Under the pieces are notes generated by a model. It worked only from the letters and a program-made list of their open reading frames with translations, was not told the DNA's origin and did no database searches. From assembly GCF_000772955.1 (NCBI RefSeq), contig NZ_JPVO01000051.1:62001-126000 (forward strand): 64,000 nt of DNA, in the 5' to 3' direction. The DNA is from Ureibacillus sinduriensis BLB-1 = JCM 15800 (GTDB taxonomy: Bacteria > Bacillota > Bacilli > Bacillales_A > Planococcaceae). Positions 1-64,000 of this stretch are shown here, in pieces (the stretch's first letter is position 1; each line of letters begins with the position of its first letter). The translations under genes and the position numbers were made by a program.

Positions 1-58
1 CACATAAAATGCATTGCATACAAAAGGGCAAACTCCCACAAAATAATAATTTTGCATT

Positions 59-87
59 TTATTATGTTATCATAGCCATTTTGTCAA
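59..87 (-). promoter_or_regulatory. Possible sigma-A promoter reading leftwards out of the window (toward rpoB by synteny)
   Basis: On the minus strand a perfect TTGACA (82-87) is followed after 17 nt by TAATAA (59-64). It lies downstream of the rsmC-like gene and points out of the window. In Bacillus the next gene in this direction is rpoB, which is not in the window, so the assignment to rpoB rests on gene order only. The rest of 1-152 is AT-rich and shows no coding frame I would support. Confidence 0.4.
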
Positions 88-152
88 GTCAATATTTTAT
101 ACTCTCCGAACTTTTATTTCCACCTACAATTGTTGCGGCAATGAAAATAAAA

Positions 153-755
153 CTATTTTTTCGCTCGTATAATCCAATAACCCTTCTTCTTCTCGACTAC
201 TTCAACTTCTGCAAATTTTTCATCCAAGTAATTCATCGTAGATGGCGCACCTTGTTTCTTCTGAATGACAATCCACAATTCTCCACCCGTAGATAACTTT
301 TCATAAGCACCGTCATAAAATTTAAAAACAGTTTCCTTACCTGCACGAATTGGTGGATTTGTTAAAATTGCGGCAACTTGTAATCCTTCTTCAACGGAAG
401 CAAGACCATCACTTTCAAAAATTCGTACATTTTGAACTCCGTTAGTTTGCGCATTTTTCTTTGATAACGCAACTGCCCTTTCATTGATATCCATCATACA
501 GATGAGGCGGTCCTTATATTGTTTAGCGATTGACAACCCAATCGGGCCATAGCCGCAACCAACATCCAGGATTGCACCTTCCAGTTCTGGCAGTCTAAAA
601 GTTTCAATCAAGACACGGGATCCAAAATCTACTTCGCTTTTACTAAATACTCCTGAATCCGTTTCAAACAAAAACGAATTTCCGAGCAACGTAAATTTCC
701 ATTGGCGTGGTTTACTTTCAGTTTGAGGCTTATTTGAATAATAGTGTTCAGACAT
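153..755 (-). CDS. RsmC/YbxB-like class I SAM-dependent methyltransferase
   Basis: 200 residues. A class I methyltransferase fold is indicated by the glycine-rich SAM motif LDVGCGYGPIG (about residues 63-73) and an NPP motif (about 133-135), typical of N-methyltransferases acting on a base or amino group. The family relative is RsmC, the 16S rRNA m2G1207 methyltransferase. This is the short single-domain form found between rplL and rpoB in Bacillus (YbxB). Start: ATG at 755 with a purine-rich stretch just upstream (GAGGAGGGCACG). It is separated from rplL by an intrinsic terminator, so expression may depend on readthrough. The family call is firm; the exact modified base is inferred. Confidence 0.85.
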   Translation of the reverse strand: MSEHYYSNKPQTESKPRQWKFTLLGNSFLFETDSGVFSKSEVDFGSRVLIETFRLPELEGAILDVGCGYGPIGLSIAKQYKDRLICMMDINERAVALSKKNAQTNGVQNVRIFESDGLASVEEGLQVAAILTNPPIRAGKETVFKFYDGAYEKLSTGGELWIVIQKKQGAPSTMNYLDEKFAEVEVVEKKKGYWIIRAKK

Positions 756-783
756 CTTAACGTGCCCTCCTCAAAGAAAAATG

Positions 784-818
784 AAGAAAGCTCGTCAAAA
801 AGACGAGCTTTCTTTATT
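784..818 (-). terminator. Intrinsic terminator after rplL
   Basis: Stem AAAGCTCGTC / GACGAGCTTT with a short A/T loop, followed on the minus strand by a T-rich run. It lies between the rplL stop and the rsmC-like gene, as in other Bacillales where the L10-L12 operon partly terminates here. Confidence 0.85.
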
Positions 819-842
819 TATTGAAAATAAGGTAGTCAGAAA

Positions 843-1205
843 TTACTTAACTTCGATTGAAGCGCCAACTTCTTCAAGTTTAGCTTTCATTTCTTCTGCT
901 TCTTCTTTAGATACGCCTTCTTTTAATGCTTTAGGAGCGTTATCTACTACTTCTTTAGCTTCTTTTAAGCCAAGACCAGTGATTTCACGAACCACTTTGA
1001 TTACTTTGATTTTTTGGTCACCAGCAGATGCTAGTACTACGTCAAACTCAGTTTTTTCTTCAGCAGCAGCTGCACCAGCGCCACCTACTACTGCTACAGG
1101 AGCAGCAGCTGTTACACCGAATTCTTCTTCGATTGCTTTTACTAAATCGTTTAATTCAAGAACTGTCATAGCTTTGATAGCTTCTAAGATTTGATCTTTG
1201 TTCAT
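843..1205 (-). CDS. rplL: 50S ribosomal protein L7/L12
   Basis: 120 residues, the normal length. The N-terminal dimerisation helix ([13 protein letters not shown]) is followed by an alanine/valine-rich hinge (about residues 33-50) and the conserved C-terminal factor-binding domain with [19 protein letters not shown]. It forms the multicopy stalk on L10 that recruits translation GTPases. The start ATG at 1205 has an AGGAGGAAAATATA ribosome-binding site. Second gene of the rplJ-rplL operon controlled by the L10 leader. Confidence 0.98.
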
Positions 1206-1286
1206 TATATTTTCCTCCTATATGGATGTTTGTAGTTTTGTTAGGCAATTTGCCTTAATGTTGTTACTTTGAAGTTTAGGCAACTA

Positions 1287-1787
1287 TTAAGCGCCTTGCT
1301 CTTCTTTTTGTTCTGCAACAGCTTTTGTTGCAAGCGCGAAATTGCGCATTGGAGCTTGAAGTACAGATAAAAGCATAGATAGTAAACCTTCGCGTGATGG
1401 AAGTTCAGCAAGAGCTTTCACATCATCAGCCGAAGATACGTTACCTTCAATGATACCTGCTTTAATTTCAAGAGCTTCGTTCTTTTTAGCGAAATCATTG
1501 ATGATTTTCGCTGGAGCTACCACGTCTTCGTTAGAGAACGCTACAGCGTTTGGACCAGTTAAGAATTCGTTAATTCCTTCAACACCAGCGATTTCAGATG
1601 CACGACGAGTTAAAGTGTTTTTGTATACTTTGAACTCAACACCAGCTTCGCGAAGTTGTTTACGAAGTTCTGTAACTTGACCAACAGTTAAACCACGGTA
1701 ATCCACTACAACTACTGAAGCTGCAGCTTGGAATTTATCAGCGATTTCTTGTACAACTGCTTTTTTTGTTTCGATTACAGTGCTCAT
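1287..1787 (-). CDS. rplJ: 50S ribosomal protein L10
   Basis: 166 residues from the ATG at 1787 ([13 protein letters not shown]). An in-frame GTG at 1796 lies inside the Shine-Dalgarno AGGAGGTG and is rejected as start. L10 binds 23S rRNA and carries the L7/L12 stalk dimers; the C-terminal helix here is charged and alanine-rich as expected. In Bacillales free L10-L12 represses its own operon by binding the leader RNA, which is present just upstream. Confidence 0.97.
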
Positions 1788-1827
1788 GATTGACACCTCC
1801 TATTAGAATGGGTCATTTATACCGACA

Positions 1828-1975
1828 AAAGAAAGCCTCTAGCCATACTTAAGTAGACTAGAGGCGGAAAATTCATCATCTTAAAAGAATCCGATTTCTG
1901 TGTCCTCGGTAGGGAGATTTAAGTGCTAGGCACCCCTACTGTCTACGGTACAAATGGATATTCACAACGTCATTC
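1828..1975 (-). ncRNA. Ribosomal protein L10 leader (autoregulatory RNA with terminator)
   Basis: The region before rplJ reads on the minus strand as a structured leader ending in a strong hairpin GCCTCTAG / CTAGAGGC (1858-1865 with 1835-1842) followed by TTTCTTTT. This is the position and architecture of the L10 leader family (an Rfam family in Firmicutes), in which L10(L12)4 binding promotes termination. The upstream part holds several paired segments (for example AGTAGGGGTGCCTAGCACT). Boundaries are approximate; the terminator is certain, the family call is by position and shape. Confidence 0.8.
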
Positions 1976-2033
1976 ATCTTATCAAGAAAGATAATCGTTG
2001 TCAACATTATTTATAATAAATTACTTTATATTA

Positions 2034-2732
2034 TTATTTTACAACTACGCTAGAAGAATCAATTTTCACTGATGGTCCCATTGTAGAAGTAACATTTACA
2101 GATTTCATGTAAGTACCTTTAGCTGCTGCAGGTTTTGCTTTTTGAACTACGTCAAATACAGCCAAGAAGTTTTCAACTAATTTTTCAGTTTCGAATGAAA
2201 CTTTACCGATAGGAGCGTGGATGATACCAGCTTTGTCAGCACGGTATTCTACTTTACCAGCTTTAATTTCGTTGATCGCTTTAGTTACGTCGAAAGTAAC
2301 TGTACCAGTTTTAGGGTTTGGCATTAAACCTTTAGGTCCTAATACACGACCAAGTTTACCAACTTCACCCATCATGTCAGGAGTTGCAACGATTACATCA
2401 AAGTCGAACCAACCTTGTTGGATTTTGCTGATGTATTCTGCATCGCCTACATAGTCAGCGCCAGCAGCTTCAGCTTCTTTAAGTTTTTCGCCTTTAGCGA
2501 ATACTAATACACGTTGAGTTTTACCAGTACCGTTTGGAAGCACTACTGCACCACGGATTTGTTGGTCGTTTTTACGAGTATCAATTCCAAGTCTGAAAGC
2601 AACTTCAACTGTTGCGTCGAATTTTACTGTGCTTGTTTGTTTTGCTAAAGCAATCGCTTCTTCAGCAGTATATAAAGTTGAACGGTCAACTAATTTAGCT
2701 GCATCTTGCAGTCTTTTACCTTTTTTTGCCAT
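2034..2732 (-). CDS. rplA: 50S ribosomal protein L1
   Basis: 232 residues from ATG 2732 ([16 protein letters not shown]), with AAGGAGG 11 nt upstream; a longer in-frame extension to 2777 is not supported. The conserved L1 signature [18 protein letters not shown] is present, as are the C-terminal MGPSVKID residues. L1 forms the mobile stalk near the E site. It also represses the rplK-rplA mRNA in bacteria where this has been tested; see the structured leader before rplK. Confidence 0.97.
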
Positions 2733-2871
2733 TATAATTTCCTCCTTGATTGTGGTTATAGCGGATATTCCTCCCACGAATAGAGGTTGCGCTTGTTCCC
2801 AAAGAACTTACCGCAACCTCCAAAAAACAAAAGCCTTCTAATCATCAAGTAAACAAGGTATTTCCAACGAA

Positions 2872-3297
2872 TTAGTCTTCGATAACAATACCCATGCTGC
2901 GTGCTGTACCTTCAACCATCGCCATAGCTGATTCAACTGAAGCAGCGTTTAGGTCTGGCATTTTTTGTTCAGCGATTTCACGCACTTTATCACGTTTAAC
3001 CGTTGCAACTTTATTACGGTTTGGTTCACCTGATCCAGATTGGATACCTGCTGCTACTTTAAGTAACACTGCTGCAGGTGGAGTTTTTGTAATGAAAGTG
3101 AAAGAACGATCTTCGAAAACAGTGATTTCAACTGGGATAATTAAACCAGCTTGATCAGCAGTACGAGCATTGAACTCCTTACAGAATCCCATGATATTCA
3201 CACCTGCTTGACCTAATGCAGGACCAACCGGTGGAGCTGGATTAGCTTTACCAGCAGGGATTTGAAGTTTTACAATTTTAATAACTTTTTTAGCCAC
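2872..3297 (-). CDS. rplK: 50S ribosomal protein L11
   Basis: 141 residues from a GTG start at 3297 ([15 protein letters not shown] follows), which has AAGGAGGTG 6-7 nt upstream. The frame is open to 3348 but the extra N-terminal residues are not L11-like. Conserved [16 protein letters not shown] and the C-terminal GTARSMGI are present. It forms the GTPase-associated centre with L10. First gene of rplK-rplA; 139 nt separate it from rplA. Confidence 0.97.
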
Positions 3298-3382
3298 GAG
3301 ACACACCTCCTTAAGTCCGTGATGTGGTAATTGGGTTGCCCCTCCCACTCAAATATCTGTCTGTCAGCTAATTGCCGATAAC

Positions 3383-3453
3383 ATTAAAAGATTAATTTTC
3401 ATAGACAAACTATCCTAGGACAGTCTGACCTATGAAATGATAACACTTTTAAT
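3383..3453 (-). ncRNA. Structured leader upstream of rplK (candidate cis-regulatory RNA)
   Basis: Nested complementary segments lie between nusG and rplK: ATTAAAAG (3383-3390) with CTTTTAAT (3446-3453), TTCATAG (3398-3404) with CTATGAA (3430-3436), and AGAC with GTCT around a TCCTAGGA apex. No uridine run follows on the minus strand, so it is not a plain terminator. By position it could be an L1 or L11 autoregulatory site, but I recognise no family. Confidence 0.4.
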
Positions 3454-3502
3454 TTATATAAGCAAGTATTATCTTACTGAAAATTACTTGCGTGTTGTAG
3501 CA

Positions 3503-4039
3503 TTATAATTTCTGAATTTGTTCAAAGTCAAGTTCCATCTTCGTTTCGCGACCGAACATATCGACACTAACTTTAACTTTGCCTTTGTCCACATCAATTT
3601 CTTCCACTTTACCTTGGAAGTGAGCAAACGGCCCTTCTAATACTTCCACAAATTCCCCAACTGTTATATCCAGTTCGCCAACGGTTTTTTTCGTAATACC
3701 CATCTGGCGCAATAAACGATCCACTTCTTCGGGCAATAGTGGTGTGGGTTTTGCCCCGCCGCCTGAAGAACCAATAAATCCTGTAACACCCGGTGTATTA
3801 CGCACTACATACCAAGACTCATCAGTCAGAATCATTTCCACCATTACATAACCAGGGAAAACTTTGCGCATGACTGTACGCTTTTTGCCATCTTTCAAAT
3901 CCGTCTCTTCGTGTTCTGGGACAACTACACGAAAAATGTTATCTTGCATCCCCATTGTTTCAACACGTTTTTCAAGATTTGCTTTCACACGATTTTCATA
4001 GCCTGAATAAGTATGCACTACATACCATCTTTTTTCCAT
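3503..4039 (-). CDS. nusG: Transcription termination/antitermination factor NusG
   Basis: 178 residues with the NGN domain at the N terminus (KRWYVVHTYSGYE; VFPGYVMVEM; RNTPGVTGF) and a C-terminal KOW domain (GEFVEVLEGPFAHFQGKVEEID). It binds RNA polymerase and, through KOW, partners such as S10 or Rho; in Bacillus NusG also promotes pausing. The ATG at 4039 is the only possible start, because an in-frame TAG lies 15 nt upstream. The Shine-Dalgarno is unusually far away (see 4040-4070). A terminator precedes this gene, so it may have its own promoter. Confidence 0.96.
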   Translation of the reverse strand: MEKRWYVVHTYSGYENRVKANLEKRVETMGMQDNIFRVVVPEHEETDLKDGKKRTVMRKVFPGYVMVEMILTDESWYVVRNTPGVTGFIGSSGGGAKPTPLLPEEVDRLLRQMGITKKTVGELDITVGEFVEVLEGPFAHFQGKVEEIDVDKGKVKVSVDMFGRETKMELDFEQIQKL

Positions 4040-4070
4040 ATTGTTGCCGGACTATATGTCCGTCCCTCCT
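4040..4070 (-). promoter_or_regulatory. nusG ribosome-binding site separated from ATG by a small hairpin
   Basis: The only strong Shine-Dalgarno (AGGAGGG, 4064-4070) is 24 nt before the nusG ATG. Between them lies a perfect 5-bp hairpin CGGAC-ATATA-GTCCG (4048-4062). If the hairpin folds, the remaining single-stranded spacing is about 9-10 nt, a normal distance. The arrangement is seen directly; a role in setting spacing or in regulation is inferred. Confidence 0.6.
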
Positions 4071-4203
4071 TCACTCATCACATACGCCTAGCGAGGTTTT
4101 ATACGAATACTAAGGAATTTTAGCCGAATATTAGTATAAAATACATCACCTATCTTTTTGGCGGTAAATCGTATTTTTAATTTAATCAAAACCTGAAACA
4201 AAT

Positions 4204-4236
4204 GAAAAAAACCCGTTAACATTTAAAGACGGGCCA
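4204..4236 (-). terminator. Intrinsic terminator between secE and nusG
   Basis: Minus-strand stem CCCGTC / AACGGG (4228-4233 with 4212-4217), imperfect by one pair, followed by seven T residues. It falls directly downstream of the secE stop, so the rpmG-secE transcript can end before nusG. Confidence 0.8.
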
Positions 4237-4260
4237 TTTTCAAAATATTAACAATTCATT

Positions 4261-4446
4261 TTAAAGATCGATATACCAGCGGAATAGTTCTGAAACACCT
4301 AAGTCAACTAACACAAAAAAGAAAGCCATCACAATTACTGTTGAAACAACGACAACCGTATATTTTGTAAGCTCTTTACTTTTTGGCCAGCTTGTCTTTC
4401 TCATTTCAGACATTACGTCTGATAGAAACTGTTTAATCTTGCCCAT
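4261..4446 (-). CDS. secE: Preprotein translocase subunit SecE
   Basis: 61 residues, the short single-span form typical of Firmicutes. The amphipathic N-terminal helix carries MSEMRKTSWPKSKEL, with the conserved SWP turn, before one hydrophobic segment (about residues 29-49). SecE clamps SecY in the SecYEG channel. The start ATG at 4446 has GGAGGTTAAGCTAGA upstream. It lies between rpmG and nusG, the usual order. Confidence 0.95.
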   Translation of the reverse strand: MGKIKQFLSDVMSEMRKTSWPKSKELTKYTVVVVSTVIVMAFFFVLVDLGVSELFRWYIDL

Positions 4447-4639
4447 TCTAGCTTAACCTCCGAACAAATCATCTATTCTATGTTTCAATCTAATTTACTA
4501 AATCAAATGCGCATTGGCGTATTGGTTCGCCGAAAATTTATGAATATCATTCGATAAACTTCGCAACATCCGCGTTCAACTTGAATTTGCAGTTTGAATA
4601 CGTATAGAGTAGATCGATTCGTATTCATGGGAAGTATAA

Positions 4640-4786
4640 TTATCGAGTTTGCTTATGCACTGTATGTTCATTGCAATGCGAACAAAACTTTTTCAATTCG
4701 AGTCGCTCACTTGCACTTGCTCTTTCAGGAACTGAATAGTTTCTGGAACCACATTTTTCGCAACATAAACCAATTTTTTTTTGCAT
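4640..4786 (-). CDS. rpmG: 50S ribosomal protein L33 (zinc-ribbon, C+ form)
   Basis: A 48-residue gene read directly from the minus strand: it begins MQKKIGLCCEKCGSRNY and ends with HKQTR. Two CxxC pairs (CEKC near residue 9, CSHC near residue 35) mark the zinc-binding C+ form of L33. The conserved RLELKKFC segment is intact. A GGTGA ribosome-binding site lies 9-10 nt upstream of the ATG at 4786. Position between sigH and secE matches rpmGB of Bacillus. The 4447-4639 stretch between it and secE shows nothing recognisable. Confidence 0.93.
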   Translation of the reverse strand: MQKKIGLCCEKCGSRNYSVPERASASERLELKKFCSHCNEHTVHKQTR

Positions 4787-4873
4787 TTTTGAAAATTCAC
4801 CTATTTTTTTGCATTTTGTCTTTTAAAGACTAACACCTAAACCTATTGCTGTCAATAAGGGCAAAGTTTCGCT

Positions 4874-5521
4874 CTAGCTTTGCTCACCTATTTCCAGGTG
4901 ACGCTCCAGTTTGCGCTTTACACGTTGGAGTGCATTATCAATTGATTTGACATGGCGATTTAACTCTTCCGAAATCTCATTATAGGATTGTCCATCTAAA
5001 TATAATGCTAAAACTTGTTGCTCAAGCTCACTAAGGATTTCGCCTATTTTTTCTTCAAGATGGGAATACTCTTCCCGATTGATCATTAAATGGACCGGGT
5101 CCTCCGACTCCGAACTGATGATGACATCCATCAACGTTCTATCAGACTCCTCATCATAGATTGGTTTATCGAGAGAAACATAGGAATTTAACGGTATATG
5201 CTTTTGGCGCGTCGCTGTTTTAATGGCCGTAATAATTTGGCGCGTGATACACAGCTCCGCAAACGCCCTGAAAGAGGAAAGCTTGTCCCCTTTAAAGTCT
5301 CTTATTGATTTATATAAACCTATCATTCCTTCTTGAATGATATCTTCCTTATCTGCTCCAATCAAAAAATAGGAGCGCGCCTTCGCTTTGACAAACAGTC
5401 GATATTTCGTAATTAAGTAATCTAACGCCTCTGTATTCCCGTGATGTACTTCTTCAATAAGTTGTTCATCTGAAAGGTCTTCAAATCGTTGCAGCACTTG
5501 TGTTTGACTCTCTTTTAGCAT
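4874..5521 (-). CDS. sigH: RNA polymerase sigma factor SigH (Spo0H)
   Basis: 215 residues from ATG 5521 (MLKESQTQVLQRFEDL); it has GGGGTG 6 nt upstream, while the GTG and ATG further upstream overlap that site. Region 2 is clear (EDIIQEGMIGLYKSIRDF), and region 4 has the helix-turn-helix EISEELNRHVKSIDNALQR. In Bacilli SigH drives transition-phase and early sporulation genes, including spo0A and kinA. Placement next to rae1/yacP and before rpmG is canonical. This strongly suggests a spore-forming lineage. Confidence 0.95.
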   Translation of the reverse strand: MLKESQTQVLQRFEDLSDEQLIEEVHHGNTEALDYLITKYRLFVKAKARSYFLIGADKEDIIQEGMIGLYKSIRDFKGDKLSSFRAFAELCITRQIITAIKTATRQKHIPLNSYVSLDKPIYDEESDRTLMDVIISSESEDPVHLMINREEYSHLEEKIGEILSELEQQVLALYLDGQSYNEISEELNRHVKSIDNALQRVKRKLERHLEIGEQS

Positions 5522-5593
5522 CGGCATCACCCCAGAACGTTCGTATAGTGTTAGGAATAGTATAACGGAATTGGAAAATATAGGTCAACCTAG

Positions 5594-6106
5594 TTATTTC
5601 AAACCTCTTCTCCATTTTTCAAAAGCCAACTCTACTTCTTTCGATAATTGAATCCTAGATTTCGGTTTTTCCTCAAGTGTTGATTTTACTTTTTGCGTAA
5701 TATTCGACTTAATAATTTCCATTTCGATTTCCAGTTCCCTCGCCGACTTACGAAGGGCGCCATTTCCGAAAATGACATTTTGCTCTGTCAGATCGGAAGT
5801 AGCTACATAGATTTGTATTTTACGGCCCTTTAACTCATTTGTAAGTTTTTCTATCCGTTCATCTGCGGTTTCGTTCTTTCTAGTATAGATGATTTCCACC
5901 GCACTTTGCACGTAGGTTTGCTGCGCTCCGGGAACTAGGTGGGCATCAAACACGACAATCACCCGTCCCCCAAGCGACGCTTTATATTCAGCCATGAGTT
6001 CAAGCAAGCGATTGCGCGCTTCCTCAAAATTTGTATCACGAAGAGGGCGCAATTCCTTCCATGCCCCAATCATATTGTAGCCATCGACAATTAAAATTGT
6101 TTGCAT
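5594..6106 (-). CDS. rae1: Ribosome-associated endoribonuclease Rae1 (YacP, NYN/PIN-like)
   Basis: 170 residues with an N-terminal nucleotide-hydrolase-like core: ILIVDGYNMIGAW (catalytic Asp near residue 8), VIVVFDAH and YTRKNETADERIEKL. Rae1/YacP of Bacillus cleaves mRNAs in the ribosomal A site in a translation-dependent way. Length and order (rlmB-rae1-sigH) match. The start ATG at 6106 lies 9 nt after the rlmB stop, so the two are probably co-translated. Confidence 0.9.
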   Translation of the reverse strand: MQTILIVDGYNMIGAWKELRPLRDTNFEEARNRLLELMAEYKASLGGRVIVVFDAHLVPGAQQTYVQSAVEIIYTRKNETADERIEKLTNELKGRKIQIYVATSDLTEQNVIFGNGALRKSARELEIEMEIIKSNITQKVKSTLEEKPKSRIQLSKEVELAFEKWRRGLK

Positions 6107-6114
6107 GATACAAC

Positions 6115-6867
6115 TTATCCATTCTTTTCTTGGCGCTTGCGGTATACTTCATACATCAAAAGGGCGGCAGCTACTGAAGCATTTAAGGAATTCACATGAC
6201 CGATCATTGGCAAGTGATATAAAAAGTCGCATTTATCTTTTAACAATCGACTCATTCCACGACCTTCACTGCCGATAATAACCGCTAACGGCAAGGTTGC
6301 ATCCATCTTCCGATAATCAGCAGATCCTTTAGCATCAGTCCCGGCAATCCACACACCATTCTCCTTTAATTCATCGACCGTTTGCGCCAGGTTCGTCACC
6401 CGAACAACGGGTACATGTTCAATTGCTCCCGTAGAGGCCTTCGCTACAACCGCGGTAAGCCCTACTGCGCGTCTTTTCGGGATAATGATGCCATGAACAC
6501 CGATTGCGTCTGCAGTACGCATAATGGAACCCAGATTGTGCGGATCTTCAAGCTCATCAAGTATTAGGAAAAATGGATCCTCATTTTTTGCTTTCGCCGC
6601 CCCAAACAGGTCGGCTAATTCTGCATACTTATACGCAGCAACAGAAGCGACAATCCCTTGATGGTTTTCACTCGACAATTGATCCACCTTTTTTTTAGGG
6701 ACAAACTGCACGAGCACCCCACGTTCACGGGCGAAATCCAACAACTCGTTAATACCTGCTTTTTTTACACCTTCGGCAATCCAAAGCTTATTAATTTCCC
6801 TTCCAGAACGCAGTGCCTCAAGTACCGGGTTTTTTCCAGCAATCATTTCATTATTATGTTCAGTCAT
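6115..6867 (-). CDS. rlmB: 23S rRNA (guanosine-2'-O-)-methyltransferase RlmB-type (SpoU/TrmH family)
   Basis: 250 residues. The N-terminal substrate-binding domain (AGKNPVLEALRSGREI) precedes the SpoU knot with its three motifs: LDELEDPHNLGSIMRTADA, VIIGSEGRGM and LPMIGHVNSLNASVAAA. These form the SAM-binding trefoil knot. The enzyme 2'-O-methylates G2251 of 23S rRNA in the E. coli homologue. The start codon overlaps the mrnC stop (TAATG), which implies translational coupling. Confidence 0.93.
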   Translation of the reverse strand: MTEHNNEMIAGKNPVLEALRSGREINKLWIAEGVKKAGINELLDFARERGVLVQFVPKKKVDQLSSENHQGIVASVAAYKYAELADLFGAAKAKNEDPFFLILDELEDPHNLGSIMRTADAIGVHGIIIPKRRAVGLTAVVAKASTGAIEHVPVVRVTNLAQTVDELKENGVWIAGTDAKGSADYRKMDATLPLAVIIGSEGRGMSRLLKDKCDFLYHLPMIGHVNSLNASVAAALLMYEVYRKRQEKNG

Positions 6868-7283
6868 TACGAAGCCCCCTTTGATTGCTCAACTATTTTT
6901 ATTGCATACTCGATTATTTCATAGACTCGTTCATATTGCTTTGTTAAATACAGGCTGCCTAAAATCGCTTCAAACCCTGAACTATTCCGATATGTCTGCA
7001 CATCGGTGTTTTTAGGAACCGAACCTGATTTTGCATTGCGCCCTCTTTTAAAGACTGCCATTTCTTCTTCTGTTAAGTAGTTCTCGTCCATCAATCGATG
7101 AATAATCATCGATTGTGCTTTGGCCGACACATAACTTGTCGCCTCTTTATGGAGTCGATTCGGCTTCGCTCGTCCATTCATGAGGAGATGCTCCCGAACT
7201 TTTTGTTCGAGAACAGCATCTCCCATATAGGCTAATGCAAGTGCATTCAATTGTTTTACATCTTCCACACGAAGTTGTGTCAT
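6867..7283 (-). CDS. mrnC: Mini-ribonuclease III MrnC
   Basis: 138 residues, an RNase III domain without a double-stranded-RNA-binding domain. The catalytic segment is ALAYMGDAVLEQKVREHL, and the second acidic site lies in NSSGFEAILGSLYL. MrnC matures the ends of 23S rRNA with L3 as cofactor. It sits between cysS and rlmB as in Bacillus, starting just after the cysS stop. Confidence 0.94.
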   Translation of the reverse strand: MTQLRVEDVKQLNALALAYMGDAVLEQKVREHLLMNGRAKPNRLHKEATSYVSAKAQSMIIHRLMDENYLTEEEMAVFKRGRNAKSGSVPKNTDVQTYRNSSGFEAILGSLYLTKQYERVYEIIEYAIKIVEQSKGAS

Positions 7284-7284
7284 A

Positions 7285-8688
7285 TTACAATCCCCGTTTC
7301 CAGCGTGTACCTTGACGTGTATCTTCTAGAACGATATCCATCTTCAAAAGTTGGTCGCGAATTTCATCTGAACGGGCAAAATCACGGTTTTTTCGTGCCA
7401 TATTACGTTCTTCGATTAATGCTTCAATTTCCTCATCCAGCAGTTCATCTTCCTCTAAGAACTTTATGCCCAGGACTTCGCCAAATGCATCGAATGTTTC
7501 GATGAACATTTTCAGCACACGTTCCTCTGTATTTGCTTCATTTAGGTAAGTATTCGCTATCCTTGCTAATTCAAACAGCGCAGAAATAGCATTTGCCGTA
7601 TTGAAGTCATCATCCATTGCAATTTCAAATTGTTTTTTTACATCATCGATTGTATCCAAATATACTTCACCGTTATTAGAAAGATTCGCTGAAGCAGTTA
7701 ATCGGTATTGTATATTAGAGTAAGCAGTACGAAGTCTTTCCAGTCCTGCTTGGGCAGACTCGACTAAATCCTGTGCAAAGTTGATAGGGTGTCGATAATG
7801 AACAGATAACATAAAGAACCTAAGTACCTGCGGGTTAATCTGCTGACGGATATCGTTTACTAATACAAAGTTCCCTAGAGATTTCGACATCTTCTCATTG
7901 TCTATATTAATATACCCATTGTGCATCCAGTAACGCGCAAATTCTTTTCCCGTGTAGGCTTCAGATTGAGCAATTTCGTTTTCGTGGTGAGGGAACGTTA
8001 AGTCTTGGCCTCCAGCATGTATATCGATTGTATCCCCCAAATGTTCACGGGCCATAACTGAACATTCAATATGCCATCCAGGACGACCCTCGCCAAAGGG
8101 ACTTTCCCATTTAATTTCACCAGGCTTTGCGGCTTTCCAAAGGGCGAAATCCAAAGGATCCTCTTTCTTCTCACCCGCTTCTATTCGGGCACCTACTTTT
8201 AAATCATCGATCGGTTGGTGGGATAGCTTTCCGTACCCGTCAAACTTTCGTGTACGGTAATAGACATCTCCCTGTGATTCGTAAGCAAATCCCTTCTCAA
8301 TCAAGACTCCGATAAAGTCAATAATATCCTGCATATGATTTGTTACACGGGGATGTACATCTGCTTTTTTGCAGCCTAGAGCCGTAATATCTTCAAAGTA
8401 GGCATTGATAAAGCGTTCCGTTAACTCGAAAACATCCTCCCCCAATTCATTCGCCGCTTTGATGATTTTGTCATCCACGTCTGTAAAGTTGGAAACGTAT
8501 TTCACATCAAAACCCTTGTACTCGAAGTAGCGGCGAACCGTGTCATATACAATGACAGGACGGGCATTCCCGATATGGATAAAGTTATATACAGTCGGAC
8601 CGCATACATACATTTTCACTTTTCCTTCTTCAAGGGGAATAAATGGTTCTTTTTGTCTCGTTAAGGTATTAAAAATTTGAATCGTCAT
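7285..8688 (-). CDS. cysS: Cysteinyl-tRNA synthetase
   Basis: 467 residues from ATG 8688 ([16 protein letters not shown]) with GGGAGAG upstream; a 17-residue upstream extension is open but unlike the family. The class I signatures are FIHIGNARP and KMSKSLGNF. Zinc ligands are plausible at [17 protein letters not shown] and the downstream [13 protein letters not shown] segment. It charges tRNA-Cys. Expression is controlled by the Cys-specific T-box directly upstream. In Bacillus subtilis cysE stands between gltX and cysS; here it is absent. Confidence 0.97.
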
Positions 8689-8764
8689 TTCACTCTCTCC
8701 CTCTTCTAATTTAGCCTTTAGAATCATTAATCTGATCACTATGAAAGTTTGATTTCTTCCAAAT

Positions 8765-9062
8765 AAAAAACGCCCCTATCTTTTCGCATGAAAAGACAGA
8801 GACGATCTTGATCGTGGTTCCACTCTGATTGAAAGCATTAGCAACCTTACCTAAATGCTTTCCACTCGAAAGTCCGATAACGGGGACGAATCGACTCGCC
8901 TACTAAATTTTCAGCTAAGTGCTCTAAGGTGCATTTCCATAAAACAGCGGCCTAGGTCACTTTCAGCCGGTGATGACCCTCTCTTTTGAAGCATGTTTTA
9001 TGTACTTCTCCTTATCAACGCTTTTTTCTAGTTTCGATTTCAAATAACTACGAATTAAAGTA
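8765..9062 (-). promoter_or_regulatory. T-box riboswitch (cysteine) upstream of cysS
   Basis: The T-box core is AGAGTGGAACCACG (8813-8826), followed by the terminator arm CGTCTCTGTCTTTTC / GAAAAGATAGGGGCG (8790-8804 with 8771-8785) and a T run. The specifier region reads GGAAATGCACC, giving TGC (Cys) at 8931-8933. Uncharged tRNA-Cys binding would stabilise the antiterminator. The specifier codon agrees with the downstream cysS gene. Confidence 0.92.
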
Positions 9063-9067
9063 ATTTC

Positions 9068-9095
9068 ATTTTACAATAGGTTCACTAAAAGTCAA
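9068..9095 (-). promoter_or_regulatory. Sigma-A promoter of the T-box/cysS unit
   Basis: TTGACT (9090-9095) and TAAAAT (9068-9073) are separated by 16 nt on the minus strand. They are placed just before the first paired segment of the T-box leader, so transcription would begin near 9061. Confidence 0.6.
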
Positions 9096-9108
9096 TTGAT
9101 TGGAATTG

Positions 9109-10569
9109 TTACTTTACGTATTTCTCAATACGGGCAATCGCTTTTTCTTTCCCGATTAAAGCGATGGCATCCGCTAATTCCGGTCCATGCGTTTGACCCG
9201 TTGTTACTACACGGATTGGCATGAACAAGTTTTTCCCTTTATGCCCAGTCTCTTTTTGTACTGCTTTGATTGCGGCTTTAATGGAAGGTGCATCAAAGCT
9301 ATCAAGCGCCTCAAGCTGCCCTTTGAATGAAGCCATCACTTCCGGAATTTGTTCACCAGCCAACACTTCTTCAGCCGCTTCATCATATTGGATTTCTTCA
9401 GTAAAGAACTGTCCTGATAGCTCAACAATTTCTGCACCAAAACTCATTTGATTATGATAAAGGCTTATTAAAGCTGTCGCCCACACTTTCTGCTCTTCAT
9501 TTAATTCCTCGGGAAGCAAGCCCGCCTTCTGTAGATGCGGCAAAGCTAATTCAACAACTTTTTCCAAAGGCAATTTTTTAATATATTGATTGTTCATCCA
9601 TGTTAGTTTATTTTTATCGAACATGGATGGTGACTTAGAAAGTCGTTTTTCATCAAAAATTTCGATGAATTGTTCTTTATCAAAGATTTCTTCCTCTCCT
9701 TCTGGAGACCAGCCTAGAAGGGCGAAGAAGTTAAACATAGCTTCCGGCAAATAACCAAGCTCTTTATATTGTGTAACGAATTGGATGATAGATTCATCGC
9801 GCTTCGATAATTTCTTATGGTCTTCGTTCACGATTAATGTCATATGGCCATATTGTGGGTATTCCCAATCAAAGGCATCAAAAATCATCATCTGTTTTGG
9901 TGTATTTGATAGATGCTCTTCCCCACGGAATACATGTGTAATATCCATGAAATGGTCATCCAATACAACAGCGTAATTATACGTTGGTATTCCGTTCGCT
10001 TTTACAAGTACCCAGTCACCGATATCTTTTGATTCAAAAGTAACTTCACCACGTACTAAGTCTGTGAAACGGTAAGTTGTGTTTTCAGGCACACGCATAC
10101 GGATCGTATGAGGAATACCCTGCGCTTCTTTTTCAGCGACTTCTTCTTTTGTTAAATGACGGCATTTCCCATCATAAGTAGGGGCTGCTACACCTTTTGC
10201 TCTTTGTGCTTCACGGGAAGCTTCCAATTCTTCTGAAGTACAGAAACATTTATAAGCAATTCCACGCTCCAATAAATCCTCGGCATGTTTTGTATAAACA
10301 TCTAAACGTTCCATTTGGCGATAAGGTGCATATGGCCCACCAATATCAATCGATTCATCAGGTGTAATTCCTAACCAGCGTAAGTTATCGAGCTGAGACG
10401 CTTCTCCGCCCTCTACATTACGTTCGATATCTGTATCCTCAATACGAACGATAAATTTACCGTTGTGATGTTTTGCATATAAGTAGTTAAATAACGCCGT
10501 ACGTGCGCCACCAATGTGTAAAAAACCAGTTGGACTCGGTGCATAACGAACGCGAACTTCCTTCGTCAT
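9109..10569 (-). CDS. gltX: Glutamyl-tRNA synthetase
   Basis: 486 residues, class I synthetase. The HIGH-type motif is [14 protein letters not shown], and the KMSKS-type motif is HKKLSKRDE. The cysteine-containing insert [19 protein letters not shown] is present. In Bacilli that lack GlnRS, GluRS is non-discriminating and charges both tRNA-Glu and tRNA-Gln, with GatCAB correcting the latter; that is family knowledge, not visible here. The start ATG at 10569 has AGGAGGCAATTATT upstream. A possible promoter lies at 10607-10636. Confidence 0.97.
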
Positions 10570-10606
10570 AATAATTGCCTCCTACTATAGTTCAATAAGT
10601 TTGTTA

Positions 10607-10636
10607 TATATATTGAGAAAACGGAAACTGCATCAA
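10607..10636 (-). promoter_or_regulatory. Possible gltX promoter
   Basis: Minus strand TTGATG (10631-10636) and TATATA (10607-10612) with 18-nt spacing, about 40-65 nt before the gltX start. Plausible but not strong. Confidence 0.35.
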
Positions 10637-10739
10637 TTCTCAAGTTAACTTTGTACATTTTAACACTCAAAGATGAGAATGAAAAGTTTGTCCGGAAAAG
10701 TGAGCGGACCAACCCGACCATATAGCTTTGTATCACTTG

Positions 10740-10832
10740 CACAAAGGTGTTATAGCAAGGTTTGGGCGAAAATGAGCTCTTTTTCCTTGAAGGCAACAGC
10801 GAAGTTGTCGAGACCTAACCGTCCTCGACACA
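10740..10832. repeat. Degenerate copy of an intergenic hairpin repeat
   Basis: Between gltX and ispF the plus strand carries segments, in the same order, that resemble the repeat at 47,600-47,715. AAAGGTG is near 10743, GCTCTTTTTCCTTGAAGGC is near 10776, and CGAAGTTG is near 10800. The last two blocks have the same spacing (25 nt) in both copies. An inverted repeat GTCGAG / CTCGAC (10807-10812 and 10824-10829) sits at its end. No protein-coding gene is credible in 10570-10915. Confidence 0.45.
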
Positions 10833-10915
10833 CATTAAAACCAATAATGGCATACCTTTAACTCCGGATTCATTCTACTCTTAAGTATCGTTCATTACTC
10901 TCTTTTGCAAAATAT

Positions 10916-11392
10916 TTATTTCTTGATGAGTAGAATCGTTGCCATAGCGGCAATTCCTTCTTCACGGCCCGTGAAACCCAATTTTTCGGTTGTCGTTGCT
11001 TTTACATTTACTTGAGATGGGTCAGCTTTCAGGAGCTCTGCAATTCGATTGCGCATCGGTTCAATATACGGGGCCATTTTGGGGCGCTGCGCCATAATCG
11101 TGCAGTCCACATTGCCTAGCTTGTAGCCCTTATCCTCGACAATTTCCCAGATATACTCCAGCAGTTTTGCACTATCGGCATCCTTAAATGCGGGATCTGT
11201 ATCCGGGAAATGATGACCGATATCCCCCTCACCAATCGCTCCCAATGCCGCATCTGTTACCGTATGCAACAACACATCTGCATCGGAATGTCCTAAAAGC
11301 CCTTTATCATGAGGGATTTCAATCCCCCCAATTATTAATGGGCGCCCCTCTGCGAATGCGTGTACATCAAAACCTTGTCCTACTCGAAACAT
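10916..11392 (-). CDS. ispF: 2-C-methyl-D-erythritol 2,4-cyclodiphosphate synthase
   Basis: 158 residues, full length. Metal-binding residues lie in GQGFDVHAF (Asp-x-His near residues 9-11) and in [18 protein letters not shown]; the C-terminal [17 protein letters not shown] is conserved. It catalyses the fifth step of the MEP isoprenoid pathway, forming the cyclic diphosphate. The gene follows ispD by 10 nt and carries AGGAGTATT upstream of the ATG. Confidence 0.97.
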
Positions 11393-11402
11393 AATACTCC
11401 TC

Positions 11403-12101
11403 CTAGTTGTTGCGTTGCTTTAATATCGCTTCACCAAATATTAAATCTTCGGCTGTTGTCATTTTTACATTTTCATAGGTACTTTCAACAATGTGTACTT
11501 GATGTCCCAAGCGTTCAACAAGCATTGCCTCATCCGTCCCCAAAAAGCCTTGTTTTTCTGCCACGTCTTCTGCATGCCGCAATAAATCGAAACGGAAGGC
11601 TTGTGGTGTCTGAATCATCCACAAGCTCTCCCGATCAACTGTTTCCATGATGATACCATCCCGCACTTTTTTCATTGTGTCCTTTGCTTTAACGCCGGCG
11701 ATAACCGCTCCCTTTTCTTGGGCAACCTCCACCAAACGCGCAATGATTGGCTTTGTTATAAATGGTCTCGCTGCATCATGCACTAACACAATTTCTACTT
11801 GCTGCATTGCTTTAATACATGAATGGACCGAATGCTGCCGTTCTTTCCCGCCATTCGGAAGACCTTTCACTTTCGTGATGCGATAGCGTTCCAGCAAGGC
11901 TTGAATATACGCACGCTCTTCCGGCTTAACAGCAAGCCAAATACCCGTACAAGCATCATCGCTTTCAAACACTTCTAATGTATGGATTAAAATCGGCTTA
12001 TTATTAAGCTGTAAAAATAATTTATTTTGCCCCGCACCCATCCGTTTTCCGCTTCCCGCTGCCGGGAGCACTACTTCATATTGCACAAATTCACTTCCCA
12101 C
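11403..12101 (-). CDS. ispD: 2-C-methyl-D-erythritol 4-phosphate cytidylyltransferase
   Basis: 232 residues. The nucleotide-binding motif [20 protein letters not shown] lies at the N terminus, and [10 protein letters not shown] and [10 protein letters not shown] are conserved family segments. It transfers CMP to MEP, the third step of the MEP pathway. Upstream is yacL (67 nt), downstream ispF. The first residues MGSEFVQYE precede the usual start by a few positions; ATG at 12101 or an internal [11 protein letters not shown] start remain possible. Confidence 0.95.
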
Positions 12102-12167
12102 TCTTTTAAAAACCGCGTTTTATCGATATTTTTAGCAACGGACATGTACCGTTGTTTTTACGTCTCT

Positions 12168-13259
12168 TTAAGCTACTTGTTCATCTTTTGGTCTGGCAAA
12201 TATCATCCGTCCCGCCGATGTTTGCAGAACACTCGTCACCGTCACGGTAATCGCTTGACCGATATAGCTTCTTCCACCTTCCACAACAATCATCGTTCCG
12301 TCATCCAAATAGGCAACGCCTTGATTTTGTTCTTTTCCATCCTTAATAACAACCACCTGCATATCTTCTCCTGGGATGACAACAGGCTTCACGGCATTCG
12401 CCAGATCATTGATATTTAGTACTTGAACATGATGCAGATCACAAACCTTATTCAAATTAAAATCATTTGTTAAAATTTGGGCACCGATTTTCTTTGCAAG
12501 CCGCACTAACTTTAAATCTACTTCCTGCACATCCTCAAAATCTTCTTCCGATATTTGCACAGTCGTGACACGCTCGTCTTGTAGTTTTTTCAACATATCC
12601 AACCCTCTTCGACCACGGGTGCGTTTCAGTGTATCCGATGAATCGGCAATATGCTGCAATTCCGTCAGAACAAATTGTGGAACAATAAGAATTCCTTCAA
12701 TAAACCCCGTCGAGGAGATGTCGGCTATTCGCCCATCAATAATAACGCTCGTATCCAACAATTTAAATACTTGCTTTTCTTCTGTTTGGATCAGAGAATC
12801 AACCGACTTCTTCTTTTGCCCTGGATTGGATTTCGTAAATATTTGGCCGAGTTCCTCACGTTTTGTAAACCCAACACGGAATCCTAAATAACCTAGTAAA
12901 ATAGATAGTATGATTGGTAAAAACTCCGTGATGACTGGTATTTGGATTCTCTCAATCGCAAAACCAATCAGGAAAGCAACCGTTAACCCTACAATTAACC
13001 CAAGGGACCCAAATAAAAGGTCTGCAGCCGGTATTTTAAATAAAATCCCTTCCATCCAAACAACCAGCTTTACAAAATAATCCGATAAAGCAAAAGATAA
13101 AACGAATAACAAAATTGCACCCAATGCTACCGATACATATGGATTGTTAAGCCAGGGATTAGATGATAAATTAATAAACTCGTATAATGGCGGTAAGAAA
13201 ACAAAACCTAACGCTCCTCCGATAAATAAGAAAGCAATTTGTATTACTCTTTTCAACAT
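12168..13259 (-). CDS. yacL: YacL-type membrane protein with PIN and TRAM domains
   Basis: 363 residues from ATG 13259 (MLKRVIQIAFLF); the GTG at 13268 lies inside the ribosome-binding site AAGGAGGTGG. Four hydrophobic spans occupy about residues 5-130. A PIN nuclease domain follows (LLDTSVIIDGRIADI; VLTELQHIADSSD; GRRGLDMLKKLQDE; ILTNDFNLNKV), then a TRAM-like domain (GVAYLDDGTMIVVEGGRSYIG). YacL-type proteins are proposed RNases; the substrate is unknown. It normally follows disA; here it follows radA directly. Confidence 0.92.
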   Translation of the reverse strand: MLKRVIQIAFLFIGGALGFVFLPPLYEFINLSSNPWLNNPYVSVALGAILLFVLSFALSDYFVKLVVWMEGILFKIPAADLLFGSLGLIVGLTVAFLIGFAIERIQIPVITEFLPIILSILLGYLGFRVGFTKREELGQIFTKSNPGQKKKSVDSLIQTEEKQVFKLLDTSVIIDGRIADISSTGFIEGILIVPQFVLTELQHIADSSDTLKRTRGRRGLDMLKKLQDERVTTVQISEEDFEDVQEVDLKLVRLAKKIGAQILTNDFNLNKVCDLHHVQVLNINDLANAVKPVVIPGEDMQVVVIKDGKEQNQGVAYLDDGTMIVVEGGRSYIGQAITVTVTSVLQTSAGRMIFARPKDEQVA

Positions 13260-13404
13260 AAGTCCCACCTCCTTTTCTTATTATCAATTATACATAGTTC
13301 ACCTGCTATTTTCGCTAAAAACACTTCACTATTTTTAAAATATTGGAAAATAATTGTTTGGTGTATATGATAAGATATGTTCTATTTCTACCCAAAATTA
13401 AAAG

Positions 13405-13441
13405 GAAAAATGCCCATACACCAAAATTGATTGTATAGGCA
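13405..13441 (-). terminator. Intrinsic terminator after radA
   Basis: TGCCTATACA / TGTATGGGCA on the minus strand (13432-13441 with 13411-13420) with an AT-rich loop, followed by TTTTTCC and more T. It lies between radA and yacL, where disA would be expected. Confidence 0.8.
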
Positions 13442-13475
13442 TGTATTTTGCATATTGTTTAGGCAATATCCCTCA

Positions 13476-14852
13476 CTATAAATCGTTAAAACAGGCTCTT
13501 AAAGCTTCATTTATAGATTCGATGCCAACTACTTGAATATCGCTCGGATAGTCCCAGCCCCCTTGGTTCGAAGCAGGAATAAACGCACGTTTAAATCCCA
13601 GTCTTGCCGCCTCCTGCACTCGTTGCTCAATCCTGGAGACACGGCGTACTTCCCCTGTTAAACCGACCTCTCCAATAAAGCAATCCGTCGATTTGACCGC
13701 CTGATCTTTAAAACTGGAGACAATGGAGGTTAGCACAGCTAGATCAATAGCTGGTTCATCAAGCTTTACACCACCGGCCACTTTAATGTAGGCATCCTGG
13801 GCTTGCAGCAACAGTCCCATTCGTTTTTCCAAGACAGCCATCAACAGCTGGACACGATTTTGATCCACTCCCGTAGACATGCGTTTCGGATAATTAAAGC
13901 TCGTTGGCGTCACAAGCGACTGGATTTCAACCAGTATCGGTCTTGTCCCTTCCATGGAAGCCACAATGGTCGAACCTGCTGCATCGTAGGAACGTTCCTC
14001 TAAAAACAGTTCCGAAGGATTGGATACTTCCTTCAATCCCGCCTGAACCATCTCAAAAATGGCAATTTCATTTGTTGACCCAAAACGATTTTTTACACTT
14101 CGTAAAATACGGTACGTATGATGTCGTTCCCCTTCAAAATACAAAACGGTATCCACCATATGTTCCAACAATCTAGGTCCGGCGATTTGCCCTTCTTTTG
14201 TCACATGACCGACCAAGAATATGGCGATTCCTTTTGTTTTAGCGATACGCATCAGCTCTGCAGTACATTCGCGAACTTGAGAAACACTGCCGGGCGCACT
14301 AGTCACTTCCGGGTGGTGGATTGTTTGTATGGAGTCGATAATAACAAACTTCGGCCCGACTTCTTCGATTGTTTGGTTAATCAATTCCAGGTTAGTTTCG
14401 GAGTATATATAGAGCTCTGGCGATTGCACTCCCAACCTGGATGCACGAAGCTTTGTTTGACGCATTGATTCTTCACCGGATATGTACAAAACACGTTGAC
14501 CTTTATTTGATAAAAGAGCCGATACTTGCATTAATAAAGTTGATTTGCCGATGCCGGGATCTCCCCCTATCAAAACGAGTGAACCCGGAACGATCCCTCC
14601 TCCCAGAACTCGATTCAGCTCCTCCATCTCAGTTGGAATGCGTGGTTCATCCGTAGTTTCGATATTTACAATCGGCATCGCCTTTTGGGAAGTGGTATTT
14701 GAATGCTGGAAAGCACCACGTGGCCCCTTTGTAACGACTTCCACTTCCTCCACCATACTATTCCACGCGCCGCAGCCAGGGCAGCGGCCCATCCATTTTG
14801 GAGATTCATAGCCACATGAATTGCAACAAAACTTTGATTTTTTTTTCGCCAT
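13476..14852 (-). CDS. radA: DNA repair protein RadA/Sms
   Basis: 458 residues. An N-terminal zinc ribbon (CCNSCGY and CPGCGAW) is followed by a RecA-like ATPase with Walker [11 protein letters not shown] and the RadA-specific KNRFGSTNE motif. The C-terminal Lon-like domain holds [11 protein letters not shown] and [12 protein letters not shown]. RadA is a hexameric helicase that extends recombination intermediates by branch migration. The start ATG at 14852 has AAGGAGGGTCAAG upstream. The gene follows clpC, as usual, but disA does not follow it. Confidence 0.96.
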
Positions 14853-14975
14853 CTTGACCCTCCTTTGAAATAATTCTTTAGTTAATTGTACATGACAACT
14901 TTGTATCCTCCTAATATATAAGCAGCGATCGAGTCATTTTAAAAAAGCAAAGCAAATCTCTACTATCCACACTAT

Positions 14976-15011
14976 AAAGAAAAGCGGTTGACCGTTTCAT
15001 CGGTCAACCGC
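14976..15011 (-). terminator. Intrinsic terminator after clpC
   Basis: Perfect 11-bp stem GCGGTTGACCG / CGGTCAACCGC (15001-15011 with 14984-14994) followed by TTTTCTTT on the minus strand. It closes the ctsR-mcsA-mcsB-clpC operon. Confidence 0.92.
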
Positions 15012-15023
15012 TCTGAATTCAAA

Positions 15024-17471
15024 TTATTTAGTTAGCACAGCACTTTTCGGCAGCACGATAAATTCATTATCAGCATAATCAATTACGACGCTTTGGCCTG
15101 TGCTGATTGTACCTTTCAACACTTCCTCAGATAGACGGTCTTCAACATGTTTTTGCAGCGCGCGGCGTAATGGGCGTGCACCATATTGTGGATCGTATCC
15201 TTCTTCCGCAATTTTCTCAAGCGCAGCTTCTGTTAGCTCCAGCTCGATATTTTGCTCTCTTAGGCGGTTAGTAAGAGATTTGGCCATCAATGCGATGATT
15301 TGTTTTAATTCATCTTTTTCCAGAGAGTGGAACACAATCATTTCATCGATACGGTTTAAGAACTCCGGACGGAATGCTTTTTTCAACTCTTCAAGCATTG
15401 TACCTTTCATATCTTTGTATTTCGTTGATGCCCCATTAGCGGCCACACCAAAGCCGAGTGACTTTTGATATTTAAGTGCATCGGCACCGACGTTGGATGT
15501 CATAATGACTACTGTATTACGGAAATCCACAGTACGGCCTTTGGAATCTGTTAAACGACCATCATCCAAAACTTGAAGTAGAATATTGAACACATCCGGA
15601 TGTGCCTTTTCTATTTCATCAAGCAATACAACAGAATAAGGTTTTCGGCGAACTTTTTCCGTTAACTGGCCACCTTCGTCAAACCCTACATAACCTGGAG
15701 GTGAACCAACTAAACGGGAAGTTGAATGTTTTTCCATGTACTCGGACATATCAATTCGAATCATGGCGTCCTCGTCACCAAACATTACCTCAGCAAGCGC
15801 ACGAGCAAGTTCCGTTTTCCCTACCCCTGTTGGTCCAAGGAAGATGAATGAACCGATCGGGCGTTTCGGATCTTTAAGCCCTGCACGAGCACGGCGGATT
15901 GCACGGGAGATTGCTTCCACAGCTTCGCCTTGGCCAACGACGCGTTTGTGTAATTCTTCTTCAAGGTTAAGAAGTTTTGCCGACTCTTCTTGGGCAATTT
16001 TTGAAACAGGAATCCCAGTCCACATCGAGACCACTATTGCGATGTCTTCTACAGTAACTTGAGACTCTTCTTTACCTTGTTTCTCTTTCCACGTTTTCTT
16101 TGTTGACTCTAATTCATCTTTAATTTTTTGCTCCGTATCTCTTAAAGCAGCAGCTTTTTCAAACTCTTGGCTAGATACAGCTGCATTTTTTTCAGAGCGA
16201 ACACCTTCCAATTTATCTTCTAAAGCCTTTAAATTTGGTGGGACCGTGAATGAACGTAAGCGTACTTTTGAGCCGGCCTCATCAATCAGGTCAATCGCTT
16301 TATCCGGCAAGAAGCGATCTGAAATGTAACGATCGGATAATTTTGCTGCCGCCTCAACCGCTTCATCTGTAATTTTCACACGGTGATGCGCTTCATATCG
16401 ATCACGTAAGCCTTTAATGATTTGGATTGTTTCATCCACAGATGGTTCATCTACTTGGATTGGCTGGAAACGTCGCTCCAGGGCAGCATCTTTTTCGATA
16501 TATTTTCGGTACTCATCCAATGTTGTTGCACCGATACATTGTAGTTCACCCCGTGCCAAAGAAGGTTTTAGAATGTTGGAAGCATCGATTGCCCCTTCAG
16601 CACCACCGGCACCAATCAATGTGTGCAGCTCGTCAATAAATAGAATCACGTTCCCTGCTTGACGAATTTCATCCATCACTTTTTTCAAGCGGTCTTCAAA
16701 CTCACCACGATATTTCGTTCCAGCTACAACCGTACCCATATCCAATGTCATCACTCGTTTATCACGAAGCGTTTCAGGCACTTCATTGTTTACGATTTGC
16801 TGCGCCAGTCCTTCTGCTATTGCCGTTTTTCCGACCCCAGGTTCACCAATTAGGACAGGGTTGTTTTTTGTACGGCGTGAAAGTACTTCGATTACACGAG
16901 TAATTTCTTTACTGCGTCCAATTACAGGATCCAATGAACCTTCACGGGCAATCGCTGTTAAGTCTCGAGCCAACCCGTCCAATGTCGGTGTGTTCACTGA
17001 TTGTGTAGGGTTACTCGCATTTTGGGCTGCATCATTGTTCCCAAGCAATAAAAGCACTTGTTGACGCGCTTTGTTTAGGCTCACCCCAGCATTAGCCAGC
17101 ACTCGAGCCGCAACTCCTTCTCCTTCACGAATCAAAGCAAGCAAGATATGCTCTGTCCCGATATAAGCGTGGCCTAGTTTTCTGGACTCGTCTACCGATA
17201 GTTCAATCACTTTTTTCGCTCTCGGCGTATAATGAACAATCGGGCCAACATCCTTTGCCCCTTTTCCAACAAGTTCTTCGATTCCTGATTCAATAATTTG
17301 CGGGCTTACATCAATTGCTTCCAATGCTTTGGCTGCAATCCCCCCACCTTCACGAATAAGGCCAAGTAAAATATGTTCAGTTCCAATGGACTCGTGTTTC
17401 CAGCGAATAGCTTCTTCTTGTGCTAATTGCAGTACTTTTTGTGCACGTTGAGTAAAACGGTTAAACATCAT
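15024..17471 (-). CDS. clpC: ATP-dependent Clp protease ATPase subunit ClpC
   Basis: 815 residues, the family's normal size. The double Clp-N domain (residues about 1-150) carries two [18 protein letters not shown] repeats. Two AAA+ modules follow, with Walker A motifs GEPGVGKT and GPTGVGKT. Between them is a UVR/middle domain ([19 protein letters not shown]), the McsA/MecA-docking part specific to ClpC. It unfolds substrates for ClpP, including proteins with phosphoarginine marks made by McsB. The start overlaps the mcsB end by 11 nt. Confidence 0.98.
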
Positions 17472-18561
17472 ATCTTTCCTCTCCTTTTTCCTTTATCATT
17501 TGATTATTTAAATTCAGCTTCTCACGCAGCAGTTTCGCTCTATACATATCCCGTTCGCCCGCTTGAAGAGTTGTACCTGCATATTGTTGTACAAAACCTT
17601 GTTGTATAAGGATCATGCATTCATTCAATACATTTAAATGCACTTCTTTAATGATGCCCATATCCACTCCGAGGCGAACGTTTGATAAACAAGCAGCAGC
17701 TTCTTCGCTCGTCATGATCCGTGCATACTTAAGGTTTCCTAACGAACGATTAAAGCGGTCTTCTAATATTATTCGAGAATTTTTCAATAATGCCTCCCGA
17801 GCCCCGCGTTCATTTTTAATAATTTGTAATGCGACCTCTTGCAAGTCCTTTAAGATTTCCTCTTCCGACTTCCCTAAAGTTATTTGATTGGATATTTGGT
17901 ATATATTCCCCAGATTTTCACTGCCTTCTCCGTATATACCCCTAACAACCATTCCTAATCGTGCAAGCATCTGGGTAACCACTTTTATTTGCTTCGACAT
18001 GGTTAAAGCCGGCAAATGCATCATGACCGATGCCCTGAGTCCTGTTCCAACATTCGTTGGGCAGCTTGTTAAGTAACCAAATGATTCATTAAATGCATAG
18101 GGCAAATGTTCTTCCAACTTACTATCAAGTTTAGAGGCATCCGCATAGGTTTCTGCAAGCTGCAGCCCTGGTGCCAAGCATTGAATCCGTAAGTGGTCTT
18201 CTTCGTTAACCATAATGCTTATTGTTTCATCATTTGATAGATGGACGGAAGCGGACTTTTCCTTTTTGGCTAGAAGCGGACTAATCAGATGTTTTTCAAC
18301 CAGGACTTGCCGTTGCAAGGCAGGCATTTCCTTAACGGTAAAATGTGAAAATCGATGTTCATCATTCTGGATTGACTGTAACGCTTCTTTAATCATTACA
18401 TCAATCTGATGTGCCTCATTTTCTGTAAAACTTAGAGGGAAACGATATCCATCTAGATTTCTTGCCAATCGAATGCGTGTGCTTAATACGATATCTGCAT
18501 CAAGTCCTTTTACATCCATCCAACCTGGTGCCTCACCTTTTAAAAAATGTTCTAAATTCAT
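17461..18561 (-). CDS. mcsB: Protein-arginine kinase McsB
   Basis: 366 residues, phosphagen-kinase fold. The nucleotide-binding arginines are seen in [18 protein letters not shown] and in [19 protein letters not shown]; the catalytic cysteine lies in [19 protein letters not shown]. It phosphorylates arginines on CtsR and misfolded proteins, tagging them for ClpCP. It starts inside the mcsA stop (4-nt overlap) and overlaps clpC, so the four-gene unit is translationally coupled. Confidence 0.97.
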
Positions 18562-19112
18562 GGTGCATCCACACCCCCACGTTCCAACTTTCTCTCCAGC
18601 TCCCTAATCTCATCACGCAATTCGGCGGCATCTTCAAAACGCTCCTCATGAATGGCAAGTTGCAACTGTTCACGGGTGGAATCGATTTGCTTTTTGATCC
18701 ACTCGTTGTGATGATTCGGTTTGCCGGGGGCCTTCCCACTATGTGTTGTCCCCGCCTGTATTTTTGATAGAACTAACGGAAGTTGTTTTCCAAAGGTTTC
18801 ATAACATTGTGGACAACCAAGCTTTCCTTCATTCAAAAATTTACGGAACGTAAATCCACAAGTCGGGCATTGATCACTTTTCTTAGGTGTTGATGGCGCC
18901 TTTTCCTGTGCTCCGCTATTCCACACCGGCAATCCAAATAAGTTAGAAACAAGTTGATGAATCGGAATTTGTTCTTCCTTGTGAAAATCTAAATTAAAAG
19001 GATGAAAACTTTGTGCACATACTTCACAATAATGTTTTTCACTTTTTTGGCCATTTACTACTTGTGTAACTGTTACTGTTGCAAGCCGCTCTTTACAGTG
19101 TTCACAATTCAT
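18558..19112 (-). CDS. mcsA: McsA, zinc-binding activator of McsB
   Basis: 184 residues. Four CxxC pairs are visible: CEHCKE near the N terminus, CEVCAQS, CPTCGF and CPQCYE, arranged as two treble zinc sites. The C-terminal UVR motif (RFEDAAELRDEIRELERKLE) mediates partner binding. McsA is needed for full McsB kinase activity and responds to metal and thiol stress. Second gene of the ctsR operon. Confidence 0.96.
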   Translation of the reverse strand: MNCEHCKERLATVTVTQVVNGQKSEKHYCEVCAQSFHPFNLDFHKEEQIPIHQLVSNLFGLPVWNSGAQEKAPSTPKKSDQCPTCGFTFRKFLNEGKLGCPQCYETFGKQLPLVLSKIQAGTTHSGKAPGKPNHHNEWIKKQIDSTREQLQLAIHEERFEDAAELRDEIRELERKLERGGVDAP

Positions 19113-19179
19113 GACCTCACCCCTTTTTTGAAATGTTATTAGAGAAATTTATAACGAGTTTTAAAGGTTCACTCTTCAT

Positions 19180-19644
19180 TTATTTATCATACTTTAATGT
19201 GGTCAACATCGATTTTAGTATATAGGCCCTTAACTCATCCCTGATCGGTAATTGCAATCGAAGTGTGGACCTATCGATTGCAGCAAGCATTAGTTTCGCT
19301 TCACGTTTTGAAATAACTTGTTCATCGATTAAACGATAAATAATATCTTCTGCCATTGCCTGTGTCGCACCATGATGGATTTGGCTTATCATATCCTCCA
19401 GCAAATCCATTTTGGAGTGGGCTTTAACACGAAGGATTCGAATATAGCCTCCGCCTCCTCGTTTACTTTCAACAAGATAACCTCTTTCAACAGTAAATCT
19501 TGTATTGATCACATAATTGATTTGGGAAGGCACACATTGGAACTTATCTGCCAACTCGCTTCGTTTAATCTCGATATGATCTTGACCACCTAATTCGATA
19601 ACTTGTTTCAAATAACCTTCAATGATGTCAGATATATTTCTCAT
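19180..19644 (-). CDS. ctsR: Class III stress repressor CtsR
   Basis: 154 residues. The winged helix-turn-helix at the N terminus includes RSELADKFQCVPSQINYVINTRF and the wing ESKRGGGGYIRI, where the glycine-rich tip senses heat. The C-terminal four-helix domain ends with LRAYILKSMLTTLKYDK. It represses clp genes by binding heptad repeats. A perfect operator lies on its own promoter 31-47 nt upstream, giving autoregulation. Confidence 0.97.
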   Translation of the reverse strand: MRNISDIIEGYLKQVIELGGQDHIEIKRSELADKFQCVPSQINYVINTRFTVERGYLVESKRGGGGYIRILRVKAHSKMDLLEDMISQIHHGATQAMAEDIIYRLIDEQVISKREAKLMLAAIDRSTLRLQLPIRDELRAYILKSMLTTLKYDK

Positions 19645-19674
19645 TTTTATTCCTCACCCCAATCGCTTACTGAC

Positions 19675-19691
19675 TTTGACTATCTTTGACT
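19675..19691 (-). promoter_or_regulatory. CtsR operator
   Basis: Minus strand AGTCAAAGATAGTCAAA matches the CtsR consensus RGTCAAANANRGTCAAA at every defined position. A third partial heptad (GTCAG) follows. It sits immediately downstream of the -10 box of the ctsR promoter, so binding would block initiation. Confidence 0.93.
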
Positions 19692-19693
19692 AT

Positions 19694-19722
19694 ATTATAT
19701 AAACATCAATATTAAAATGCAA
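19694..19722 (-). promoter_or_regulatory. Sigma-A promoter of the ctsR operon
   Basis: TTGCAT (19717-19722) and perfect TATAAT (19694-19699), spacing exactly 17 nt, on the minus strand. It directly abuts the CtsR operator. Confidence 0.8.
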
Positions 19723-19744
19723 ATCAAATGCCTCTGCTTTTTCA

Positions 19745-19782
19745 AAACAAAAAGGCGGCCTCATACTGAATCGAGACCACCT
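19745..19782 (-). terminator. Terminator after the DUF4870 gene
   Basis: AGGTGGTCTC / GAGGCCGCCT on the minus strand (19773-19782 with 19753-19762; one mismatched pair), followed by TTTTTG. It lies downstream of the gene at 19914-20219 and before the ctsR promoter. Confidence 0.75.
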
Positions 19783-19913
19783 CTTATATATACTCACCAA
19801 GAACATCGCGATTAAGAAATAGCCCAAAAAGTATTTAACAATTACTTTTGGTTCACTTCTAAGTATGATGTTACTTTCTTCAATCTAAACCCTACTATTT
19901 ACAATTCCTATAC

Positions 19914-20219
19914 TTAAACCCAACGACCGACAATCGGATAATTCCATCGCTCGTCAATAAGTGCTTTTACAATTCCTATAATCGGAACAATAATTGTCAT
20001 GATTCCAAAAACAATTAAAAACGGGATTCCAATTAAAATTACACTTAGGAAGCTTGAAATTAGAATTAAAACCCACATGACCGCCTGGAATAATAAAGCC
20101 TGAATCGAAAGTCGCTTTATTTCCTCTTCCGAGCTTAATAAGAAGAACAAAATTGGTACCAGAACCGGCAGGAAAAATGCACTAGCATGTATAATTACCT
20201 TGCCCCATTTGCTTTCCAT
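19914..20219 (-). CDS. DUF4870 family small membrane protein
   Basis: 101 residues with three hydrophobic segments (about 10-28, 42-60 and 63-85) and a short acidic stretch SSEEEIKRL. The pattern of a first span, a polar helix leading to HALLFQ-type residues (here QALLFQAV), and a closing FGIMTIIVPIIG span is that of DUF4870/Tic20-like proteins. Function unknown. No ribosome-binding site stronger than AAAGGTTGATCGAT precedes the ATG. It appears to be a single-gene unit ended by its own terminator. Confidence 0.75.
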   Translation of the reverse strand: MESKWGKVIIHASAFFLPVLVPILFFLLSSEEEIKRLSIQALLFQAVMWVLILISSFLSVILIGIPFLIVFGIMTIIVPIIGIVKALIDERWNYPIVGRWV

Positions 20220-20332
20220 CTATCGATCAACCTTTCTTTTACATAGTCATTTTTGTATATAGTACTTTTACGGCTAAATCTAAAAATGGTTTCAAATTAA
20301 CTTTGTTTTTTTAGGAATCTATGATGGCCAAC

Positions 20333-20522
20333 AAAAAAACCCGCATAAACACATGCGGGCACAGACTGTTGACAAACGCTTTCATCCTGCGTTGGTTGTC
20401 TGCCTAGTTTTTCAAGATAGTCCGGGCACCTTCATTAAAGGGATACCTAAATAGCGTATGGACAAAGTCAAATATCGACTACGCCTACTACTCTCGGGAC
20501 TTGTATAAAAATACGGGCATCG
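20333..20522 (-). ncRNA. Structured 3'-region ending in an intrinsic terminator (candidate RNA)
   Basis: About 190 nt follow the stop of the gene at 20523-20759. On the minus strand it contains a hairpin GCGTA...TACGC, then a long arm GGCAGAC...AACGC paired with GCGTT...GTCTGTGCC. It ends in a strong terminator CCCGCAT / ATGCGGG (20353-20359 with 20340-20346) with a run of seven T. The amount of structure exceeds what a terminator needs. I recognise no family; it could be a 3'UTR-derived RNA or just a long UTR. Confidence 0.35.
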
Positions 20523-20759
20523 TTATTTAAAGTCTTTTTTCTTTGTTCCCACCGGCTTCGGATCTGGCTTTTTTTCATCGTCGTGCGGGAATAGAATATA
20601 AGCAATGAATCCAGAGAAAAGCGTTGCAATGACCACGAGCAAAACGCCATCCCTTGTTGAAACCTCTTGAAAGTAATTTTTTAACATCATTATCGCCCCA
20701 ACACAAACAATCACCATCGATGGAATGACAAATTTAAACCGGCGTTTCTCCATTCTCAA
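20523..20759 (-). CDS. Small two-span membrane protein, unknown function
   Basis: 78 residues: a basic N terminus (MRMEKRRFKF), two hydrophobic segments (about 11-29 and 38-57) and a highly charged C-terminal tail rich in Lys, Asp and Pro (DDEKKPDPKPVGTKK). I do not recognise the family. A start at the second ATG (MEKRRFKF) is also possible. The charged cytosolic tail resembles many small Bacillales membrane proteins. It is followed by the structured region at 20333-20522. Confidence 0.6.
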   Translation of the reverse strand: MRMEKRRFKFVIPSMVIVCVGAIMMLKNYFQEVSTRDGVLLVVIATLFSGFIAYILFPHDDEKKPDPKPVGTKKKDFK

Positions 20760-20985
20760 ACTTCCTTTACTATTTTTAATCTATATTACATTTGACATTT
20801 CTTCGTTATCCGAACACCTCGTATTTTACATGGGATAAATTTAAAATACAAATTGAGGTACATTCATTAATCAAATAAATGATTATTCAATATATTAATC
20901 TCAAATCTTTGTGGCATATGTCAACATACTTAATGTATCATGGATATAAAGTATCATTACATATAATAGTAGAACGGAGAATATA

Positions 20986-22296
20986 ATGTCTATCTTTAGA
21001 AAGAATCTACAAAAACGTAATTCCCATTACTTCGAAGTAGATAAATACATAAATGATGTTCAATTAAATCTTTCTGCCCACCCTGTTTTAATGGATCAAC
21101 TTCAACTGATCAACCTAACAAAGGAAGATTTAGCGATATTAAAACAGCTGAAACCTTTTACAGAACAATTTATTCCGGAAATGGTCAACCAATTTTACGA
21201 TGTGCTGATGAAGAGCCCTCATCTCATGGGTATTATTAATCAGCATTCGAAAATTGAACGGCTGAAAGTAAAATTATCAAAACATTTATCTGAAATTTTC
21301 GACAGCAAGATTGATGATGATTATATAAAACGGAGAACTACGATCGCTGCCACCCATGTACGCATTGGATTGGAGTCGGAATGGTATTTAAGCGCGTTCC
21401 AATCCCTGACGACCGCTTTTACAAATTTTATTAGTGAGCTGGATCTTTCGAAAGACGATTCTCTAAAGGCGATCAATGCTTTCTCTAAAATTATCAATTT
21501 TGAACAGCAACTAGTTATCAAAGCCTATGAAGCCGAGCAGCAAAGGATCCGTATGGAAGATGAGGCAATCAAAAATGCAATCCTCTCCACAGTTCAAAAT
21601 ACTGCGGCCGAATTAAATGCGATCAGTCAAGAAACGACAGCTTCTCTATATGGCATTTCTTCACAATCAGGAAGTATTGCAACAGCTACAAATCAAGGAT
21701 TGGATTTCGTTGCGGATACGGAGGATAAATCGAAGCTCGGAAAAACTCAGTTAGAAACACAAACCCAGTTGATGCATGTAATTTTGGAAAGTGTAGATAC
21801 GCTCGAAAAGTCTATGAGCAATTTACGTATTTCATCTCAAAAAATCTCCGAAATTGTCGCACTTGTAACAGGGATTGCGGACCAGACAAATTTATTGGCA
21901 TTAAATGCATCCATTGAAGCTGCACGTGCCGGAGAGCATGGGAAGGGCTTTGCGGTAGTGGCGGAGGAAGTGAGAAAATTAGCGGAAGAAACGAAAAGCG
22001 CAGTTTCAAACGTTTCTCATTTAATCCATGAAACAGAGTCAAACATTGAAAGTATGACTACCTCAGTCAATAACGTTGATGTTCAAGTACAAAGAAGTGT
22101 GCAAACCCAGCAAAGCTTGGAAGAATCTTTTAACTCGATCGCAAAAGCAGTCTCTGGTATTAAAGAACAATATACAAATACAACAACAGATATCACGAAG
22201 ATTTCACAATTGATCAACGGATTAACAGACAGCGCATCACAAGTCTCCTCTTCATCAGACTCTTTGCTTAGCGTTGTACATGAATTAACCGATTAA
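20986..22296 (+). CDS. hemAT: HemAT-type globin-coupled aerotaxis transducer
   Basis: 436 residues. The N-terminal protoglobin domain (about 30-185) has a candidate proximal haem ligand His124 in [18 protein letters not shown] and a distal-side Tyr71 in [11 protein letters not shown], matching His123 and Tyr70 of Bacillus HemAT. No transmembrane segments are present. The C-terminal methyl-accepting domain contains the signalling hairpin [18 protein letters not shown]. HemAT senses oxygen and signals through CheA/CheW. Start ATG 20986 with AACGGAGAATATA upstream; monocistronic. Confidence 0.95.
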
Positions 22297-22321
22297 TAAT
22301 GGCTCTATCGTTTAATAAAAT

Positions 22322-22366
22322 GAACCTTCTCCAATCCGATACGAGGATTGGGAAGGTTCTCTCTTT
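22322..22366. terminator. Bidirectional terminator between hemAT and the thioesterase gene
   Basis: Near-perfect stem GAACCTTCTCCAATCC / GGATTGGGAAGGTTC (22322-22337 with 22345-22359). T-rich sequence follows on the plus strand, and A residues precede it, giving T on the minus strand. It serves both convergent genes. Confidence 0.88.
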
Positions 22367-22872
22367 TATTCAAGGTTTTCCAATAATCTTCTACGTTCCA
22401 GCGTACTTTGCCTTTTGGCTTTCCGCAATTCCCTGCGAGTCGTTCCCGTTTCAAAAAGCTGGCGTTCCCGTTCTGTTTCAGGATAGACTTTCGGGACTTG
22501 TATAGGCTTTCCGGATTCATCAACTGCCACCATTGTGACAAATGATTCTGTAGTAAGTTTAAGTTCACCCGTTTTAATGTTTTGTGCCATCACACGGACG
22601 TAAACTTCCATCGAAGAACGCCCTGTCGATGTAACCATGGCTTCTAATTCTAGAATGTCCCCAGCGTAAGCGGGAGATATAAAGTCAACGGAGTCAAAGG
22701 AAGCTGTTACTACCTCGGATTTTGCATGCTTCATAGAGGTGATGGCTGCAATCTCATCGATATAAGCCAATACTTTTCCTCCGAATATGGAATGATGATG
22801 ATTTGTATCTGGCGGTAATACAAGGTGTGTCTTAAAAGAACGAGAATAACTTATCGGCACTTCATTTGTCAT
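22366..22872 (-). CDS. Acyl-CoA thioesterase, hotdog fold (YkhA type)
   Basis: 168 residues with a single hotdog domain. The active-site region is NHHHSIFGGKVLAYIDEIAAI, where the Asp/Glu positions match acyl-CoA thioesterase II-like YkhA. VDFISPAYAGDILELEAMV is the conserved second strand. It hydrolyses acyl-CoA esters; the natural substrate is not evident. The basic C-terminal tail (residues about 140-168) is longer than the fold requires. GGAGGGTCAAT precedes the ATG. Confidence 0.85.
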   Translation of the reverse strand: MTNEVPISYSRSFKTHLVLPPDTNHHHSIFGGKVLAYIDEIAAITSMKHAKSEVVTASFDSVDFISPAYAGDILELEAMVTSTGRSSMEVYVRVMAQNIKTGELKLTTESFVTMVAVDESGKPIQVPKVYPETERERQLFETGTTRRELRKAKRQSTLERRRLLENLE

Positions 22873-22975
22873 ATTGACCCTCCACTGCTCCTCTTCGGTG
22901 ATATCAAAATTATATTTGCACTTAAAACTATTGTATCACTATAATGTAGTACTCACTCTTATGTAGAGTATCCTA

Positions 22976-23947
22976 TTAATTAAAAAAGTCAATCACCTCA
23001 GAAATTCCAGATGGGAAAACCGGGCCAATATCTAAAACAAATTCGACGAGATCAAATAATTCAATTATGTTCGTTAAGGATGTAATATCAATTAAATTTT
23101 GGACTTCAAGGGCATCTTTTACAATTTTTTGAATCGCAACAATTAATGCATAGTCTTTTCCGTTATTGAAAATTTTTTCTTTAATCAAATGATGGTATAG
23201 AGATGAAATTTCATCCATTTTCGATTCTTCCGTTGCAGCCAAGGCCAGCACACCCAAATAAGGATAATGAAGCTTTCTTACTTTTACTCCACGTTCCAGT
23301 AGTTCCTCCCTTAGCTTCACCACGTATTGCAGCAGCAACTTATTGTAGTCCGAACTATAGACCGTCATGATCTGGGCTAACGCTTGAAGATGATTGCCCA
23401 TCGTAAAATGGTTACTCCTCAAATCATTGTAATATTTCAGAATTGTATCCGCCTGTTTCTTTGGCTGTTCATTCGAATCGGTAGTCAGAAAAACCGCATA
23501 AGGAATATCTTCTTTGGACGTGAGGATACGTTGGTTTCGGTTCATTTCATCAAACAATCTCTTCGCTCTTTGTGCGTGTTCCAACTGATTTTGTTGTAAA
23601 AACAATGCCCCTATAATACGATGTGCCGATTTTTTAAATCTCGCCTGATTCAACATTCCGTCCTTCACTATTATATTTTGAACTTCCTTTTCCATATCCT
23701 CGTGCCAAAGGAGATGGTAGGCGAGTTTATAACCCGTTCTTAATTCCAACTGTACCGGCAAAGAGTTTTTGCCCTTGTTTCGAATCCTCTCCAAGACCTT
23801 TTCCAATGCGACCCCGCTAAATTGCCTTTTAGCGAGTGTGTATTTGCTAGCAAGAGAAAGCATTAACTGAAGATCTTGACCACCAGTATAATTAAAAATA
23901 CGATTATAATTATCTATAAACGCCTTTATAAATTGGTCATCTTTCAT
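22976..23947 (-). CDS. DUF4003 family protein
   Basis: 323 residues from ATG 23947 (MKDDQFIKAFIDNYNRIF), which has GGGAGTGA upstream; the 28 preceding open codons overlap the terminator of the next gene and are rejected. The protein is soluble and helical, without signal peptide or membrane spans. The N-terminal half with LASKYTLAKRQFSG and LELRTGYKLAYHLL resembles DUF4003. Function unknown; it probably forms a helical-repeat scaffold. It stands alone between terminators. Confidence 0.7.
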   Translation of the reverse strand: MKDDQFIKAFIDNYNRIFNYTGGQDLQLMLSLASKYTLAKRQFSGVALEKVLERIRNKGKNSLPVQLELRTGYKLAYHLLWHEDMEKEVQNIIVKDGMLNQARFKKSAHRIIGALFLQQNQLEHAQRAKRLFDEMNRNQRILTSKEDIPYAVFLTTDSNEQPKKQADTILKYYNDLRSNHFTMGNHLQALAQIMTVYSSDYNKLLLQYVVKLREELLERGVKVRKLHYPYLGVLALAATEESKMDEISSLYHHLIKEKIFNNGKDYALIVAIQKIVKDALEVQNLIDITSLTNIIELFDLVEFVLDIGPVFPSGISEVIDFFN

Positions 23948-24002
23948 AAAAAAATCACTCCCTTCTTTTTCTACGCCGAATGGGTTAAATAGTTTCAAAA
24001 AG

Positions 24003-24043
24003 AAAAGCCTTTCGCTAGTAAATTCCAGCAAAAGGCTTCTTTT
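24003..24043 (-). terminator. Terminator after the copper-amine-oxidase-N-domain protein
   Basis: Minus-strand stem AAGCCTTTTGCTGG / CTAGCGAAAGGCTT (24025-24038 with 24005-24018), two imperfect pairs, followed by TTCTTTTT. Confidence 0.8.
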
Positions 24044-24069
24044 ATTTTAGATTCATCTCTTTTTTTGTA

Positions 24070-25977
24070 TTATTCCGTCTCTACATAGATAGCTAGCGGC
24101 AAATTGCTTCCACCGGCATGCATTACTTCGAGACGAATCACTTCAGAACTGCCTTGCACCAAATGGCCAGGAAGCTCTAAATACTCGGTTCCCGGTCTTA
24201 GTGTGGGAATCAAATAGACTTGTCCATTTATTTTAATGGCCCCACTATAGAATCCACCACGTCCAGACAATTTCAGTTTTACCTTTTGGGCTTGTCCAGT
24301 TGGGTTATCTATCGGGATATTCACCAAATAGTTGATGCCAAAATGACCCGAATTCCCCATTATTCCATTAGGATGCTGCATGGAACTTTCTTCATTGAGT
24401 AAATGGTCTGTTTTTCCATTTGAAATGCTGTAGCCTACCTCGGAAGTACCAATTGTGTAAGTTGGAAACTCCGAAAGTATCGTTGAGCTTGACCAAACAC
24501 CTCTCGGATGCGGCGCTTGAGGATTCACAGGCACCGGTTCCGAATGAATTGAAGTCAAATCTTCGTTACTTTTAGAAAGTACTGTTCGAATTATATAGTT
24601 GCTTTCACTGCTGCCGATTGGCTGAATATCCAAATCATGAAGGAACCCGATAATATACGTATTATACAAATCATATGATTCTATGATTTTCGTTTCACCT
24701 GGACCGATCGTGACTCCATTGCTCTCGGATTGATTTAGCTTGTCATTTAGAACGCCATCAGCAATTGGTAATCCTATATCATAATTAATCCAACTGTTCC
24801 CGCTTGTTTTAAATACTCCCTCCGACTTTGTTACTTTCAAACTTGTTGTTGTCGAAGTATTTTCTATAGTAATTCCTAGAACTATATCTCTTCCAAGGTT
24901 ATTGTGGTGCCATCCAAAAACTCGATGCTCATTCAACGCTTCGGTAGATTGTACCTTTTGTTGTGAAAGTGTGGCAGTTGAATTTGATATTAAATTAGGA
25001 GTTAATGACTCAGGATTATCACTTACCAATAATGTACGATTACCCGTTAAACTGGCATTTGGTGTTGCCTGTGGCACCTTTGTGGAACCAAAGGATTTTT
25101 CTAGAAACTCGCTTGTGAACATATACTCGTACAAATATATGTACATTTCTTTCTGCTTTTCAAGATATCTCAAGTTCCCGCCCGGTCCGAATGCATTCAC
25201 GATGAAATGCACAGGAACATACATTTTGCCGGACTGTTTAAATGGTTTCTCGTTTATTGTAACTGTTTCATTATTGACCAGAACGTTATTGCTTCCGTTA
25301 GTAAAAACAAAAATCAATCCCGAAATCTGTAATTCAAATTGTTGATCTGAAATCCACTTTCCTGAAGAATTTTCGAGATTTTCATGGAAATACTGTGCCG
25401 GAATATAAGATCTGCCCAGTTTCGAAAGTATGGGATCACCCATTATGATTCGTTTATTATTTATATGTAAATAATATGGGTCACTCATTTCGGAATCGTT
25501 TTGCGGTTTGTCATCAAAAGCAATATCTACCCTTTGCGACTTTGAATTCCATATTACGTCTCCACCGAAGTTTTCACTCAAAAATCGAATCGGTACATAA
25601 GTTCTATTTTTGTATATGAACGGGGCAACACTTACAGAAACCGTAGTCCCATTAACTTTGGCCTTTTTTGAATTTAATGTTACATCCACCTTGCTTCCAT
25701 CTTTCACGGCACTGGCCGTCAATGTCTTCTTATCCCAATTTACAGTTGCACCGATGATTTCATAAAAGTCCCTCATGGGTAAAAACAGTGAACCAGACTT
25801 GTTTACTATTGGCGCATTAAAAGTGACCTTCTTGCCATTAACGACAATCGTCACATTATTTTTTAGATAAATCCCATTGCCCGCATATTGGCTGGCTAAT
25901 GCTTTCTCATGGCTGAACAAAAAAAGTGACATAGCGACTAGCATTGTTATAATACCGAACTTTTTAATATAATTCAT
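24070..25977 (-). CDS. Secreted protein with copper amine oxidase N-terminal-like domains
   Basis: 635 residues from ATG 25977 (MNYIKKFGIITMLVAMS); the N terminus is a signal peptide with a likely cleavage after KALA. Four stalk-type segments follow: two consecutive copies (VTFNAPIVNKSGSLFLPMRDF and IYKNRTYVPIRFLSENFGGD) and two weaker ones near residues 200-300, all PF07833-like. The C-terminal half (about 320-635) is beta-rich and unassigned. These domains occur in Bacillales cell-surface proteins without amine oxidase activity. The upstream AAGGAG is about 16 nt from this ATG, so the start is uncertain. Confidence 0.7.
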   Translation of the reverse strand: MNYIKKFGIITMLVAMSLFLFSHEKALASQYAGNGIYLKNNVTIVVNGKKVTFNAPIVNKSGSLFLPMRDFYEIIGATVNWDKKTLTASAVKDGSKVDVTLNSKKAKVNGTTVSVSVAPFIYKNRTYVPIRFLSENFGGDVIWNSKSQRVDIAFDDKPQNDSEMSDPYYLHINNKRIIMGDPILSKLGRSYIPAQYFHENLENSSGKWISDQQFELQISGLIFVFTNGSNNVLVNNETVTINEKPFKQSGKMYVPVHFIVNAFGPGGNLRYLEKQKEMYIYLYEYMFTSEFLEKSFGSTKVPQATPNASLTGNRTLLVSDNPESLTPNLISNSTATLSQQKVQSTEALNEHRVFGWHHNNLGRDIVLGITIENTSTTTSLKVTKSEGVFKTSGNSWINYDIGLPIADGVLNDKLNQSESNGVTIGPGETKIIESYDLYNTYIIGFLHDLDIQPIGSSESNYIIRTVLSKSNEDLTSIHSEPVPVNPQAPHPRGVWSSSTILSEFPTYTIGTSEVGYSISNGKTDHLLNEESSMQHPNGIMGNSGHFGINYLVNIPIDNPTGQAQKVKLKLSGRGGFYSGAIKINGQVYLIPTLRPGTEYLELPGHLVQGSSEVIRLEVMHAGGSNLPLAIYVETE

Positions 25978-26094
25978 TTTTTCTTTTGAAGAACTCCTTT
26001 TTTTACTTATAATCCTATCATATGTATTTTTAAACTTGGTCCTTTTGGATGAAAATCGTTCTATTGACCCCTTTAACATAGCAGGCTTTTCCGC

Positions 26095-26131
26095 GAAAAA
26101 AAGCACTCCTCCCGAAAAAGGGAAGAATGCT
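26095..26131 (-). terminator. Terminator after the aldehyde dehydrogenase operon
   Basis: Minus strand AGCATTCTTCCC / GGGAGGAGTGCT (26120-26131 with 26102-26113), one wobble and one mismatch, then seven T residues. Confidence 0.85.
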
Positions 26132-26137
26132 TTTCCA

Positions 26138-26491
26138 TTATTGCAATGTGATTAGTTCCTCATGAGTAAATGCCCTAGAACGTGTAAGGAAGCGTTTTCC
26201 CTCTACACCTTCCAATGAAAACATTCCACCCCGCCCTTCCACAACATCAATAATCAGCTGCGTGTGCTTCCAGTAGTCAAACTGGCTTTTGTGCATATAG
26301 AATTTGGCACCGCCAATCTCACCAAGCAGAATATCCGCATTCCCAAGAATTAGATCTCCCTCTGGATAACACATGGGCGAAGAACCATCACAGCACCCGC
26401 CAGATTGATGGAACATAATGGGGCCGTGTTTCTCTTTTAACCTTTCAATCAATTCAAGTGCGGCATCAGTAGCAGTTACACGTTCAACCAC
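26138..26491 (-). CDS. DUF779 family protein
   Basis: 117 residues. The cysteine-rich segment HQSGGCCDGSSPMCYPEGD is the hallmark of DUF779, a family encoded beside aldehyde dehydrogenases in many bacteria. The three cysteines and the adjacent Asp suggest a metal site; this is inferred. The gene starts 24 nt after the aldehyde dehydrogenase stop and ends at a terminator, so the two form an operon. Its biochemical role is not established. Confidence 0.85.
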   Translation of the reverse strand: MVERVTATDAALELIERLKEKHGPIMFHQSGGCCDGSSPMCYPEGDLILGNADILLGEIGGAKFYMHKSQFDYWKHTQLIIDVVEGRGGMFSLEGVEGKRFLTRSRAFTHEELITLQ

Positions 26492-26515
26492 ATGAGCCCC
26501 CCTTTTTTAAATGAA

Positions 26516-28051
26516 TTAGAAGAAGCCAAGTTTGTTAGGGCTATAGCTTACAAGCAAGTTTTTTGTTTGTTGGTAGTGTTCCAGCATCATTTTATGGTTT
26601 TCACGTCCTACACCGGACATTTTATAGCCTCCAAAGGCAGCATGTGCCGGGTAAGCGTGATAGCAATTCGTCCATACACGACCCGCTTCGATTCCACGAC
26701 CAAAGCGGTAAGCAGTATTCATGTCGCGTGTCCAAACGCCTGCACCTAGTCCATAAAGTGTATCGTTAGCGATTTCCAACGCCTCTTCCTTTGTTTTAAA
26801 CGTCGTCACCGCAACGACTGGACCGAAGATTTCTTCTTGGAAGATACGCATGCTGTTATCCCCTTTAAAGACAGTTGGTTGGATATAATAGCCATCTGCC
26901 AGGTCCCCTTCCAAAGCATTGCGGTCGCCACCCGCCAACACCTGTGCTCCTTCTTGCTTGCCGATATCTAAATAAGACAGGATTTTTTCCATTTGCTCGG
27001 AAGATGCTTGGGCACCCATCATCGTACTTGGATCCAATGGATTTCCCGTTTTAATAGCTTCCACACGCTTTAATGCTCGTTCCATAAATTTATCGTAAAT
27101 AGATTCCTGGATTAATGCACGGGATGGGCAAGTACATACTTCGCCCTGATTTAGTGCAAATAGTACAAAGCCTTCAATTGCCTTATCCAGAAATTCATCA
27201 TCTGCATCCATTACATCTTCAAAGAAGATATTTGGTGACTTCCCACCCAATTCAAGTGTTACCGGAATAATATTTTGTGAGGCATATTGCATAATTAAAC
27301 GACCTGTCGTTGTTTCACCAGTGAAGGCAATTTTCCCGATGCGCGGGTTGGAAGCAAGTGGTTTTCCAGCCTCTAATCCAAATCCATTCACTATATTCAC
27401 AACCCCCGGTGGCAATAAATCTTCAATCAACTCCATTAACACCATAATGGATGTCGGTGTTTGCTCCGCAGGTTTTAATACTACACAGTTTCCGGCTGCA
27501 AGTGCAGGTGCCAATTTCCAAACAGCCATTAGTAAAGGGAAATTCCATGGAATGATTTGTCCTACTACACCGATAGGTTCATGGAAGTGATATGCTACCG
27601 TATCGTTATCAATTTGGCTCAGTCCGCCTTCTTGTGCACGAATAGCTCCCGCAAAGTATCGGAAATGATCAACAGCAAGCGGCAAGTCGGCATTTAACGT
27701 CTCGCGAACAGCTTTCCCATTTTCCCAAGTTTCGGCAACAGCCAACAATTCCAAATTCTCTTCGATTCGATCGGCAATCTTATTTAAAATATTGGCACGT
27801 TCTGCTACAGATGTTTTACCCCAAGCCTCTTTCGCTTCATGTGCTGCGTCCAATGCCAACTCAATATCTTCTTCAGTTGAACGAGCAACTTCGGTAAAAG
27901 CCTTCCCTGTAACTGGTGTCACGTTCTCGAAGTATTGCCCTCTAACAGGTGGTGTCCATTTACCCCCGATATAATTGTCATATCGATCCTTGAAATTAAT
28001 AATCGCGCCTTCTGTGTTAGGAAATGCATAAGCCATTGTTAATACTGACAT
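26516..28051 (-). CDS. NAD-dependent aldehyde dehydrogenase (ExaC/acetaldehyde type)
   Basis: 511 residues, full-length ALDH superfamily. Catalytic cysteine in [17 protein letters not shown], general-base glutamate in [11 protein letters not shown], and the Rossmann motif [13 protein letters not shown] are all present. The DUF779 partner points to the ExaC/AldA subgroup that oxidises acetaldehyde or other small aldehydes; the substrate is inferred. Start ATG 28051 has AGGGGAGACTATAATT upstream. A 9-bp inverted repeat lies upstream at 28087-28125. Confidence 0.9.
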
Positions 28052-28086
28052 AATTATAGTCTCCCCTTTTCAACTATTAATCTTCC

Positions 28087-28125
28087 AATACCTTTACACC
28101 GAAGTACCCCAATCTAAAAGGTATT
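28087..28125 (-). promoter_or_regulatory. Inverted repeat upstream of the aldehyde dehydrogenase
   Basis: AATACCTTT (28087-28095) and AAAGGTATT (28117-28125) are perfect 9-bp inverted repeats separated by 21 nt, 36-74 nt before the start codon. This could be an operator spaced two helical turns, or a leader hairpin. I see no recognised regulator site. The rest of 28052-28336 holds nothing else I can support. Confidence 0.35.
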
Positions 28126-28336
28126 TAGTAATATATATTGTTTGAGCTGCGAAAATATATCTAAAACTTCTATTTTTTAAAAGAAATCTTTTCGACAAAC
28201 AGATAAACTGGTAGAAAGAACATAGTGTTTAAAAGAGAACCAACAAGGAATGTTTCTGGTATATATGGTCTACAATAGTAGAGCCAATGAAAATGAATAT
28301 TGTATACTTGATTTACTACAAATTATAGGAGAGTTT

Positions 28337-29041
28337 ATGAGAATTAATAAATTTTTGAGCGAAACGGGTGTTACATCGCGCCGTGGGGCAGATAAATGGA
28401 TTGAAGCAGGACGAATCACGATTAATGGCGAACTTGCTTCCATCGGCAGTCAAGTGAACGAGGGGGATGTGGTCTGTGTAGATGGCAAACCAGTTATGAG
28501 AGAGGAAGAACTTGTCTATATTGCTTTAAATAAACCGGTAGGCATAACAAGTACAACTGAACAGCATATAAAAGGGAATGTTGTTGATTTTGTTGGGCAT
28601 TCCAAAAGAATCTTTCATATCGGGCGCCTTGATAAAGAATCCGAGGGTCTACTATTATTGACAAACGATGGGGATATTGTTAATGAAATCCTGCGTGCAG
28701 AAAATCATCATGAAAAAGAATATGTTGTTCAAGTAGACCATCCTATTACTGATGAGTTTTTAAAGAACATGGCTCTAGGTGTAGAGATTTTGGATACGAA
28801 GACTTTACCTTGCAGGGTTGAAAAAGTGTCATCTCACGTTTTTAAGATCATTTTGGAGCAAGGGTTGAACCGTCAAATCCGACGTATGTGTTCAGCTCTT
28901 GGTTATTCCGTCAAAAGACTGCAGCGAATTCGTATTATGAATATTCATCTCGGAAACCTGAAAGTAGGCCAATGGCGCGACTTAACGGCAAAAGAGAAGG
29001 ACGAGCTGTTTACTCTGTTAAAGTACCACCCGAAAAATTAA
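28337..29041 (+). CDS. rluF: 23S rRNA pseudouridine synthase RluF (RsuA/RluB family)
   Basis: 234 residues from ATG 28337 (MRINKFLSETGVTSRR) with AGGAGAG upstream; 29 open codons before it are rejected. An N-terminal S4 domain is followed by the synthase core with catalytic Asp in HIGRLDKESEGLLLLTND, and by GLNRQIRRMCSALGY, characteristic of RluF. The E. coli enzyme makes pseudouridine 2604 in 23S rRNA. It is divergent from the aldehyde dehydrogenase and stands alone. Confidence 0.88.
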   Translation: MRINKFLSETGVTSRRGADKWIEAGRITINGELASIGSQVNEGDVVCVDGKPVMREEELVYIALNKPVGITSTTEQHIKGNVVDFVGHSKRIFHIGRLDKESEGLLLLTNDGDIVNEILRAENHHEKEYVVQVDHPITDEFLKNMALGVEILDTKTLPCRVEKVSSHVFKIILEQGLNRQIRRMCSALGYSVKRLQRIRIMNIHLGNLKVGQWRDLTAKEKDELFTLLKYHPKN

Positions 29042-29277
29042 CTAGAGCTATTCTGATTACCGGGTGATGATATTCATTACCACGTCGAAATAATGGCAAA
29101 GTCAATCTCCTTCCGAGCAAACTTCATTGGTTCCAAAGAAAAGTCACGAAGGACATGCAATACTGGCCCTGCGGCTTTTATGCTATATCCTTACGACTAG
29201 GAACCACCATTTCAATGTTCTTTAGGTATGCACAAAATCGCATCATTAAAGTTCCTACAATTCAAGGCGCATAAAAA
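29042..29277. other. Intergenic stretch with no supported feature
   Basis: 236 nt between rluF and the livF terminator. No frame, hairpin or promoter stands out, and no RluF terminator is obvious. Confidence 0.5.
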
Positions 29278-29305
29278 GGGAAGCCATGATAGCTTCCCCT
29301 TTTTT
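29278..29305 (-). terminator. Terminator after livF
   Basis: GGGAAGC / GCTTCCC (29292-29298 with 29278-29284) with a 7-nt loop; on the minus strand TTTTTA follows. T-rich sequence on the plus side makes it potentially bidirectional. Confidence 0.8.
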
Positions 29306-30011
29306 ATAGGCCGCCAAGATAGGCTGCTTTGACTTGTTCGCTTTCCTGTAGCTCTTTTGCTGTTCCAGAAAGAACAATTTTCCCCGTTTCGATTACATAA
29401 GCACGATTTGCGATAGAAAGTGCCATATTCGCATTTTGCTCTACAAGCAATACGGTCGTTCCTTTTTCATTGACCATTTTGATAATTTCAAAGATTTGCT
29501 TTACGATTAATGGCGCCAATCCCATGGATGGCTCATCTAGCAGCAAGAGCTTTGGTTTTGCCATAAGGGCCCTACCCATCGCTAACATTTGCTGTTCCCC
29601 ACCCGACAAAGTACCAGATGGCTGTTTACGACGTTCCCCTAAAATCGGGAACAATCCATAAACATTTGCTATGTCCTTTTTAATTTCCTCACGATCTGTG
29701 CGTAAATACGCTCCAAGCTCCAAGTTTTCCTCAACTGACATGGTCGAGAATACACGTCTACCTTCCGGAACGTGTGAGATGCCAACTTTCACTATCGCCT
29801 GTGCAGGTTTTCCGCCGATTTGCTGGGTTTGGTACAAAACTTCGCCTTTTTTTGGTTTTAACAAACCGGATAAAGTTTTTAGAAGCGTTGATTTTCCAGC
29901 TCCATTTGCTCCAATTAGCGTAACAATTTCACCTTCATTCACTTCCAAGGAGACCTCTTTTAATGCATGAATGTTTCCATAAAACACATCGATGTTATTT
30001 ACCTTTAGCAT
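29304..30011 (-). CDS. livF: Branched-chain amino acid ABC transporter, ATPase LivF
   Basis: 235 residues. Walker A GANGAGKST, signature LSGGEQQMLAMGRAL and Walker B LLLDEPSMGL are intact; the short form without the C-terminal livG extension is typical of LivF. It energises uptake of Leu, Ile and Val with LivG, LivH and LivM. Its first base overlaps the livG stop. Last gene of the liv operon. Confidence 0.93.
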   Translation of the reverse strand: MLKVNNIDVFYGNIHALKEVSLEVNEGEIVTLIGANGAGKSTLLKTLSGLLKPKKGEVLYQTQQIGGKPAQAIVKVGISHVPEGRRVFSTMSVEENLELGAYLRTDREEIKKDIANVYGLFPILGERRKQPSGTLSGGEQQMLAMGRALMAKPKLLLLDEPSMGLAPLIVKQIFEIIKMVNEKGTTVLLVEQNANMALSIANRAYVIETGKIVLSGTAKELQESEQVKAAYLGGL

Positions 30012-30790
30012 TAATCATCAACCTCCTCACCAAGATACGCTTCAATTACCTTCGGATTGTTTCGGATTTCTTCTGGCGTTCCATCCGCAATCAGTTGACC
30101 ATGGTCGAGTACGTAAATACGTTCACAAATTCCCATAACCAAATGCATATCATGTTCGATTAATAGTATCGTTAAGTTAAATTCCTTACGAATAAATGCA
30201 ATTAACTCCATCAAATCATGCGTTTCTTGAGGATTCATTCCGGCAGCTGGTTCGTCAAGTAATAATAACTTCGGTTTGGCAGCTAACGCACGGGCAATTT
30301 CCAAACGTCTCTGCATTCCATATGGCAGATTTTTTGCTAGTTCATCTTTATATACGTCCAAACCAAAAATCTTCAAAAACTCGATCGATTCCTGCTCCAT
30401 TTTGGCTTCCCCGCTGAAATGGCTTGGCAAACGGAGAATTGACGAAATAATTGAATGCTTTGCTATGTTATGGTTGGCCACTTTTACATTATCGAGAACC
30501 GACAGATCCTTGAATAAGCGAATGTTCTGGAATGTACGGCTCATTCCAAGCTTTGTCACCTGATACGGTTTTAGTCCTTTTAAGTTTTTGCCATCAAAAG
30601 CAATAGTCCCAAAAGTGGGCTGGTAAACACCCGTTATCATATTAAACGTCGTTGTTTTACCAGCACCATTCGGGCCAATTAAACCGACCAGTTCCCCTTG
30701 GTTTAAGTACAGGTTTACATTTTGGACGGCCTTTAAACCTCCAAATTGGATGCCGACATTTTCTGCTTTGATAAGAAGGTTACTTGTCAT
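30011..30790 (-). CDS. livG: Branched-chain amino acid ABC transporter, ATPase LivG
   Basis: 259 residues. Walker [10 protein letters not shown], Walker [16 protein letters not shown], and the signature in the LivG form [16 protein letters not shown]. The C-terminal [15 protein letters not shown] tail is diagnostic of LivG. It pairs with LivF as the ATPase dimer. Its ATG overlaps the livM stop by 4 nt. Confidence 0.94.
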
Positions 30791-31725
30791 ATTTTAGTAC
30801 CTCCCTTTTTGCCAAATTTAAATAATGAAGTAATTTCTTTTGTCCCCATCAATCCCGTTGGACGATAAAGCATGACAAGTATCAGTACAAGGGAGTAAAT
30901 AATCATGCGTGTCTCCGGGAAATTTGCTAAATAGGCAGATACGACAGTTAAAAAGATTGCTGCAATAACCGAACCTGAAAGACTTCCTAAACCACCTAAA
31001 ACAACATAGATTAAAATATCAAAGGATTTTAAGAAGTTGAATGTAGTCGGTTGAATAATGAAAAAGTTATGTGCATAAATAGCACCTGCAAGACCTGCGA
31101 ATAATGAACCGATTGTAAAGGCCACAACTTTGTAATAAGTCGTATTTATACCCATTGCATCTGCTGCAATTTCATCTTCACGGATGGAGATCGCCCCGCG
31201 GCCATGTCTAGATTTTGTAAAGTTGGAAATAACGATGATTGTAATAACTACCCCTGCAAAAGCATAAGTCCATGTCGTCATATTCATGACCACCATACCA
31301 GCAGCTCCGCCGACATAGTCCACATTTAAGAAAATAATCCGAATAATTTCAGCAAAACCCAGAGTTGCGATTGCTAGATAGTCCCCTTTTAATCGCAATG
31401 TTGGAATTCCTACCAGTAAACCAGCCAATGCGGCAACAACCGCTCCTAATAATAGGCCGACAGGAAGCGGCAATCCCAATTTCATAGTGGCAATGGCACT
31501 AAAATAAGCCCCCACCGCCATAAAGCCAGCATGTCCGATTGAAAATTGCCCTGTTATACCAATAATGATATGTAAACTCACGGCCAGCATGATGTTGATA
31601 CACATTTGCACTAAAATGTTTTGATAATATAAATCTAGTATTCCACCTGATATTAACCCTTGAACGACTGCATAGATTACTAGCGCTAAAACAGAAAATA
31701 CCCAAAAGGCTTTAGACTTTTTCAT
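30787..31725 (-). CDS. livM: Branched-chain amino acid ABC transporter permease LivM
   Basis: 312 residues, about nine hydrophobic spans. The segments [19 protein letters not shown] and [20 protein letters not shown] (coupling helix facing the ATPases) are conserved in LivM. It forms the membrane channel with LivH. It follows livH by 12 nt. Confidence 0.94.
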
Positions 31726-31737
31726 TTACCACCTCAC

Positions 31738-32613
31738 CTACACTTTCTCTCGAGTATTTTTACCGAATATACCCGATGGTTTCAAGATTAAGATTAGAAT
31801 TAAAATTACGAATGCCGCGGCATCTCTCCACAAGGAGAAACCAAGTGCGCTTACAACGGTTTCAACTAATCCTAAAGACAATCCTCCGACCATTGCTCCC
31901 GGTATACTTCCAATACCACCAAATACCGCCGCGATGAATGCCTTTAAGCCAGGTAAAACCCCCATCAATGGTTCTATCCTTGTATAATAAACACCGAAAA
32001 TGACACCGGCTGCTCCCGCCAATGCGGAACCGATTGCAAATGTTGCGGAAATTGTATTATCCACGTTGATTCCCATCAATCTTGCTGCGTCCGCATCTAA
32101 AGAAACCGCACGCATCGCCTTTCCGATTTTCGTTTTATGAACAATAAATTGCAGCAAGATCATGAGAACAATCGTTACGGCCAAAATTAGTATTGATATC
32201 GAGCTTATATTTACGCCCAAAATATTAATTGAACTTTTTGGCAAAACTTCAGGATATGCTTCAGGCGAAGCCCCACGGAAGAATATTACCGTATACTCAA
32301 TCAATAGCGAAACACCAATCGCTGTAATTAAAGCTGCAATACGTGTGGCACTCCTTAACCTTTTATAAGCAACGCGTTCAATTATTACCCCGATAATGGC
32401 ACAAAGCACCATGGAAATGATCAAGGCGGGGAAAAAACCAATTTCCCATCGTGAAATTGCATAAAAGCCAATAAATGCCCCTAGCATAAAAACGTCACCA
32501 TGTGCAAAGTTGATCAGCTTGATGATTCCATACACCATCGTATATCCCAGTGCAATCAATGCATAAATGCTTCCAAGCGATATACCATTTACTAATTGTT
32601 GGATCCATTCCAT
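31738..32613 (-). CDS. livH: Branched-chain amino acid ABC transporter permease LivH
   Basis: 291 residues. The N terminus has LVNGISLGSIYALIALGYTMVYG and the LINFAHGDVFMLGAF motif conserved in LivH. The coupling helix is GKAMRAVSLDADAARLMGI. Eight or so spans. First gene after the intercistronic hairpin that follows the binding-protein gene. ATG 32613 has AGGAGTGTGAACTC upstream. Confidence 0.94.
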   Translation of the reverse strand: MEWIQQLVNGISLGSIYALIALGYTMVYGIIKLINFAHGDVFMLGAFIGFYAISRWEIGFFPALIISMVLCAIIGVIIERVAYKRLRSATRIAALITAIGVSLLIEYTVIFFRGASPEAYPEVLPKSSINILGVNISSISILILAVTIVLMILLQFIVHKTKIGKAMRAVSLDADAARLMGINVDNTISATFAIGSALAGAAGVIFGVYYTRIEPLMGVLPGLKAFIAAVFGGIGSIPGAMVGGLSLGLVETVVSALGFSLWRDAAAFVILILILILKPSGIFGKNTREKV

Positions 32614-32671
32614 GAGTTCACACTCCTTTTTTCTTCAATTCTCTAGTTGGATAAACTAGATTTATAATTGT

Positions 32672-32699
32672 AAAAAGGGAGGCTAGACTCGCCCCCCCT
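32672..32699 (-). terminator. Intercistronic hairpin between livJ and livH (partial terminator)
   Basis: Minus strand GGGGGGC-GAGTCTA-GCCTCCC with one G-U pair, followed by TTTTTA. Placed just after the binding-protein gene, it would let only part of the transcripts continue into livHMGF. This matches the excess of binding protein usual in ABC uptake systems; that function is inferred. Confidence 0.75.
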
Positions 32700-32728
32700 C
32701 ATTTGTTCAATTCGTTTAAACGTAAAAC

Positions 32729-33940
32729 TTACGGATTAACTTTAGAGTTGAACTTCTGATTACCGTCTACGTACTCTAGAACTGTTGCGGATTTAACTGG
32801 GTTGTGTTTTTCATCAACTGAGAATGTACCTGTAATTAAACTTAAATTTTCTGTTTCAGCCAAAGCTTTTTGAATTGCTTCTCCATCTGTCGAACCTGCA
32901 CGCTCAATTGCATCCTTGATGTAGTAAACTGTGTCATACCCTAACGCATGGAAAGCATTTGGCGACTCACTGAACTTTTCATTGAATGCTTCAACGAATC
33001 CTTGAATTGTTTCTTCAGGATCTTGGGATGAATAGTGATTTGTAATGAACGTGTTATTTAGAGCCTCTGCACCTGCCAGTTCTACCAGCGTTGGCGAGTC
33101 CCAACCATCAGCCCCCATTAGAGGTGCATCAATGCCCAACTCACGTGCTTGTTTAACAATTAACCCTACTTCTTCATAGTATCCTGGAATGAAGATGAAA
33201 TTTGGATTTGCCGATTTAATGCGAGTTAGTGTCGATTTAAAGTCTGTATCGTCTGCTACATAAGCTTCTTCCGCTACCACTGTTCCACCATTTGCTTCAA
33301 TTTGTTCTTTAAACGAAGCCGCTAATCCTTTTGCGTAATCTGAAGCATTATCTGCATAGATAGCTACATTTTTTGCACTAAGTTCGTTTGATGCAAAGTT
33401 TGCTGCTACAATCCCTTGGAATGGATCGATGAAGCATGTACGGAACACATAATCATTGATTGAGCCATCTTCATTTTCTGTAACATTTGGAGCCGTTCCC
33501 GATGCAGTGACAGTTGGGATTTTATATTGATTTGCAATTTGGGCTGTAGCGATTGCGTTCCCAGAAGTTGCTGGGGCGATCATTGCCGTAACCTTGTCTT
33601 GGGTTGCTAGCTTAATAGCAGCATTTGTAGCTTCAGCGTTCTCTGATTTATTGTCAACTTTAACTAATTCAATTTGTTTTCCATCGATTCCGCCAGCAGC
33701 GTTTATTTCTTCAATTGCCAATTCCGCACCATTTGCGATCGATGAACCATAGGATGCAACAGCACCTGAAAGTTCAAGGTTTGCACCAATTTTGATCACA
33801 TCGCTACTTTCACTAGATGAAGAACTTCCGCCTTCAGTTTTTGTCCCTTCACTGGAACTGCAACCTGCTAGAGCTCCTACGATTAATGATGATGCCAAGA
33901 ATACCGACGCGAATCTCTTTAATGTTTTTTTCTCTGTCAT
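32729..33940 (-). CDS. livJ: Branched-chain amino acid ABC transporter, substrate-binding lipoprotein
   Basis: 403 residues. A lipoprotein signal peptide ends in the lipobox LAGC (Cys about residue 27), followed by a serine-rich linker (residues 28-45). The mature part is a type I periplasmic-binding fold: IKIGANLELSGAVASYG, then NAIATAQIANQYKIPTVTASGTAPNVT and the LGYDTVYYIKDAI helix. It captures Leu/Ile/Val outside the membrane for LivHMGF. The promoter carries CodY-box-like sites. Confidence 0.92.
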   Translation of the reverse strand: MTEKKTLKRFASVFLASSLIVGALAGCSSSEGTKTEGGSSSSSESSDVIKIGANLELSGAVASYGSSIANGAELAIEEINAAGGIDGKQIELVKVDNKSENAEATNAAIKLATQDKVTAMIAPATSGNAIATAQIANQYKIPTVTASGTAPNVTENEDGSINDYVFRTCFIDPFQGIVAANFASNELSAKNVAIYADNASDYAKGLAASFKEQIEANGGTVVAEEAYVADDTDFKSTLTRIKSANPNFIFIPGYYEEVGLIVKQARELGIDAPLMGADGWDSPTLVELAGAEALNNTFITNHYSSQDPEETIQGFVEAFNEKFSESPNAFHALGYDTVYYIKDAIERAGSTDGEAIQKALAETENLSLITGTFSVDEKHNPVKSATVLEYVDGNQKFNSKVNP

Positions 33941-33987
33941 TGTTCTTTCCCCCCGAGTTTTGTTGCATAGAATCTTAAGTTTTAGTA

Positions 33988-34016
33988 ATTATAATATTCA
34001 GAATAACTAAATTCAA
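33988..34016 (-). promoter_or_regulatory. Sigma-A promoter of livJ
   Basis: Minus strand TTGAAT (34011-34016) and TATAAT (33988-33993) with an exact 17-nt spacer, about 48 nt before the livJ start. Confidence 0.75.
33993..34007. promoter_or_regulatory. CodY-box-like site in the livJ promoter spacer
   Basis: AATATTCAGAATAAC matches 11 of 15 positions of the CodY consensus AATTTTCWGAAAATT. It lies between the -35 and -10 boxes, where binding would block polymerase. CodY responds to branched-chain amino acids and GTP, which fits the transporter. Confidence 0.55.
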
Positions 34017-34027
34017 TAGCTAATCTA

Positions 34028-34042
34028 AATATTCTGAAATTA
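34028..34042. promoter_or_regulatory. Second CodY-box-like site upstream of livJ
   Basis: AATATTCTGAAATTA matches 12 of 15 positions of the CodY consensus. It lies 35 nt upstream of the first site, just above the -35 box. Two sites on one promoter make chance less likely in this AT-rich stretch, though not negligible. Confidence 0.55.
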
Positions 34043-34237
34043 GAATCTATAAATATATCTATCTTTAACTAATTGACTTTATGATTGTAAAACATTCTTT
34101 ATATTTAGTCTAGTGTGATTTTTTAGTAAATTTAGATTTTTTGTAAAAATACGCTCTTTTAAGCCTTTTAATAATAAAAAGCATTCATTGCACACGACTT
34201 TTTGCAAAGAAAAAACTGACTTTGAGTAGTTCATTAG

Positions 34238-34918
34238 TCAGTTTGAAGTCTTATTTTTTTGGAGGTATAAATTGCGGCTTTTGTAACCTTGGTCCAGGAT
34301 TGTTTTCATTTCACCCCGACGTTTTTCTCTCGTTGCTTCTTGTTTGGCACTATAAACATAACGTGCCCAATCCTTTCGATATCCAGAAGTTAACGATTGA
34401 TAAAAAGCCAGAATGTCTGGAACATCGTGCAGATCTTTTTCAATTTGGGGAATCATGTCCAAATAGTCATCCACACATTGACTGGCTTTTGCAGATTTCG
34501 TATTTTTCGGTTTAGCCTCTTCCTTTAACCCTACTACAGTAAAAACATCATCCAGGGCAACCATGCGAGCAAATTTTATTGTACTGCCGCCGATATAACC
34601 GTCCTCTTGCGCACCTAAACCTGCAAGCAATTCATCACGATGAATATACGTGGGATATACCTTATTCCCCTTTTTTGGATATGCTAGATAAATATAGCCC
34701 TTCTCTTCCAAGTAATTGCCCTCTACAATTTCATGTACGATTGATTGCAAAGAGTCCATATCCAATACAAACGCAAAAATTAAATCATAAATTTTCTTAT
34801 CACCTAAATTTGTATCATATGCAGATAGTTCTTCAAAATAGGCTGTACCATCCGGAATATGAAGCAGGGCAACTTTTTTATATTTTTGTAACTTAAGCTT
34901 ATCTACAATACTTGACAA
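34238..34918 (-). CDS. Protein with YdeI/OmpD-associated C-terminal motif
   Basis: 226 residues. The N-terminal half (about 1-130) resembles small DUF3052-like domains, with VFVLDMDSLQSIV- and YLAYPKKGNK-type strands. The C-terminal part has the pattern AFYQSLTSGYRKDWARYV followed by AKQEATREKRRGEM. This is the YdeI/OmpD-associated signature (a Y-R-x-x-x-R helix followed by a T/R-x-x-R-R helix). Molecular function unknown. Soluble, no signal peptide; GGAGGGAAAAAG precedes the start. Confidence 0.65.
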   Translation of the reverse strand: MSSIVDKLKLQKYKKVALLHIPDGTAYFEELSAYDTNLGDKKIYDLIFAFVLDMDSLQSIVHEIVEGNYLEEKGYIYLAYPKKGNKVYPTYIHRDELLAGLGAQEDGYIGGSTIKFARMVALDDVFTVVGLKEEAKPKNTKSAKASQCVDDYLDMIPQIEKDLHDVPDILAFYQSLTSGYRKDWARYVYSAKQEATREKRRGEMKTILDQGYKSRNLYLQKNKTSN

Positions 34919-34939
34919 CTTTTTCCCTCCTATATGTCG

Positions 34940-36184
34940 TTATTCTTTCTCCCGGCTACGCACCGCGGATGAAGTAATGGATGGGAAGCGGATGGCGACG
35001 GTGGTCCCTTTTCCTTTGGAGCTCATATACTGAATAGATCCGTTATACTTTTCTACTATATTATTACAGATCATGACACCCAAACCAGTTCCCTTATTTT
35101 TAAGGGAATAAAAGGGTTTGCCTATTAATTCCAGTTCCTCTTTCGACATCCCGATTCCACTATCCTGCACCCTTATTTCAACAAAATTATCCTTTTCTTT
35201 TTGTGCTGTTATGATTATCTTCCCTCCAGGACTCGAGGCTTCTATTGCATTTTTCACTATATTCACTAAAAGTTGATGTAGCTCCATCTTATTTATATTA
35301 ATATAACTACCTGCTTCAATTGCTACCTCAATTCTATTTTTATTTAGTAGACCATAAGATTGAAGTAATTCTGCCACACTGTTAATCGCTTTTTGTATAT
35401 CCACTCTTTCTGTTTTGAGATTTTTGGCTGGCTGGGAGAGAGATAACAACTCGGAAATTACCTGTTCCGCACTATCTAGTTCTTCTATTAATAGTGGCAA
35501 GCTCTGCTTCATAGAATTATTTATTGAATGCTCTTGTTCGTAAAGCTGTAGATAACCCTTTACAACCGTTAAAGGGTTACGGATTTCATGTGCCACTGCC
35601 GCCGCCAGCTCTCCTGTTGTTTTCAATCTTTCAGCATGTTTTACTTGTTCATAATATAGCTTCATTCTCGCTATCCGTTCGGATGTAAAGTAAAAAATAA
35701 AATATAAGAATACCTGACTTCCGATAAAAGTTATAATATTCCCCACTGTATCACTCGTCACATTGGGGTAAAGACTCTTTTGTCCGCTACTAATAATATA
35801 AAGGATTGAACCAATTACCAGTACGGGGTTCAAAATAATAGAAGTATAAAACAGCTTTTTATCAAAAAATATAATGGGTATGGCGGGTATAAAGTAAATC
35901 AATAATATAGTTGACCCTGTTTCGGGGTATACCAAAAATAATGTATAGAAAAGTAAAATCGCCATCAACACAATCAACCACCGAAGAATACCTGACCGAT
36001 GTTTTGGATAGATTAATAAACAAGCGGAAAATAAAACTACAAATACAAGATGGAGGTAATAACCAACCGAACCTTCCCCATACAATGCATTCTTGTAGAA
36101 TAATCCCGAAATCATAATGACGATCAATAGATAGATAATCATGTAATATCTTTGTGCGTACAACTTTGTTACAATTTTCTCCAT
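34940..36184 (-). CDS. Membrane sensor histidine kinase (orphan)
   Basis: 414 residues. About six hydrophobic spans (residues 12-170) form the sensor part without a large extracytoplasmic domain or HAMP. The dimerisation domain has the phosphorylated His199 in AHEIRNPLTVVKGYL, and the ATPase domain has the N box IVKNAIEAS, G1 VQDSGIGMS and G2 GTGLGVMICNNIV. No response regulator is adjacent. The architecture resembles KinB-type kinases that feed the Spo0 phosphorelay, which is possible but unproven here. Confidence 0.85.
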   Translation of the reverse strand: MEKIVTKLYAQRYYMIIYLLIVIMISGLFYKNALYGEGSVGYYLHLVFVVLFSACLLIYPKHRSGILRWLIVLMAILLFYTLFLVYPETGSTILLIYFIPAIPIIFFDKKLFYTSIILNPVLVIGSILYIISSGQKSLYPNVTSDTVGNIITFIGSQVFLYFIFYFTSERIARMKLYYEQVKHAERLKTTGELAAAVAHEIRNPLTVVKGYLQLYEQEHSINNSMKQSLPLLIEELDSAEQVISELLSLSQPAKNLKTERVDIQKAINSVAELLQSYGLLNKNRIEVAIEAGSYININKMELHQLLVNIVKNAIEASSPGGKIIITAQKEKDNFVEIRVQDSGIGMSKEELELIGKPFYSLKNKGTGLGVMICNNIVEKYNGSIQYMSSKGKGTTVAIRFPSITSSAVRSREKE

Positions 36185-36356
36185 AAGTTTCCTACTCTGA
36201 CCCTTCTTTTATCCTTACTCTAACTATCTCTCAAATTCCCAATTAATTGTACCTTCTAACAATATTTTCTACAAATGCCTTTTCCCTCTCATCTTGAAGA
36301 CTCATCCTACATATCATGAAATTCATTAGTGAAAAACTTAAAGGAGGACTGTTACG

Positions 36357-36800
36357 ATGAGAAAAGAGGAATGGAAGGTATCCATTAAGTTATTCCCCAT
36401 AGTTCTACAGTGGTTCTTGAATAGTTGCCTAATTATGTTGGCTCTCATTCTATCATTTCTCCTGCTTAAAGAAATATTGGAATTTTTCAAGATACTATTA
36501 TTAGGGAATAGTACCGATTATACGCTTATTCTCGCCAATATACTTCTCTTTTTCCTATATTTTGAATTTATAACGATGATTGCAAAATATTTTAAAGACG
36601 ATTATCATTTCCCCCTACGTTACTTTCTGTATATCGGTATTACCGCCATGGTGCGATTGATAATTGTAGACCATGAGCATCCCCTCGATACATTACTCTT
36701 TTCGCTCGTTATTTTAATTTTAATCATTTGTTATTTCATTATTAATATTACGCCTCTGGAAAGACCCAAACGTTCCCGGTTTTTTAGAGAAAATGACTAA
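36357..36800 (+). CDS. psiE: PsiE family membrane protein
   Basis: 147 residues with four hydrophobic segments (about 14-43, 57-75, 85-103, 112-129). Their order and the internal EFITMIAKYFKDDYHFP and RYFLYIGITAMVRLIIVDHE segments match the PsiE (phosphate-starvation-inducible E) family. Function is unknown even where it is induced by phosphate shortage. AAAGGAGGACTGTTACG precedes the ATG. It is divergent from the histidine kinase gene. Confidence 0.8.
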   Translation: MRKEEWKVSIKLFPIVLQWFLNSCLIMLALILSFLLLKEILEFFKILLLGNSTDYTLILANILLFFLYFEFITMIAKYFKDDYHFPLRYFLYIGITAMVRLIIVDHEHPLDTLLFSLVILILIICYFIINITPLERPKRSRFFREND

Positions 36801-36943
36801 ATGCGGTATTTTAGTAATTCCGCCTTCTCCCAATGCATTCTAAGTTTACCCGTCAGGACAATCGCTATAAACCAAAAATCCCCTGTTCCCAAATTTTTCT
36901 TTTAGTGCATACACTATTGGAAAAACGGAGGATTTAAAAAACC

Positions 36944-38197
36944 ATGTATAATGGAAATCCATATTATTACGTGCAATATGTCCCAATGAATCCAAACATC
37001 CCTTATAATCCAGTCCCTTATCAATACGTACAGCGAAATCAACAACAAAGGCCAAGTGTTCAGACGATTATGCAAACGATTCGCAGTCAGCATGGCAATC
37101 TGTACACTCAGCTTGAACAAGCGGGTGTAAATCGACAATTGATCGAAACATTCTTTTTCCATGTCGTGAATTTTACAAGGAATCAAGCAAATATTAATCA
37201 GTCTGCTAGCCAAATCTATACACAATTCCAGAGGGAAACACCTTGGTTTAACCTCTTTGTCCGTTCGTTAAATATCCCATTAAGCACCATTGATCGCATC
37301 TTAACAAGAGTAATTGAGATTACCTTAAATATTCTTAGTGACAATCAACCAGGACCCGGACCAACTCCAAGCCCGGGACCTGGTCAAAGGTGGGCTGACT
37401 GGGAAAGTCTCGGCGGCACAATCATTGGCGCGCCCACTGTTTCATCGTGGAGTCCTAACCGCTTAGATGTCTTTGCTAGAGGAACGGATAATGCACTTTA
37501 CCATATTTGGTGGGACGGTAGTCGCTGGAGCAACTGGGAAAACCTCGGCGGTGTTTTGACTGCTCCTCCAGCTGCCGTTTCATGGGGGCCTAATCGCATA
37601 GATGTATTCGTTTGGGGAACGGATAATGCACTTTATCATAAATGGTGGGACGGCAGTCGTTGGAATGATTGGGAAAACCTTGGCGGTACATTAACAAGTG
37701 GACCTGGTGTTTCTTCCCGGCGAGCTAACCAATTGGATGTCTTTGTAAGAGGGTCTGGCAACCGACTTTATAAAAAAACATGGAACGGGGCGAGCTGGGA
37801 AGAGTGGGAAGACCTTGGCGGAAACCTAAACTCCGAACCTGCATCCATTTCGTGGGGGCCTAATCGCATAGATGTCTTTGCCAGAGGGCAAAACAATGAT
37901 TTAATACACAAATGGTGGAGCAATAACAATTGGAGCGGCTGGGAAAGCCTGGGTGGTACACTGACAAGTGCTCCAACCGTTTCATCACGTCGTGCGAATC
38001 ATCTTGATGTCTTTGTAAGAGGAACTGGAAACCGTTTATATAAGCGTTCCTGGAATGGATCGAGATGGGACAGTTGGGAGTCCATAGGGGGCAACTTGAC
38101 AAGTGCTCCTGCAGCTGTCTCTTGGGGCCCTAATCGTACAGATGTCTTTGCTAGAGGGCAAAACAACGATTTGGTCCATACGTATCAAGGGCGATGA
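36944..38197 (+). CDS. Six-repeat beta-propeller lectin-like protein with helical N-terminal domain
   Basis: 417 residues, no signal peptide. Residues 1-35 are Tyr/Pro/Asn/Gln-rich; about 36-132 form a helical domain I do not recognise; 133-148 is a Pro/Gly linker. From about 150 to the end are six repeats of about 45 residues, each with W-x-x-W-E-x-L/I-G-G, a variable strand, then N-x-x-D-V-F and a Y/H-x-x-W-type strand. They resemble fucose-binding or PLL-like propeller lectins. Repeats alternate between two subtypes (SWGPNR in 2, 4, 6; SRRAN in 3 and 5). The sugar ligand is unknown. Confidence 0.8.
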
Positions 38198-38205
38198 TAA
38201 TTTAA

Positions 38206-38240
38206 AACGCGTAGCCAGTGGGACCTGGCTACACGTTTCT
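38206..38240 (+). terminator. Terminator after the lectin-like gene
   Basis: GTAGCCAG / CTGGCTAC (38211-38218 with 38225-38232), loop 6 nt, followed by ACGTTTCTCCCTTATTTT; a weak T tail. Confidence 0.6.
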
Positions 38241-38413
38241 CCCTTATTTTTTATTTTTACTAATGTAAACTATACTGCTATGGAACTATAATAGATGTTA
38301 GGTGATTAAATTTTCTAAATTTTCCACAAATGCAATTCAAGCCCAATAATCGGAAATTTTGACTGCTCTAATCATTCTTAGCGCCTCAACCTTCCAAAAA
38401 GGAGAGAATTTAA

Positions 38414-39541
38414 ATGGAAAAGAAAAATCTACAATTGGCAATCGCCTTAAGACACGAATTACATACACATCCAGAACTATCCTATGAAGAAGTTTGGACG
38501 AGACAACGGCTGATTAACTTCCTGAAAGAACATACAAACAATCTTGAAATAATAGATGAAGGAAAAAAATATTTTTACGCAGCTTACCGAGCTGGAGCAG
38601 GGAAAAAAGGTATTGCTTTTCGCGCGGATTTTGATGCGCTTCCTATCCCGGAGACAATCAGCCTTCCTTGGGGATCAACTATTTCCGGCATTGCACATAA
38701 ATGTGGGCATGATGGCCATTCCTCCTCATTAGCAGGTTTTGCTCTGGAGGTGGACCAAAAGGGGGCGGATCATAATATCTTCTTCCTCTTCCAACACGCG
38801 GAAGAAACTGCACAGGGCGCAATTGAGGCAAAAGAGATTCTTTATAAGGAAAAGATCGACGAAATATACGGATTCCATAATATGCCCGGTATTCCGATGA
38901 AAACAGTCAGTGTCATTGATGGTACTGCCCACTTTGCATCTCGTGGTATGTCCATTGAAATGGTCGGCTACCCTTCCCATGCAAGTGAGCCGGAAAAAGG
39001 TGTCAACCCTTCATATGCAATAGCAAAAGTTATTGACGCCATACCTTCATTCACTTCCCCAGAGACGAATGATGGCCTCGTCCTTTGCACAGTAATCCAA
39101 ATCGATGTTGGCTCTGAAAACTATGGCATCGCTGCCCATAAGGGTGCTTTGAAAATGACTATTCGGGCAGAAAGAGAAGCGGAACTAGATCAATTGCAAA
39201 AAAATCTTGAAAACTTAAGCATGCAGCTCGGTAAACAATACGGCATCCACGTAAGCTTCAAGTACAACGATATATTCCCGGAGACAGTTAACACAAAAGA
39301 ATGTTCAGATGTCGTGAGAGAGGTTTGCCGCGAAAAAGGTTTGGCATGGCAGGAACTCCCTACGCCTTATCGAGCCTCCGAAGATTTTGGAGAGTATTTA
39401 AAACAAGTAAAGGGCTCTTATTTCTATGTTGGCAGTGGAGAAAATCATCCTGGAATTCATACACTCGAATACGATTTCCCGGACGATATAATTGAAACTG
39501 TTGTTGAAGTATATAAGGGGATTGCTGGTATGAAACATTAG
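38414..39541 (+). CDS. M20 family metallo-amidohydrolase (N-acyl-amino-acid/hippurate hydrolase-like)
   Basis: 375 residues, the usual M20D length. Metal ligands are visible in AFRADFDALP, HKCGHDGHSS, QHAEETAQGA (catalytic Glu-Glu) and FHNMPGIP, plus the terminal His of GENHPGIHTLEYD. These enzymes cleave acyl groups from amino acids. Substrate cannot be told from sequence. Start ATG 38414 with AAGGAGAGAATTTAA upstream; no operon partner. Confidence 0.9.
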   Translation: MEKKNLQLAIALRHELHTHPELSYEEVWTRQRLINFLKEHTNNLEIIDEGKKYFYAAYRAGAGKKGIAFRADFDALPIPETISLPWGSTISGIAHKCGHDGHSSSLAGFALEVDQKGADHNIFFLFQHAEETAQGAIEAKEILYKEKIDEIYGFHNMPGIPMKTVSVIDGTAHFASRGMSIEMVGYPSHASEPEKGVNPSYAIAKVIDAIPSFTSPETNDGLVLCTVIQIDVGSENYGIAAHKGALKMTIRAEREAELDQLQKNLENLSMQLGKQYGIHVSFKYNDIFPETVNTKECSDVVREVCREKGLAWQELPTPYRASEDFGEYLKQVKGSYFYVGSGENHPGIHTLEYDFPDDIIETVVEVYKGIAGMKH

Positions 39542-39547
39542 GGCAAA

Positions 39548-39594
39548 AAAAGATTCGTTTCTAAGGAAGACTTTCCTTTGAAACGAATCTTTTA
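39548..39594. terminator. Bidirectional terminator between the amidohydrolase and chrA
   Basis: AAAGATTCGTTTC / GAAACGAATCTTT (39549-39561 with 39580-39592) with an inner AAGGAA / TTCCTT extension of the stem; A and T runs on both sides. Confidence 0.88.
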
Positions 39595-40764
39595 TAAAAG
39601 CGATAAAATTACTCCTCCGACCACACCTAAAATGACAACAATCCAAGGGGCAACCCTCCAGTACGCTAGCATACTAAATAGAACAACGGCAAATACAAAG
39701 TCAACCGGTTTTACAACGGCGGAAGTAAAAATGGGATCATAAAGAGCTGAAATCAAAATTCCTACCACAGCTGCATTCATTCCCATGAAGGCCCCTTTCA
39801 TTTTTCCATTTTTACGTAAAGCGTTCCAAAATGGCAACGTTCCAAATACAAGTAAAAATGCAGGTAAAAAAATGGCAACTGTTGCTAGAAGACCTCCTAG
39901 CCATCCATCCATAATGGTTCCAATATACGCAGCAAAGGTAAACATTGGACCCGGTACTGCTTGTGTTGCTCCGTATCCTGCCAAAAAGGACTCTTCACTA
40001 ATCAACCCTGTCGTTACAAACTCGCGCTCGAGTAACGGCAACACGACATGTCCGCCCCCAAATACGAGAGATCCTGCACGATAAAAACTATCGAACATCG
40101 CTACTAAACGAGAAGATGTAATTTCCCTTAGCACCGGAAGAACAATTAATAGTCCAAAAAATAGCGTGATGCAGAAGACACCAACCTTCTTCGTAATGGG
40201 AAAGGAAAGACCAGAAGTTTCTTCCTCATTGTTTTGCTTAAAAAGGAAGTATCCCACTACACCCGCCAATAAGATGATCCCTACTTGAGCAAAAGTGGTT
40301 TTCCATAAAAGGACGACGGCTATTGCCAAGATAGCAAGCGCTTTTCGAGATAAATCCGGCGTTAAATTCTTTGCCATTCCTAAAATGGCGTGTGCTACTA
40401 CCGCAACAGCCACAATTTTTAGTCCATGAATCCAACCGGCATCGGCAACGTCCAAACCTTGAACTAGCAATGCGAATATGATCAATGCGATAACAGAAGG
40501 CATGGTAAAACCCAGGAACGAGATAATGCCACCTAGAATACCGCCTCTCATTACACCAATACCTATTCCTACTTGACTACTGGCAGGGCCAGGTAAGAAC
40601 TGACATAAAGCAACCAGGTCGGCATAGGTTTTCTCGTCCAGCCACTTTTTCCGGAGAATATATTCTTCATGAAAGTAGCCTAAATGTGCTGTTGGTCCAC
40701 CAAAAGATGTAAGGCCTAAGCGGGTTGATACTTTCAGGATTTCAATCAAAGATTTTAAACTCAT
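39592..40764 (-). CDS. chrA: Chromate transporter ChrA (two-domain)
   Basis: 390 residues, long-chain CHR family with two homologous halves. Each half opens with a TxFGG(P/H) motif: LTSFGGPTAHLGYF in the first, LVFGGGHVVLPLL in the second. Each is followed by the FLPGPASSQVG / QAVPGPMFTF motif. About ten spans. It exports chromate in studied homologues. It stands alone, with no ChrR-type reductase beside it. Confidence 0.9.
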   Translation of the reverse strand: MSLKSLIEILKVSTRLGLTSFGGPTAHLGYFHEEYILRKKWLDEKTYADLVALCQFLPGPASSQVGIGIGVMRGGILGGIISFLGFTMPSVIALIIFALLVQGLDVADAGWIHGLKIVAVAVVAHAILGMAKNLTPDLSRKALAILAIAVVLLWKTTFAQVGIILLAGVVGYFLFKQNNEEETSGLSFPITKKVGVFCITLFFGLLIVLPVLREITSSRLVAMFDSFYRAGSLVFGGGHVVLPLLEREFVTTGLISEESFLAGYGATQAVPGPMFTFAAYIGTIMDGWLGGLLATVAIFLPAFLLVFGTLPFWNALRKNGKMKGAFMGMNAAVVGILISALYDPIFTSAVVKPVDFVFAVVLFSMLAYWRVAPWIVVILGVVGGVILSLL

Positions 40765-40887
40765 TTATTAATATTCCTTTTTCCCTTTTTCCTAACATCT
40801 TATCAAAGGAGGGATAAGCATACAGCTCACAGAAGATTTCTTTACAAAACTTTAAATTATACAAAGATAATAATTCGAGGTTGATTG

Positions 40888-40925
40888 ATATAAAAAAAGA
40901 GAAATCATGAGCAATGACTTCTCTT
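40888..40925 (-). terminator. Terminator after tatA
   Basis: Minus strand GAGAAGTCA / TGATTTCTC (40916-40924 with 40900-40908), one mismatch, followed by TTTTTTT. Confidence 0.8.
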
Positions 40926-40938
40926 CCTAATTAAAAAT

Positions 40939-41145
40939 CTACACTTTTTTAACTTTCTCTACGTCGGTTCCTTCTTCGATTTTCAGCTCATCTGTTGCAT
41001 CATCCATTACACCTTTGGTCGAGGTTTTAAATTCTCTTAACGTATCCCCCACCGCTCGGCCGAGTTGCGGGAGTTTTGAAGGTCCAAAAATAATCAATGC
41101 CAACACTAGAATAATGATCAACCCAGGTACACCAATACTTGCCAT
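40939..41145 (-). CDS. tatA: Sec-independent translocase subunit TatA
   Basis: 68 residues: one hydrophobic span (about 8-20) joined by the [21 protein letters not shown] hinge and amphipathic helix that defines TatA/E, then a charged tail. It forms the pore for folded proteins bearing twin-arginine signals. It follows tatC by 41 nt, and the pair forms a minimal TatA-TatC system. Confidence 0.93.
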
Positions 41146-41186
41146 GAAAAATAGCCTCCTTTAATTCTCTCAATAAAGAAAAGATG

Positions 41187-41945
41187 CTAAACTACTTCCC
41201 CTCCACTACTATCGGGGGCAAGCTGTTCTCTTCTCCTTTTTTCACCCCAGCTGGATACGCTGATACTGATTTCAAATAGCAATAATAGCGGCACAATGAT
41301 GACAAAATCAGAAATAAAATCAGGTGGAGAAATTGACACCCCTACAACAATCAAAATAAAATAGGCAACTTTACGCATCTTACGTAATCGATCTGGTGTG
41401 ACAACCCCGATGCTTGTTAAAAATAGAATAACTACCGGCAGCTCAAAAACAAGCCCCACAGGAATCGTCAAGTTAAAAAGCAATGAGAAATATTGCTGAA
41501 TTCCGTAGGTTTCGACAGCACCAATTGAGATATTCACATTCGATAAAAAATTAAGCATTAAAGGGAATAGAATAAAATAGCTGAAGCTTATGCCTAATAA
41601 AAACAAGAAAAATGATATAGGAATGTAAAATATGGTCCCTTTTGCTTCCCTCTCATTAAGTCCCGGTTTCACAAATAACCAGATCTGCCAAAGAGCGATG
41701 GGCAATGTAATCAAAATTGCCAAAATTAGTGCACATTTCACATAAATCATCAACCCATCTGTATAACCGAATAGATTCCAGTCAACCCCTTGGGCTGAGG
41801 GTTGATCCTTAATAAGATTCAATGTTTTTGGTGCAAACCAAAATCCAATTAGGAGCGACACAACTAAAGTTACAGCTACAATAATTACTCTTTTCCTTAA
41901 TTCCTCCAAATGTTCAACGAGCGTTAATTCATTCTCATGATTCAC
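41187..41945 (-). CDS. tatC: Sec-independent translocase subunit TatC
   Basis: 252 residues from a GTG start at 41945 (NHENELTLVEHLEELRKR follows) with AGGGTGA 6 nt upstream; the GTG at 41954 lies at the end of that site. Six hydrophobic spans. The conserved N-terminal HLEELRKRVI and the segment WLFVKPGLNEREA are TatC signatures. It recognises twin-arginine signal peptides. Which substrates exist here is not visible. Confidence 0.93.
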   Translation of the reverse strand: MNHENELTLVEHLEELRKRVIIVAVTLVVSLLIGFWFAPKTLNLIKDQPSAQGVDWNLFGYTDGLMIYVKCALILAILITLPIALWQIWLFVKPGLNEREAKGTIFYIPISFFLFLLGISFSYFILFPLMLNFLSNVNISIGAVETYGIQQYFSLLFNLTIPVGLVFELPVVILFLTSIGVVTPDRLRKMRKVAYFILIVVGVSISPPDFISDFVIIVPLLLLFEISISVSSWGEKRRREQLAPDSSGGEVV

Positions 41946-42143
41946 ATTTATCACCCTAGTTTCTAATAAGCCCTTTTATATTTTCTATATTGTTTGCAGA
42001 AATTCAAAAGTTATTCCCAAATAAATTGTTATAATATATATATAATTTCGAGCGATTTCGTCAAAATATTTAATAAAGATTTGACCGAACTACGGAATCA
42101 TAGTAATATTTCTCTCATAATTCAAAAAGAATAGGTGTTAATT

Positions 42144-43529
42144 TTGTCGAATTTATTTAGAAAAAAACAAGTTGGCGATTTACTAAAAGGGAAAGGGAGC
42201 GTTCAACTTAAACAAACGTTAGGGGCATTTGATTTAATCATGCTCGGCGTAGGGGCGATTGTTGGCACCGGGATTTTCATTCTGCCGGGAACAGTTGCTG
42301 CAACACATTCCGGGCCCGCGATTGTCTTTTCTTTCATCATCGCTGCAATTGTCTGTGCTCTAGCAGGTATGTGTTATTCTGAGTTCTCCACTGCCATCCC
42401 CGTTACCGGTAGTGCATATACATACGGCTATATCGTATTCGGCGAATTCATTGCATGGCTTGTTGGTTGGGCACTCGTATTGGAATATGGTTTGGCTGCC
42501 GCTTCAGTTGCGACTGGTTGGTCATCTTATTTAATCTCATTATTAGAGGGACTTAATATTACGATTCCTCAAAGTTTGTCTGGACCATTCAATCCTGCAA
42601 ACGGGACCTATATTAACTTACCTGCTGTCTTGATCGTGTTGGCTATATCATATTTACTCTCACGCGGCATGCAGGAGTCCGCAAAAATTAATAAGATTAT
42701 GGTTTTTGTTAAAGTTGGAGTCATTCTTCTCTTTATCGTCGTGGGTGTATTTTATGTGAAGCCTGATAATTGGCAGCCATTCATGCCATTTGGTTTTGAT
42801 GGCGTATTGGCTGGCGCCGCTTTGGTATTCTTTGCTTTTCTTGGATTTGATGCGGTCTCTTCCGCAGCTGAGGAAGTGAAAAATCCCAAGAGAAACCTGC
42901 CAATTGGCATTATCGGCTCACTACTTTTCTGTTCGTTACTTTATATCACAATTTCACTTGTTATGACTGGCATTGCTCCTTATACCGATTTGAATGTTGG
43001 TAATCCAGTGAGCTATGTCATCCAGCTAGTAGGCCAAGATTGGATCGCAGGAGTCATTTCATTAGGAGCAGTGACAGGGATGATGACTGTCATTCTTGTC
43101 ATGTTATATGGAGGTTCCCGACTTATTTTTGCTATCGCGCGCGATGGACTACTTCCAAAGGTTTTATTCAAAGTTAATGCTAAAAACCAAACTCCAGTTA
43201 TAAATACCTGGATTTTCGGAATCATTGTAGCCATTTGTGCCGGTGTGATTCCCCTAAGTAAGCTTGCCGAATTGGTTAATATGGGGACATTACTTGCCTT
43301 CATGATTGTTTCCATCGGCGTGATTTTCCTTAGAAGACACAAAGAAATCCCCTCTGGCGGATTTAAAGTGCCGTTATTCCCGGTGCTGCCAATTATGTCG
43401 TTTTTCGCTTGTTTATTTTTGATTACACAATTATCAATTCAAACGTGGATTGCTTGTGGTATTTGGATTTGTGTCGGAATAATTTTCTACTTAAGCTACG
43501 GACGAAAACATAGTCATTTAAATCGTTAA
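42144..43529 (+). CDS. APC family amino acid permease (YfnA/cationic type)
   Basis: 461 residues from a TTG at 42144 (SNLFRKKQVGDLLKGKG follows), which has AGGTG 6 nt upstream. Twelve hydrophobic spans. The first carries the helix-1 signature VGAIVGTGIFILPG, and FLGFDAVSSAAEEVKNPKR in the middle is typical of the CAT/YfnA subgroup. Substrate unknown. It is monocistronic and convergent with the TetR gene. Confidence 0.88.
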   Translation: MSNLFRKKQVGDLLKGKGSVQLKQTLGAFDLIMLGVGAIVGTGIFILPGTVAATHSGPAIVFSFIIAAIVCALAGMCYSEFSTAIPVTGSAYTYGYIVFGEFIAWLVGWALVLEYGLAAASVATGWSSYLISLLEGLNITIPQSLSGPFNPANGTYINLPAVLIVLAISYLLSRGMQESAKINKIMVFVKVGVILLFIVVGVFYVKPDNWQPFMPFGFDGVLAGAALVFFAFLGFDAVSSAAEEVKNPKRNLPIGIIGSLLFCSLLYITISLVMTGIAPYTDLNVGNPVSYVIQLVGQDWIAGVISLGAVTGMMTVILVMLYGGSRLIFAIARDGLLPKVLFKVNAKNQTPVINTWIFGIIVAICAGVIPLSKLAELVNMGTLLAFMIVSIGVIFLRRHKEIPSGGFKVPLFPVLPIMSFFACLFLITQLSIQTWIACGIWICVGIIFYLSYGRKHSHLNR

Positions 43530-43572
43530 AAAAAGTGAGTGCCATTTTTAAAATGGACTCACTTTTTTTATT
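43530..43572. terminator. Bidirectional terminator between permease and tetR genes
   Basis: AAAGTGAGT-CCATTTT / AAAATGG-CTCACTTT (43532-43548 and 43550-43566) with two mismatched or bulged positions, A run before and T run after. Confidence 0.85.
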
Positions 43573-44404
43573 TTTCTTTGTGCAAATATTTTTTATAAAG
43601 ATAAGCACACCACTTGCATTGTTCGTTTTCTTTAATATTTTTTAGCAAGCCTTCTATAAGAACGCTACTTAACTTTGGCTCATGTAAATGTTCTTTTAAT
43701 AATTGTAAAGATTCTCCAACAAGTTCATCATCTTGGATCTCCTGTTGTATAGTAGTTATTAATTCACTCAATTGTTCTTTCGAATATGTCGGAGTTTGGT
43801 TGATATGCGACAAATAATCCGGCGTAACAAATTGAATCGTTGCCTGTTCAGCAATGAGCGTCACTTTTTCAACAATCGATCTGCATAACAGATTTAAATC
43901 AACTTTATAGTTGCCAATCAGCAATAATTCCGAGTAACTTTTGATTAAACCGTTAATGGTAAAGACTATGTCGAGATACATATTAGGATTGGCTTGATCA
44001 AACTGTCTTTTCACTATGGAAAAGATAATGCTATTGAACATATTCATGTAATTCTGCATTCTTTGAAAGAGATCTTTATTAAAGGTCAGTACTTGTTCTG
44101 TCAAAAAGAATTTAGCATAATTCGATTGTTGTTGCAGTTCGCCCAACGAAGTATAGATAAAGTTATACAACAGCTCATCTTTTGGTTGGTCATCACTGAC
44201 CACCTGTTCAAGTTCCTTGAGAATACCAGTCATAAACTGGTCAATCAAACTATGAATAAGTTCTTCTTTCGATTTGAAATATAAATAAAAGGCTCCTTTT
44301 GATATCCCACACCGCTCTGTTATTTGTTGCACCGATGTCGATTCAAACCCATTCTCAGCAAACAATTCTAATGACTTTTCCATAATGAGTTGCCTCTTAA
44401 CCAT
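43568..44404 (-). CDS. TetR family transcriptional regulator of the RND exporter
   Basis: 278 residues. The N-terminal DNA-binding domain has the TetR helix-turn-helix STSVQQITERCGISKGAFYLYFKSKEEL. The ligand domain (about 60-278) is longer than average for TetR and ends in a CxxC (EQCKWCAYLYKKY), which could bind metal or form a disulfide. It is divergent from the exporter and probably represses it through the palindrome at 44436-44449. Confidence 0.9.
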   Translation of the reverse strand: MVKRQLIMEKSLELFAENGFESTSVQQITERCGISKGAFYLYFKSKEELIHSLIDQFMTGILKELEQVVSDDQPKDELLYNFIYTSLGELQQQSNYAKFFLTEQVLTFNKDLFQRMQNYMNMFNSIIFSIVKRQFDQANPNMYLDIVFTINGLIKSYSELLLIGNYKVDLNLLCRSIVEKVTLIAEQATIQFVTPDYLSHINQTPTYSKEQLSELITTIQQEIQDDELVGESLQLLKEHLHEPKLSSVLIEGLLKNIKENEQCKWCAYLYKKYLHKEK

Positions 44405-44427
44405 TTAAAACACCCCTACTCTTTCAT

Positions 44428-44456
44428 TTGACAACTGACCAATTAGTCATTAGTAT
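44428..44456 (+). promoter_or_regulatory. Sigma-A promoter of the RND exporter
   Basis: Perfect -35 TTGACA (44428-44433), 17-nt spacer, -10 TAGTAT (44451-44456). It precedes the GTG start at 44503. Confidence 0.75.
44436..44449. promoter_or_regulatory. TetR operator in the exporter promoter spacer
   Basis: TGACCAATTAGTCA is a 14-bp palindrome with one mismatched pair. It fills the spacer between -35 and -10 of the exporter promoter and lies 32 nt from the divergent regulator start codon. This is the classic layout for autoregulation and repression; binding itself is inferred. Confidence 0.75.
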
Positions 44457-44502
44457 AAATAAATGTAAAATAAGAGTCAAATTTTTAAGGGCAGGTGTAA
44501 AA

Positions 44503-47500
44503 GTGAAAGGTCTAGTAAATTTTGTACTGAAGAATAAACTAGCTGTATGGTTACTAACAATAATCATTACTGTATCAGGGATTTATTCTGCTTCAAGAAT
44601 GAAAATGGAATCCATCCCCGACATTTCAATTCCTTATCTTATTGTTATGGGCGTTTATCCAGGTGCCACTCCAGAACAGGTTATGGACGAATTATCCATA
44701 CCGATGGAAAAAGCAGTTGAGGGGTTAGAAGATGTTAAAGCGGTTTACTCGAGTTCATCATCAAACGTCTCTCAAATTCAGGTGGAGTATGATTATGGCG
44801 TTGATATGGATGAGAAAAAGCGTCAACTAGAATCCGCGCTTGATGGCGTAACTTTACCCGAAGAAGTAGAAACACCTACAATTATGGCAATCAGCATGAA
44901 TATGATGCCGGTTGTTGCACTATCAGTTAGTAGTACGAAAGAAGATATTGTTGATCTAACGTCAACAGTTGAGGATATTTTACTTCCTAAAATTGAAAAA
45001 ATCGACGGTGTTGCTTCTGCTACGATTACAGGGCAACACATTGAAGAAGTAGAGTTTACATTTAATGATGAAAAAATGGCTTCACTTGGACTTACAGAAG
45101 ATACAGTGAAGCAAATGGTTCAAGCTAGTGATATGGCCTTATCACTGGGTCTTTACGAGTTTGTTGAAGGGGAAGAAGCAATCTCTGTTGATGGGGATAT
45201 TCAAACAGTAGATCAGTTGAAAGAAGTGCTTATCCCTGTAACACCAACAGCTGAAAACCCATCACCGTTTGTTAAACTTGGTGATCTTGCGACGATCGAA
45301 ACGGTCGGTAAAGTTCAATCCGTTTCACGTACCAACGGAAAGGATGCAATTGCCATCCAGATTGTCAAAGGGCAAGAGGCCAACACTGTAACTGTCGTAA
45401 ATGCAGTGAAGGACTTGATCGATGAAGAAGAAGCAAATATTAATGGCTTAGTTGTTGATATATCGCTAGACCAAGGCAAACCAATCGAAGATTCTGTTTT
45501 CTCCATGGTAGAAAAAGCAGTATTTGGTGGTTTAATTGCTGTATTAATTATCTTGTTATTCTTACGAGACTTTAAATCTACTATTATTTCGATAATTTCT
45601 ATTCCGGTTTCCATTTTTATGGCTCTATTGTTATTGAACTGGCTAGATATTACTTTAAACATCATGACCTTAGGTGCGATCACAGTTGCGATTGGCCGTG
45701 TTATCGATGATTCCATCGTAGTGGTTGAAAACATTTACCGACGTATGCACTTAAAAGAAGAAAAACTTCGCGGCCGTGCGTTAATTCGTGAAGCCACAAT
45801 TGAAATGTTTAAACCCATCCTTTCTTCCACATTAGTAACGGTTGCAGTATTTGCACCACTTCTATTTGTTGGCGGAATGGTTGGCGAGCTATTCATGCCG
45901 TTTGCTTTAACTATGGCCTTTGCATTAGGTGCATCCTTGCTTGTTGCGATCACAATCGTACCAGCACTTTCTCACTTCTTGTTCCGTAAAAAGCTTTATG
46001 GCGAGAAATCCGGGAAAGCCCATAAAGAAGTGGGTAAACTTGCATTATGGTATAAAGGTGTTCTAGAAAAATCACTTAATCATAAATGGATTACTTCAAT
46101 TATTGCAATTGTCATCCTAGTTGGTTCACTCGCACTGACTCCATTGATCGGATTCAGTTTCATGGGTTCTGCAGAAGAGAAAGTTATGTATTTAACTTAC
46201 ACGCCTAAAGCCGGCGAATTAGCAGAAGATACTGAAGCAAATATTGAAGAAGTAGAACAAGAGTTAATGAAACGCAAAGATATCGATGTCCTTCAATTAT
46301 CGATCACAGATTCATCTAACACTGATCCATCAGCAATGATGATGGGTGGCGGAGGCGGTGCGTTAATGTACCTAATCTTTGACCCAGATATGAAGAACTT
46401 CCCAGAAGTAAGAGAAGAAATTGAAGAATATGTATTTAACATCGGTCAATCCGGCGAATGGAAATCACAAAACTTCACTTCGATGTCAATGTCATCAAAT
46501 GAAGTAAGCTACACACTATACAGTGAAGATTTAGATGATTTAATGACAGCTGTAGACCAAGTAGAAGGAGCTCTAGGTGATGTTGAAGGCCTGGAAGATA
46601 TTACATCGGATGCAGAAGATCCATATGTTGAGAATGTCTTCACAGTATCCCAAGAACACGTCCTTCAATATGGCCTAACAACCGCCCAAATAGTAGGAGC
46701 TCTTTCAAGTACGGGATCTGATGAAGTATTAACAACTGTTCAAAATGATGGAAATGAAATCGAAGTGATCATCCAGCGTGAAGCAAAAGCAGCACCGGAA
46801 ACTTTGGATGATTTGTTGAACACTCAAATTCCTACAGCCGTTGGCACGACGATGCCATTGTCTGAATTAGTTGAAGTAGAAAAAGGCACTACCTTGAATA
46901 CTCTATCTCGTTCTGCTGGCGAATATTATGCTACAGTTTCAGGAACAATCATTGGTGATGATATTTCTGCAGCAACTGGAGAAGCAGATGAAAAAATTCA
47001 AGATCTTGATTTACCAAAGGGTGTAACTAGCGGTGTTGCGGGTGTTGCGGCAGATATGGCTGAGACATTCACTCAATTAGGCGTTGCGATGATTGCAGCA
47101 ATCCTAATCGTTTACTTCATCCTTGTTGTTACATTCGGTGAAGGATTAGCGCCATTTGCTATTCTATTCTCATTACCGTTTACAGTAATCGGGGCGTTCA
47201 TCGGTTTATTCGTAACAAATCATACAATATCCGTCCAAGTTATGATGGGTCTTTTAATGTTGATTGGTATCGTTGTAACAAACGCCATTGTATTAGTTGA
47301 CCGTATTATCCACATGGAACGCGATGGTATGTCAATGCGTGAAGCGATTCTGGAAGCTGGTGCCACTCGTTTGCGCCCAATCTTGATGACAGCTATTGCA
47401 ACAATCGGTGCAATGATGCCAATGGCTCTCGGCATTGGAGGCGGCGGCGGTCTAATGTCCGCTGATCTAGCAATTACTGTAATAGGCGGTTTATTAAGTT

Positions 47501-47592
47501 CAACACTTTTAACTTTAGTAATTGTTCCGATCGTTTACGAACTACTTTCTAAAATGTTAAAGAAAAATCGTAAAGATATCGAAGAAGACTAA
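44503..47592 (+). CDS. swrC: RND superfamily exporter, SwrC/AcrB type
   Basis: 1029 residues from GTG 44503 (KGLVNFVLKNKLAVWLL follows) with AGGTG upstream; in-frame codons back to 44428 overlap the promoter. Two halves each have spans and a large extracytoplasmic loop. The TM4 region has AIGRVIDDSIVVVENIYRRM, with the proton-relay Asp pair reduced to DD in this helix. Firmicute SwrC (YerP) exports surfactin-type lipopeptides and bile-like compounds. A glycine-rich MMMGGGGGALMYL loop near residue 615 is notable. Confidence 0.92.
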   Translation: MKGLVNFVLKNKLAVWLLTIIITVSGIYSASRMKMESIPDISIPYLIVMGVYPGATPEQVMDELSIPMEKAVEGLEDVKAVYSSSSSNVSQIQVEYDYGVDMDEKKRQLESALDGVTLPEEVETPTIMAISMNMMPVVALSVSSTKEDIVDLTSTVEDILLPKIEKIDGVASATITGQHIEEVEFTFNDEKMASLGLTEDTVKQMVQASDMALSLGLYEFVEGEEAISVDGDIQTVDQLKEVLIPVTPTAENPSPFVKLGDLATIETVGKVQSVSRTNGKDAIAIQIVKGQEANTVTVVNAVKDLIDEEEANINGLVVDISLDQGKPIEDSVFSMVEKAVFGGLIAVLIILLFLRDFKSTIISIISIPVSIFMALLLLNWLDITLNIMTLGAITVAIGRVIDDSIVVVENIYRRMHLKEEKLRGRALIREATIEMFKPILSSTLVTVAVFAPLLFVGGMVGELFMPFALTMAFALGASLLVAITIVPALSHFLFRKKLYGEKSGKAHKEVGKLALWYKGVLEKSLNHKWITSIIAIVILVGSLALTPLIGFSFMGSAEEKVMYLTYTPKAGELAEDTEANIEEVEQELMKRKDIDVLQLSITDSSNTDPSAMMMGGGGGALMYLIFDPDMKNFPEVREEIEEYVFNIGQSGEWKSQNFTSMSMSSNEVSYTLYSEDLDDLMTAVDQVEGALGDVEGLEDITSDAEDPYVENVFTVSQEHVLQYGLTTAQIVGALSSTGSDEVLTTVQNDGNEIEVIIQREAKAAPETLDDLLNTQIPTAVGTTMPLSELVEVEKGTTLNTLSRSAGEYYATVSGTIIGDDISAATGEADEKIQDLDLPKGVTSGVAGVAADMAETFTQLGVAMIAAILIVYFILVVTFGEGLAPFAILFSLPFTVIGAFIGLFVTNHTISVQVMMGLLMLIGIVVTNAIVLVDRIIHMERDGMSMREAILEAGATRLRPILMTAIATIGAMMPMALGIGGGGGLMSADLAITVIGGLLSSTLLTLVIVPIVYELLSKMLKKNRKDIEED

Positions 47593-47596
47593 ACGA

Positions 47597-47755
47597 AATG
47601 CGAAAGGTGCTCGCCCAGCTCCGACAGCAACTGGAGAAATCGACCAAAGGACGCTCTTTGTCCTTGCAGGCGATTTCGAAGTTGCGCCAGGAGCTAGCAC
47701 CTGCAGCTGGACACAGAAATGCGGAAGGTGCTTGCTATGAGCACCTTCCTTTTTG
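47597..47755. repeat. Nested long hairpin repeat followed by a terminator
   Basis: Four nested pairs form a 96-nt stem-loop: GGTGCT/AGCACC (47606-47611, 47696-47701), AGCTCC/GGAGCT (47617-47622, 47690-47695), GAAATCG/CGATTTC (47636-47642, 47671-47677), and AAGGAC/GTCCTT (47647-47652, 47660-47665). The start motif GCGAAAGGTGCT recurs as GCGGAAGGTGCT at 47721. A related copy lies near 10,740-10,830. Such elements recur between genes in Planococcaceae as I recall; the mechanism is unknown. Confidence 0.65.
47723..47755 (+). terminator. Terminator after the RND exporter
   Basis: Perfect 10-bp stem GGAAGGTGCT / AGCACCTTCC (47723-47732 with 47740-47749), 7-nt loop, then TTTTT. It is the last unit of the repeat element. 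Confidence 0.88.
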
Positions 47756-47914
47756 CGTTGAATTCATATTCGGCTTAATTGAAATGATTAGACCAGCCAA
47801 GAAAATAATGAGGTTTTGCAATCCTTCGTTTCACATGAAACATTTTCTTAATATAGTATTCTGTTTTTTTGATTTACAAGATATATGTATAATATGATTA
47901 TAAGGGGTGATGGA

Positions 47915-48679
47915 ATGAGCTTAAAAATTTATTTGGATAGTGATCGGTTTATCGCAGGAACAACATTGAAAGACAATGGAAATCCTGAACAGAATAATAT
48001 GGCATTACATGTATGTGAAGATCCACTTCACATCATTGAAAACCGTCTAAAACTTGCCTCCACATTAAATTGTGGAATTCAAGATTTTGTCTGCGCAAAC
48101 CAAACACATAGTGCAAATGTTCATCAGGTGACATTTGCCGATAAAGGGCGGGGAGCTCAAAGCACTGTTGATGCAATTGCTAACACAGATGCACTTTACA
48201 CCTTCGAACCTGATACATTACTTTGTACGTTTACTGCGGATTGTGTACCTGTAATATTCTATAATGATGCAAACGGTCTTTGTGGCGTCATTCATTCAGG
48301 ATGGCAAGGTACGGTCAAGGAAATCACCTTAAAGGTATTCCAGCAAATTATAAATGACAACCAAAGTGACCCCAAAGATATTAAAGTTATTCTGGGGCCT
48401 GCTCTTAGCCAAGAGAAATTCGAAGTAGATGCAGATGTTTACGAAAAATTTGATTCACTTGGGTATGCAAGTGAATTTATGTACTTTAATGAAGAGACAA
48501 ATAAATATCACATCGATAATCAACTTACAGTTAAGAAACAATGCGAGTCGGCGGGGATTCCACCAGAAAATATCTTGATTGAACAAATGTGTACTTTCAA
48601 AAGCGAAGAAGGGTTCTCATATCGACAAGACAAAAATAGCGGCAGACATTTGAGTTTTATTATGAGAAAACAACAATAA
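47915..48679 (+). CDS. pgeF: Laccase-domain (PgeF/YfiH, YlmD) family protein
   Basis: 254 residues from ATG 47915 (MSLKIYLDSDRF) with AAGGGGTGATGG upstream. Zinc/catalytic residues of the family are present: His in CANQTHSANVH, Cys in FTADCVPVIFY, His in GVIHSGWQGT. Related proteins are purine nucleoside phosphorylase/adenosine deaminase-like (LACC1) or edit muropeptides (PgeF removes misincorporated residues). It is not in a cell-division cluster here, so the role is uncertain. Confidence 0.88.
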   Translation: MSLKIYLDSDRFIAGTTLKDNGNPEQNNMALHVCEDPLHIIENRLKLASTLNCGIQDFVCANQTHSANVHQVTFADKGRGAQSTVDAIANTDALYTFEPDTLLCTFTADCVPVIFYNDANGLCGVIHSGWQGTVKEITLKVFQQIINDNQSDPKDIKVILGPALSQEKFEVDADVYEKFDSLGYASEFMYFNEETNKYHIDNQLTVKKQCESAGIPPENILIEQMCTFKSEEGFSYRQDKNSGRHLSFIMRKQQ

Positions 48680-48689
48680 AATGAACAAG

Positions 48690-48725
48690 CATGAATTCGG
48701 ACGTTTACTCGAGTTCATGTTTTTA
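48690..48725 (+). terminator. Terminator after the laccase-domain gene
   Basis: CATGAATTCG / CGAGTTCATG (48690-48699 with 48710-48719), one wobble pair, then TTTTTA. Confidence 0.8.
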
Positions 48726-48800
48726 TTTAACTTTTTATTATTTTCTAACCCTGCAATTCATAGAGTGCTTTAGCAAACATATTAAAAGGGGGCTTCTGTA

Positions 48801-50204
48801 TTGCTAATACATGTCGTCAACCATGGTGAGGCACTTTGGCAAATTGCAAGCCGATATCATGTGAACATGAATGTAATCCAACAATTGAATCAATTACCTG
48901 ACCCTGATCATTTATTACCCGGGCAAGCCCTTATTATCCCATCCATGGGAAGTATGCATACGATACAGGCTGGCGAAAACCTTTGGTCGATAGCAGGGAA
49001 TTATGGTATTCCCATCAATACCCTTATGAATTTAAATAGAATTACGCACTCAAACCTCATATTCCCTGGTACGACACTCTATATTCCACCGACTGTGCAC
49101 GTTGTTCAACCAGGGCAGAATTTATGGCAAATCGCATCTCTTTATGGAACCACGGTTCAGTCCATACTCTCGGAAAATCAGCTCTCCAATCCAAACCTTA
49201 TCTTCGCAGGCTCTTCGTTGGCCATACCTAGAAGGAAACCAAAAATAGAAGTAAATGCTTATACCTACCAAAGAGATGATGAAGCTAAAGGGGCTGTCAA
49301 CGAAATTGGACAGTTCCTAACATTTCTAACCCCCTTTGCCTATCTCATCAGAGAAGATGGTTCCCTTAAACCATTTGCTGATGAATTAATGCTTGCTGCT
49401 GCCCAAGCCAAAAATGTTTCCTCCATGTTGGCAATCACGAACCTATCTGTTACTTCAACAGGAACGAACCTTGCACACGCTGTTTTATCTAGCCCCGATA
49501 TTAGAGAAACATTACTTACCAACGTTCTTCAACTTATGAAGGAAAAAGGCTACAAAGGATTAAATATTGATTTTGAATATGTCCAACCTAGGGACCGGGA
49601 CAATTACAACCAATTTCTTCAACTCGCAGTGAATCGACTCCATCCCCAGGGATTTTTTGTTTCTACCGCAGTAGCCCCCAAGACAAGTAGCGAACAGGAA
49701 GGACTATTATATACTGCACACGATTATGAAGCTCACGGCAGAATTGCTGATTTTGTTGTGCTTATGACCTACGAATGGGGATGGAGAGGTGCATCCCCCC
49801 AAGCAATTTCACCAATCAATCAAATGCGGCGGGTAGTAGAATATGCACTCTCTGTGATGCCCGCAAATAAAATTTATTTAGGCTTTCAAGTTTATGCGAG
49901 AGATTGGAAGATCCCACACATTGATGGGGCAACGGCAGATACTTTTAGTCCTCAAGAGGCTGTTCGTCGTGCATCAAAATATAATGCGGCCATTCAATTC
50001 GATGAAGTTGCACAGTCGCCTTATTTCCGTTATGTTGATGAACAGGGTCAAGGGCATGAGGTATGGTTTGAGGATGCCCGCAGCGCACAAGCAAAATTCA
50101 ACTTGTTCAAACAGTACAATTTAAGAGGCATCAGTTATTGGGCATTAGGCTATCCTTATCCCCAAAATTGGGCACTATTAAATGCCAATTTTGAGATTAT
50201 ATGA
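48801..50204 (+). CDS. LysM-GH18 spore cortex/germination glycoside hydrolase (YaaH/SleL type)
   Basis: 467 residues from TTG 48801 (LIHVVNHGEALWQIASRY follows) with AAAAGGGGG upstream. Three LysM repeats (about 1-46, 49-94, 97-143), each with a GxxLWxIA core, precede a GH18 domain. The GH18 acid segment is GYKGLNIDFEYVQP, with Asp and Glu at the catalytic positions. SleL/YaaH-type N-acetylglucosaminidases act on spore cortex fragments or localise to spore coats. No signal peptide, as usual for coat proteins deposited from the mother cell. Confidence 0.9.
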   Translation: MLIHVVNHGEALWQIASRYHVNMNVIQQLNQLPDPDHLLPGQALIIPSMGSMHTIQAGENLWSIAGNYGIPINTLMNLNRITHSNLIFPGTTLYIPPTVHVVQPGQNLWQIASLYGTTVQSILSENQLSNPNLIFAGSSLAIPRRKPKIEVNAYTYQRDDEAKGAVNEIGQFLTFLTPFAYLIREDGSLKPFADELMLAAAQAKNVSSMLAITNLSVTSTGTNLAHAVLSSPDIRETLLTNVLQLMKEKGYKGLNIDFEYVQPRDRDNYNQFLQLAVNRLHPQGFFVSTAVAPKTSSEQEGLLYTAHDYEAHGRIADFVVLMTYEWGWRGASPQAISPINQMRRVVEYALSVMPANKIYLGFQVYARDWKIPHIDGATADTFSPQEAVRRASKYNAAIQFDEVAQSPYFRYVDEQGQGHEVWFEDARSAQAKFNLFKQYNLRGISYWALGYPYPQNWALLNANFEII

Positions 50205-50239
50205 AACCTTGCAAGGACAGATTTGGGAATGCGCACAAA

Positions 50240-50285
50240 AAGAACTCTGCTCTAAGCTATTCAATTTAGAGCAGAGTTTATTTTC
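50240..50285. terminator. Bidirectional terminator between the GH18 and GGDEF genes
   Basis: AACTCTGCTCTAA / TTAGAGCAGAGTT (50243-50255 with 50266-50278), perfect 13 bp, with TTATTTTCTT after on the plus side and A run before. Confidence 0.9.
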
Positions 50286-51228
50286 TTAACCTCGCCAATA
50301 CTTTTTTCGCATTCTTCGCTGTATACATTTGGTGATCAGCTTCACTATATAAACAATCCATATTTTGAATTGAGGAATGAATATAGGAATATCCCATGGA
50401 AATATGAATTTGAAGAGATTCATTAAAGCTATTGTGGTAATTTAAGCTTTGAATAACTTTGTTTATGTATGCCACAACATCTTCTTCCGTTGATTTAGGT
50501 AACAATATCGCGAATTCATCTCCACCCAATCGGGCTATTATGGTCTCTTCGTTCGCGCAATTTGTCAAAATATTGGCAGCTTCAATAATCAAACGATCTC
50601 CCGTTTGATGCCCATAGGTATCATTTATATATTTCAGCTGGTCTAAATCACAAATAATAACACCTATTGGGACATCTTCAACCTTATTAAAAATCCCCAT
50701 TTTCGTTTGAAAGAAGGTGCGATTATAGACATTTGTTAAGCCATCATGAGATACTTCATATTCTAATTGCTTCTGTAATTTCATTTTATCATCAATGTTT
50801 CTGAGAATACCTTGAAGTGCCACTAACTGACCTTCTTTATAGACTGGGGTAGCATACTCCTCAAACCAAACATAATTCCCCTTGTCATTGAGAAGCCGTA
50901 TGGTTAGCGGTTTGCTAAAATCCATCTTTCCTGTTGCTTTATGTTCCAGTTTCTCATAATCCTCCGGGTGGACCAGTTCATAGATTTTGTACGGATCTTT
51001 CATATGTCGCTCGTAAATATTGGGTCCAAATTGATTAACCGCAGGACTTAAATAATTATATTTTAATTGCGGTATTTCACAATAGTAGATAATATCTTTC
51101 ACATTTTCCACTGTCTCAATAAGTGGGTTTAAGTAGTCCATTTGCCGTCTCATTTGAGCCAACCGATAGTATTGTTTTATACATGTTGCTAACAGCATTA
51201 TGACTATCCCTAGTACAACAAACCACAT
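50278..51228 (-). CDS. PAS-GGDEF diguanylate cyclase
   Basis: 316 residues: one N-terminal membrane span (about 1-16), a PAS-like domain (about 35-140; IYERHMKDPYKIYELVHPEDYE), then a GGDEF domain (about 150-316) with intact ARLGGDEFAILLP. The metal/GTP residues are therefore present. I see no RxxD inhibitory site five residues before GGDEF. Expected to make c-di-GMP in response to a membrane or small-ligand signal. Confidence 0.92.
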   Translation of the reverse strand: MWFVVLGIVIMLLATCIKQYYRLAQMRRQMDYLNPLIETVENVKDIIYYCEIPQLKYNYLSPAVNQFGPNIYERHMKDPYKIYELVHPEDYEKLEHKATGKMDFSKPLTIRLLNDKGNYVWFEEYATPVYKEGQLVALQGILRNIDDKMKLQKQLEYEVSHDGLTNVYNRTFFQTKMGIFNKVEDVPIGVIICDLDQLKYINDTYGHQTGDRLIIEAANILTNCANEETIIARLGGDEFAILLPKSTEEDVVAYINKVIQSLNYHNSFNESLQIHISMGYSYIHSSIQNMDCLYSEADHQMYTAKNAKKVLARLRK

Positions 51229-51441
51229 AATTTACACCACTTTTCTACTATGTATAAAAGAAACCTGATTGTCATTTCCTATTTCTTCCTCTCATTATAG
51301 TATTATATCCACACTGTTGTAATAGGAAAAAAGCTAGAATTATAAATTCTTCAAATCTAACTTTTTACTAATAATATTAGAGCAAATAACAAACTTTCAT
51401 CTTCATCAACTAAACCTACCAACATAATCACCCCTTTTATT

Positions 51442-51449
51442 CATATAAT
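51442..51449 (+). promoter_or_regulatory. Possible mother-cell (sigma-E/K) -10 element before the ENP1-type gene
   Basis: CATATAAT resembles the sigma-E/sigma-K -10 (CATANNNT). An upstream -35 is weak (ATA at 51424-51426, 15-nt spacing). It fits the expected sporulation expression of this peptidase, but is short. Confidence 0.3.
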
Positions 51450-51491
51450 TGACTATCTGAAAAATGTGGAGAATCAATAAGGAGGAGTAAT

Positions 51492-52682
51492 TTGGACGTT
51501 TATGTATTGCCTGGGACCTCTTTTTGGTCCTTAAGTCAATTGTTTTCTATCCCGCTTCGATTAATAATAGATTCCAATCGAAATACAAATGCCCAATTTT
51601 TGTCTGTAGGCCAAAGATTAAGAGTACCCGGCTATCTCACTACGAATTATCAAATACGGAATGGCGATTCTTTATGGTTAATTGCTCAAAGAAACAACCT
51701 ACCTTTAGAAAGCCTTTTCTTGGTTAATCCTAACCTGAACCCGAGTTTCCTACAAATCGGGCAAGTCATCCAGATTCCGCGCAGAGTGACTTCACGTTTA
51801 GTCAATGGGAAACAAAATTATGATTATAATACGATGATGAACGATTTATGGGCACTGATTGCCGTATATCCATTTATGCGGATGATAAACATTGGCAACA
51901 CGGTATTAGGTAAAAATATACCTGAGCTGCTAATTGGCAATGGATCAAAAAGAGTTCACTATAATGCGGCCTTTCATGCAAATGAATGGATTACCACACC
52001 CATTGTGATGACATTTCTGAACGATTATCTCTTAGCACTCACTAATCAAAGTTCTATACGAGGTTTATCTCCTTTCCCTTACTATCTTCAAGCCATGTTG
52101 TCAGTTGTTCCTATGGTCAATCCAGATGGAGTTGATCTAGTGATTAATGGTGCTCCTGAAAATGCTTCTTGGCGGGATCAAGTTGTAGAATGGAACAATG
52201 GAAATACGGATTTCTCCAACTGGAAAGCGAATATCAATGGTGTCGATTTAAACGATCAATTTCCTGCAAATTGGGCGGCTGAACGAGAACGCAACCCAAA
52301 AACACCTGGCCCGAGGGATTATGGTGGAGAGGCCCCACTAACTCAACCCGAAGCAATCGCTCTGGCCGAATTAACCAGAAGAAGAGATTATGCCCGTGTT
52401 ATCGCCTTCCACACACAGGGAGAGGTTATCTACTGGGGCTTTGAAAATATGGAGCCGCCCGAATCGGAAACAATCGTGAATGAATTTGCCAGGGTGAGTG
52501 GGTACCTACCTGTCAAATCCCTTGAAAGTTATGCGGGCTATAAGGACTGGTTTATTCAAGATTGGCGCAGACCTGGATTTACGGTAGAGATGGGCCGAGG
52601 TCAAAACCCCCTTCCTTTAAGTCAGTTTGACGAGATATATGAAGAAGTCTTGGGTATTTTCCTGGCAGGATTATATCTTTGA
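51492..52682 (+). CDS. Gamma-D-glutamyl-L-diamino acid endopeptidase I (LysM-M14, ENP1 type)
   Basis: 396 residues from TTG 51492 with AGGAGG upstream. Two LysM repeats (about 1-47 and 51-97) precede an M14 zinc carboxypeptidase fold. Zinc ligands are His162 and Glu165 in AAFHANEWITTP and His306 in RVIAFHTQGE; the catalytic Glu365 is in FTVEMGRGQN. Length and order match endopeptidase I of Lysinibacillus sphaericus, which cleaves gamma-D-Glu-mDAP bonds in spore peptidoglycan during sporulation. No signal peptide. Confidence 0.93.
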   Translation: MDVYVLPGTSFWSLSQLFSIPLRLIIDSNRNTNAQFLSVGQRLRVPGYLTTNYQIRNGDSLWLIAQRNNLPLESLFLVNPNLNPSFLQIGQVIQIPRRVTSRLVNGKQNYDYNTMMNDLWALIAVYPFMRMINIGNTVLGKNIPELLIGNGSKRVHYNAAFHANEWITTPIVMTFLNDYLLALTNQSSIRGLSPFPYYLQAMLSVVPMVNPDGVDLVINGAPENASWRDQVVEWNNGNTDFSNWKANINGVDLNDQFPANWAAERERNPKTPGPRDYGGEAPLTQPEAIALAELTRRRDYARVIAFHTQGEVIYWGFENMEPPESETIVNEFARVSGYLPVKSLESYAGYKDWFIQDWRRPGFTVEMGRGQNPLPLSQFDEIYEEVLGIFLAGLYL

Positions 52683-52833
52683 AAAGCTTATGCTGAGTTT
52701 CAGGCATTTGGGCACTTTCCATCCATTTGGATATGAGTCACACTTATTTTGTTTTTGAATATCCTATAAAGAATGCGATTTTTAAAAAACAATCCAACAT
52801 GTTTGAAACGTTTCGTTGGAGGATAGGAGAAAC

Positions 52834-53430
52834 ATGAAAAGTCGATTACTATCTCTTTCACTTGTTGCTTTTGTCTTTTTAGTCGGTTGTAGTGACACAG
52901 ATTCCAAAAAAGAAGAGACAGCGACTGAGGAGTCGGTCGTTAAGGAGAAATCCTCTACATCTGATATAAAACCGGACACGAAAGCTGATACTTCAACAGC
53001 GGACTCTGATCCAGCTGCAAACTTAGCACAGGATTTTACGCTCTATGTAGATGAAATTATATTGTTGGCACCAGAAGAAGATCGAATCATCGGACTATAC
53101 GAAAGTGTTACCGGCTCAAACTATACAAGTGATGAGGAGCTCTACAATACGCTTTTTGACGAGATTGTACCTAGTTACCGCGAATTTGTTGTAGAGTTGG
53201 AATCCATCATGCCAAAGAATACACGAATAAGGGATCTCCATGAATTATATATTGATGCTGCCAATATTCAATATAATAGCTTTACATTAATGCTTTCCGC
53301 TCTTGAGGAACAAGATATGGATAAGGTGACAGAGGCAAATGAAGGCTTGGATGAAGCAAGGGCACTACTTCGAGATTGGTTATATGAGGTGGAAGCAATT
53401 TCGGTGGAAACTGGTGTAAGCTTACAATAA
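52834..53430 (+). CDS. Lipoprotein of unknown function
   Basis: 198 residues from ATG 52834 (MKSRLLSLSLVAFVFLVGCSD) with AGGATAGGAGAAAC upstream. The lipobox LVGC puts the lipid Cys near residue 19, followed by an acidic/Ser/Thr linker (20-65) and a helical domain. The domain has YESVTGSNYTSDEELYNTLFDE and a long C-terminal helix pair rich in Glu. Not recognised; alpha-helical lipoproteins of this size are common in Bacillales. Confidence 0.75.
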   Translation: MKSRLLSLSLVAFVFLVGCSDTDSKKEETATEESVVKEKSSTSDIKPDTKADTSTADSDPAANLAQDFTLYVDEIILLAPEEDRIIGLYESVTGSNYTSDEELYNTLFDEIVPSYREFVVELESIMPKNTRIRDLHELYIDAANIQYNSFTLMLSALEEQDMDKVTEANEGLDEARALLRDWLYEVEAISVETGVSLQ

Positions 53431-53445
53431 AATACACGAACTCTT

Positions 53446-53482
53446 TGCGATTGCGCTAATTTAGCTCAAATCGCATTTTTTA
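53446..53482 (+). terminator. Terminator after the lipoprotein gene
   Basis: TGCGATT / AATCGCA (53446-53452 with 53469-53475), 16-nt AT-rich loop, then TTTTTTT. Confidence 0.7.
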
Positions 53483-53483
53483 A

Positions 53484-53512
53484 TGATAAAAAATTACCCA
53501 GAAGCCATATTA
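53484..53512 (+). promoter_or_regulatory. Possible sporulation (sigma-G-like) promoter of the sspH unit
   Basis: CATATTA (53506-53512) resembles the sigma-G -10 (CATNNTA). TGATAA at 53484-53489 lies 16 nt upstream but is a poor -35. Supported mainly by the SASP gene downstream. Confidence 0.3.
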
Positions 53513-53544
53513 AATAAGAATTCTAATCGAAAGGAAGGAACGAC

Positions 53545-53706
53545 ATGGGAAGAGACGATAGTAAAAGTAAAGGCACTAACAAGCAATCCTTGCCCCAAAC
53601 ACCTAAAAATGCGAAAATTGCTCCAGGTGAAATGCGAGAGGAAATTGCTCAGGAACTAAATCAACTTCATCAATTGGCTCAAAAAGCTAAGAATAACAAA
53701 AAATAA
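53545..53706 (+). CDS. Small protein upstream of sspH, unknown
   Basis: 53 residues: MGRDDSKSKGTNKQSLPQTP at the N terminus, then a helix-forming C-terminal half (EMREEIAQELNQL) and a lysine-rich end. AAGGAAGG precedes the ATG. It ends 14 nt before sspH, so the two are probably co-transcribed. Its basic, Gln-rich composition fits a small spore protein, but I do not recognise a specific SASP class. Confidence 0.65.
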   Translation: MGRDDSKSKGTNKQSLPQTPKNAKIAPGEMREEIAQELNQLHQLAQKAKNNKK

Positions 53707-53720
53707 GGAGGTTGCTTTCT

Positions 53721-53912
53721 TTGGAATACACTCGTGCACAAGAAATTTTTGCATCACCTAAAGAGTATGAAGTAAGCTATAACGGAGTTTCAATTTGGAT
53801 TGACAAACTCCACGAAGATGGCAAAACTGCCACAGTTCACCTAAGACACGCCCATGAAGAACGTTCAGAAGTGGCTGTAACGGAACTTAAAGAGGAATAT
53901 CTCACTCAATAG
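53721..53912 (+). CDS. sspH: H-type small acid-soluble spore protein
   Basis: 63 residues from TTG 53721 (EYTRAQEIFASPKEYEV follows) with GGAGG 8 nt upstream. The pattern RAxEIxxSPxxxxVxYNGVxIWI, then a DGKTATVHLR strand and an acidic tail, is that of the SspH family made in the forespore. Unlike alpha/beta SASPs, its DNA-binding role is not shown. Its presence supports a spore-forming host. Confidence 0.88.
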   Translation: MEYTRAQEIFASPKEYEVSYNGVSIWIDKLHEDGKTATVHLRHAHEERSEVAVTELKEEYLTQ

Positions 53913-53925
53913 CCCAATAAATTAG

Positions 53926-53958
53926 AATCCCAGTGGACATGTTCCTCTGGGATTTTTA
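53926..53958 (+). terminator. Terminator after sspH
   Basis: AATCCCAG / CTGGGATT (53926-53933 with 53947-53954), 13-nt loop, then TTTATTT. Confidence 0.8.
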
Positions 53959-54077
53959 TTTACATACATGCCGATTATTATACATACGATGAAATAAAAA
54001 CACATCCGGGAAAGGAATAGTTATGGGAAAGTTTGTTAATAATGTAAAGGAAATTTATACCAGCTGAAAAGGAAGAT

Positions 54078-54401
54078 ATGATGGGTAAAAAGAGTATTAT
54101 GTTGTTCGGGATTTCCATTGCCTTTTTAAATTTCTTAGATGGAATCGCTACAAATTATGGGTTAATGGAAAAAATCATTGAAGAAATGAACCCTATTATG
54201 GATTTCATCATCTCGTTTAACCCAGCTTTGTTTTTAATCTTAAAAATTGCCCTGTCCCTCCTCGTTCTTTTCGTATCCTATTGGGTTTACAAGCACAGTA
54301 AGGCGCATTTTCAGAAACTCTATTTAATATCACTGGTTGGTGTTTTTTTCCTTTACTTCGGCATTTGCAGCCTGCATCTCTATTGGCTTTCCTTACTTTA
54401 G
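54078..54401 (+). CDS. DUF5658 family membrane protein
   Basis: 107 residues with three hydrophobic spans (about 7-24, 46-68, 82-104). The first span with the LNFLDGIATNYGL motif and the following EEMNPIMDFII are typical of DUF5658. Function unknown. A second ATG (MGKKSIM) is 3 nt on. It ends convergently, overlapping the nucleotidyltransferase gene by 9 nt. Confidence 0.75.
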   Translation: MMGKKSIMLFGISIAFLNFLDGIATNYGLMEKIIEEMNPIMDFIISFNPALFLILKIALSLLVLFVSYWVYKHSKAHFQKLYLISLVGVFFLYFGICSLHLYWLSLL

Positions 54402-55181
54402 TGTCCACACAGTCGATAACGTGTCTCTGAATAGTTGATCTAATTGGCTTGTGGCAATGGTTTGTTCCTTTTTTTGTGAGGACAGCAATTGTTGGATAAA
54501 CAGAAATTGGGTTTCCAAAAATTGTTGGGTATCCTGATAATCTAGAAGGGTGACCATATCCTCACCTAAGACCTTTTTCCTTACTAAATGCTCAATGTCC
54601 ATCTTAACTTGTCCATCATCGATAAGAGGTAATAGCTCCTGAATTCGCACAGGCGGGAAAGATTTGTATTTCCCAATCCAAATACAAGACAACAGGGACT
54701 TTAATACATATAAGAAGATTTTTATTTTTACTTCTTCTCCTTTGAAACTCTTCGCGTAGTTCCCTATAGCTAATTTATAATAGTGATGCATAATAGGAAT
54801 GGAATTAAAGACATCGTTTTCGAGCCGACGTAGCTGTTTTACAAATGAATGATTGTGGGAGTAAATAGGAGAGCTTCTTAGCCACTCCAGAATGGTCGGA
54901 TTACTTTTTCTAAAAAGGCGTAAAGCTTTTGTTATTTCCCATCCACTTATATCCAAGTTTCCCTTTTGTGGATAGGCAATCACATCTTTTTTTGAACCTA
55001 CACCTTGTGGATCAATGGAAAGATACCACTCTGGTGGATGAATATAAATAAATCGAACATCATAGTCGCTGACAGCTGATCCAAATCCCCATGCACGGCT
55101 CCCGGACTCAAGTGCCAAAAGTATTCGGACGTGATTTTCTTCTTCAATTTCTTTAAGTTTTTTGCGAATGATATTTTCCAT
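54393..55181 (-). CDS. Nucleotidyltransferase of the RlaP/PF10127 type
   Basis: 262 residues. The polymerase-beta-like nucleotidyltransferase motif is LALESGSRAWGFGSAVSDYDVRF, with Asp-x-Asp replaced by DYDVRF as in PF10127. The remaining helical part has LDISGWEITKALRLF and FKGEEVKIKIFLYVLKSLLSC. RlaP-type proteins are linked to RNA repair in some bacteria; no ligase partner is seen here. Start ATG 55181. Confidence 0.85.
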   Translation of the reverse strand: MENIIRKKLKEIEEENHVRILLALESGSRAWGFGSAVSDYDVRFIYIHPPEWYLSIDPQGVGSKKDVIAYPQKGNLDISGWEITKALRLFRKSNPTILEWLRSSPIYSHNHSFVKQLRRLENDVFNSIPIMHHYYKLAIGNYAKSFKGEEVKIKIFLYVLKSLLSCIWIGKYKSFPPVRIQELLPLIDDGQVKMDIEHLVRKKVLGEDMVTLLDYQDTQQFLETQFLFIQQLLSSQKKEQTIATSQLDQLFRDTLSTVWTLK

Positions 55182-55420
55182 TGTCTTCTCTCACTTAATT
55201 GTTTCTTTCTATTATAAGGATTAATTTTTAATCTATCCTGTTTATCAAGAAATCCTTTTTCTAAATAAAAAAATATAGGCACAGTCGATATTCAACTATG
55301 TCTACATTTAATTAGTCTTTTAATAAGAAATAATTTCCATCCCCATCGCTAAACTGAACAAAAGTCCCCCACTCCATTTGTTGGGGTTCCCCTTTGAAGC
55401 AGCTTCATTTCCTCTTCTAA

Positions 55421-57448
55421 TTATCGTTCGTTTGTCCAATTTACAAACTCTTTGGATGTCAAAGGCCGTGAGAAGTAATACCCTTGTATTAGAGGGGCCT
55501 CCTCCATTGAATGGATAAAATTATATTGCTCTTCCGTCTCGACACCTTCAATAACAATTTTTAAATTTAGGGAATTGGATAACTTAATGATCGACTTTAA
55601 AACGGCGAAATCTTTTTCCGAATTCGAAATTCCATCTACAAAAGATTTATCGATCTTTATTGTGGATATTGGCATTCTTTTTAAATATGACAATGACGAT
55701 AATCCTGTACCAAAGTCGTCTAATGCAACAGATAATCCGATTTCCCTAAATTTATTTATTGCCGTTATTGCATGTTTGATATCATGAACGACGCTAGTTT
55801 CTGTAATTTCTAATTCTATATATTTACTATCAACTTTATATTTTCCAAGGTTTAAGGTGATCACTTCATACAGTCGGGAAGAAGTAATATAGGAACCCGG
55901 AATATTAATGGAAACCTGTTCAAATTCAATATCTTCATGCAGCCATTGAGAAATTTGCCGGCAAACATGTTCAATAATCCAATCGGTCAAGTCGAATATT
56001 TTGTTACCCGCCGCTTCAACGATAGGAATAAATATACCTGGCGATATCATGCCGTTTTCTGGGTGTTCCCAACGTACAAGTGCTTCTAGCCCAGAAACTT
56101 TTTTTGTATGGGATTGAACTTTTGGTTGGTATACTATGAACAATTCATTGTTCACCATGGCTTTTTCAATATCTTCAACAATTTGTCTATCTACGTTATA
56201 TGTATGGATATTTGGATTGAATTCAATTACATTCTTTTCTTGGGTACTGGCTGGATCATGAAGGACTGCCAAGTTATTTGATAATAGCTCCATAACACTT
56301 TCCTTATTATTTGAAGAAGATATTGCACAAACTGTATTTATCACTATTGCATAATCATCAATTTGTATCGGCTCATTCAAATTGGAGGTGATGTTCTCCA
56401 TCATCCCCTTTAATTTTTCAAAACGTTGATCATTAAAAGCATAAATAGCAAATCGGTTCCCTTCTATTCGATAAACTTTGCAAGAATGCAATTTTTTATC
56501 CTCGAGGATTTTCCCAACCGCTCTAATCACCTTATCACCAAAAACATAACCATATTGGTTAATCCATTTTTCAAGATCTTGTATTTGAAGGATGGAAAGG
56601 CTCCCTATGGTCTTCAGATTATTTGTATCTTTTTCAAACTGGCGTTGGTTGGGGAATAATGTTAGTGCGTCATAATATTTCAAACGGTAATCCACAAAAC
56701 GTTCCAACACACCCGTTAATCCTACGATGATAAATAAAATGCCGACAGCAACCAACACAATAACCGATAAATCCATATGGAAAATATGATTATGATTGCT
56801 AATCTTCAAAGGACCTTCTACATAGAACACAACTGCTGCCATTCCTGTATAATGCATGCTCGAGATGGCCACACCTAACAAAATGGCTGTAATAATTTTA
56901 ATTAGCTGATTGCCCATATATTTTTGCAAGGTAGCAAATACATACATAGCAACCATGGATACAACAATAGCTATGATAATAGAGAGAATAAATAATCCCG
57001 GTTTATAATAAAACTGCGCTTCGGATTTCATGGCCGCCATCCCTAAATAATGCATGGACGCAATTCCTATCCCTATAACGATTCCAATAGAAGAATAGGG
57101 AATAGCGGATTGCTGTGACTTATTAGCAAAATCGAATGCTATATAAGATGCAATAATGGCAGGAAGGATGGAAGCGATTGTTAAGACAGGATCATTTTCC
57201 ATTGGGACAGGGAGCATAAAAGCACTCATACCTATGAAGTGCATCGACCATATACCAAGCCCCATCGCCACTGAAGAGAGCACCAGCCAAAATGTCTTTG
57301 GGAAGAAGCCATTTTCTTGTATTCTTTGGTTCATAAAAAGAGCGGTATAAGATGCGCAACATGCAATAAAAACTGATAAGACTACTAATAGGACGGAATA
57401 ATCTCCATCCAAAATGGAAATATCCTGGGAATCAGGTAAAGAAAACAT
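55421..57448 (-). CDS. MHYT-GGDEF-EAL protein with degenerate GGDEF site
   Basis: 675 residues. Seven N-terminal spans carry three MHYT-like motifs (MHFIGMSAF, MHYLGMAAM, MHYTGMAAV), a proposed sensor for O2, CO or NO via metal. The GGDEF domain (about 260-390) has EGNRF in place of GGDEF, so it is probably catalytically inactive. The EAL domain (about 420-670) keeps GLEALVRWEHP, EITETS, ALDDFGTGLSSL and IEGVETEEQ, so phosphodiesterase activity is plausible. Confidence 0.92.
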   Translation of the reverse strand: MFSLPDSQDISILDGDYSVLLVVLSVFIACCASYTALFMNQRIQENGFFPKTFWLVLSSVAMGLGIWSMHFIGMSAFMLPVPMENDPVLTIASILPAIIASYIAFDFANKSQQSAIPYSSIGIVIGIGIASMHYLGMAAMKSEAQFYYKPGLFILSIIIAIVVSMVAMYVFATLQKYMGNQLIKIITAILLGVAISSMHYTGMAAVVFYVEGPLKISNHNHIFHMDLSVIVLVAVGILFIIVGLTGVLERFVDYRLKYYDALTLFPNQRQFEKDTNNLKTIGSLSILQIQDLEKWINQYGYVFGDKVIRAVGKILEDKKLHSCKVYRIEGNRFAIYAFNDQRFEKLKGMMENITSNLNEPIQIDDYAIVINTVCAISSSNNKESVMELLSNNLAVLHDPASTQEKNVIEFNPNIHTYNVDRQIVEDIEKAMVNNELFIVYQPKVQSHTKKVSGLEALVRWEHPENGMISPGIFIPIVEAAGNKIFDLTDWIIEHVCRQISQWLHEDIEFEQVSINIPGSYITSSRLYEVITLNLGKYKVDSKYIELEITETSVVHDIKHAITAINKFREIGLSVALDDFGTGLSSLSYLKRMPISTIKIDKSFVDGISNSEKDFAVLKSIIKLSNSLNLKIVIEGVETEEQYNFIHSMEEAPLIQGYYFSRPLTSKEFVNWTNER

Positions 57449-57574
57449 GATTGAACCTCTGTTCTTCGTTAATTTCTTTCTAAATTATATCTGAATACGG
57501 AGTATTTTTATATAATTAAATTACTTGTCAATAGAAGTAATAATTATCTGTAAGTGAAGGATATTTCATTTAGT

Positions 57575-57617
57575 AAGAAAAAAGACAGGGACCAAAGAGC
57601 TCTCTTTAGTCCCTGTC
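57575..57617 (-). terminator. Terminator after DUF1540 gene
   Basis: Minus strand GACAGGGAC / GTCCCTGTC with an AAAGAG / CTCTTT inner stem (57584-57617) and a T run TTTTTTTC on the minus side. Confidence 0.85.
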
Positions 57618-57697
57618 ACAAACAATCGTATGGTTCAAACAGCCTTGCCTTCATGTCTTAGTATTGAATAAATGATTTCTTGAATAGTGAAATCTAT

Positions 57698-57922
57698 CTA
57701 TTCACCACGTTCATCTTTAGGTTTGAACGTTTTACAGCACGTATCTTGAGAATTGTTTGCTTCTTCCGAAATTCGCTCAAAATCAAAATCCGAAGCAAAC
57801 TCTGTATTTTTGTTTTTTGAGTGGTAATCCATATCTATCTGGATTTTTTCCGCCCCACAAACGTTTCCTTTTTTATGGAAGCTACAGTTCGATACAGCAC
57901 AGCTTACTTCTACATTTGGCAT
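57698..57922 (-). CDS. DUF1540 cysteine-rich small protein
   Basis: 74 residues. Cysteines in CAVSNCSFHKKGNVCGAEKI and DTCCKTF match the DUF1540 pattern with one motif of C-x5-C...C plus a terminal CC pair. Likely metal-binding; role unknown, often seen in Bacillales spore or stress genes. AGGAGGATAGCT precedes the ATG at 57922. Confidence 0.85.
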   Translation of the reverse strand: MPNVEVSCAVSNCSFHKKGNVCGAEKIQIDMDYHSKNKNTEFASDFDFERISEEANNSQDTCCKTFKPKDERGE

Positions 57923-58067
57923 AGCTATCCTCCTCAGGTCGATTGTCGTGAAAAGTGTTAGTGGTTATCAATAACTCCCACCACTCTTCGGCTTTTATTC
58001 TGTCCAAAATAGTGATATTTATTTGATAAAAATCGCAAAGAAATCTTTTGATTACTTTTTCTAACAT
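57882..58067 (-). CDS. Possible small protein overlapping DUF1540
   Basis: 61 codons from ATG 58067 (MLEKVIKRFLCDFYQIN) with AGAGGCCCTTA upstream. The first 45 residues have a plausible helical, protein-like composition (ILDRIKAEEWWELLIT), but the end overlaps the DUF1540 start by 41 nt in another frame. Not recognised. It may be real and translationally coupled to DUF1540, or chance. Confidence 0.25.
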   Translation of the reverse strand: MLEKVIKRFLCDFYQINITILDRIKAEEWWELLITTNTFHDNRPEEDSYAKCRSKLCCIEL

Positions 58068-58344
58068 TAAGGGCCTCTAAAAGGATAATTTCACTGCTTT
58101 ATGTCCATTTTCATTTTTCGTTTCATTTATCTCCGGATTTTTACTTTCGCCGATTTTTTCTCCATCTTTCACACCAGACAATCCACTACCGGATGTACCT
58201 GCATTAGTTTATAAAACTTAAGCTGTAACGACCAGTTATCAACCAAACTGGCCCCTATATTTTCGATGAAATTGGTACTTTCTTAAATATCAGACCAATG
58301 TTAATGTTAATCTTAAATTGTAGATAGTAAGGAAGGTAACTCAA
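58068..58344. other. Intergenic stretch before the ECF gene, no recognised element
   Basis: I looked for TPP, preQ1, FMN and lysine riboswitch signatures and saw none. Some self-complementarity is present (CCAGTTATC...CCAAACTGG near 58232-58252). A promoter for the ECF gene is expected but no good match was found. Confidence 0.4.
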
Positions 58345-58884
58345 ATGCAAAAAACACAAAGCTTGTCCAGTCCACGATCTCAAACCTTTGATTTAATTGT
58401 ATCTGCACTACTTATTGCGCTTGTATTCGTTGCAACAATCTTTTTAAATATTAAGCTGCCGATTGGCGGAAATGGTGGCTTGGTTCATCTTGGCACTGGC
58501 ATGCTTTTTATTGCTTCAATTTTGTTTGGTCCCAAAAAAGGAGCAATCGCAGGCAGTCTTGGGATGGCCTTATTTGATTTAATGTCCGGATGGACGATTT
58601 GGGCACCGGGCACGTTTATTGCACGGGGCTTGCAGGGATTTATAGTAGGGAAAATTGCTTGGTCGAATGGAAAAAATGGGACTAGCATAGGATTAAATAT
58701 ATTGGGAATGGTCGTTTCGACTCCTGTCATGTTAGTCGTCTACTATCTTTATGAATCAATTATTTTCGGCAACTGGATTATCCCCCTTGCTTCAATACCC
58801 GGCAACCTTATACAGATTGCTGTAGGAGCTGCTGTAGCCATACCTGTATGTATTGTTTTAAAGAAAACCCCTCTATTTAAATAG
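58345..58884 (+). CDS. ECF transporter S component (substrate unknown)
   Basis: 179 residues, six hydrophobic spans. The first spans with LIALVFVATIFLNIKLP and the GGNGGLVHLGTGMLFIASILFGPKKGAIAGSLGMALFD region are typical of the ECF S-component fold, where helix 1 AxxxA-like residues contact EcfT. The vitamin or other ligand cannot be read from sequence. AAGGAAGGTAACTCAA precedes the ATG. Shared EcfAA'T would be elsewhere in the genome. Confidence 0.85.
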   Translation: MQKTQSLSSPRSQTFDLIVSALLIALVFVATIFLNIKLPIGGNGGLVHLGTGMLFIASILFGPKKGAIAGSLGMALFDLMSGWTIWAPGTFIARGLQGFIVGKIAWSNGKNGTSIGLNILGMVVSTPVMLVVYYLYESIIFGNWIIPLASIPGNLIQIAVGAAVAIPVCIVLKKTPLFK

Positions 58885-58888
58885 CTGC

Positions 58889-58926
58889 AAAAAAGGAGAG
58901 AGCCTCCGATTGCTCCCTCCTTTTTT
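58889..58926 (+). terminator. Terminator after the ECF S component
   Basis: GGAGAGAGC / GCTCCCTCC (58895-58903 with 58912-58920), one mismatch, A run before and TTTTTT after, so possibly bidirectional. Confidence 0.85.
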
Positions 58927-58938
58927 ATACCTTTTAGT

Positions 58939-59610
58939 TTAATTTACTTCTAGTAAATTCTTTTTCAACCAAAGCACCTCTATAACGGACTGGGGATCCA
59001 CTCCGTATAACTCCTGCGTTTTATAAGCATGGACATTTGAGTAGATTTCCTTCATTTTCTCCAATACCCACTCTTCATTAGCTTCGGCTTCGGACCAGCA
59101 ATAAATATCCATCTTGCTTAATTCCTTTGAAACATTGTGGATCCTTTCATAGCAGATTTCCTCCATTCTCTTGAAACCATTTCGTTCATAAAATCGAATT
59201 CGCTTCCCAGAGTCGGGATCTTCCATAGTAATCGGTTCGACTTCTAGTATAATGGCCTTTCCCCTTTCCTTGAACATTTCCAGAACCTTTCCACCAATTC
59301 CTTTACCCCGGGCATTTCCTGATACTAAAATATAATCTATAAATATATAATCCAGCTGTTCAAAATAAACAACTACGTAATCATCCGCTTCCAATACTTG
59401 ATATATTTCAGTTTTTTCTTTTAGAAGAATTTCAAAATGTTGCTTTGATTTCATTTCTCTTTCTGGAAAATATTCTTTCAATCTTTCATACCAATCTTTT
59501 CCTCCGAATAATTTCCCAACCAGACCTTCTCTTCTTTGAATCAGCAATTTAAATTTCTCCCTTGGTATCAAATTTTTTCCCCATTCACAGAAGACTGAAA
59601 TTTTAGCCAT
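58939..59610 (-). CDS. GNAT family acetyltransferase
   Basis: 223 residues. The acetyl-CoA-binding motif A is YILVSGNARGKGIGGKVLEMFKE (R/Q-x-x-G-x-G/A pattern as RGKGIGG), followed by IRFYERNGFKRM. The N-terminal 70 residues and the C-terminal 60 residues (with WSEAEANEEWVLEKMKEIY) are extensions of unknown role. Substrate unknown. Convergent with the ECF gene and divergent from the ATP-grasp gene. Confidence 0.88.
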   Translation of the reverse strand: MAKISVFCEWGKNLIPREKFKLLIQRREGLVGKLFGGKDWYERLKEYFPEREMKSKQHFEILLKEKTEIYQVLEADDYVVVYFEQLDYIFIDYILVSGNARGKGIGGKVLEMFKERGKAIILEVEPITMEDPDSGKRIRFYERNGFKRMEEICYERIHNVSKELSKMDIYCWSEAEANEEWVLEKMKEIYSNVHAYKTQELYGVDPQSVIEVLWLKKNLLEVN

Positions 59611-59693
59611 TCACATTTTATCATTAGCCTCCTCGACAAATACATAGGATATAATGTAAAAATTGTTAATGTTTTTAAAACATTTAGAATACT

Positions 59694-59721
59694 TTGTCGA
59701 AAGGATTTTAATTCCTATTAT
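59694..59721 (+). promoter_or_regulatory. Possible promoter of the ATP-grasp operon
   Basis: TTGTCG (59694-59699), 16-nt spacer, TATTAT (59716-59721). It is the best sigma-A-like match before the ATG at 59803. CATAGGATA near 59643 also fits a sigma-K -10 without a clear -35. Confidence 0.35.
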
Positions 59722-59802
59722 TTTTAGTACAATAAAGTTCGCAAAGATTTCTTTGCTATAGCAAGTTTCAAATAATTTCAAGAGACGGGGGATTTTTGAA
59801 GA

Positions 59803-61023
59803 ATGCATGCAAATCACAACCAAACAACTGCACTACTTGGATGGAGTCTACAAGCAATAGAAGCAATCGATAAAATGAGTCGTCCTTACGTTGTCGTGGG
59901 ACCACCTGAATTTCAATCCTTTGCCGATAAAAATGAAATCTTATTCATACCATGGCAGTTCAATGTTTCAATTGAACAATCATTTGAACTATATGAGAAG
60001 TTAAGGGAACTAAATGTCAAAGTAGCGGTTCCAATTTACGAAGAAACCGTGGAATGGGCTGGCATGATGAATTCTTTACTATTTGAAAATCCTAAACTAT
60101 ATTACAAATCCCTTCTATTGCGAGATAAGGGATTGATGAAGCGTCGTGCTCACCTAGCCGGTCTGCGAGTAGGCGTCTTTGAAGAAGCCTACAATAAAGA
60201 AGATATCGTTCGATTTTTCAAGAGAATGAATCAAGCATTAGTAAGACTTGAAAATGATCAACTAGATCCAATCCACGTAAAACCATTTGATAAGGCTGGT
60301 ACTGTAGGACATCGAATGATTAGAGAAGAAAAGGATATCGAAGAAATTGAAGATGAAGAATTCCCCCTTTTGATGGAAAGCCACTTAGAAGGACAGGAGT
60401 TTTCATGTGAAGCTTTTATCCATGATGGCAAAGTGAGATTCCTGAACATAACGGAATATGTCAAACTTGGTCATTCCAATTTTGTTCCAGCCTCTCCCGC
60501 GCTAGAAAAGTGGCGACCTCAAATAAGAGAAGAAATTGAAAAACTTGTAGTTGCCTTTGAAGTAACTCATGGAATTATACATCCTGAGTTTTTCGTTACA
60601 CCTGATGGCAAAATTTACTTCGGGGAAGTAGCGAACCGTATTCCCGGTGGCCATATCTTTGAGCACATCGAGAGAGCTTACGGCTTTAGTGCATATCAAG
60701 GCCAGGTTCTTTGTTGCGACCCGGATACATCGGAACAAGAACTAAGTGCCTTTTTCCCGAAAGAGGTCATTTCGGCAAAAGGACATTCCGGTAATTTGAT
60801 GGTCTATCCGAGGGTAAGATCCATTACGAGATTGGATATCCCAAAAGAGCTTAAAAATCACCCTTATTTTGTAAAACATAATATGTTTATTCCGGCTTCA
60901 TCTAAAGTGGCGGAACGTGTAGGTTTCGGTAACCATTACGGTTCCATAAACTTTTTCGGGGAAGACGCTCATGAAATGAGAAGACTTTTAGAAGAATTTG
61001 AACAACATAATTTCTATCTATAA
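59803..61023 (+). CDS. ATP-grasp ligase
   Basis: 406 residues. ATP-grasp architecture: N-terminal preATP region (LLGWSLQAIEAIDK, VVVGPPE), the ATP-binding Lys160 in HVKPFDKAGTVGHRMI, the substrate/ATP Glu in LLMESHLEGQEFSCEAF, and the metal site Glu262, Glu275 and Asn278 in PEFF...YFGEVANRIPGG. All key acids are present, so it should catalyse ATP-driven carboxylate-amine or thiol ligation through an acyl-phosphate. The substrate is unknown. It is 15 nt upstream of the next gene. Start by GGGGGA 10 nt before the ATG. Confidence 0.88.
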   Translation: MHANHNQTTALLGWSLQAIEAIDKMSRPYVVVGPPEFQSFADKNEILFIPWQFNVSIEQSFELYEKLRELNVKVAVPIYEETVEWAGMMNSLLFENPKLYYKSLLLRDKGLMKRRAHLAGLRVGVFEEAYNKEDIVRFFKRMNQALVRLENDQLDPIHVKPFDKAGTVGHRMIREEKDIEEIEDEEFPLLMESHLEGQEFSCEAFIHDGKVRFLNITEYVKLGHSNFVPASPALEKWRPQIREEIEKLVVAFEVTHGIIHPEFFVTPDGKIYFGEVANRIPGGHIFEHIERAYGFSAYQGQVLCCDPDTSEQELSAFFPKEVISAKGHSGNLMVYPRVRSITRLDIPKELKNHPYFVKHNMFIPASSKVAERVGFGNHYGSINFFGEDAHEMRRLLEEFEQHNFYL

Positions 61024-61038
61024 GGAGTGAACATAAAG

Positions 61039-63081
61039 ATGAGTCCAGCTGTAACGACCGAAAGTAAGACAACCATCAAGACAAAACGAAGAACAACAGG
61101 TACTTCCAGAACCAGAAAGGCAACAAAACCAATCGACCTTCTTGAAACCAAATTTGCCGAGGCACTAAACACGCTGAACCTTGCCAAACCTTTCGCTAAA
61201 AGCCTTTATCAAACCGACGTTTTCCAGTTGGCAAATGAGCTGGCATGTGTCGATGGTGGAATGGTTGTTCTGGATAAGTATGCACATCAATTTGACCAAG
61301 CAGGAGTTTTCCTTTCCGGCGACTGGGAAGATCCAACGAAATTGCAGCCCCCTTTCGTAGGCAATTCATTAAGATTGAGAGGTATTTATTCAATTCTAGA
61401 GTTATTAAGCGAAATGCGTATGCTTTCCATCGCTAAAGGAACCTATAGGCATGACAGTATTACGAAGGAGGCAGCTTGTGCTTTTTTGAATGAGGTAGTT
61501 GCCCTAAACCTAGATTTACTCTCTCCACAAGAAACAACAGAAGAAGCAGATCCACCAGAGGAACACCTAATACGGGCGCATAATTTGTTTACTTATCTTG
61601 GGCAAGAACTATCCCTGAAAGAAGTAGCCGAGCAAATGATTATAGAGATTGATCGATTAGCCGTGCAACGCCCCATCATTACTCGCAGAATTGCGGAAAT
61701 GATTCTATTATCCAAGCAATTGGCAACAAGCGAGCTTGATGGAAATACATTAGATGCTCTAAAAAAATATACACAAGCTGTCGAAGCCCCTACACCCCTA
61801 AGTAAAGAAATCTCGAACCAAAGGGAATATCGATTAAGACTCGAGCAGGCGACAGAGGAAGAGATATTTGTTGAAACAAAATTATTTGGCCAATCCATGA
61901 ATGAGACAGGGCTTGTTTCGCCTTTCCATGCAGTGCTGCTCCGCTTTTTGAATCGAAAGAACCCAGATGCACTTCCGACTGCACTTTCTTTAGCCGACAC
62001 AGGTAGGGCAAGCTTTGATGAAAGTAAAAAAACTATTCAGGATATTATTCAATTTGCAATCTATCCAGAAACAAAACAATCCATTTACGGTCTCTCTGGA
62101 ATGTTGAATCGCGGCGTACTGAAGATTGATGCCATCGAACATTCGATCCGGCAACTATTTGAGCTTCCAATTCATGGTGAAGTAAGAAAAGCTCTTTCCA
62201 CTTTTGTGGGTGAACAAAGTGGAATCAGTATAAACGGGATTCTGATTGCTGGAACAATAAGTGTACTTGGTCAACCACTTGGGATAGCACAAGGCCAAAA
62301 TCCAATTTGTCAATCTGCTAGAGCAATCTCGCTTTGGGCTCAATTTGAGCCTGGTCAATTGTTAAATTATATTACGCGCGCCGCACGAGATAACACTATG
62401 GAAATGATTTTCGAAGGTGAATCAATCCATTCCAACCTATTAATCGATGGAACTTCGAATAATATTCCACTCGACTTGGATATCGTTTCGATTCTCCTGG
62501 TTCCACATCTTGAGAAAATTTACAACGAGATGATTAAACGGACATTGCTTCGTGGTGAGGATGCACATAAGTGGGTAAACCGCGAGTTTTATGGCGAATG
62601 GATTCCGAGTGGTTTCTTTAACGTTATTGATGGTCATACATTAAGTGTTAAAAATTATTCAGCATTTATAAAAATGTTTTACGCAACACATCACCCTGAG
62701 TACAATGAAGGCTCAAAACTGATTTATCCAAATCCAGTAGGTATTTTCCTTACAAATGTTCATGGAGAACTTCTTGGCCTTCATGCTGTATCGATTCAAA
62801 GAATTGAGAGTGACCATAATGGGGATTATCGAATTTACTTCTTTAATCCAAATAGTGATAGTACACAGAACTGGGGCCAAAACATTAAAGCAAGTGTCTC
62901 GGGCTTTGGTGAATTGGAAGGGGAATCTTCCTTGCCGTTCCATGAATTTGTCTCCAGGATGTATGCCTATCACTATGACCCTTATGAACAAGGTGATACT
63001 TATATGGTAGAGGATCATCTAGTTGGAAAAATTGAGGCACTCGCCAAGGAGAGTTGGGGCAAAAACTATATGTGGACCTAG
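61039..63081 (+). CDS. Large protein of unknown function with papain-like C-terminal region
   Basis: 680 residues from ATG 61039 (MSPAVTTESKTTIKTKRRTT) with AAGGAG upstream; GTG 61027 overlaps that site. A basic, Thr-rich tail (1-30) precedes a helical region (about 35-400). The C-terminal third has Cys424 in GQNPICQSARAISLW (with Gln420 nearby), His582 in LGLHAVSIQRIE, and Asn603 in YRIYFFNPNSDSTQNWG. This matches the order and spacing of a papain-like Cys-His-Asn site. No signal peptide. Operon with the ATP-grasp gene; paralogous to the next gene. Fold assignment is inferred. Confidence 0.7.
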   Translation: MSPAVTTESKTTIKTKRRTTGTSRTRKATKPIDLLETKFAEALNTLNLAKPFAKSLYQTDVFQLANELACVDGGMVVLDKYAHQFDQAGVFLSGDWEDPTKLQPPFVGNSLRLRGIYSILELLSEMRMLSIAKGTYRHDSITKEAACAFLNEVVALNLDLLSPQETTEEADPPEEHLIRAHNLFTYLGQELSLKEVAEQMIIEIDRLAVQRPIITRRIAEMILLSKQLATSELDGNTLDALKKYTQAVEAPTPLSKEISNQREYRLRLEQATEEEIFVETKLFGQSMNETGLVSPFHAVLLRFLNRKNPDALPTALSLADTGRASFDESKKTIQDIIQFAIYPETKQSIYGLSGMLNRGVLKIDAIEHSIRQLFELPIHGEVRKALSTFVGEQSGISINGILIAGTISVLGQPLGIAQGQNPICQSARAISLWAQFEPGQLLNYITRAARDNTMEMIFEGESIHSNLLIDGTSNNIPLDLDIVSILLVPHLEKIYNEMIKRTLLRGEDAHKWVNREFYGEWIPSGFFNVIDGHTLSVKNYSAFIKMFYATHHPEYNEGSKLIYPNPVGIFLTNVHGELLGLHAVSIQRIESDHNGDYRIYFFNPNSDSTQNWGQNIKASVSGFGELEGESSLPFHEFVSRMYAYHYDPYEQGDTYMVEDHLVGKIEALAKESWGKNYMWT

Positions 63082-63134
63082 ATCTCGGCTTAGAGTAGCT
63101 ATTTTTAAAAATGTATAGAAATATAATTTATTGT

Positions 63135-63170
63135 AAAGACCCGAAAATCATTTTCGTGGTCTTTTACTTT
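63135..63170 (+). terminator. Terminator after the 680-residue gene
   Basis: AAAGACC-CGAAAAT / ATTTTCG-GGTCTTT (63135-63148 with 63150-63164), one bulge, then TACTTTTG. It separates the two paralogues. Confidence 0.75.
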
Positions 63171-63334
63171 TGAGTAGATCGTCTATTGTAATCATTTTAA
63201 TTCCGTGGTACATTTACCAAAATTTTAAATATTCTAATAATAATATATTTATACTTTTTTCACTTTAAATGTTTAAAAACCAGCATTAATGTAAATTGTA
63301 ATTTATAGGAAATAAGCTGAAAGGAGAATGAGAT

Positions 63335-64000
63335 ATGGGACTTTACCTATTTTCATCTGAAAATTCATTTCAAAAAGCCTTTCAACAATTATTGCAAGCA
63401 CCCTTATTTAGTAAAAAACTATATCAGGAAGCAGTTTTAATCGAAGCCATGAATCTTCTTAAAGAACCCAATGGTCTAGGCAAAGTTTATCAATATGCCC
63501 CACTTTTTGATCAGGCAGGTCTGTTCTTGGGGAAACCTTGGGAAGATGTCCGAAAACTTGATGCCAATTTGGTTAGAGGGACTCTTCATGCAGGTGGCAC
63601 CACTGCTGCTGCAGAATCCTTAAGTGATTTAAGAATCCTTGCAATTGCAAAAGGTGATTATGTCCATCCCGGTATGACCTCTCTTGAAGCTGCACAATTT
63701 TTAACAAAGGTTTTGGCCCTAAATATTGATTTGCTGATTATGAAGGAAACAGAGGAAAACCGAGTAAAGCAACTATATAAAGACGAACAGGCTTCGAAGC
63801 TTTTATATTTTATTTCGGAGCACTGTTTTTCACCTCGCGTTTATGAAAACCTCTATCAAGAGGTTGATAATCTTGCCGTACAGAGGCCCATTGTCACGAA
63901 AAAAATTATGAAGCTTATTGCCAGTGCACAAAAGCTGGCAGGAGGACTTGATGGCATTAGTTCCAAGTTGAAGGAGTATGAAAGGGCTGTTTATTCACCA
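63335..64000 (+). CDS. Paralogue of the 680-residue protein, truncated by the window end
   Basis: Open from ATG 63335 through the last base (222 codons), with GAAAGGAGAATGAGAT upstream. It aligns along its whole visible length with residues about 45-250 of the preceding protein. Shared segments include FDQAGLFLGKPWED, LRILAIAKGDY, LALNIDLL and LAVQRPIVTKKI. It lacks the basic N-terminal tail. The visible part stops before the position where the Cys would be. A terminator and 250 nt separate it from the first copy, so it may have its own promoter. Confidence 0.8.
   Translation, partial: MGLYLFSSENSFQKAFQQLLQAPLFSKKLYQEAVLIEAMNLLKEPNGLGKVYQYAPLFDQAGLFLGKPWEDVRKLDANLVRGTLHAGGTTAAAESLSDLRILAIAKGDYVHPGMTSLEAAQFLTKVLALNIDLLIMKETEENRVKQLYKDEQASKLLYFISEHCFSPRVYENLYQEVDNLAVQRPIVTKKIMKLIASAQKLAGGLDGISSKLKEYERAVYSP

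Follow-up and report, generated by a model that had tools for sequence, protein, structure and literature searches.

A conserved pairing of an ATP-grasp ligase gene with the gene of a papain-motif protein in Ureibacillus sinduriensis and other bacteria

Near the right-hand end of a 64,000-nt stretch of the Ureibacillus sinduriensis BLB-1 genome (contig NZ_JPVO01000051.1, positions 62,001 to 126,000; hereafter the window), a gene for an ATP-grasp enzyme is followed by two large paralogous genes, raising the question of whether they form a unit and, if so, what this unit would make. An initial annotation had described a ligase, a 680-residue protein 15 nt further on and then a paralogue of the latter, and these open reading frames are confirmed as described. 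The features of the locus are as follows.

58939..59610, minus strand: GNAT-family acetyltransferase gene next to the pair, in divergent orientation (Pfam Acetyltransf_7, 32.1 bits, cut-off 27)
59693-59702, plus strand: Spo0A-box-like sequence TTTGTCGAAA, overlapping the first hexamer of the promoter-like site
59694-59721, plus strand: promoter-like site TTGTCG-16-TATTAT (sequence scan)
59803..61023, plus strand: ATP-grasp carboxylate-amine ligase, predicted L-amino-acid-ligase branch, 406 aa (ORF; Pfam; PDB comparison)
61039..63081, plus strand: papain-motif partner, copy A, 680 aa (ORF; conserved residues; start choice)
62290, 62308, 62782 and 62845, plus strand: first bases of the candidate active-site codons of copy A (Q, C, H and N respectively)
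63133..63167, plus strand: terminator-like hairpin with T-rich tail, between copies A and B (-13.8 kcal/mol)
63335..64000, plus strand, continuing past the window: papain-motif partner, copy B (ORF; alignment; tree)

The ligase and both partner copies run on the same strand. Copy A starts 15 nt after the ligase stop if the ATG at 61039 is used and stops at 63081; this ATG is the likely start because the longer GTG start (61027) sits within AAGGAGTG, which resembles a ribosome site. Only 222 aa of copy B fall inside the window; the complete protein in the parent contig has 613 aa (L002 5335-7176) and its gene ends 1,176 bases beyond the window. The hairpin between the copies (z -4.1, with 0 of 200 shuffles equally good) is absent from the output of a simple scan. 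Of the genes that had been suspected past the right edge, the rest of copy B was found and a further gene of the unit was not: next comes a convergent gamma-glutamyltranspeptidase gene, which adjoins the unit in three of the 11 loci of the window's clade.

Among 261 genomes of the order, the ligase (E<=1e-30) was found in 33, and in all 33 the partner gene adjoins it, gene places being compared by eye. Co-occurrence in other genomes, on which the initial annotation had staked its proposal, thus holds. Outside the order, the pair was adjacent in six of six genomes and likewise on one Halomonas replicon. Two further genomes of the order keep remnants of the partner, namely a 44-residue scrap of copy B in G241, which has no ligase at E<=1e-30, and a truncated partner with a 117-nt ligase scrap in G100; both represent joint losses of ligase and partner. 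Lone extra copies occur as well, of the ligase in G238 and G239 and of the partner in G257. The two genes are therefore confirmed as a real co-occurring unit, one coding for an enzyme of the amide-ligase type and the other for a protein whose conserved residues follow a papain-type pattern. No relative of the unit was found in the phages searched or in the 17 stretches of viral contigs that matched a pattern, and its four proteins gave no PADLOC match to known anti-phage defence. The ligase–partner pair is not described in the titles and abstract openings among the literature matches listed, which is not proof of absence.

The ligase carries a recognizable ATP-grasp domain (Pfam ATP-grasp_4, PF13535; 35.3 bits, cut-off 27), and its closest solved relative is an L-amino acid ligase (PDB 4wd3, E=3e-9 over residues 180-301), whose activity on free amino acids is taken from the name of the PDB entry. 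By sequence it appears to belong to the L-amino-acid-ligase branch of the ATP-grasp superfamily, and amino acids are its likely substrates. The L-amino acid ligases known to us are stand-alone dipeptide makers, in contrast to the situation here, where every genome of the order with this branch (33/33) pairs one such ligase with a papain-motif gene. Amidoligases were reportedly the subject of a study by Iyer et al. in 2009.

The 680-residue protein, which the initial annotation could not place in a family, indeed lies outside all family libraries searched. Copy A matched no family in Pfam, NCBIfam, PHROGs or PADLOC and no PDB sequence; copy B and the profile searches gave weak, scattered matches alone, none of them convincing, in Pfam, NCBIfam, PHROGs and PDB. 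When all 28 sequences of partner set A1 were scanned with Pfam, 21 weak, scattered families came up, none of which was accepted; the commonest, AP5B1_middle (6 of 28, best E=0.0033), was judged a chance helical match. Chance was also taken to explain the PHROG (E=0.018) and Pfam CTD9 (E=0.098) matches of copy B, the Rad50_Sulf (E=0.012) and PRK08699 (E=0.13) matches of its fragment inside the window, and a PDB chain matched by the A1 profile (E=0.66).

The papain-like site proposed earlier is borne out as a residue motif. In residue numbers based on the GTG start (4 lower if the ATG is used), C428 is the sole invariant cysteine, and Q422, H586 and N607 are likewise unchanged in all 20 rows of alignment A3 and all 28 of A1. 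Their order, Cys, His, Asn, matches that of papain and follows the Cys-then-His-then-Asn/Asp/Gln order of papain-like proteins (Pfam clan CL0125) in all rows of both alignments; the glutamine lies at -6 from the cysteine, and papain has a Gln six residues before its catalytic Cys. H586 and N607, 21 residues apart, are in stretches with strand-like propensities by a crude estimate. The C-terminal 289 residues of the partner hold 64 of its 89 invariant columns, and H494, D512, H514, W516 and N518 are further invariant residues. Copy B ends without the C-terminal tail seen in copy A, and the tree places its eight B copies together in a single group (support 100/100). Both copies look constrained, with dN/dS of 0.065-0.095 in three species at a dS near saturation (0.9-1.6); GNAT pairs with L034 were left out because of a stop codon that the aligner had dropped.

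Could the partner instead be a new enzyme or scaffold that is not papain-like, with an active site made from other invariant residues and a merely structural C428? We consider this unlikely. It would fit the lack of a convincing family or PDB match, the many other invariant polar residues (including D512-x-H514) and the outcome of hhalign comparisons, in which the partner profile, built from alignments low in diversity (Neff 2.2-2.7), showed no detectable kinship to those of PepC and BtrH_N. However, PepC and BtrH_N, both known to be papain-like, missed each other by the same method, so that the positive control failed too, and the combination of Gln at -6, a single invariant Cys, and His and Asn with a spacing of 21 residues, which every one of the 20 rows shows, argues for a papain-type site. 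None of the 28 A1 members matched BtrH_N itself (PF14399), and the BtrH_N match in the window's genome sits at another locus.

An acetyltransferase adjoins 26 of the 32 scored pairs, and this points to a small acylated metabolite, although the six pairs without one (L045, L046, L053, L079, L073 and L082) suggest that it may not be obligate. Two kinds are found, according to lineage, which may reflect only a few ancient events. Kin of the GNAT protein occupy the same position in all 11 loci of the window's clade and, for genera g13 and g5 and family f2, in 11 of the 15 loci scored; the neighbour in the window had gone unmentioned in the initial annotation. The other kind is AblB, which we take to be a putative beta-lysine N-acetyltransferase with a compatible-solute role. 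A search of eight genomes found AblB over the cut-off in four, and in all four that single gene adjoins the pair, convergent and downstream in three genomes (one family) and co-directional and upstream in the fourth.

Upstream of the ligase, a Spo0A-box-like site is present in 10 of the 11 clade loci, within 300 bases of the ligase start in nine and, by alignment, further up in L036. The core of the Spo0A box is TGTCGAA (PMC3485338). This exact core is missing upstream of all 22 ligase genes outside the clade (one with only 111 bases of upstream sequence), and it shows no enrichment across the window (11 occurrences against 8.3 expected); promoter-like sites, of which the region has 25 where 19.7 were expected (sd 4.2), barely exceed chance overall. 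From the observed promoter site, the clade's unit probably answers to Spo0A, at the transition state or the onset of sporulation.

Taken as a whole, we would put about even confidence in an intracellular pathway to an acylated, amide-linked amino-acid metabolite, in which the partner transfers or trims the amide. The ATP-grasp enzyme would activate a carboxylate with ATP and join it to an amine in the manner of L-amino acid (dipeptide) ligases, while the acetyltransferase observed next to it may acetylate the amino group of substrate or product. At the putative Cys-His-Asn site of the partner, with the Gln in the oxyanion role, the ligase product would serve as acyl donor onto the cysteine, and the acyl group would pass to another amine or to water, so that the amide is finished, exchanged or recycled. 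A second, diverged partner would act in the window's clade. Since a search for transporters that go with the pair from one lineage to the next found none, the product is most likely retained inside the cell. Four Rfam matches were obtained in seven loci, and no substrate-naming riboswitch lies beside the unit.

The initial annotation had offered two readings, an amide-linked product or a protein tag. Its co-occurring ligase-type and papain-pattern unit is upheld; conjugation and release of a protein tag find no support. Ligases and papain-like enzymes do serve elsewhere as writers and erasers, and the two partner copies could have different targets. Yet for the ATP-grasp enzyme to conjugate an amino acid or peptide to proteins, and the papain-motif enzyme to remove it, seems very unlikely: nothing suggests a protein substrate, the ligase's nearest solved relative works, by its entry name, on free amino acids, and two kinds of acetyltransferase adjoin the unit. 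Nor was a conserved tag or precursor found among 31 small ATG ORFs compared across three loci, with three gaps per locus, in keeping with the absence of a precursor peptide reported earlier; the few ORFs common to the loci fall within the conserved promoter gap, and a shared 30-residue ORF between GNAT and ligase genes was rejected as it coincides with conserved promoter DNA. As a special case of the metabolite pathway, the product might be a compatible solute resembling N-acetylglutaminylglutamine amide (NAGGN), either a dipeptide with an N-acetyl group or a diamino acid in acetylated form, which the papain-motif protein would recycle after stress. The adjacent AblB genes are consistent with such a solute, as are the lysine 2,3-aminomutase (AblA) genes found elsewhere in three of these four genomes (G964, G724 and G822), the Halomonas member and the weak match of the g13 GNAT of L043 to the ectoine enzyme EctA (18.5 bits, E=0.0016). 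That score, however, is far under the cut-off of 120.6, neither G891, the other AblB genome, nor the window's genome has an AblA match, no transporter accompanies the pair and the clade's promoter points to Spo0A instead; this special case is therefore unlikely.

Known systems resemble the unit in part. AblA and AblB make up the N-acetyl-beta-lysine pathway, of which the window's genome has neither an AblA match nor an over-cut-off AblB. BtrJ is the ATP-grasp ligase of butirosin synthesis. It works with an acyltransferase, BtrH, which has the papain fold (PMC10318531), much as the ligase here is proposed to work with its partner; in contrast, a Pfam scan of neighbouring genes (10 near the window's unit and 10 in six other loci) showed no carrier-protein or aminoglycoside gene. 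The osmotically induced NAGGN operon (AsnO, Ngg and an aminopeptidase; PMC8070244) likewise unites acetylation, amide ligation and a peptidase-type protein in one locus, but joins acetyltransferase and ligase where the acetyltransferase here is separate, and has an aminopeptidase in place of the papain-motif protein; an asparagine-synthase-type gene was absent from the scanned neighbours and from the next gene downstream of the window's unit. Graspetide (RiPP) systems, for their part, have a precursor peptide gene beside their ATP-grasp gene; the gaps compared above in three loci yielded, as shared small ORFs, only the few in the promoter gap.

A bolder version of the metabolite pathway, which we regard as tentative and rather doubtful, is that the large protein represents the first of a new papain-like family and transfers amides for a dedicated amino-acid ligase, within an undescribed pathway to an acetylated peptide-like metabolite; in Ureibacillus-type bacteria this pathway would be switched on by Spo0A at entry into sporulation and served by two diverged transferases. 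With three or four proteins in a defined locus, which at least one congeneric species has naturally lost, and with the ligase–partner pairing, its joint losses, acetyltransferases of two kinds and a promoter prediction to build on, the pathway is directly testable. The proteins of the unit remain unnamed in the family libraries searched here; if the proposal is true, they would add a new metabolite and a new enzyme family to the non-ribosomal routes by which bacteria make amide bonds.

The window (bases 62001-126000 of contig 52, from a genome of 4.0 Mb) carries an ATP-grasp ligase gene followed by two copies of a partner gene, in the following layout (window numbering throughout):

59803-61023, + strand, ATP-grasp ligase
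61039-63081, + strand, partner copy A
63133-63167, + strand, terminator-like hairpin (z -4.1)
63335-65176, + strand, partner copy B, a paralogue of copy A

The next gene, on the opposite strand, encodes a gamma-glutamyltranspeptidase. Within the order, the partner was found in 35 of 261 genomes and the ligase in 33 (E<=1e-30), all of them among the 35, and the two genes adjoin in every one of these 33 (coordinates compared by eye). The remaining two partner genomes, G100 and G241, hold remnants only. G241, a species of the window's genus, retains, between the genes for the transpeptidase and an ECF transporter, a 44-residue scrap of copy B (L077 3899-4030; 98% identity to that of the window); the unit therefore appears to have disappeared there as a block. 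Unpaired extras also occur: G238 (L157 6858-8087) and G239 (L156 7110-8342) each have a further ligase with no partner nearby, and G257 has a further partner (L037 8440-10407) with no ligase nearby. Drawing more widely, 13 of 398 genomes from the class were positive, including six outside the order (paired in 6/6), while the one positive among 398 from the phylum was the window itself. A plasmid search returned one Halomonas replicon carrying the pair, and a phage search gave no match. The unit is thus scattered and far from universal.

The ligase exceeds the Pfam ATP-grasp_4 cut-off, and its nearest solved structure is an L-amino acid ligase. Invariant columns among 20 ligases, taken from 20 of the 32 pair loci scored for neighbours, include H260-P-E262 and F273-G-E-V-A-x-R279, of which E262 and E275 are presumably metal-binding, as in the ATP-grasp superfamily. 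The partner is harder to place: copy A matched nothing in Pfam, NCBIfam, PHROGs, PADLOC or PDB sequences under the thresholds applied, and the weaker matches of copy B and of the partner profiles were judged chance. By crude propensities, it falls into two parts, an N-terminal one rich in helix and a C-terminal one of mixed structure, with 25 and 64 invariant columns respectively among 20 rows picked for diversity. Its sole invariant Cys in these rows is C428 (numbered from the GTG start), with a Gln 6 residues before it, a His 158 after it and an Asn 21 beyond the His; the majority forms around these candidate catalytic residues are GQGLNPTCQSAR, LGLHA and YFYNPN. Q422, C428, H586 and N607 are invariant in the 20 diverse rows and in the 28 of a second alignment (29/29 with the truncated remnant L051). 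Papain has the same Gln spacing and residue order. PMC10318531 describes the layout of a Cys at a helix start, then a His, then a polar third residue. Profile comparison with PepC and BtrH_N showed no kinship, but the same method also misses kinship between those two accepted papain-like families, and the negative result therefore counts neither way. Similarity fades towards the end of the Halomonas partner ORF (L082 8950-11031), as a frameshift would cause, which may reflect decay or sequencing error.

In copy B the four candidate catalytic residues are all present, and the protein ends about 25-35 residues short of copy A. The eight copy-B sequences form a single group in the tree (support 100/100) on a branch so long (1.67 changes per column), and joining the long Halomonas branch, that the age of the duplication is unsure. 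Across three species the ligase shows a dN/dS of 0.043-0.067, copy A one of 0.065-0.081 and copy B one of 0.079-0.095, with dS approaching saturation; from these values both copies look maintained as working genes. The hairpin in the 253-base gap between them suggests that copy B may be transcribed independently, with its own promoter and timing. At L035 (10487-11655, G246) this gap is ~1.2 kb, against ~0.25 kb in the window, and contains an opposite-strand ORF of 98 residues. The N-terminus of copy A (61039-61140) bears an extra basic, Ser/Thr-rich tail in the window's clade that is mostly absent from aligned relatives outside it.

The strongest clue to function is that two kinds of acetyltransferase lie beside one gene pair. 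Forty pairs are known (33 in the order, six outside it and Halomonas), a total that leaves out L037, a lone partner, and L051 and L077, which are remnants. Of the forty, 32 were scored for neighbours; of the other eight, seven had too short a flank and L078 ran into a contig end. An acetyltransferase gene adjoins 26 of the 32. In 22 it encodes a short GNAT and points away from the ligase gene (genera g1 and g6, 11/11; g5, 2/2; g13, 8/12; family f2, 1/1), and in four it is AblB, the putative beta-lysine N-acetyltransferase (TIGR03827 over cut-off), downstream and convergent in three genomes (family f164), upstream and co-directional in one (f174). In those four genomes it is the sole over-cut-off AblB; the window's GNAT did not match the AblB model at E<=0.001. 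Lysine 2,3-aminomutase was over cut-off in G964, G724, G822 and G893, and not in G891, G887 or the window's genome; given this patchiness, beta-lysine could be a substrate in certain lineages but not throughout. For a different peptide-ligase system, PMC2922099 proposes that an acetylated side amine favours dipeptide formation.

The other neighbours scanned are ordinary, locus-specific genes. Pfam, run on ten genes around the window's unit and on ten more from six other loci, named a sodium-sulfate symporter, UvdE and spore photoproduct lyase on the window's contig, with superoxide dismutase, M24 peptidase, aminotransferase and BofA among those across the scanned loci; a PadR regulator directly follows the pair at L073 and an ABC permease lies near it at L068. 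No family recurs in two of these loci, and no exporter or regulator is common to them.

Upstream of the ligase, a Spo0A-box-like 10-mer (59693-59702) overlaps the first hexamer of a promoter-like TTGTCG-16-TATTAT. Its core, TGTCGAA, is found 81 to 117 bases ahead of the ligase start in nine of the 11 loci of the window's clade, and further upstream at L036, beyond an insertion by alignment; L040 lacks it upstream of the ligase. Chance would give 0.003 to 0.06 per 300 bases in these loci, whose species are close kin, so that the occurrences are not independent. Within the window the 10-mer occurs twice against 0.36 expected (second full copy at 28190-28199, - strand) and the core 11 times against 8.3. 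Spo0A was over cut-off in 22/22 genomes searched, box present or not. As the exact core is missing upstream of the ligase in 22/22 loci outside the clade, putative Spo0A control of the unit would be local to the window's clade. The insertion at L036 (about 12400-12750, G257) is a GC-rich stretch of ~250 bases in the AT-rich GNAT-ligase gap, perhaps a repeat element.

Solely from the residue pattern, we infer that the partner would transfer or hydrolyse an amide. Because the two genes are coupled, jointly lost and associated with acetyltransferases, and because there is no shared exporter among the neighbours scanned, no precursor ORF in the gaps examined and no match of the unit's proteins to defence models, we favour a small intracellular metabolite over protein tagging. 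The unit, although not classed as a member of either, may work like BtrJ/BtrH or like the NAGGN operon.
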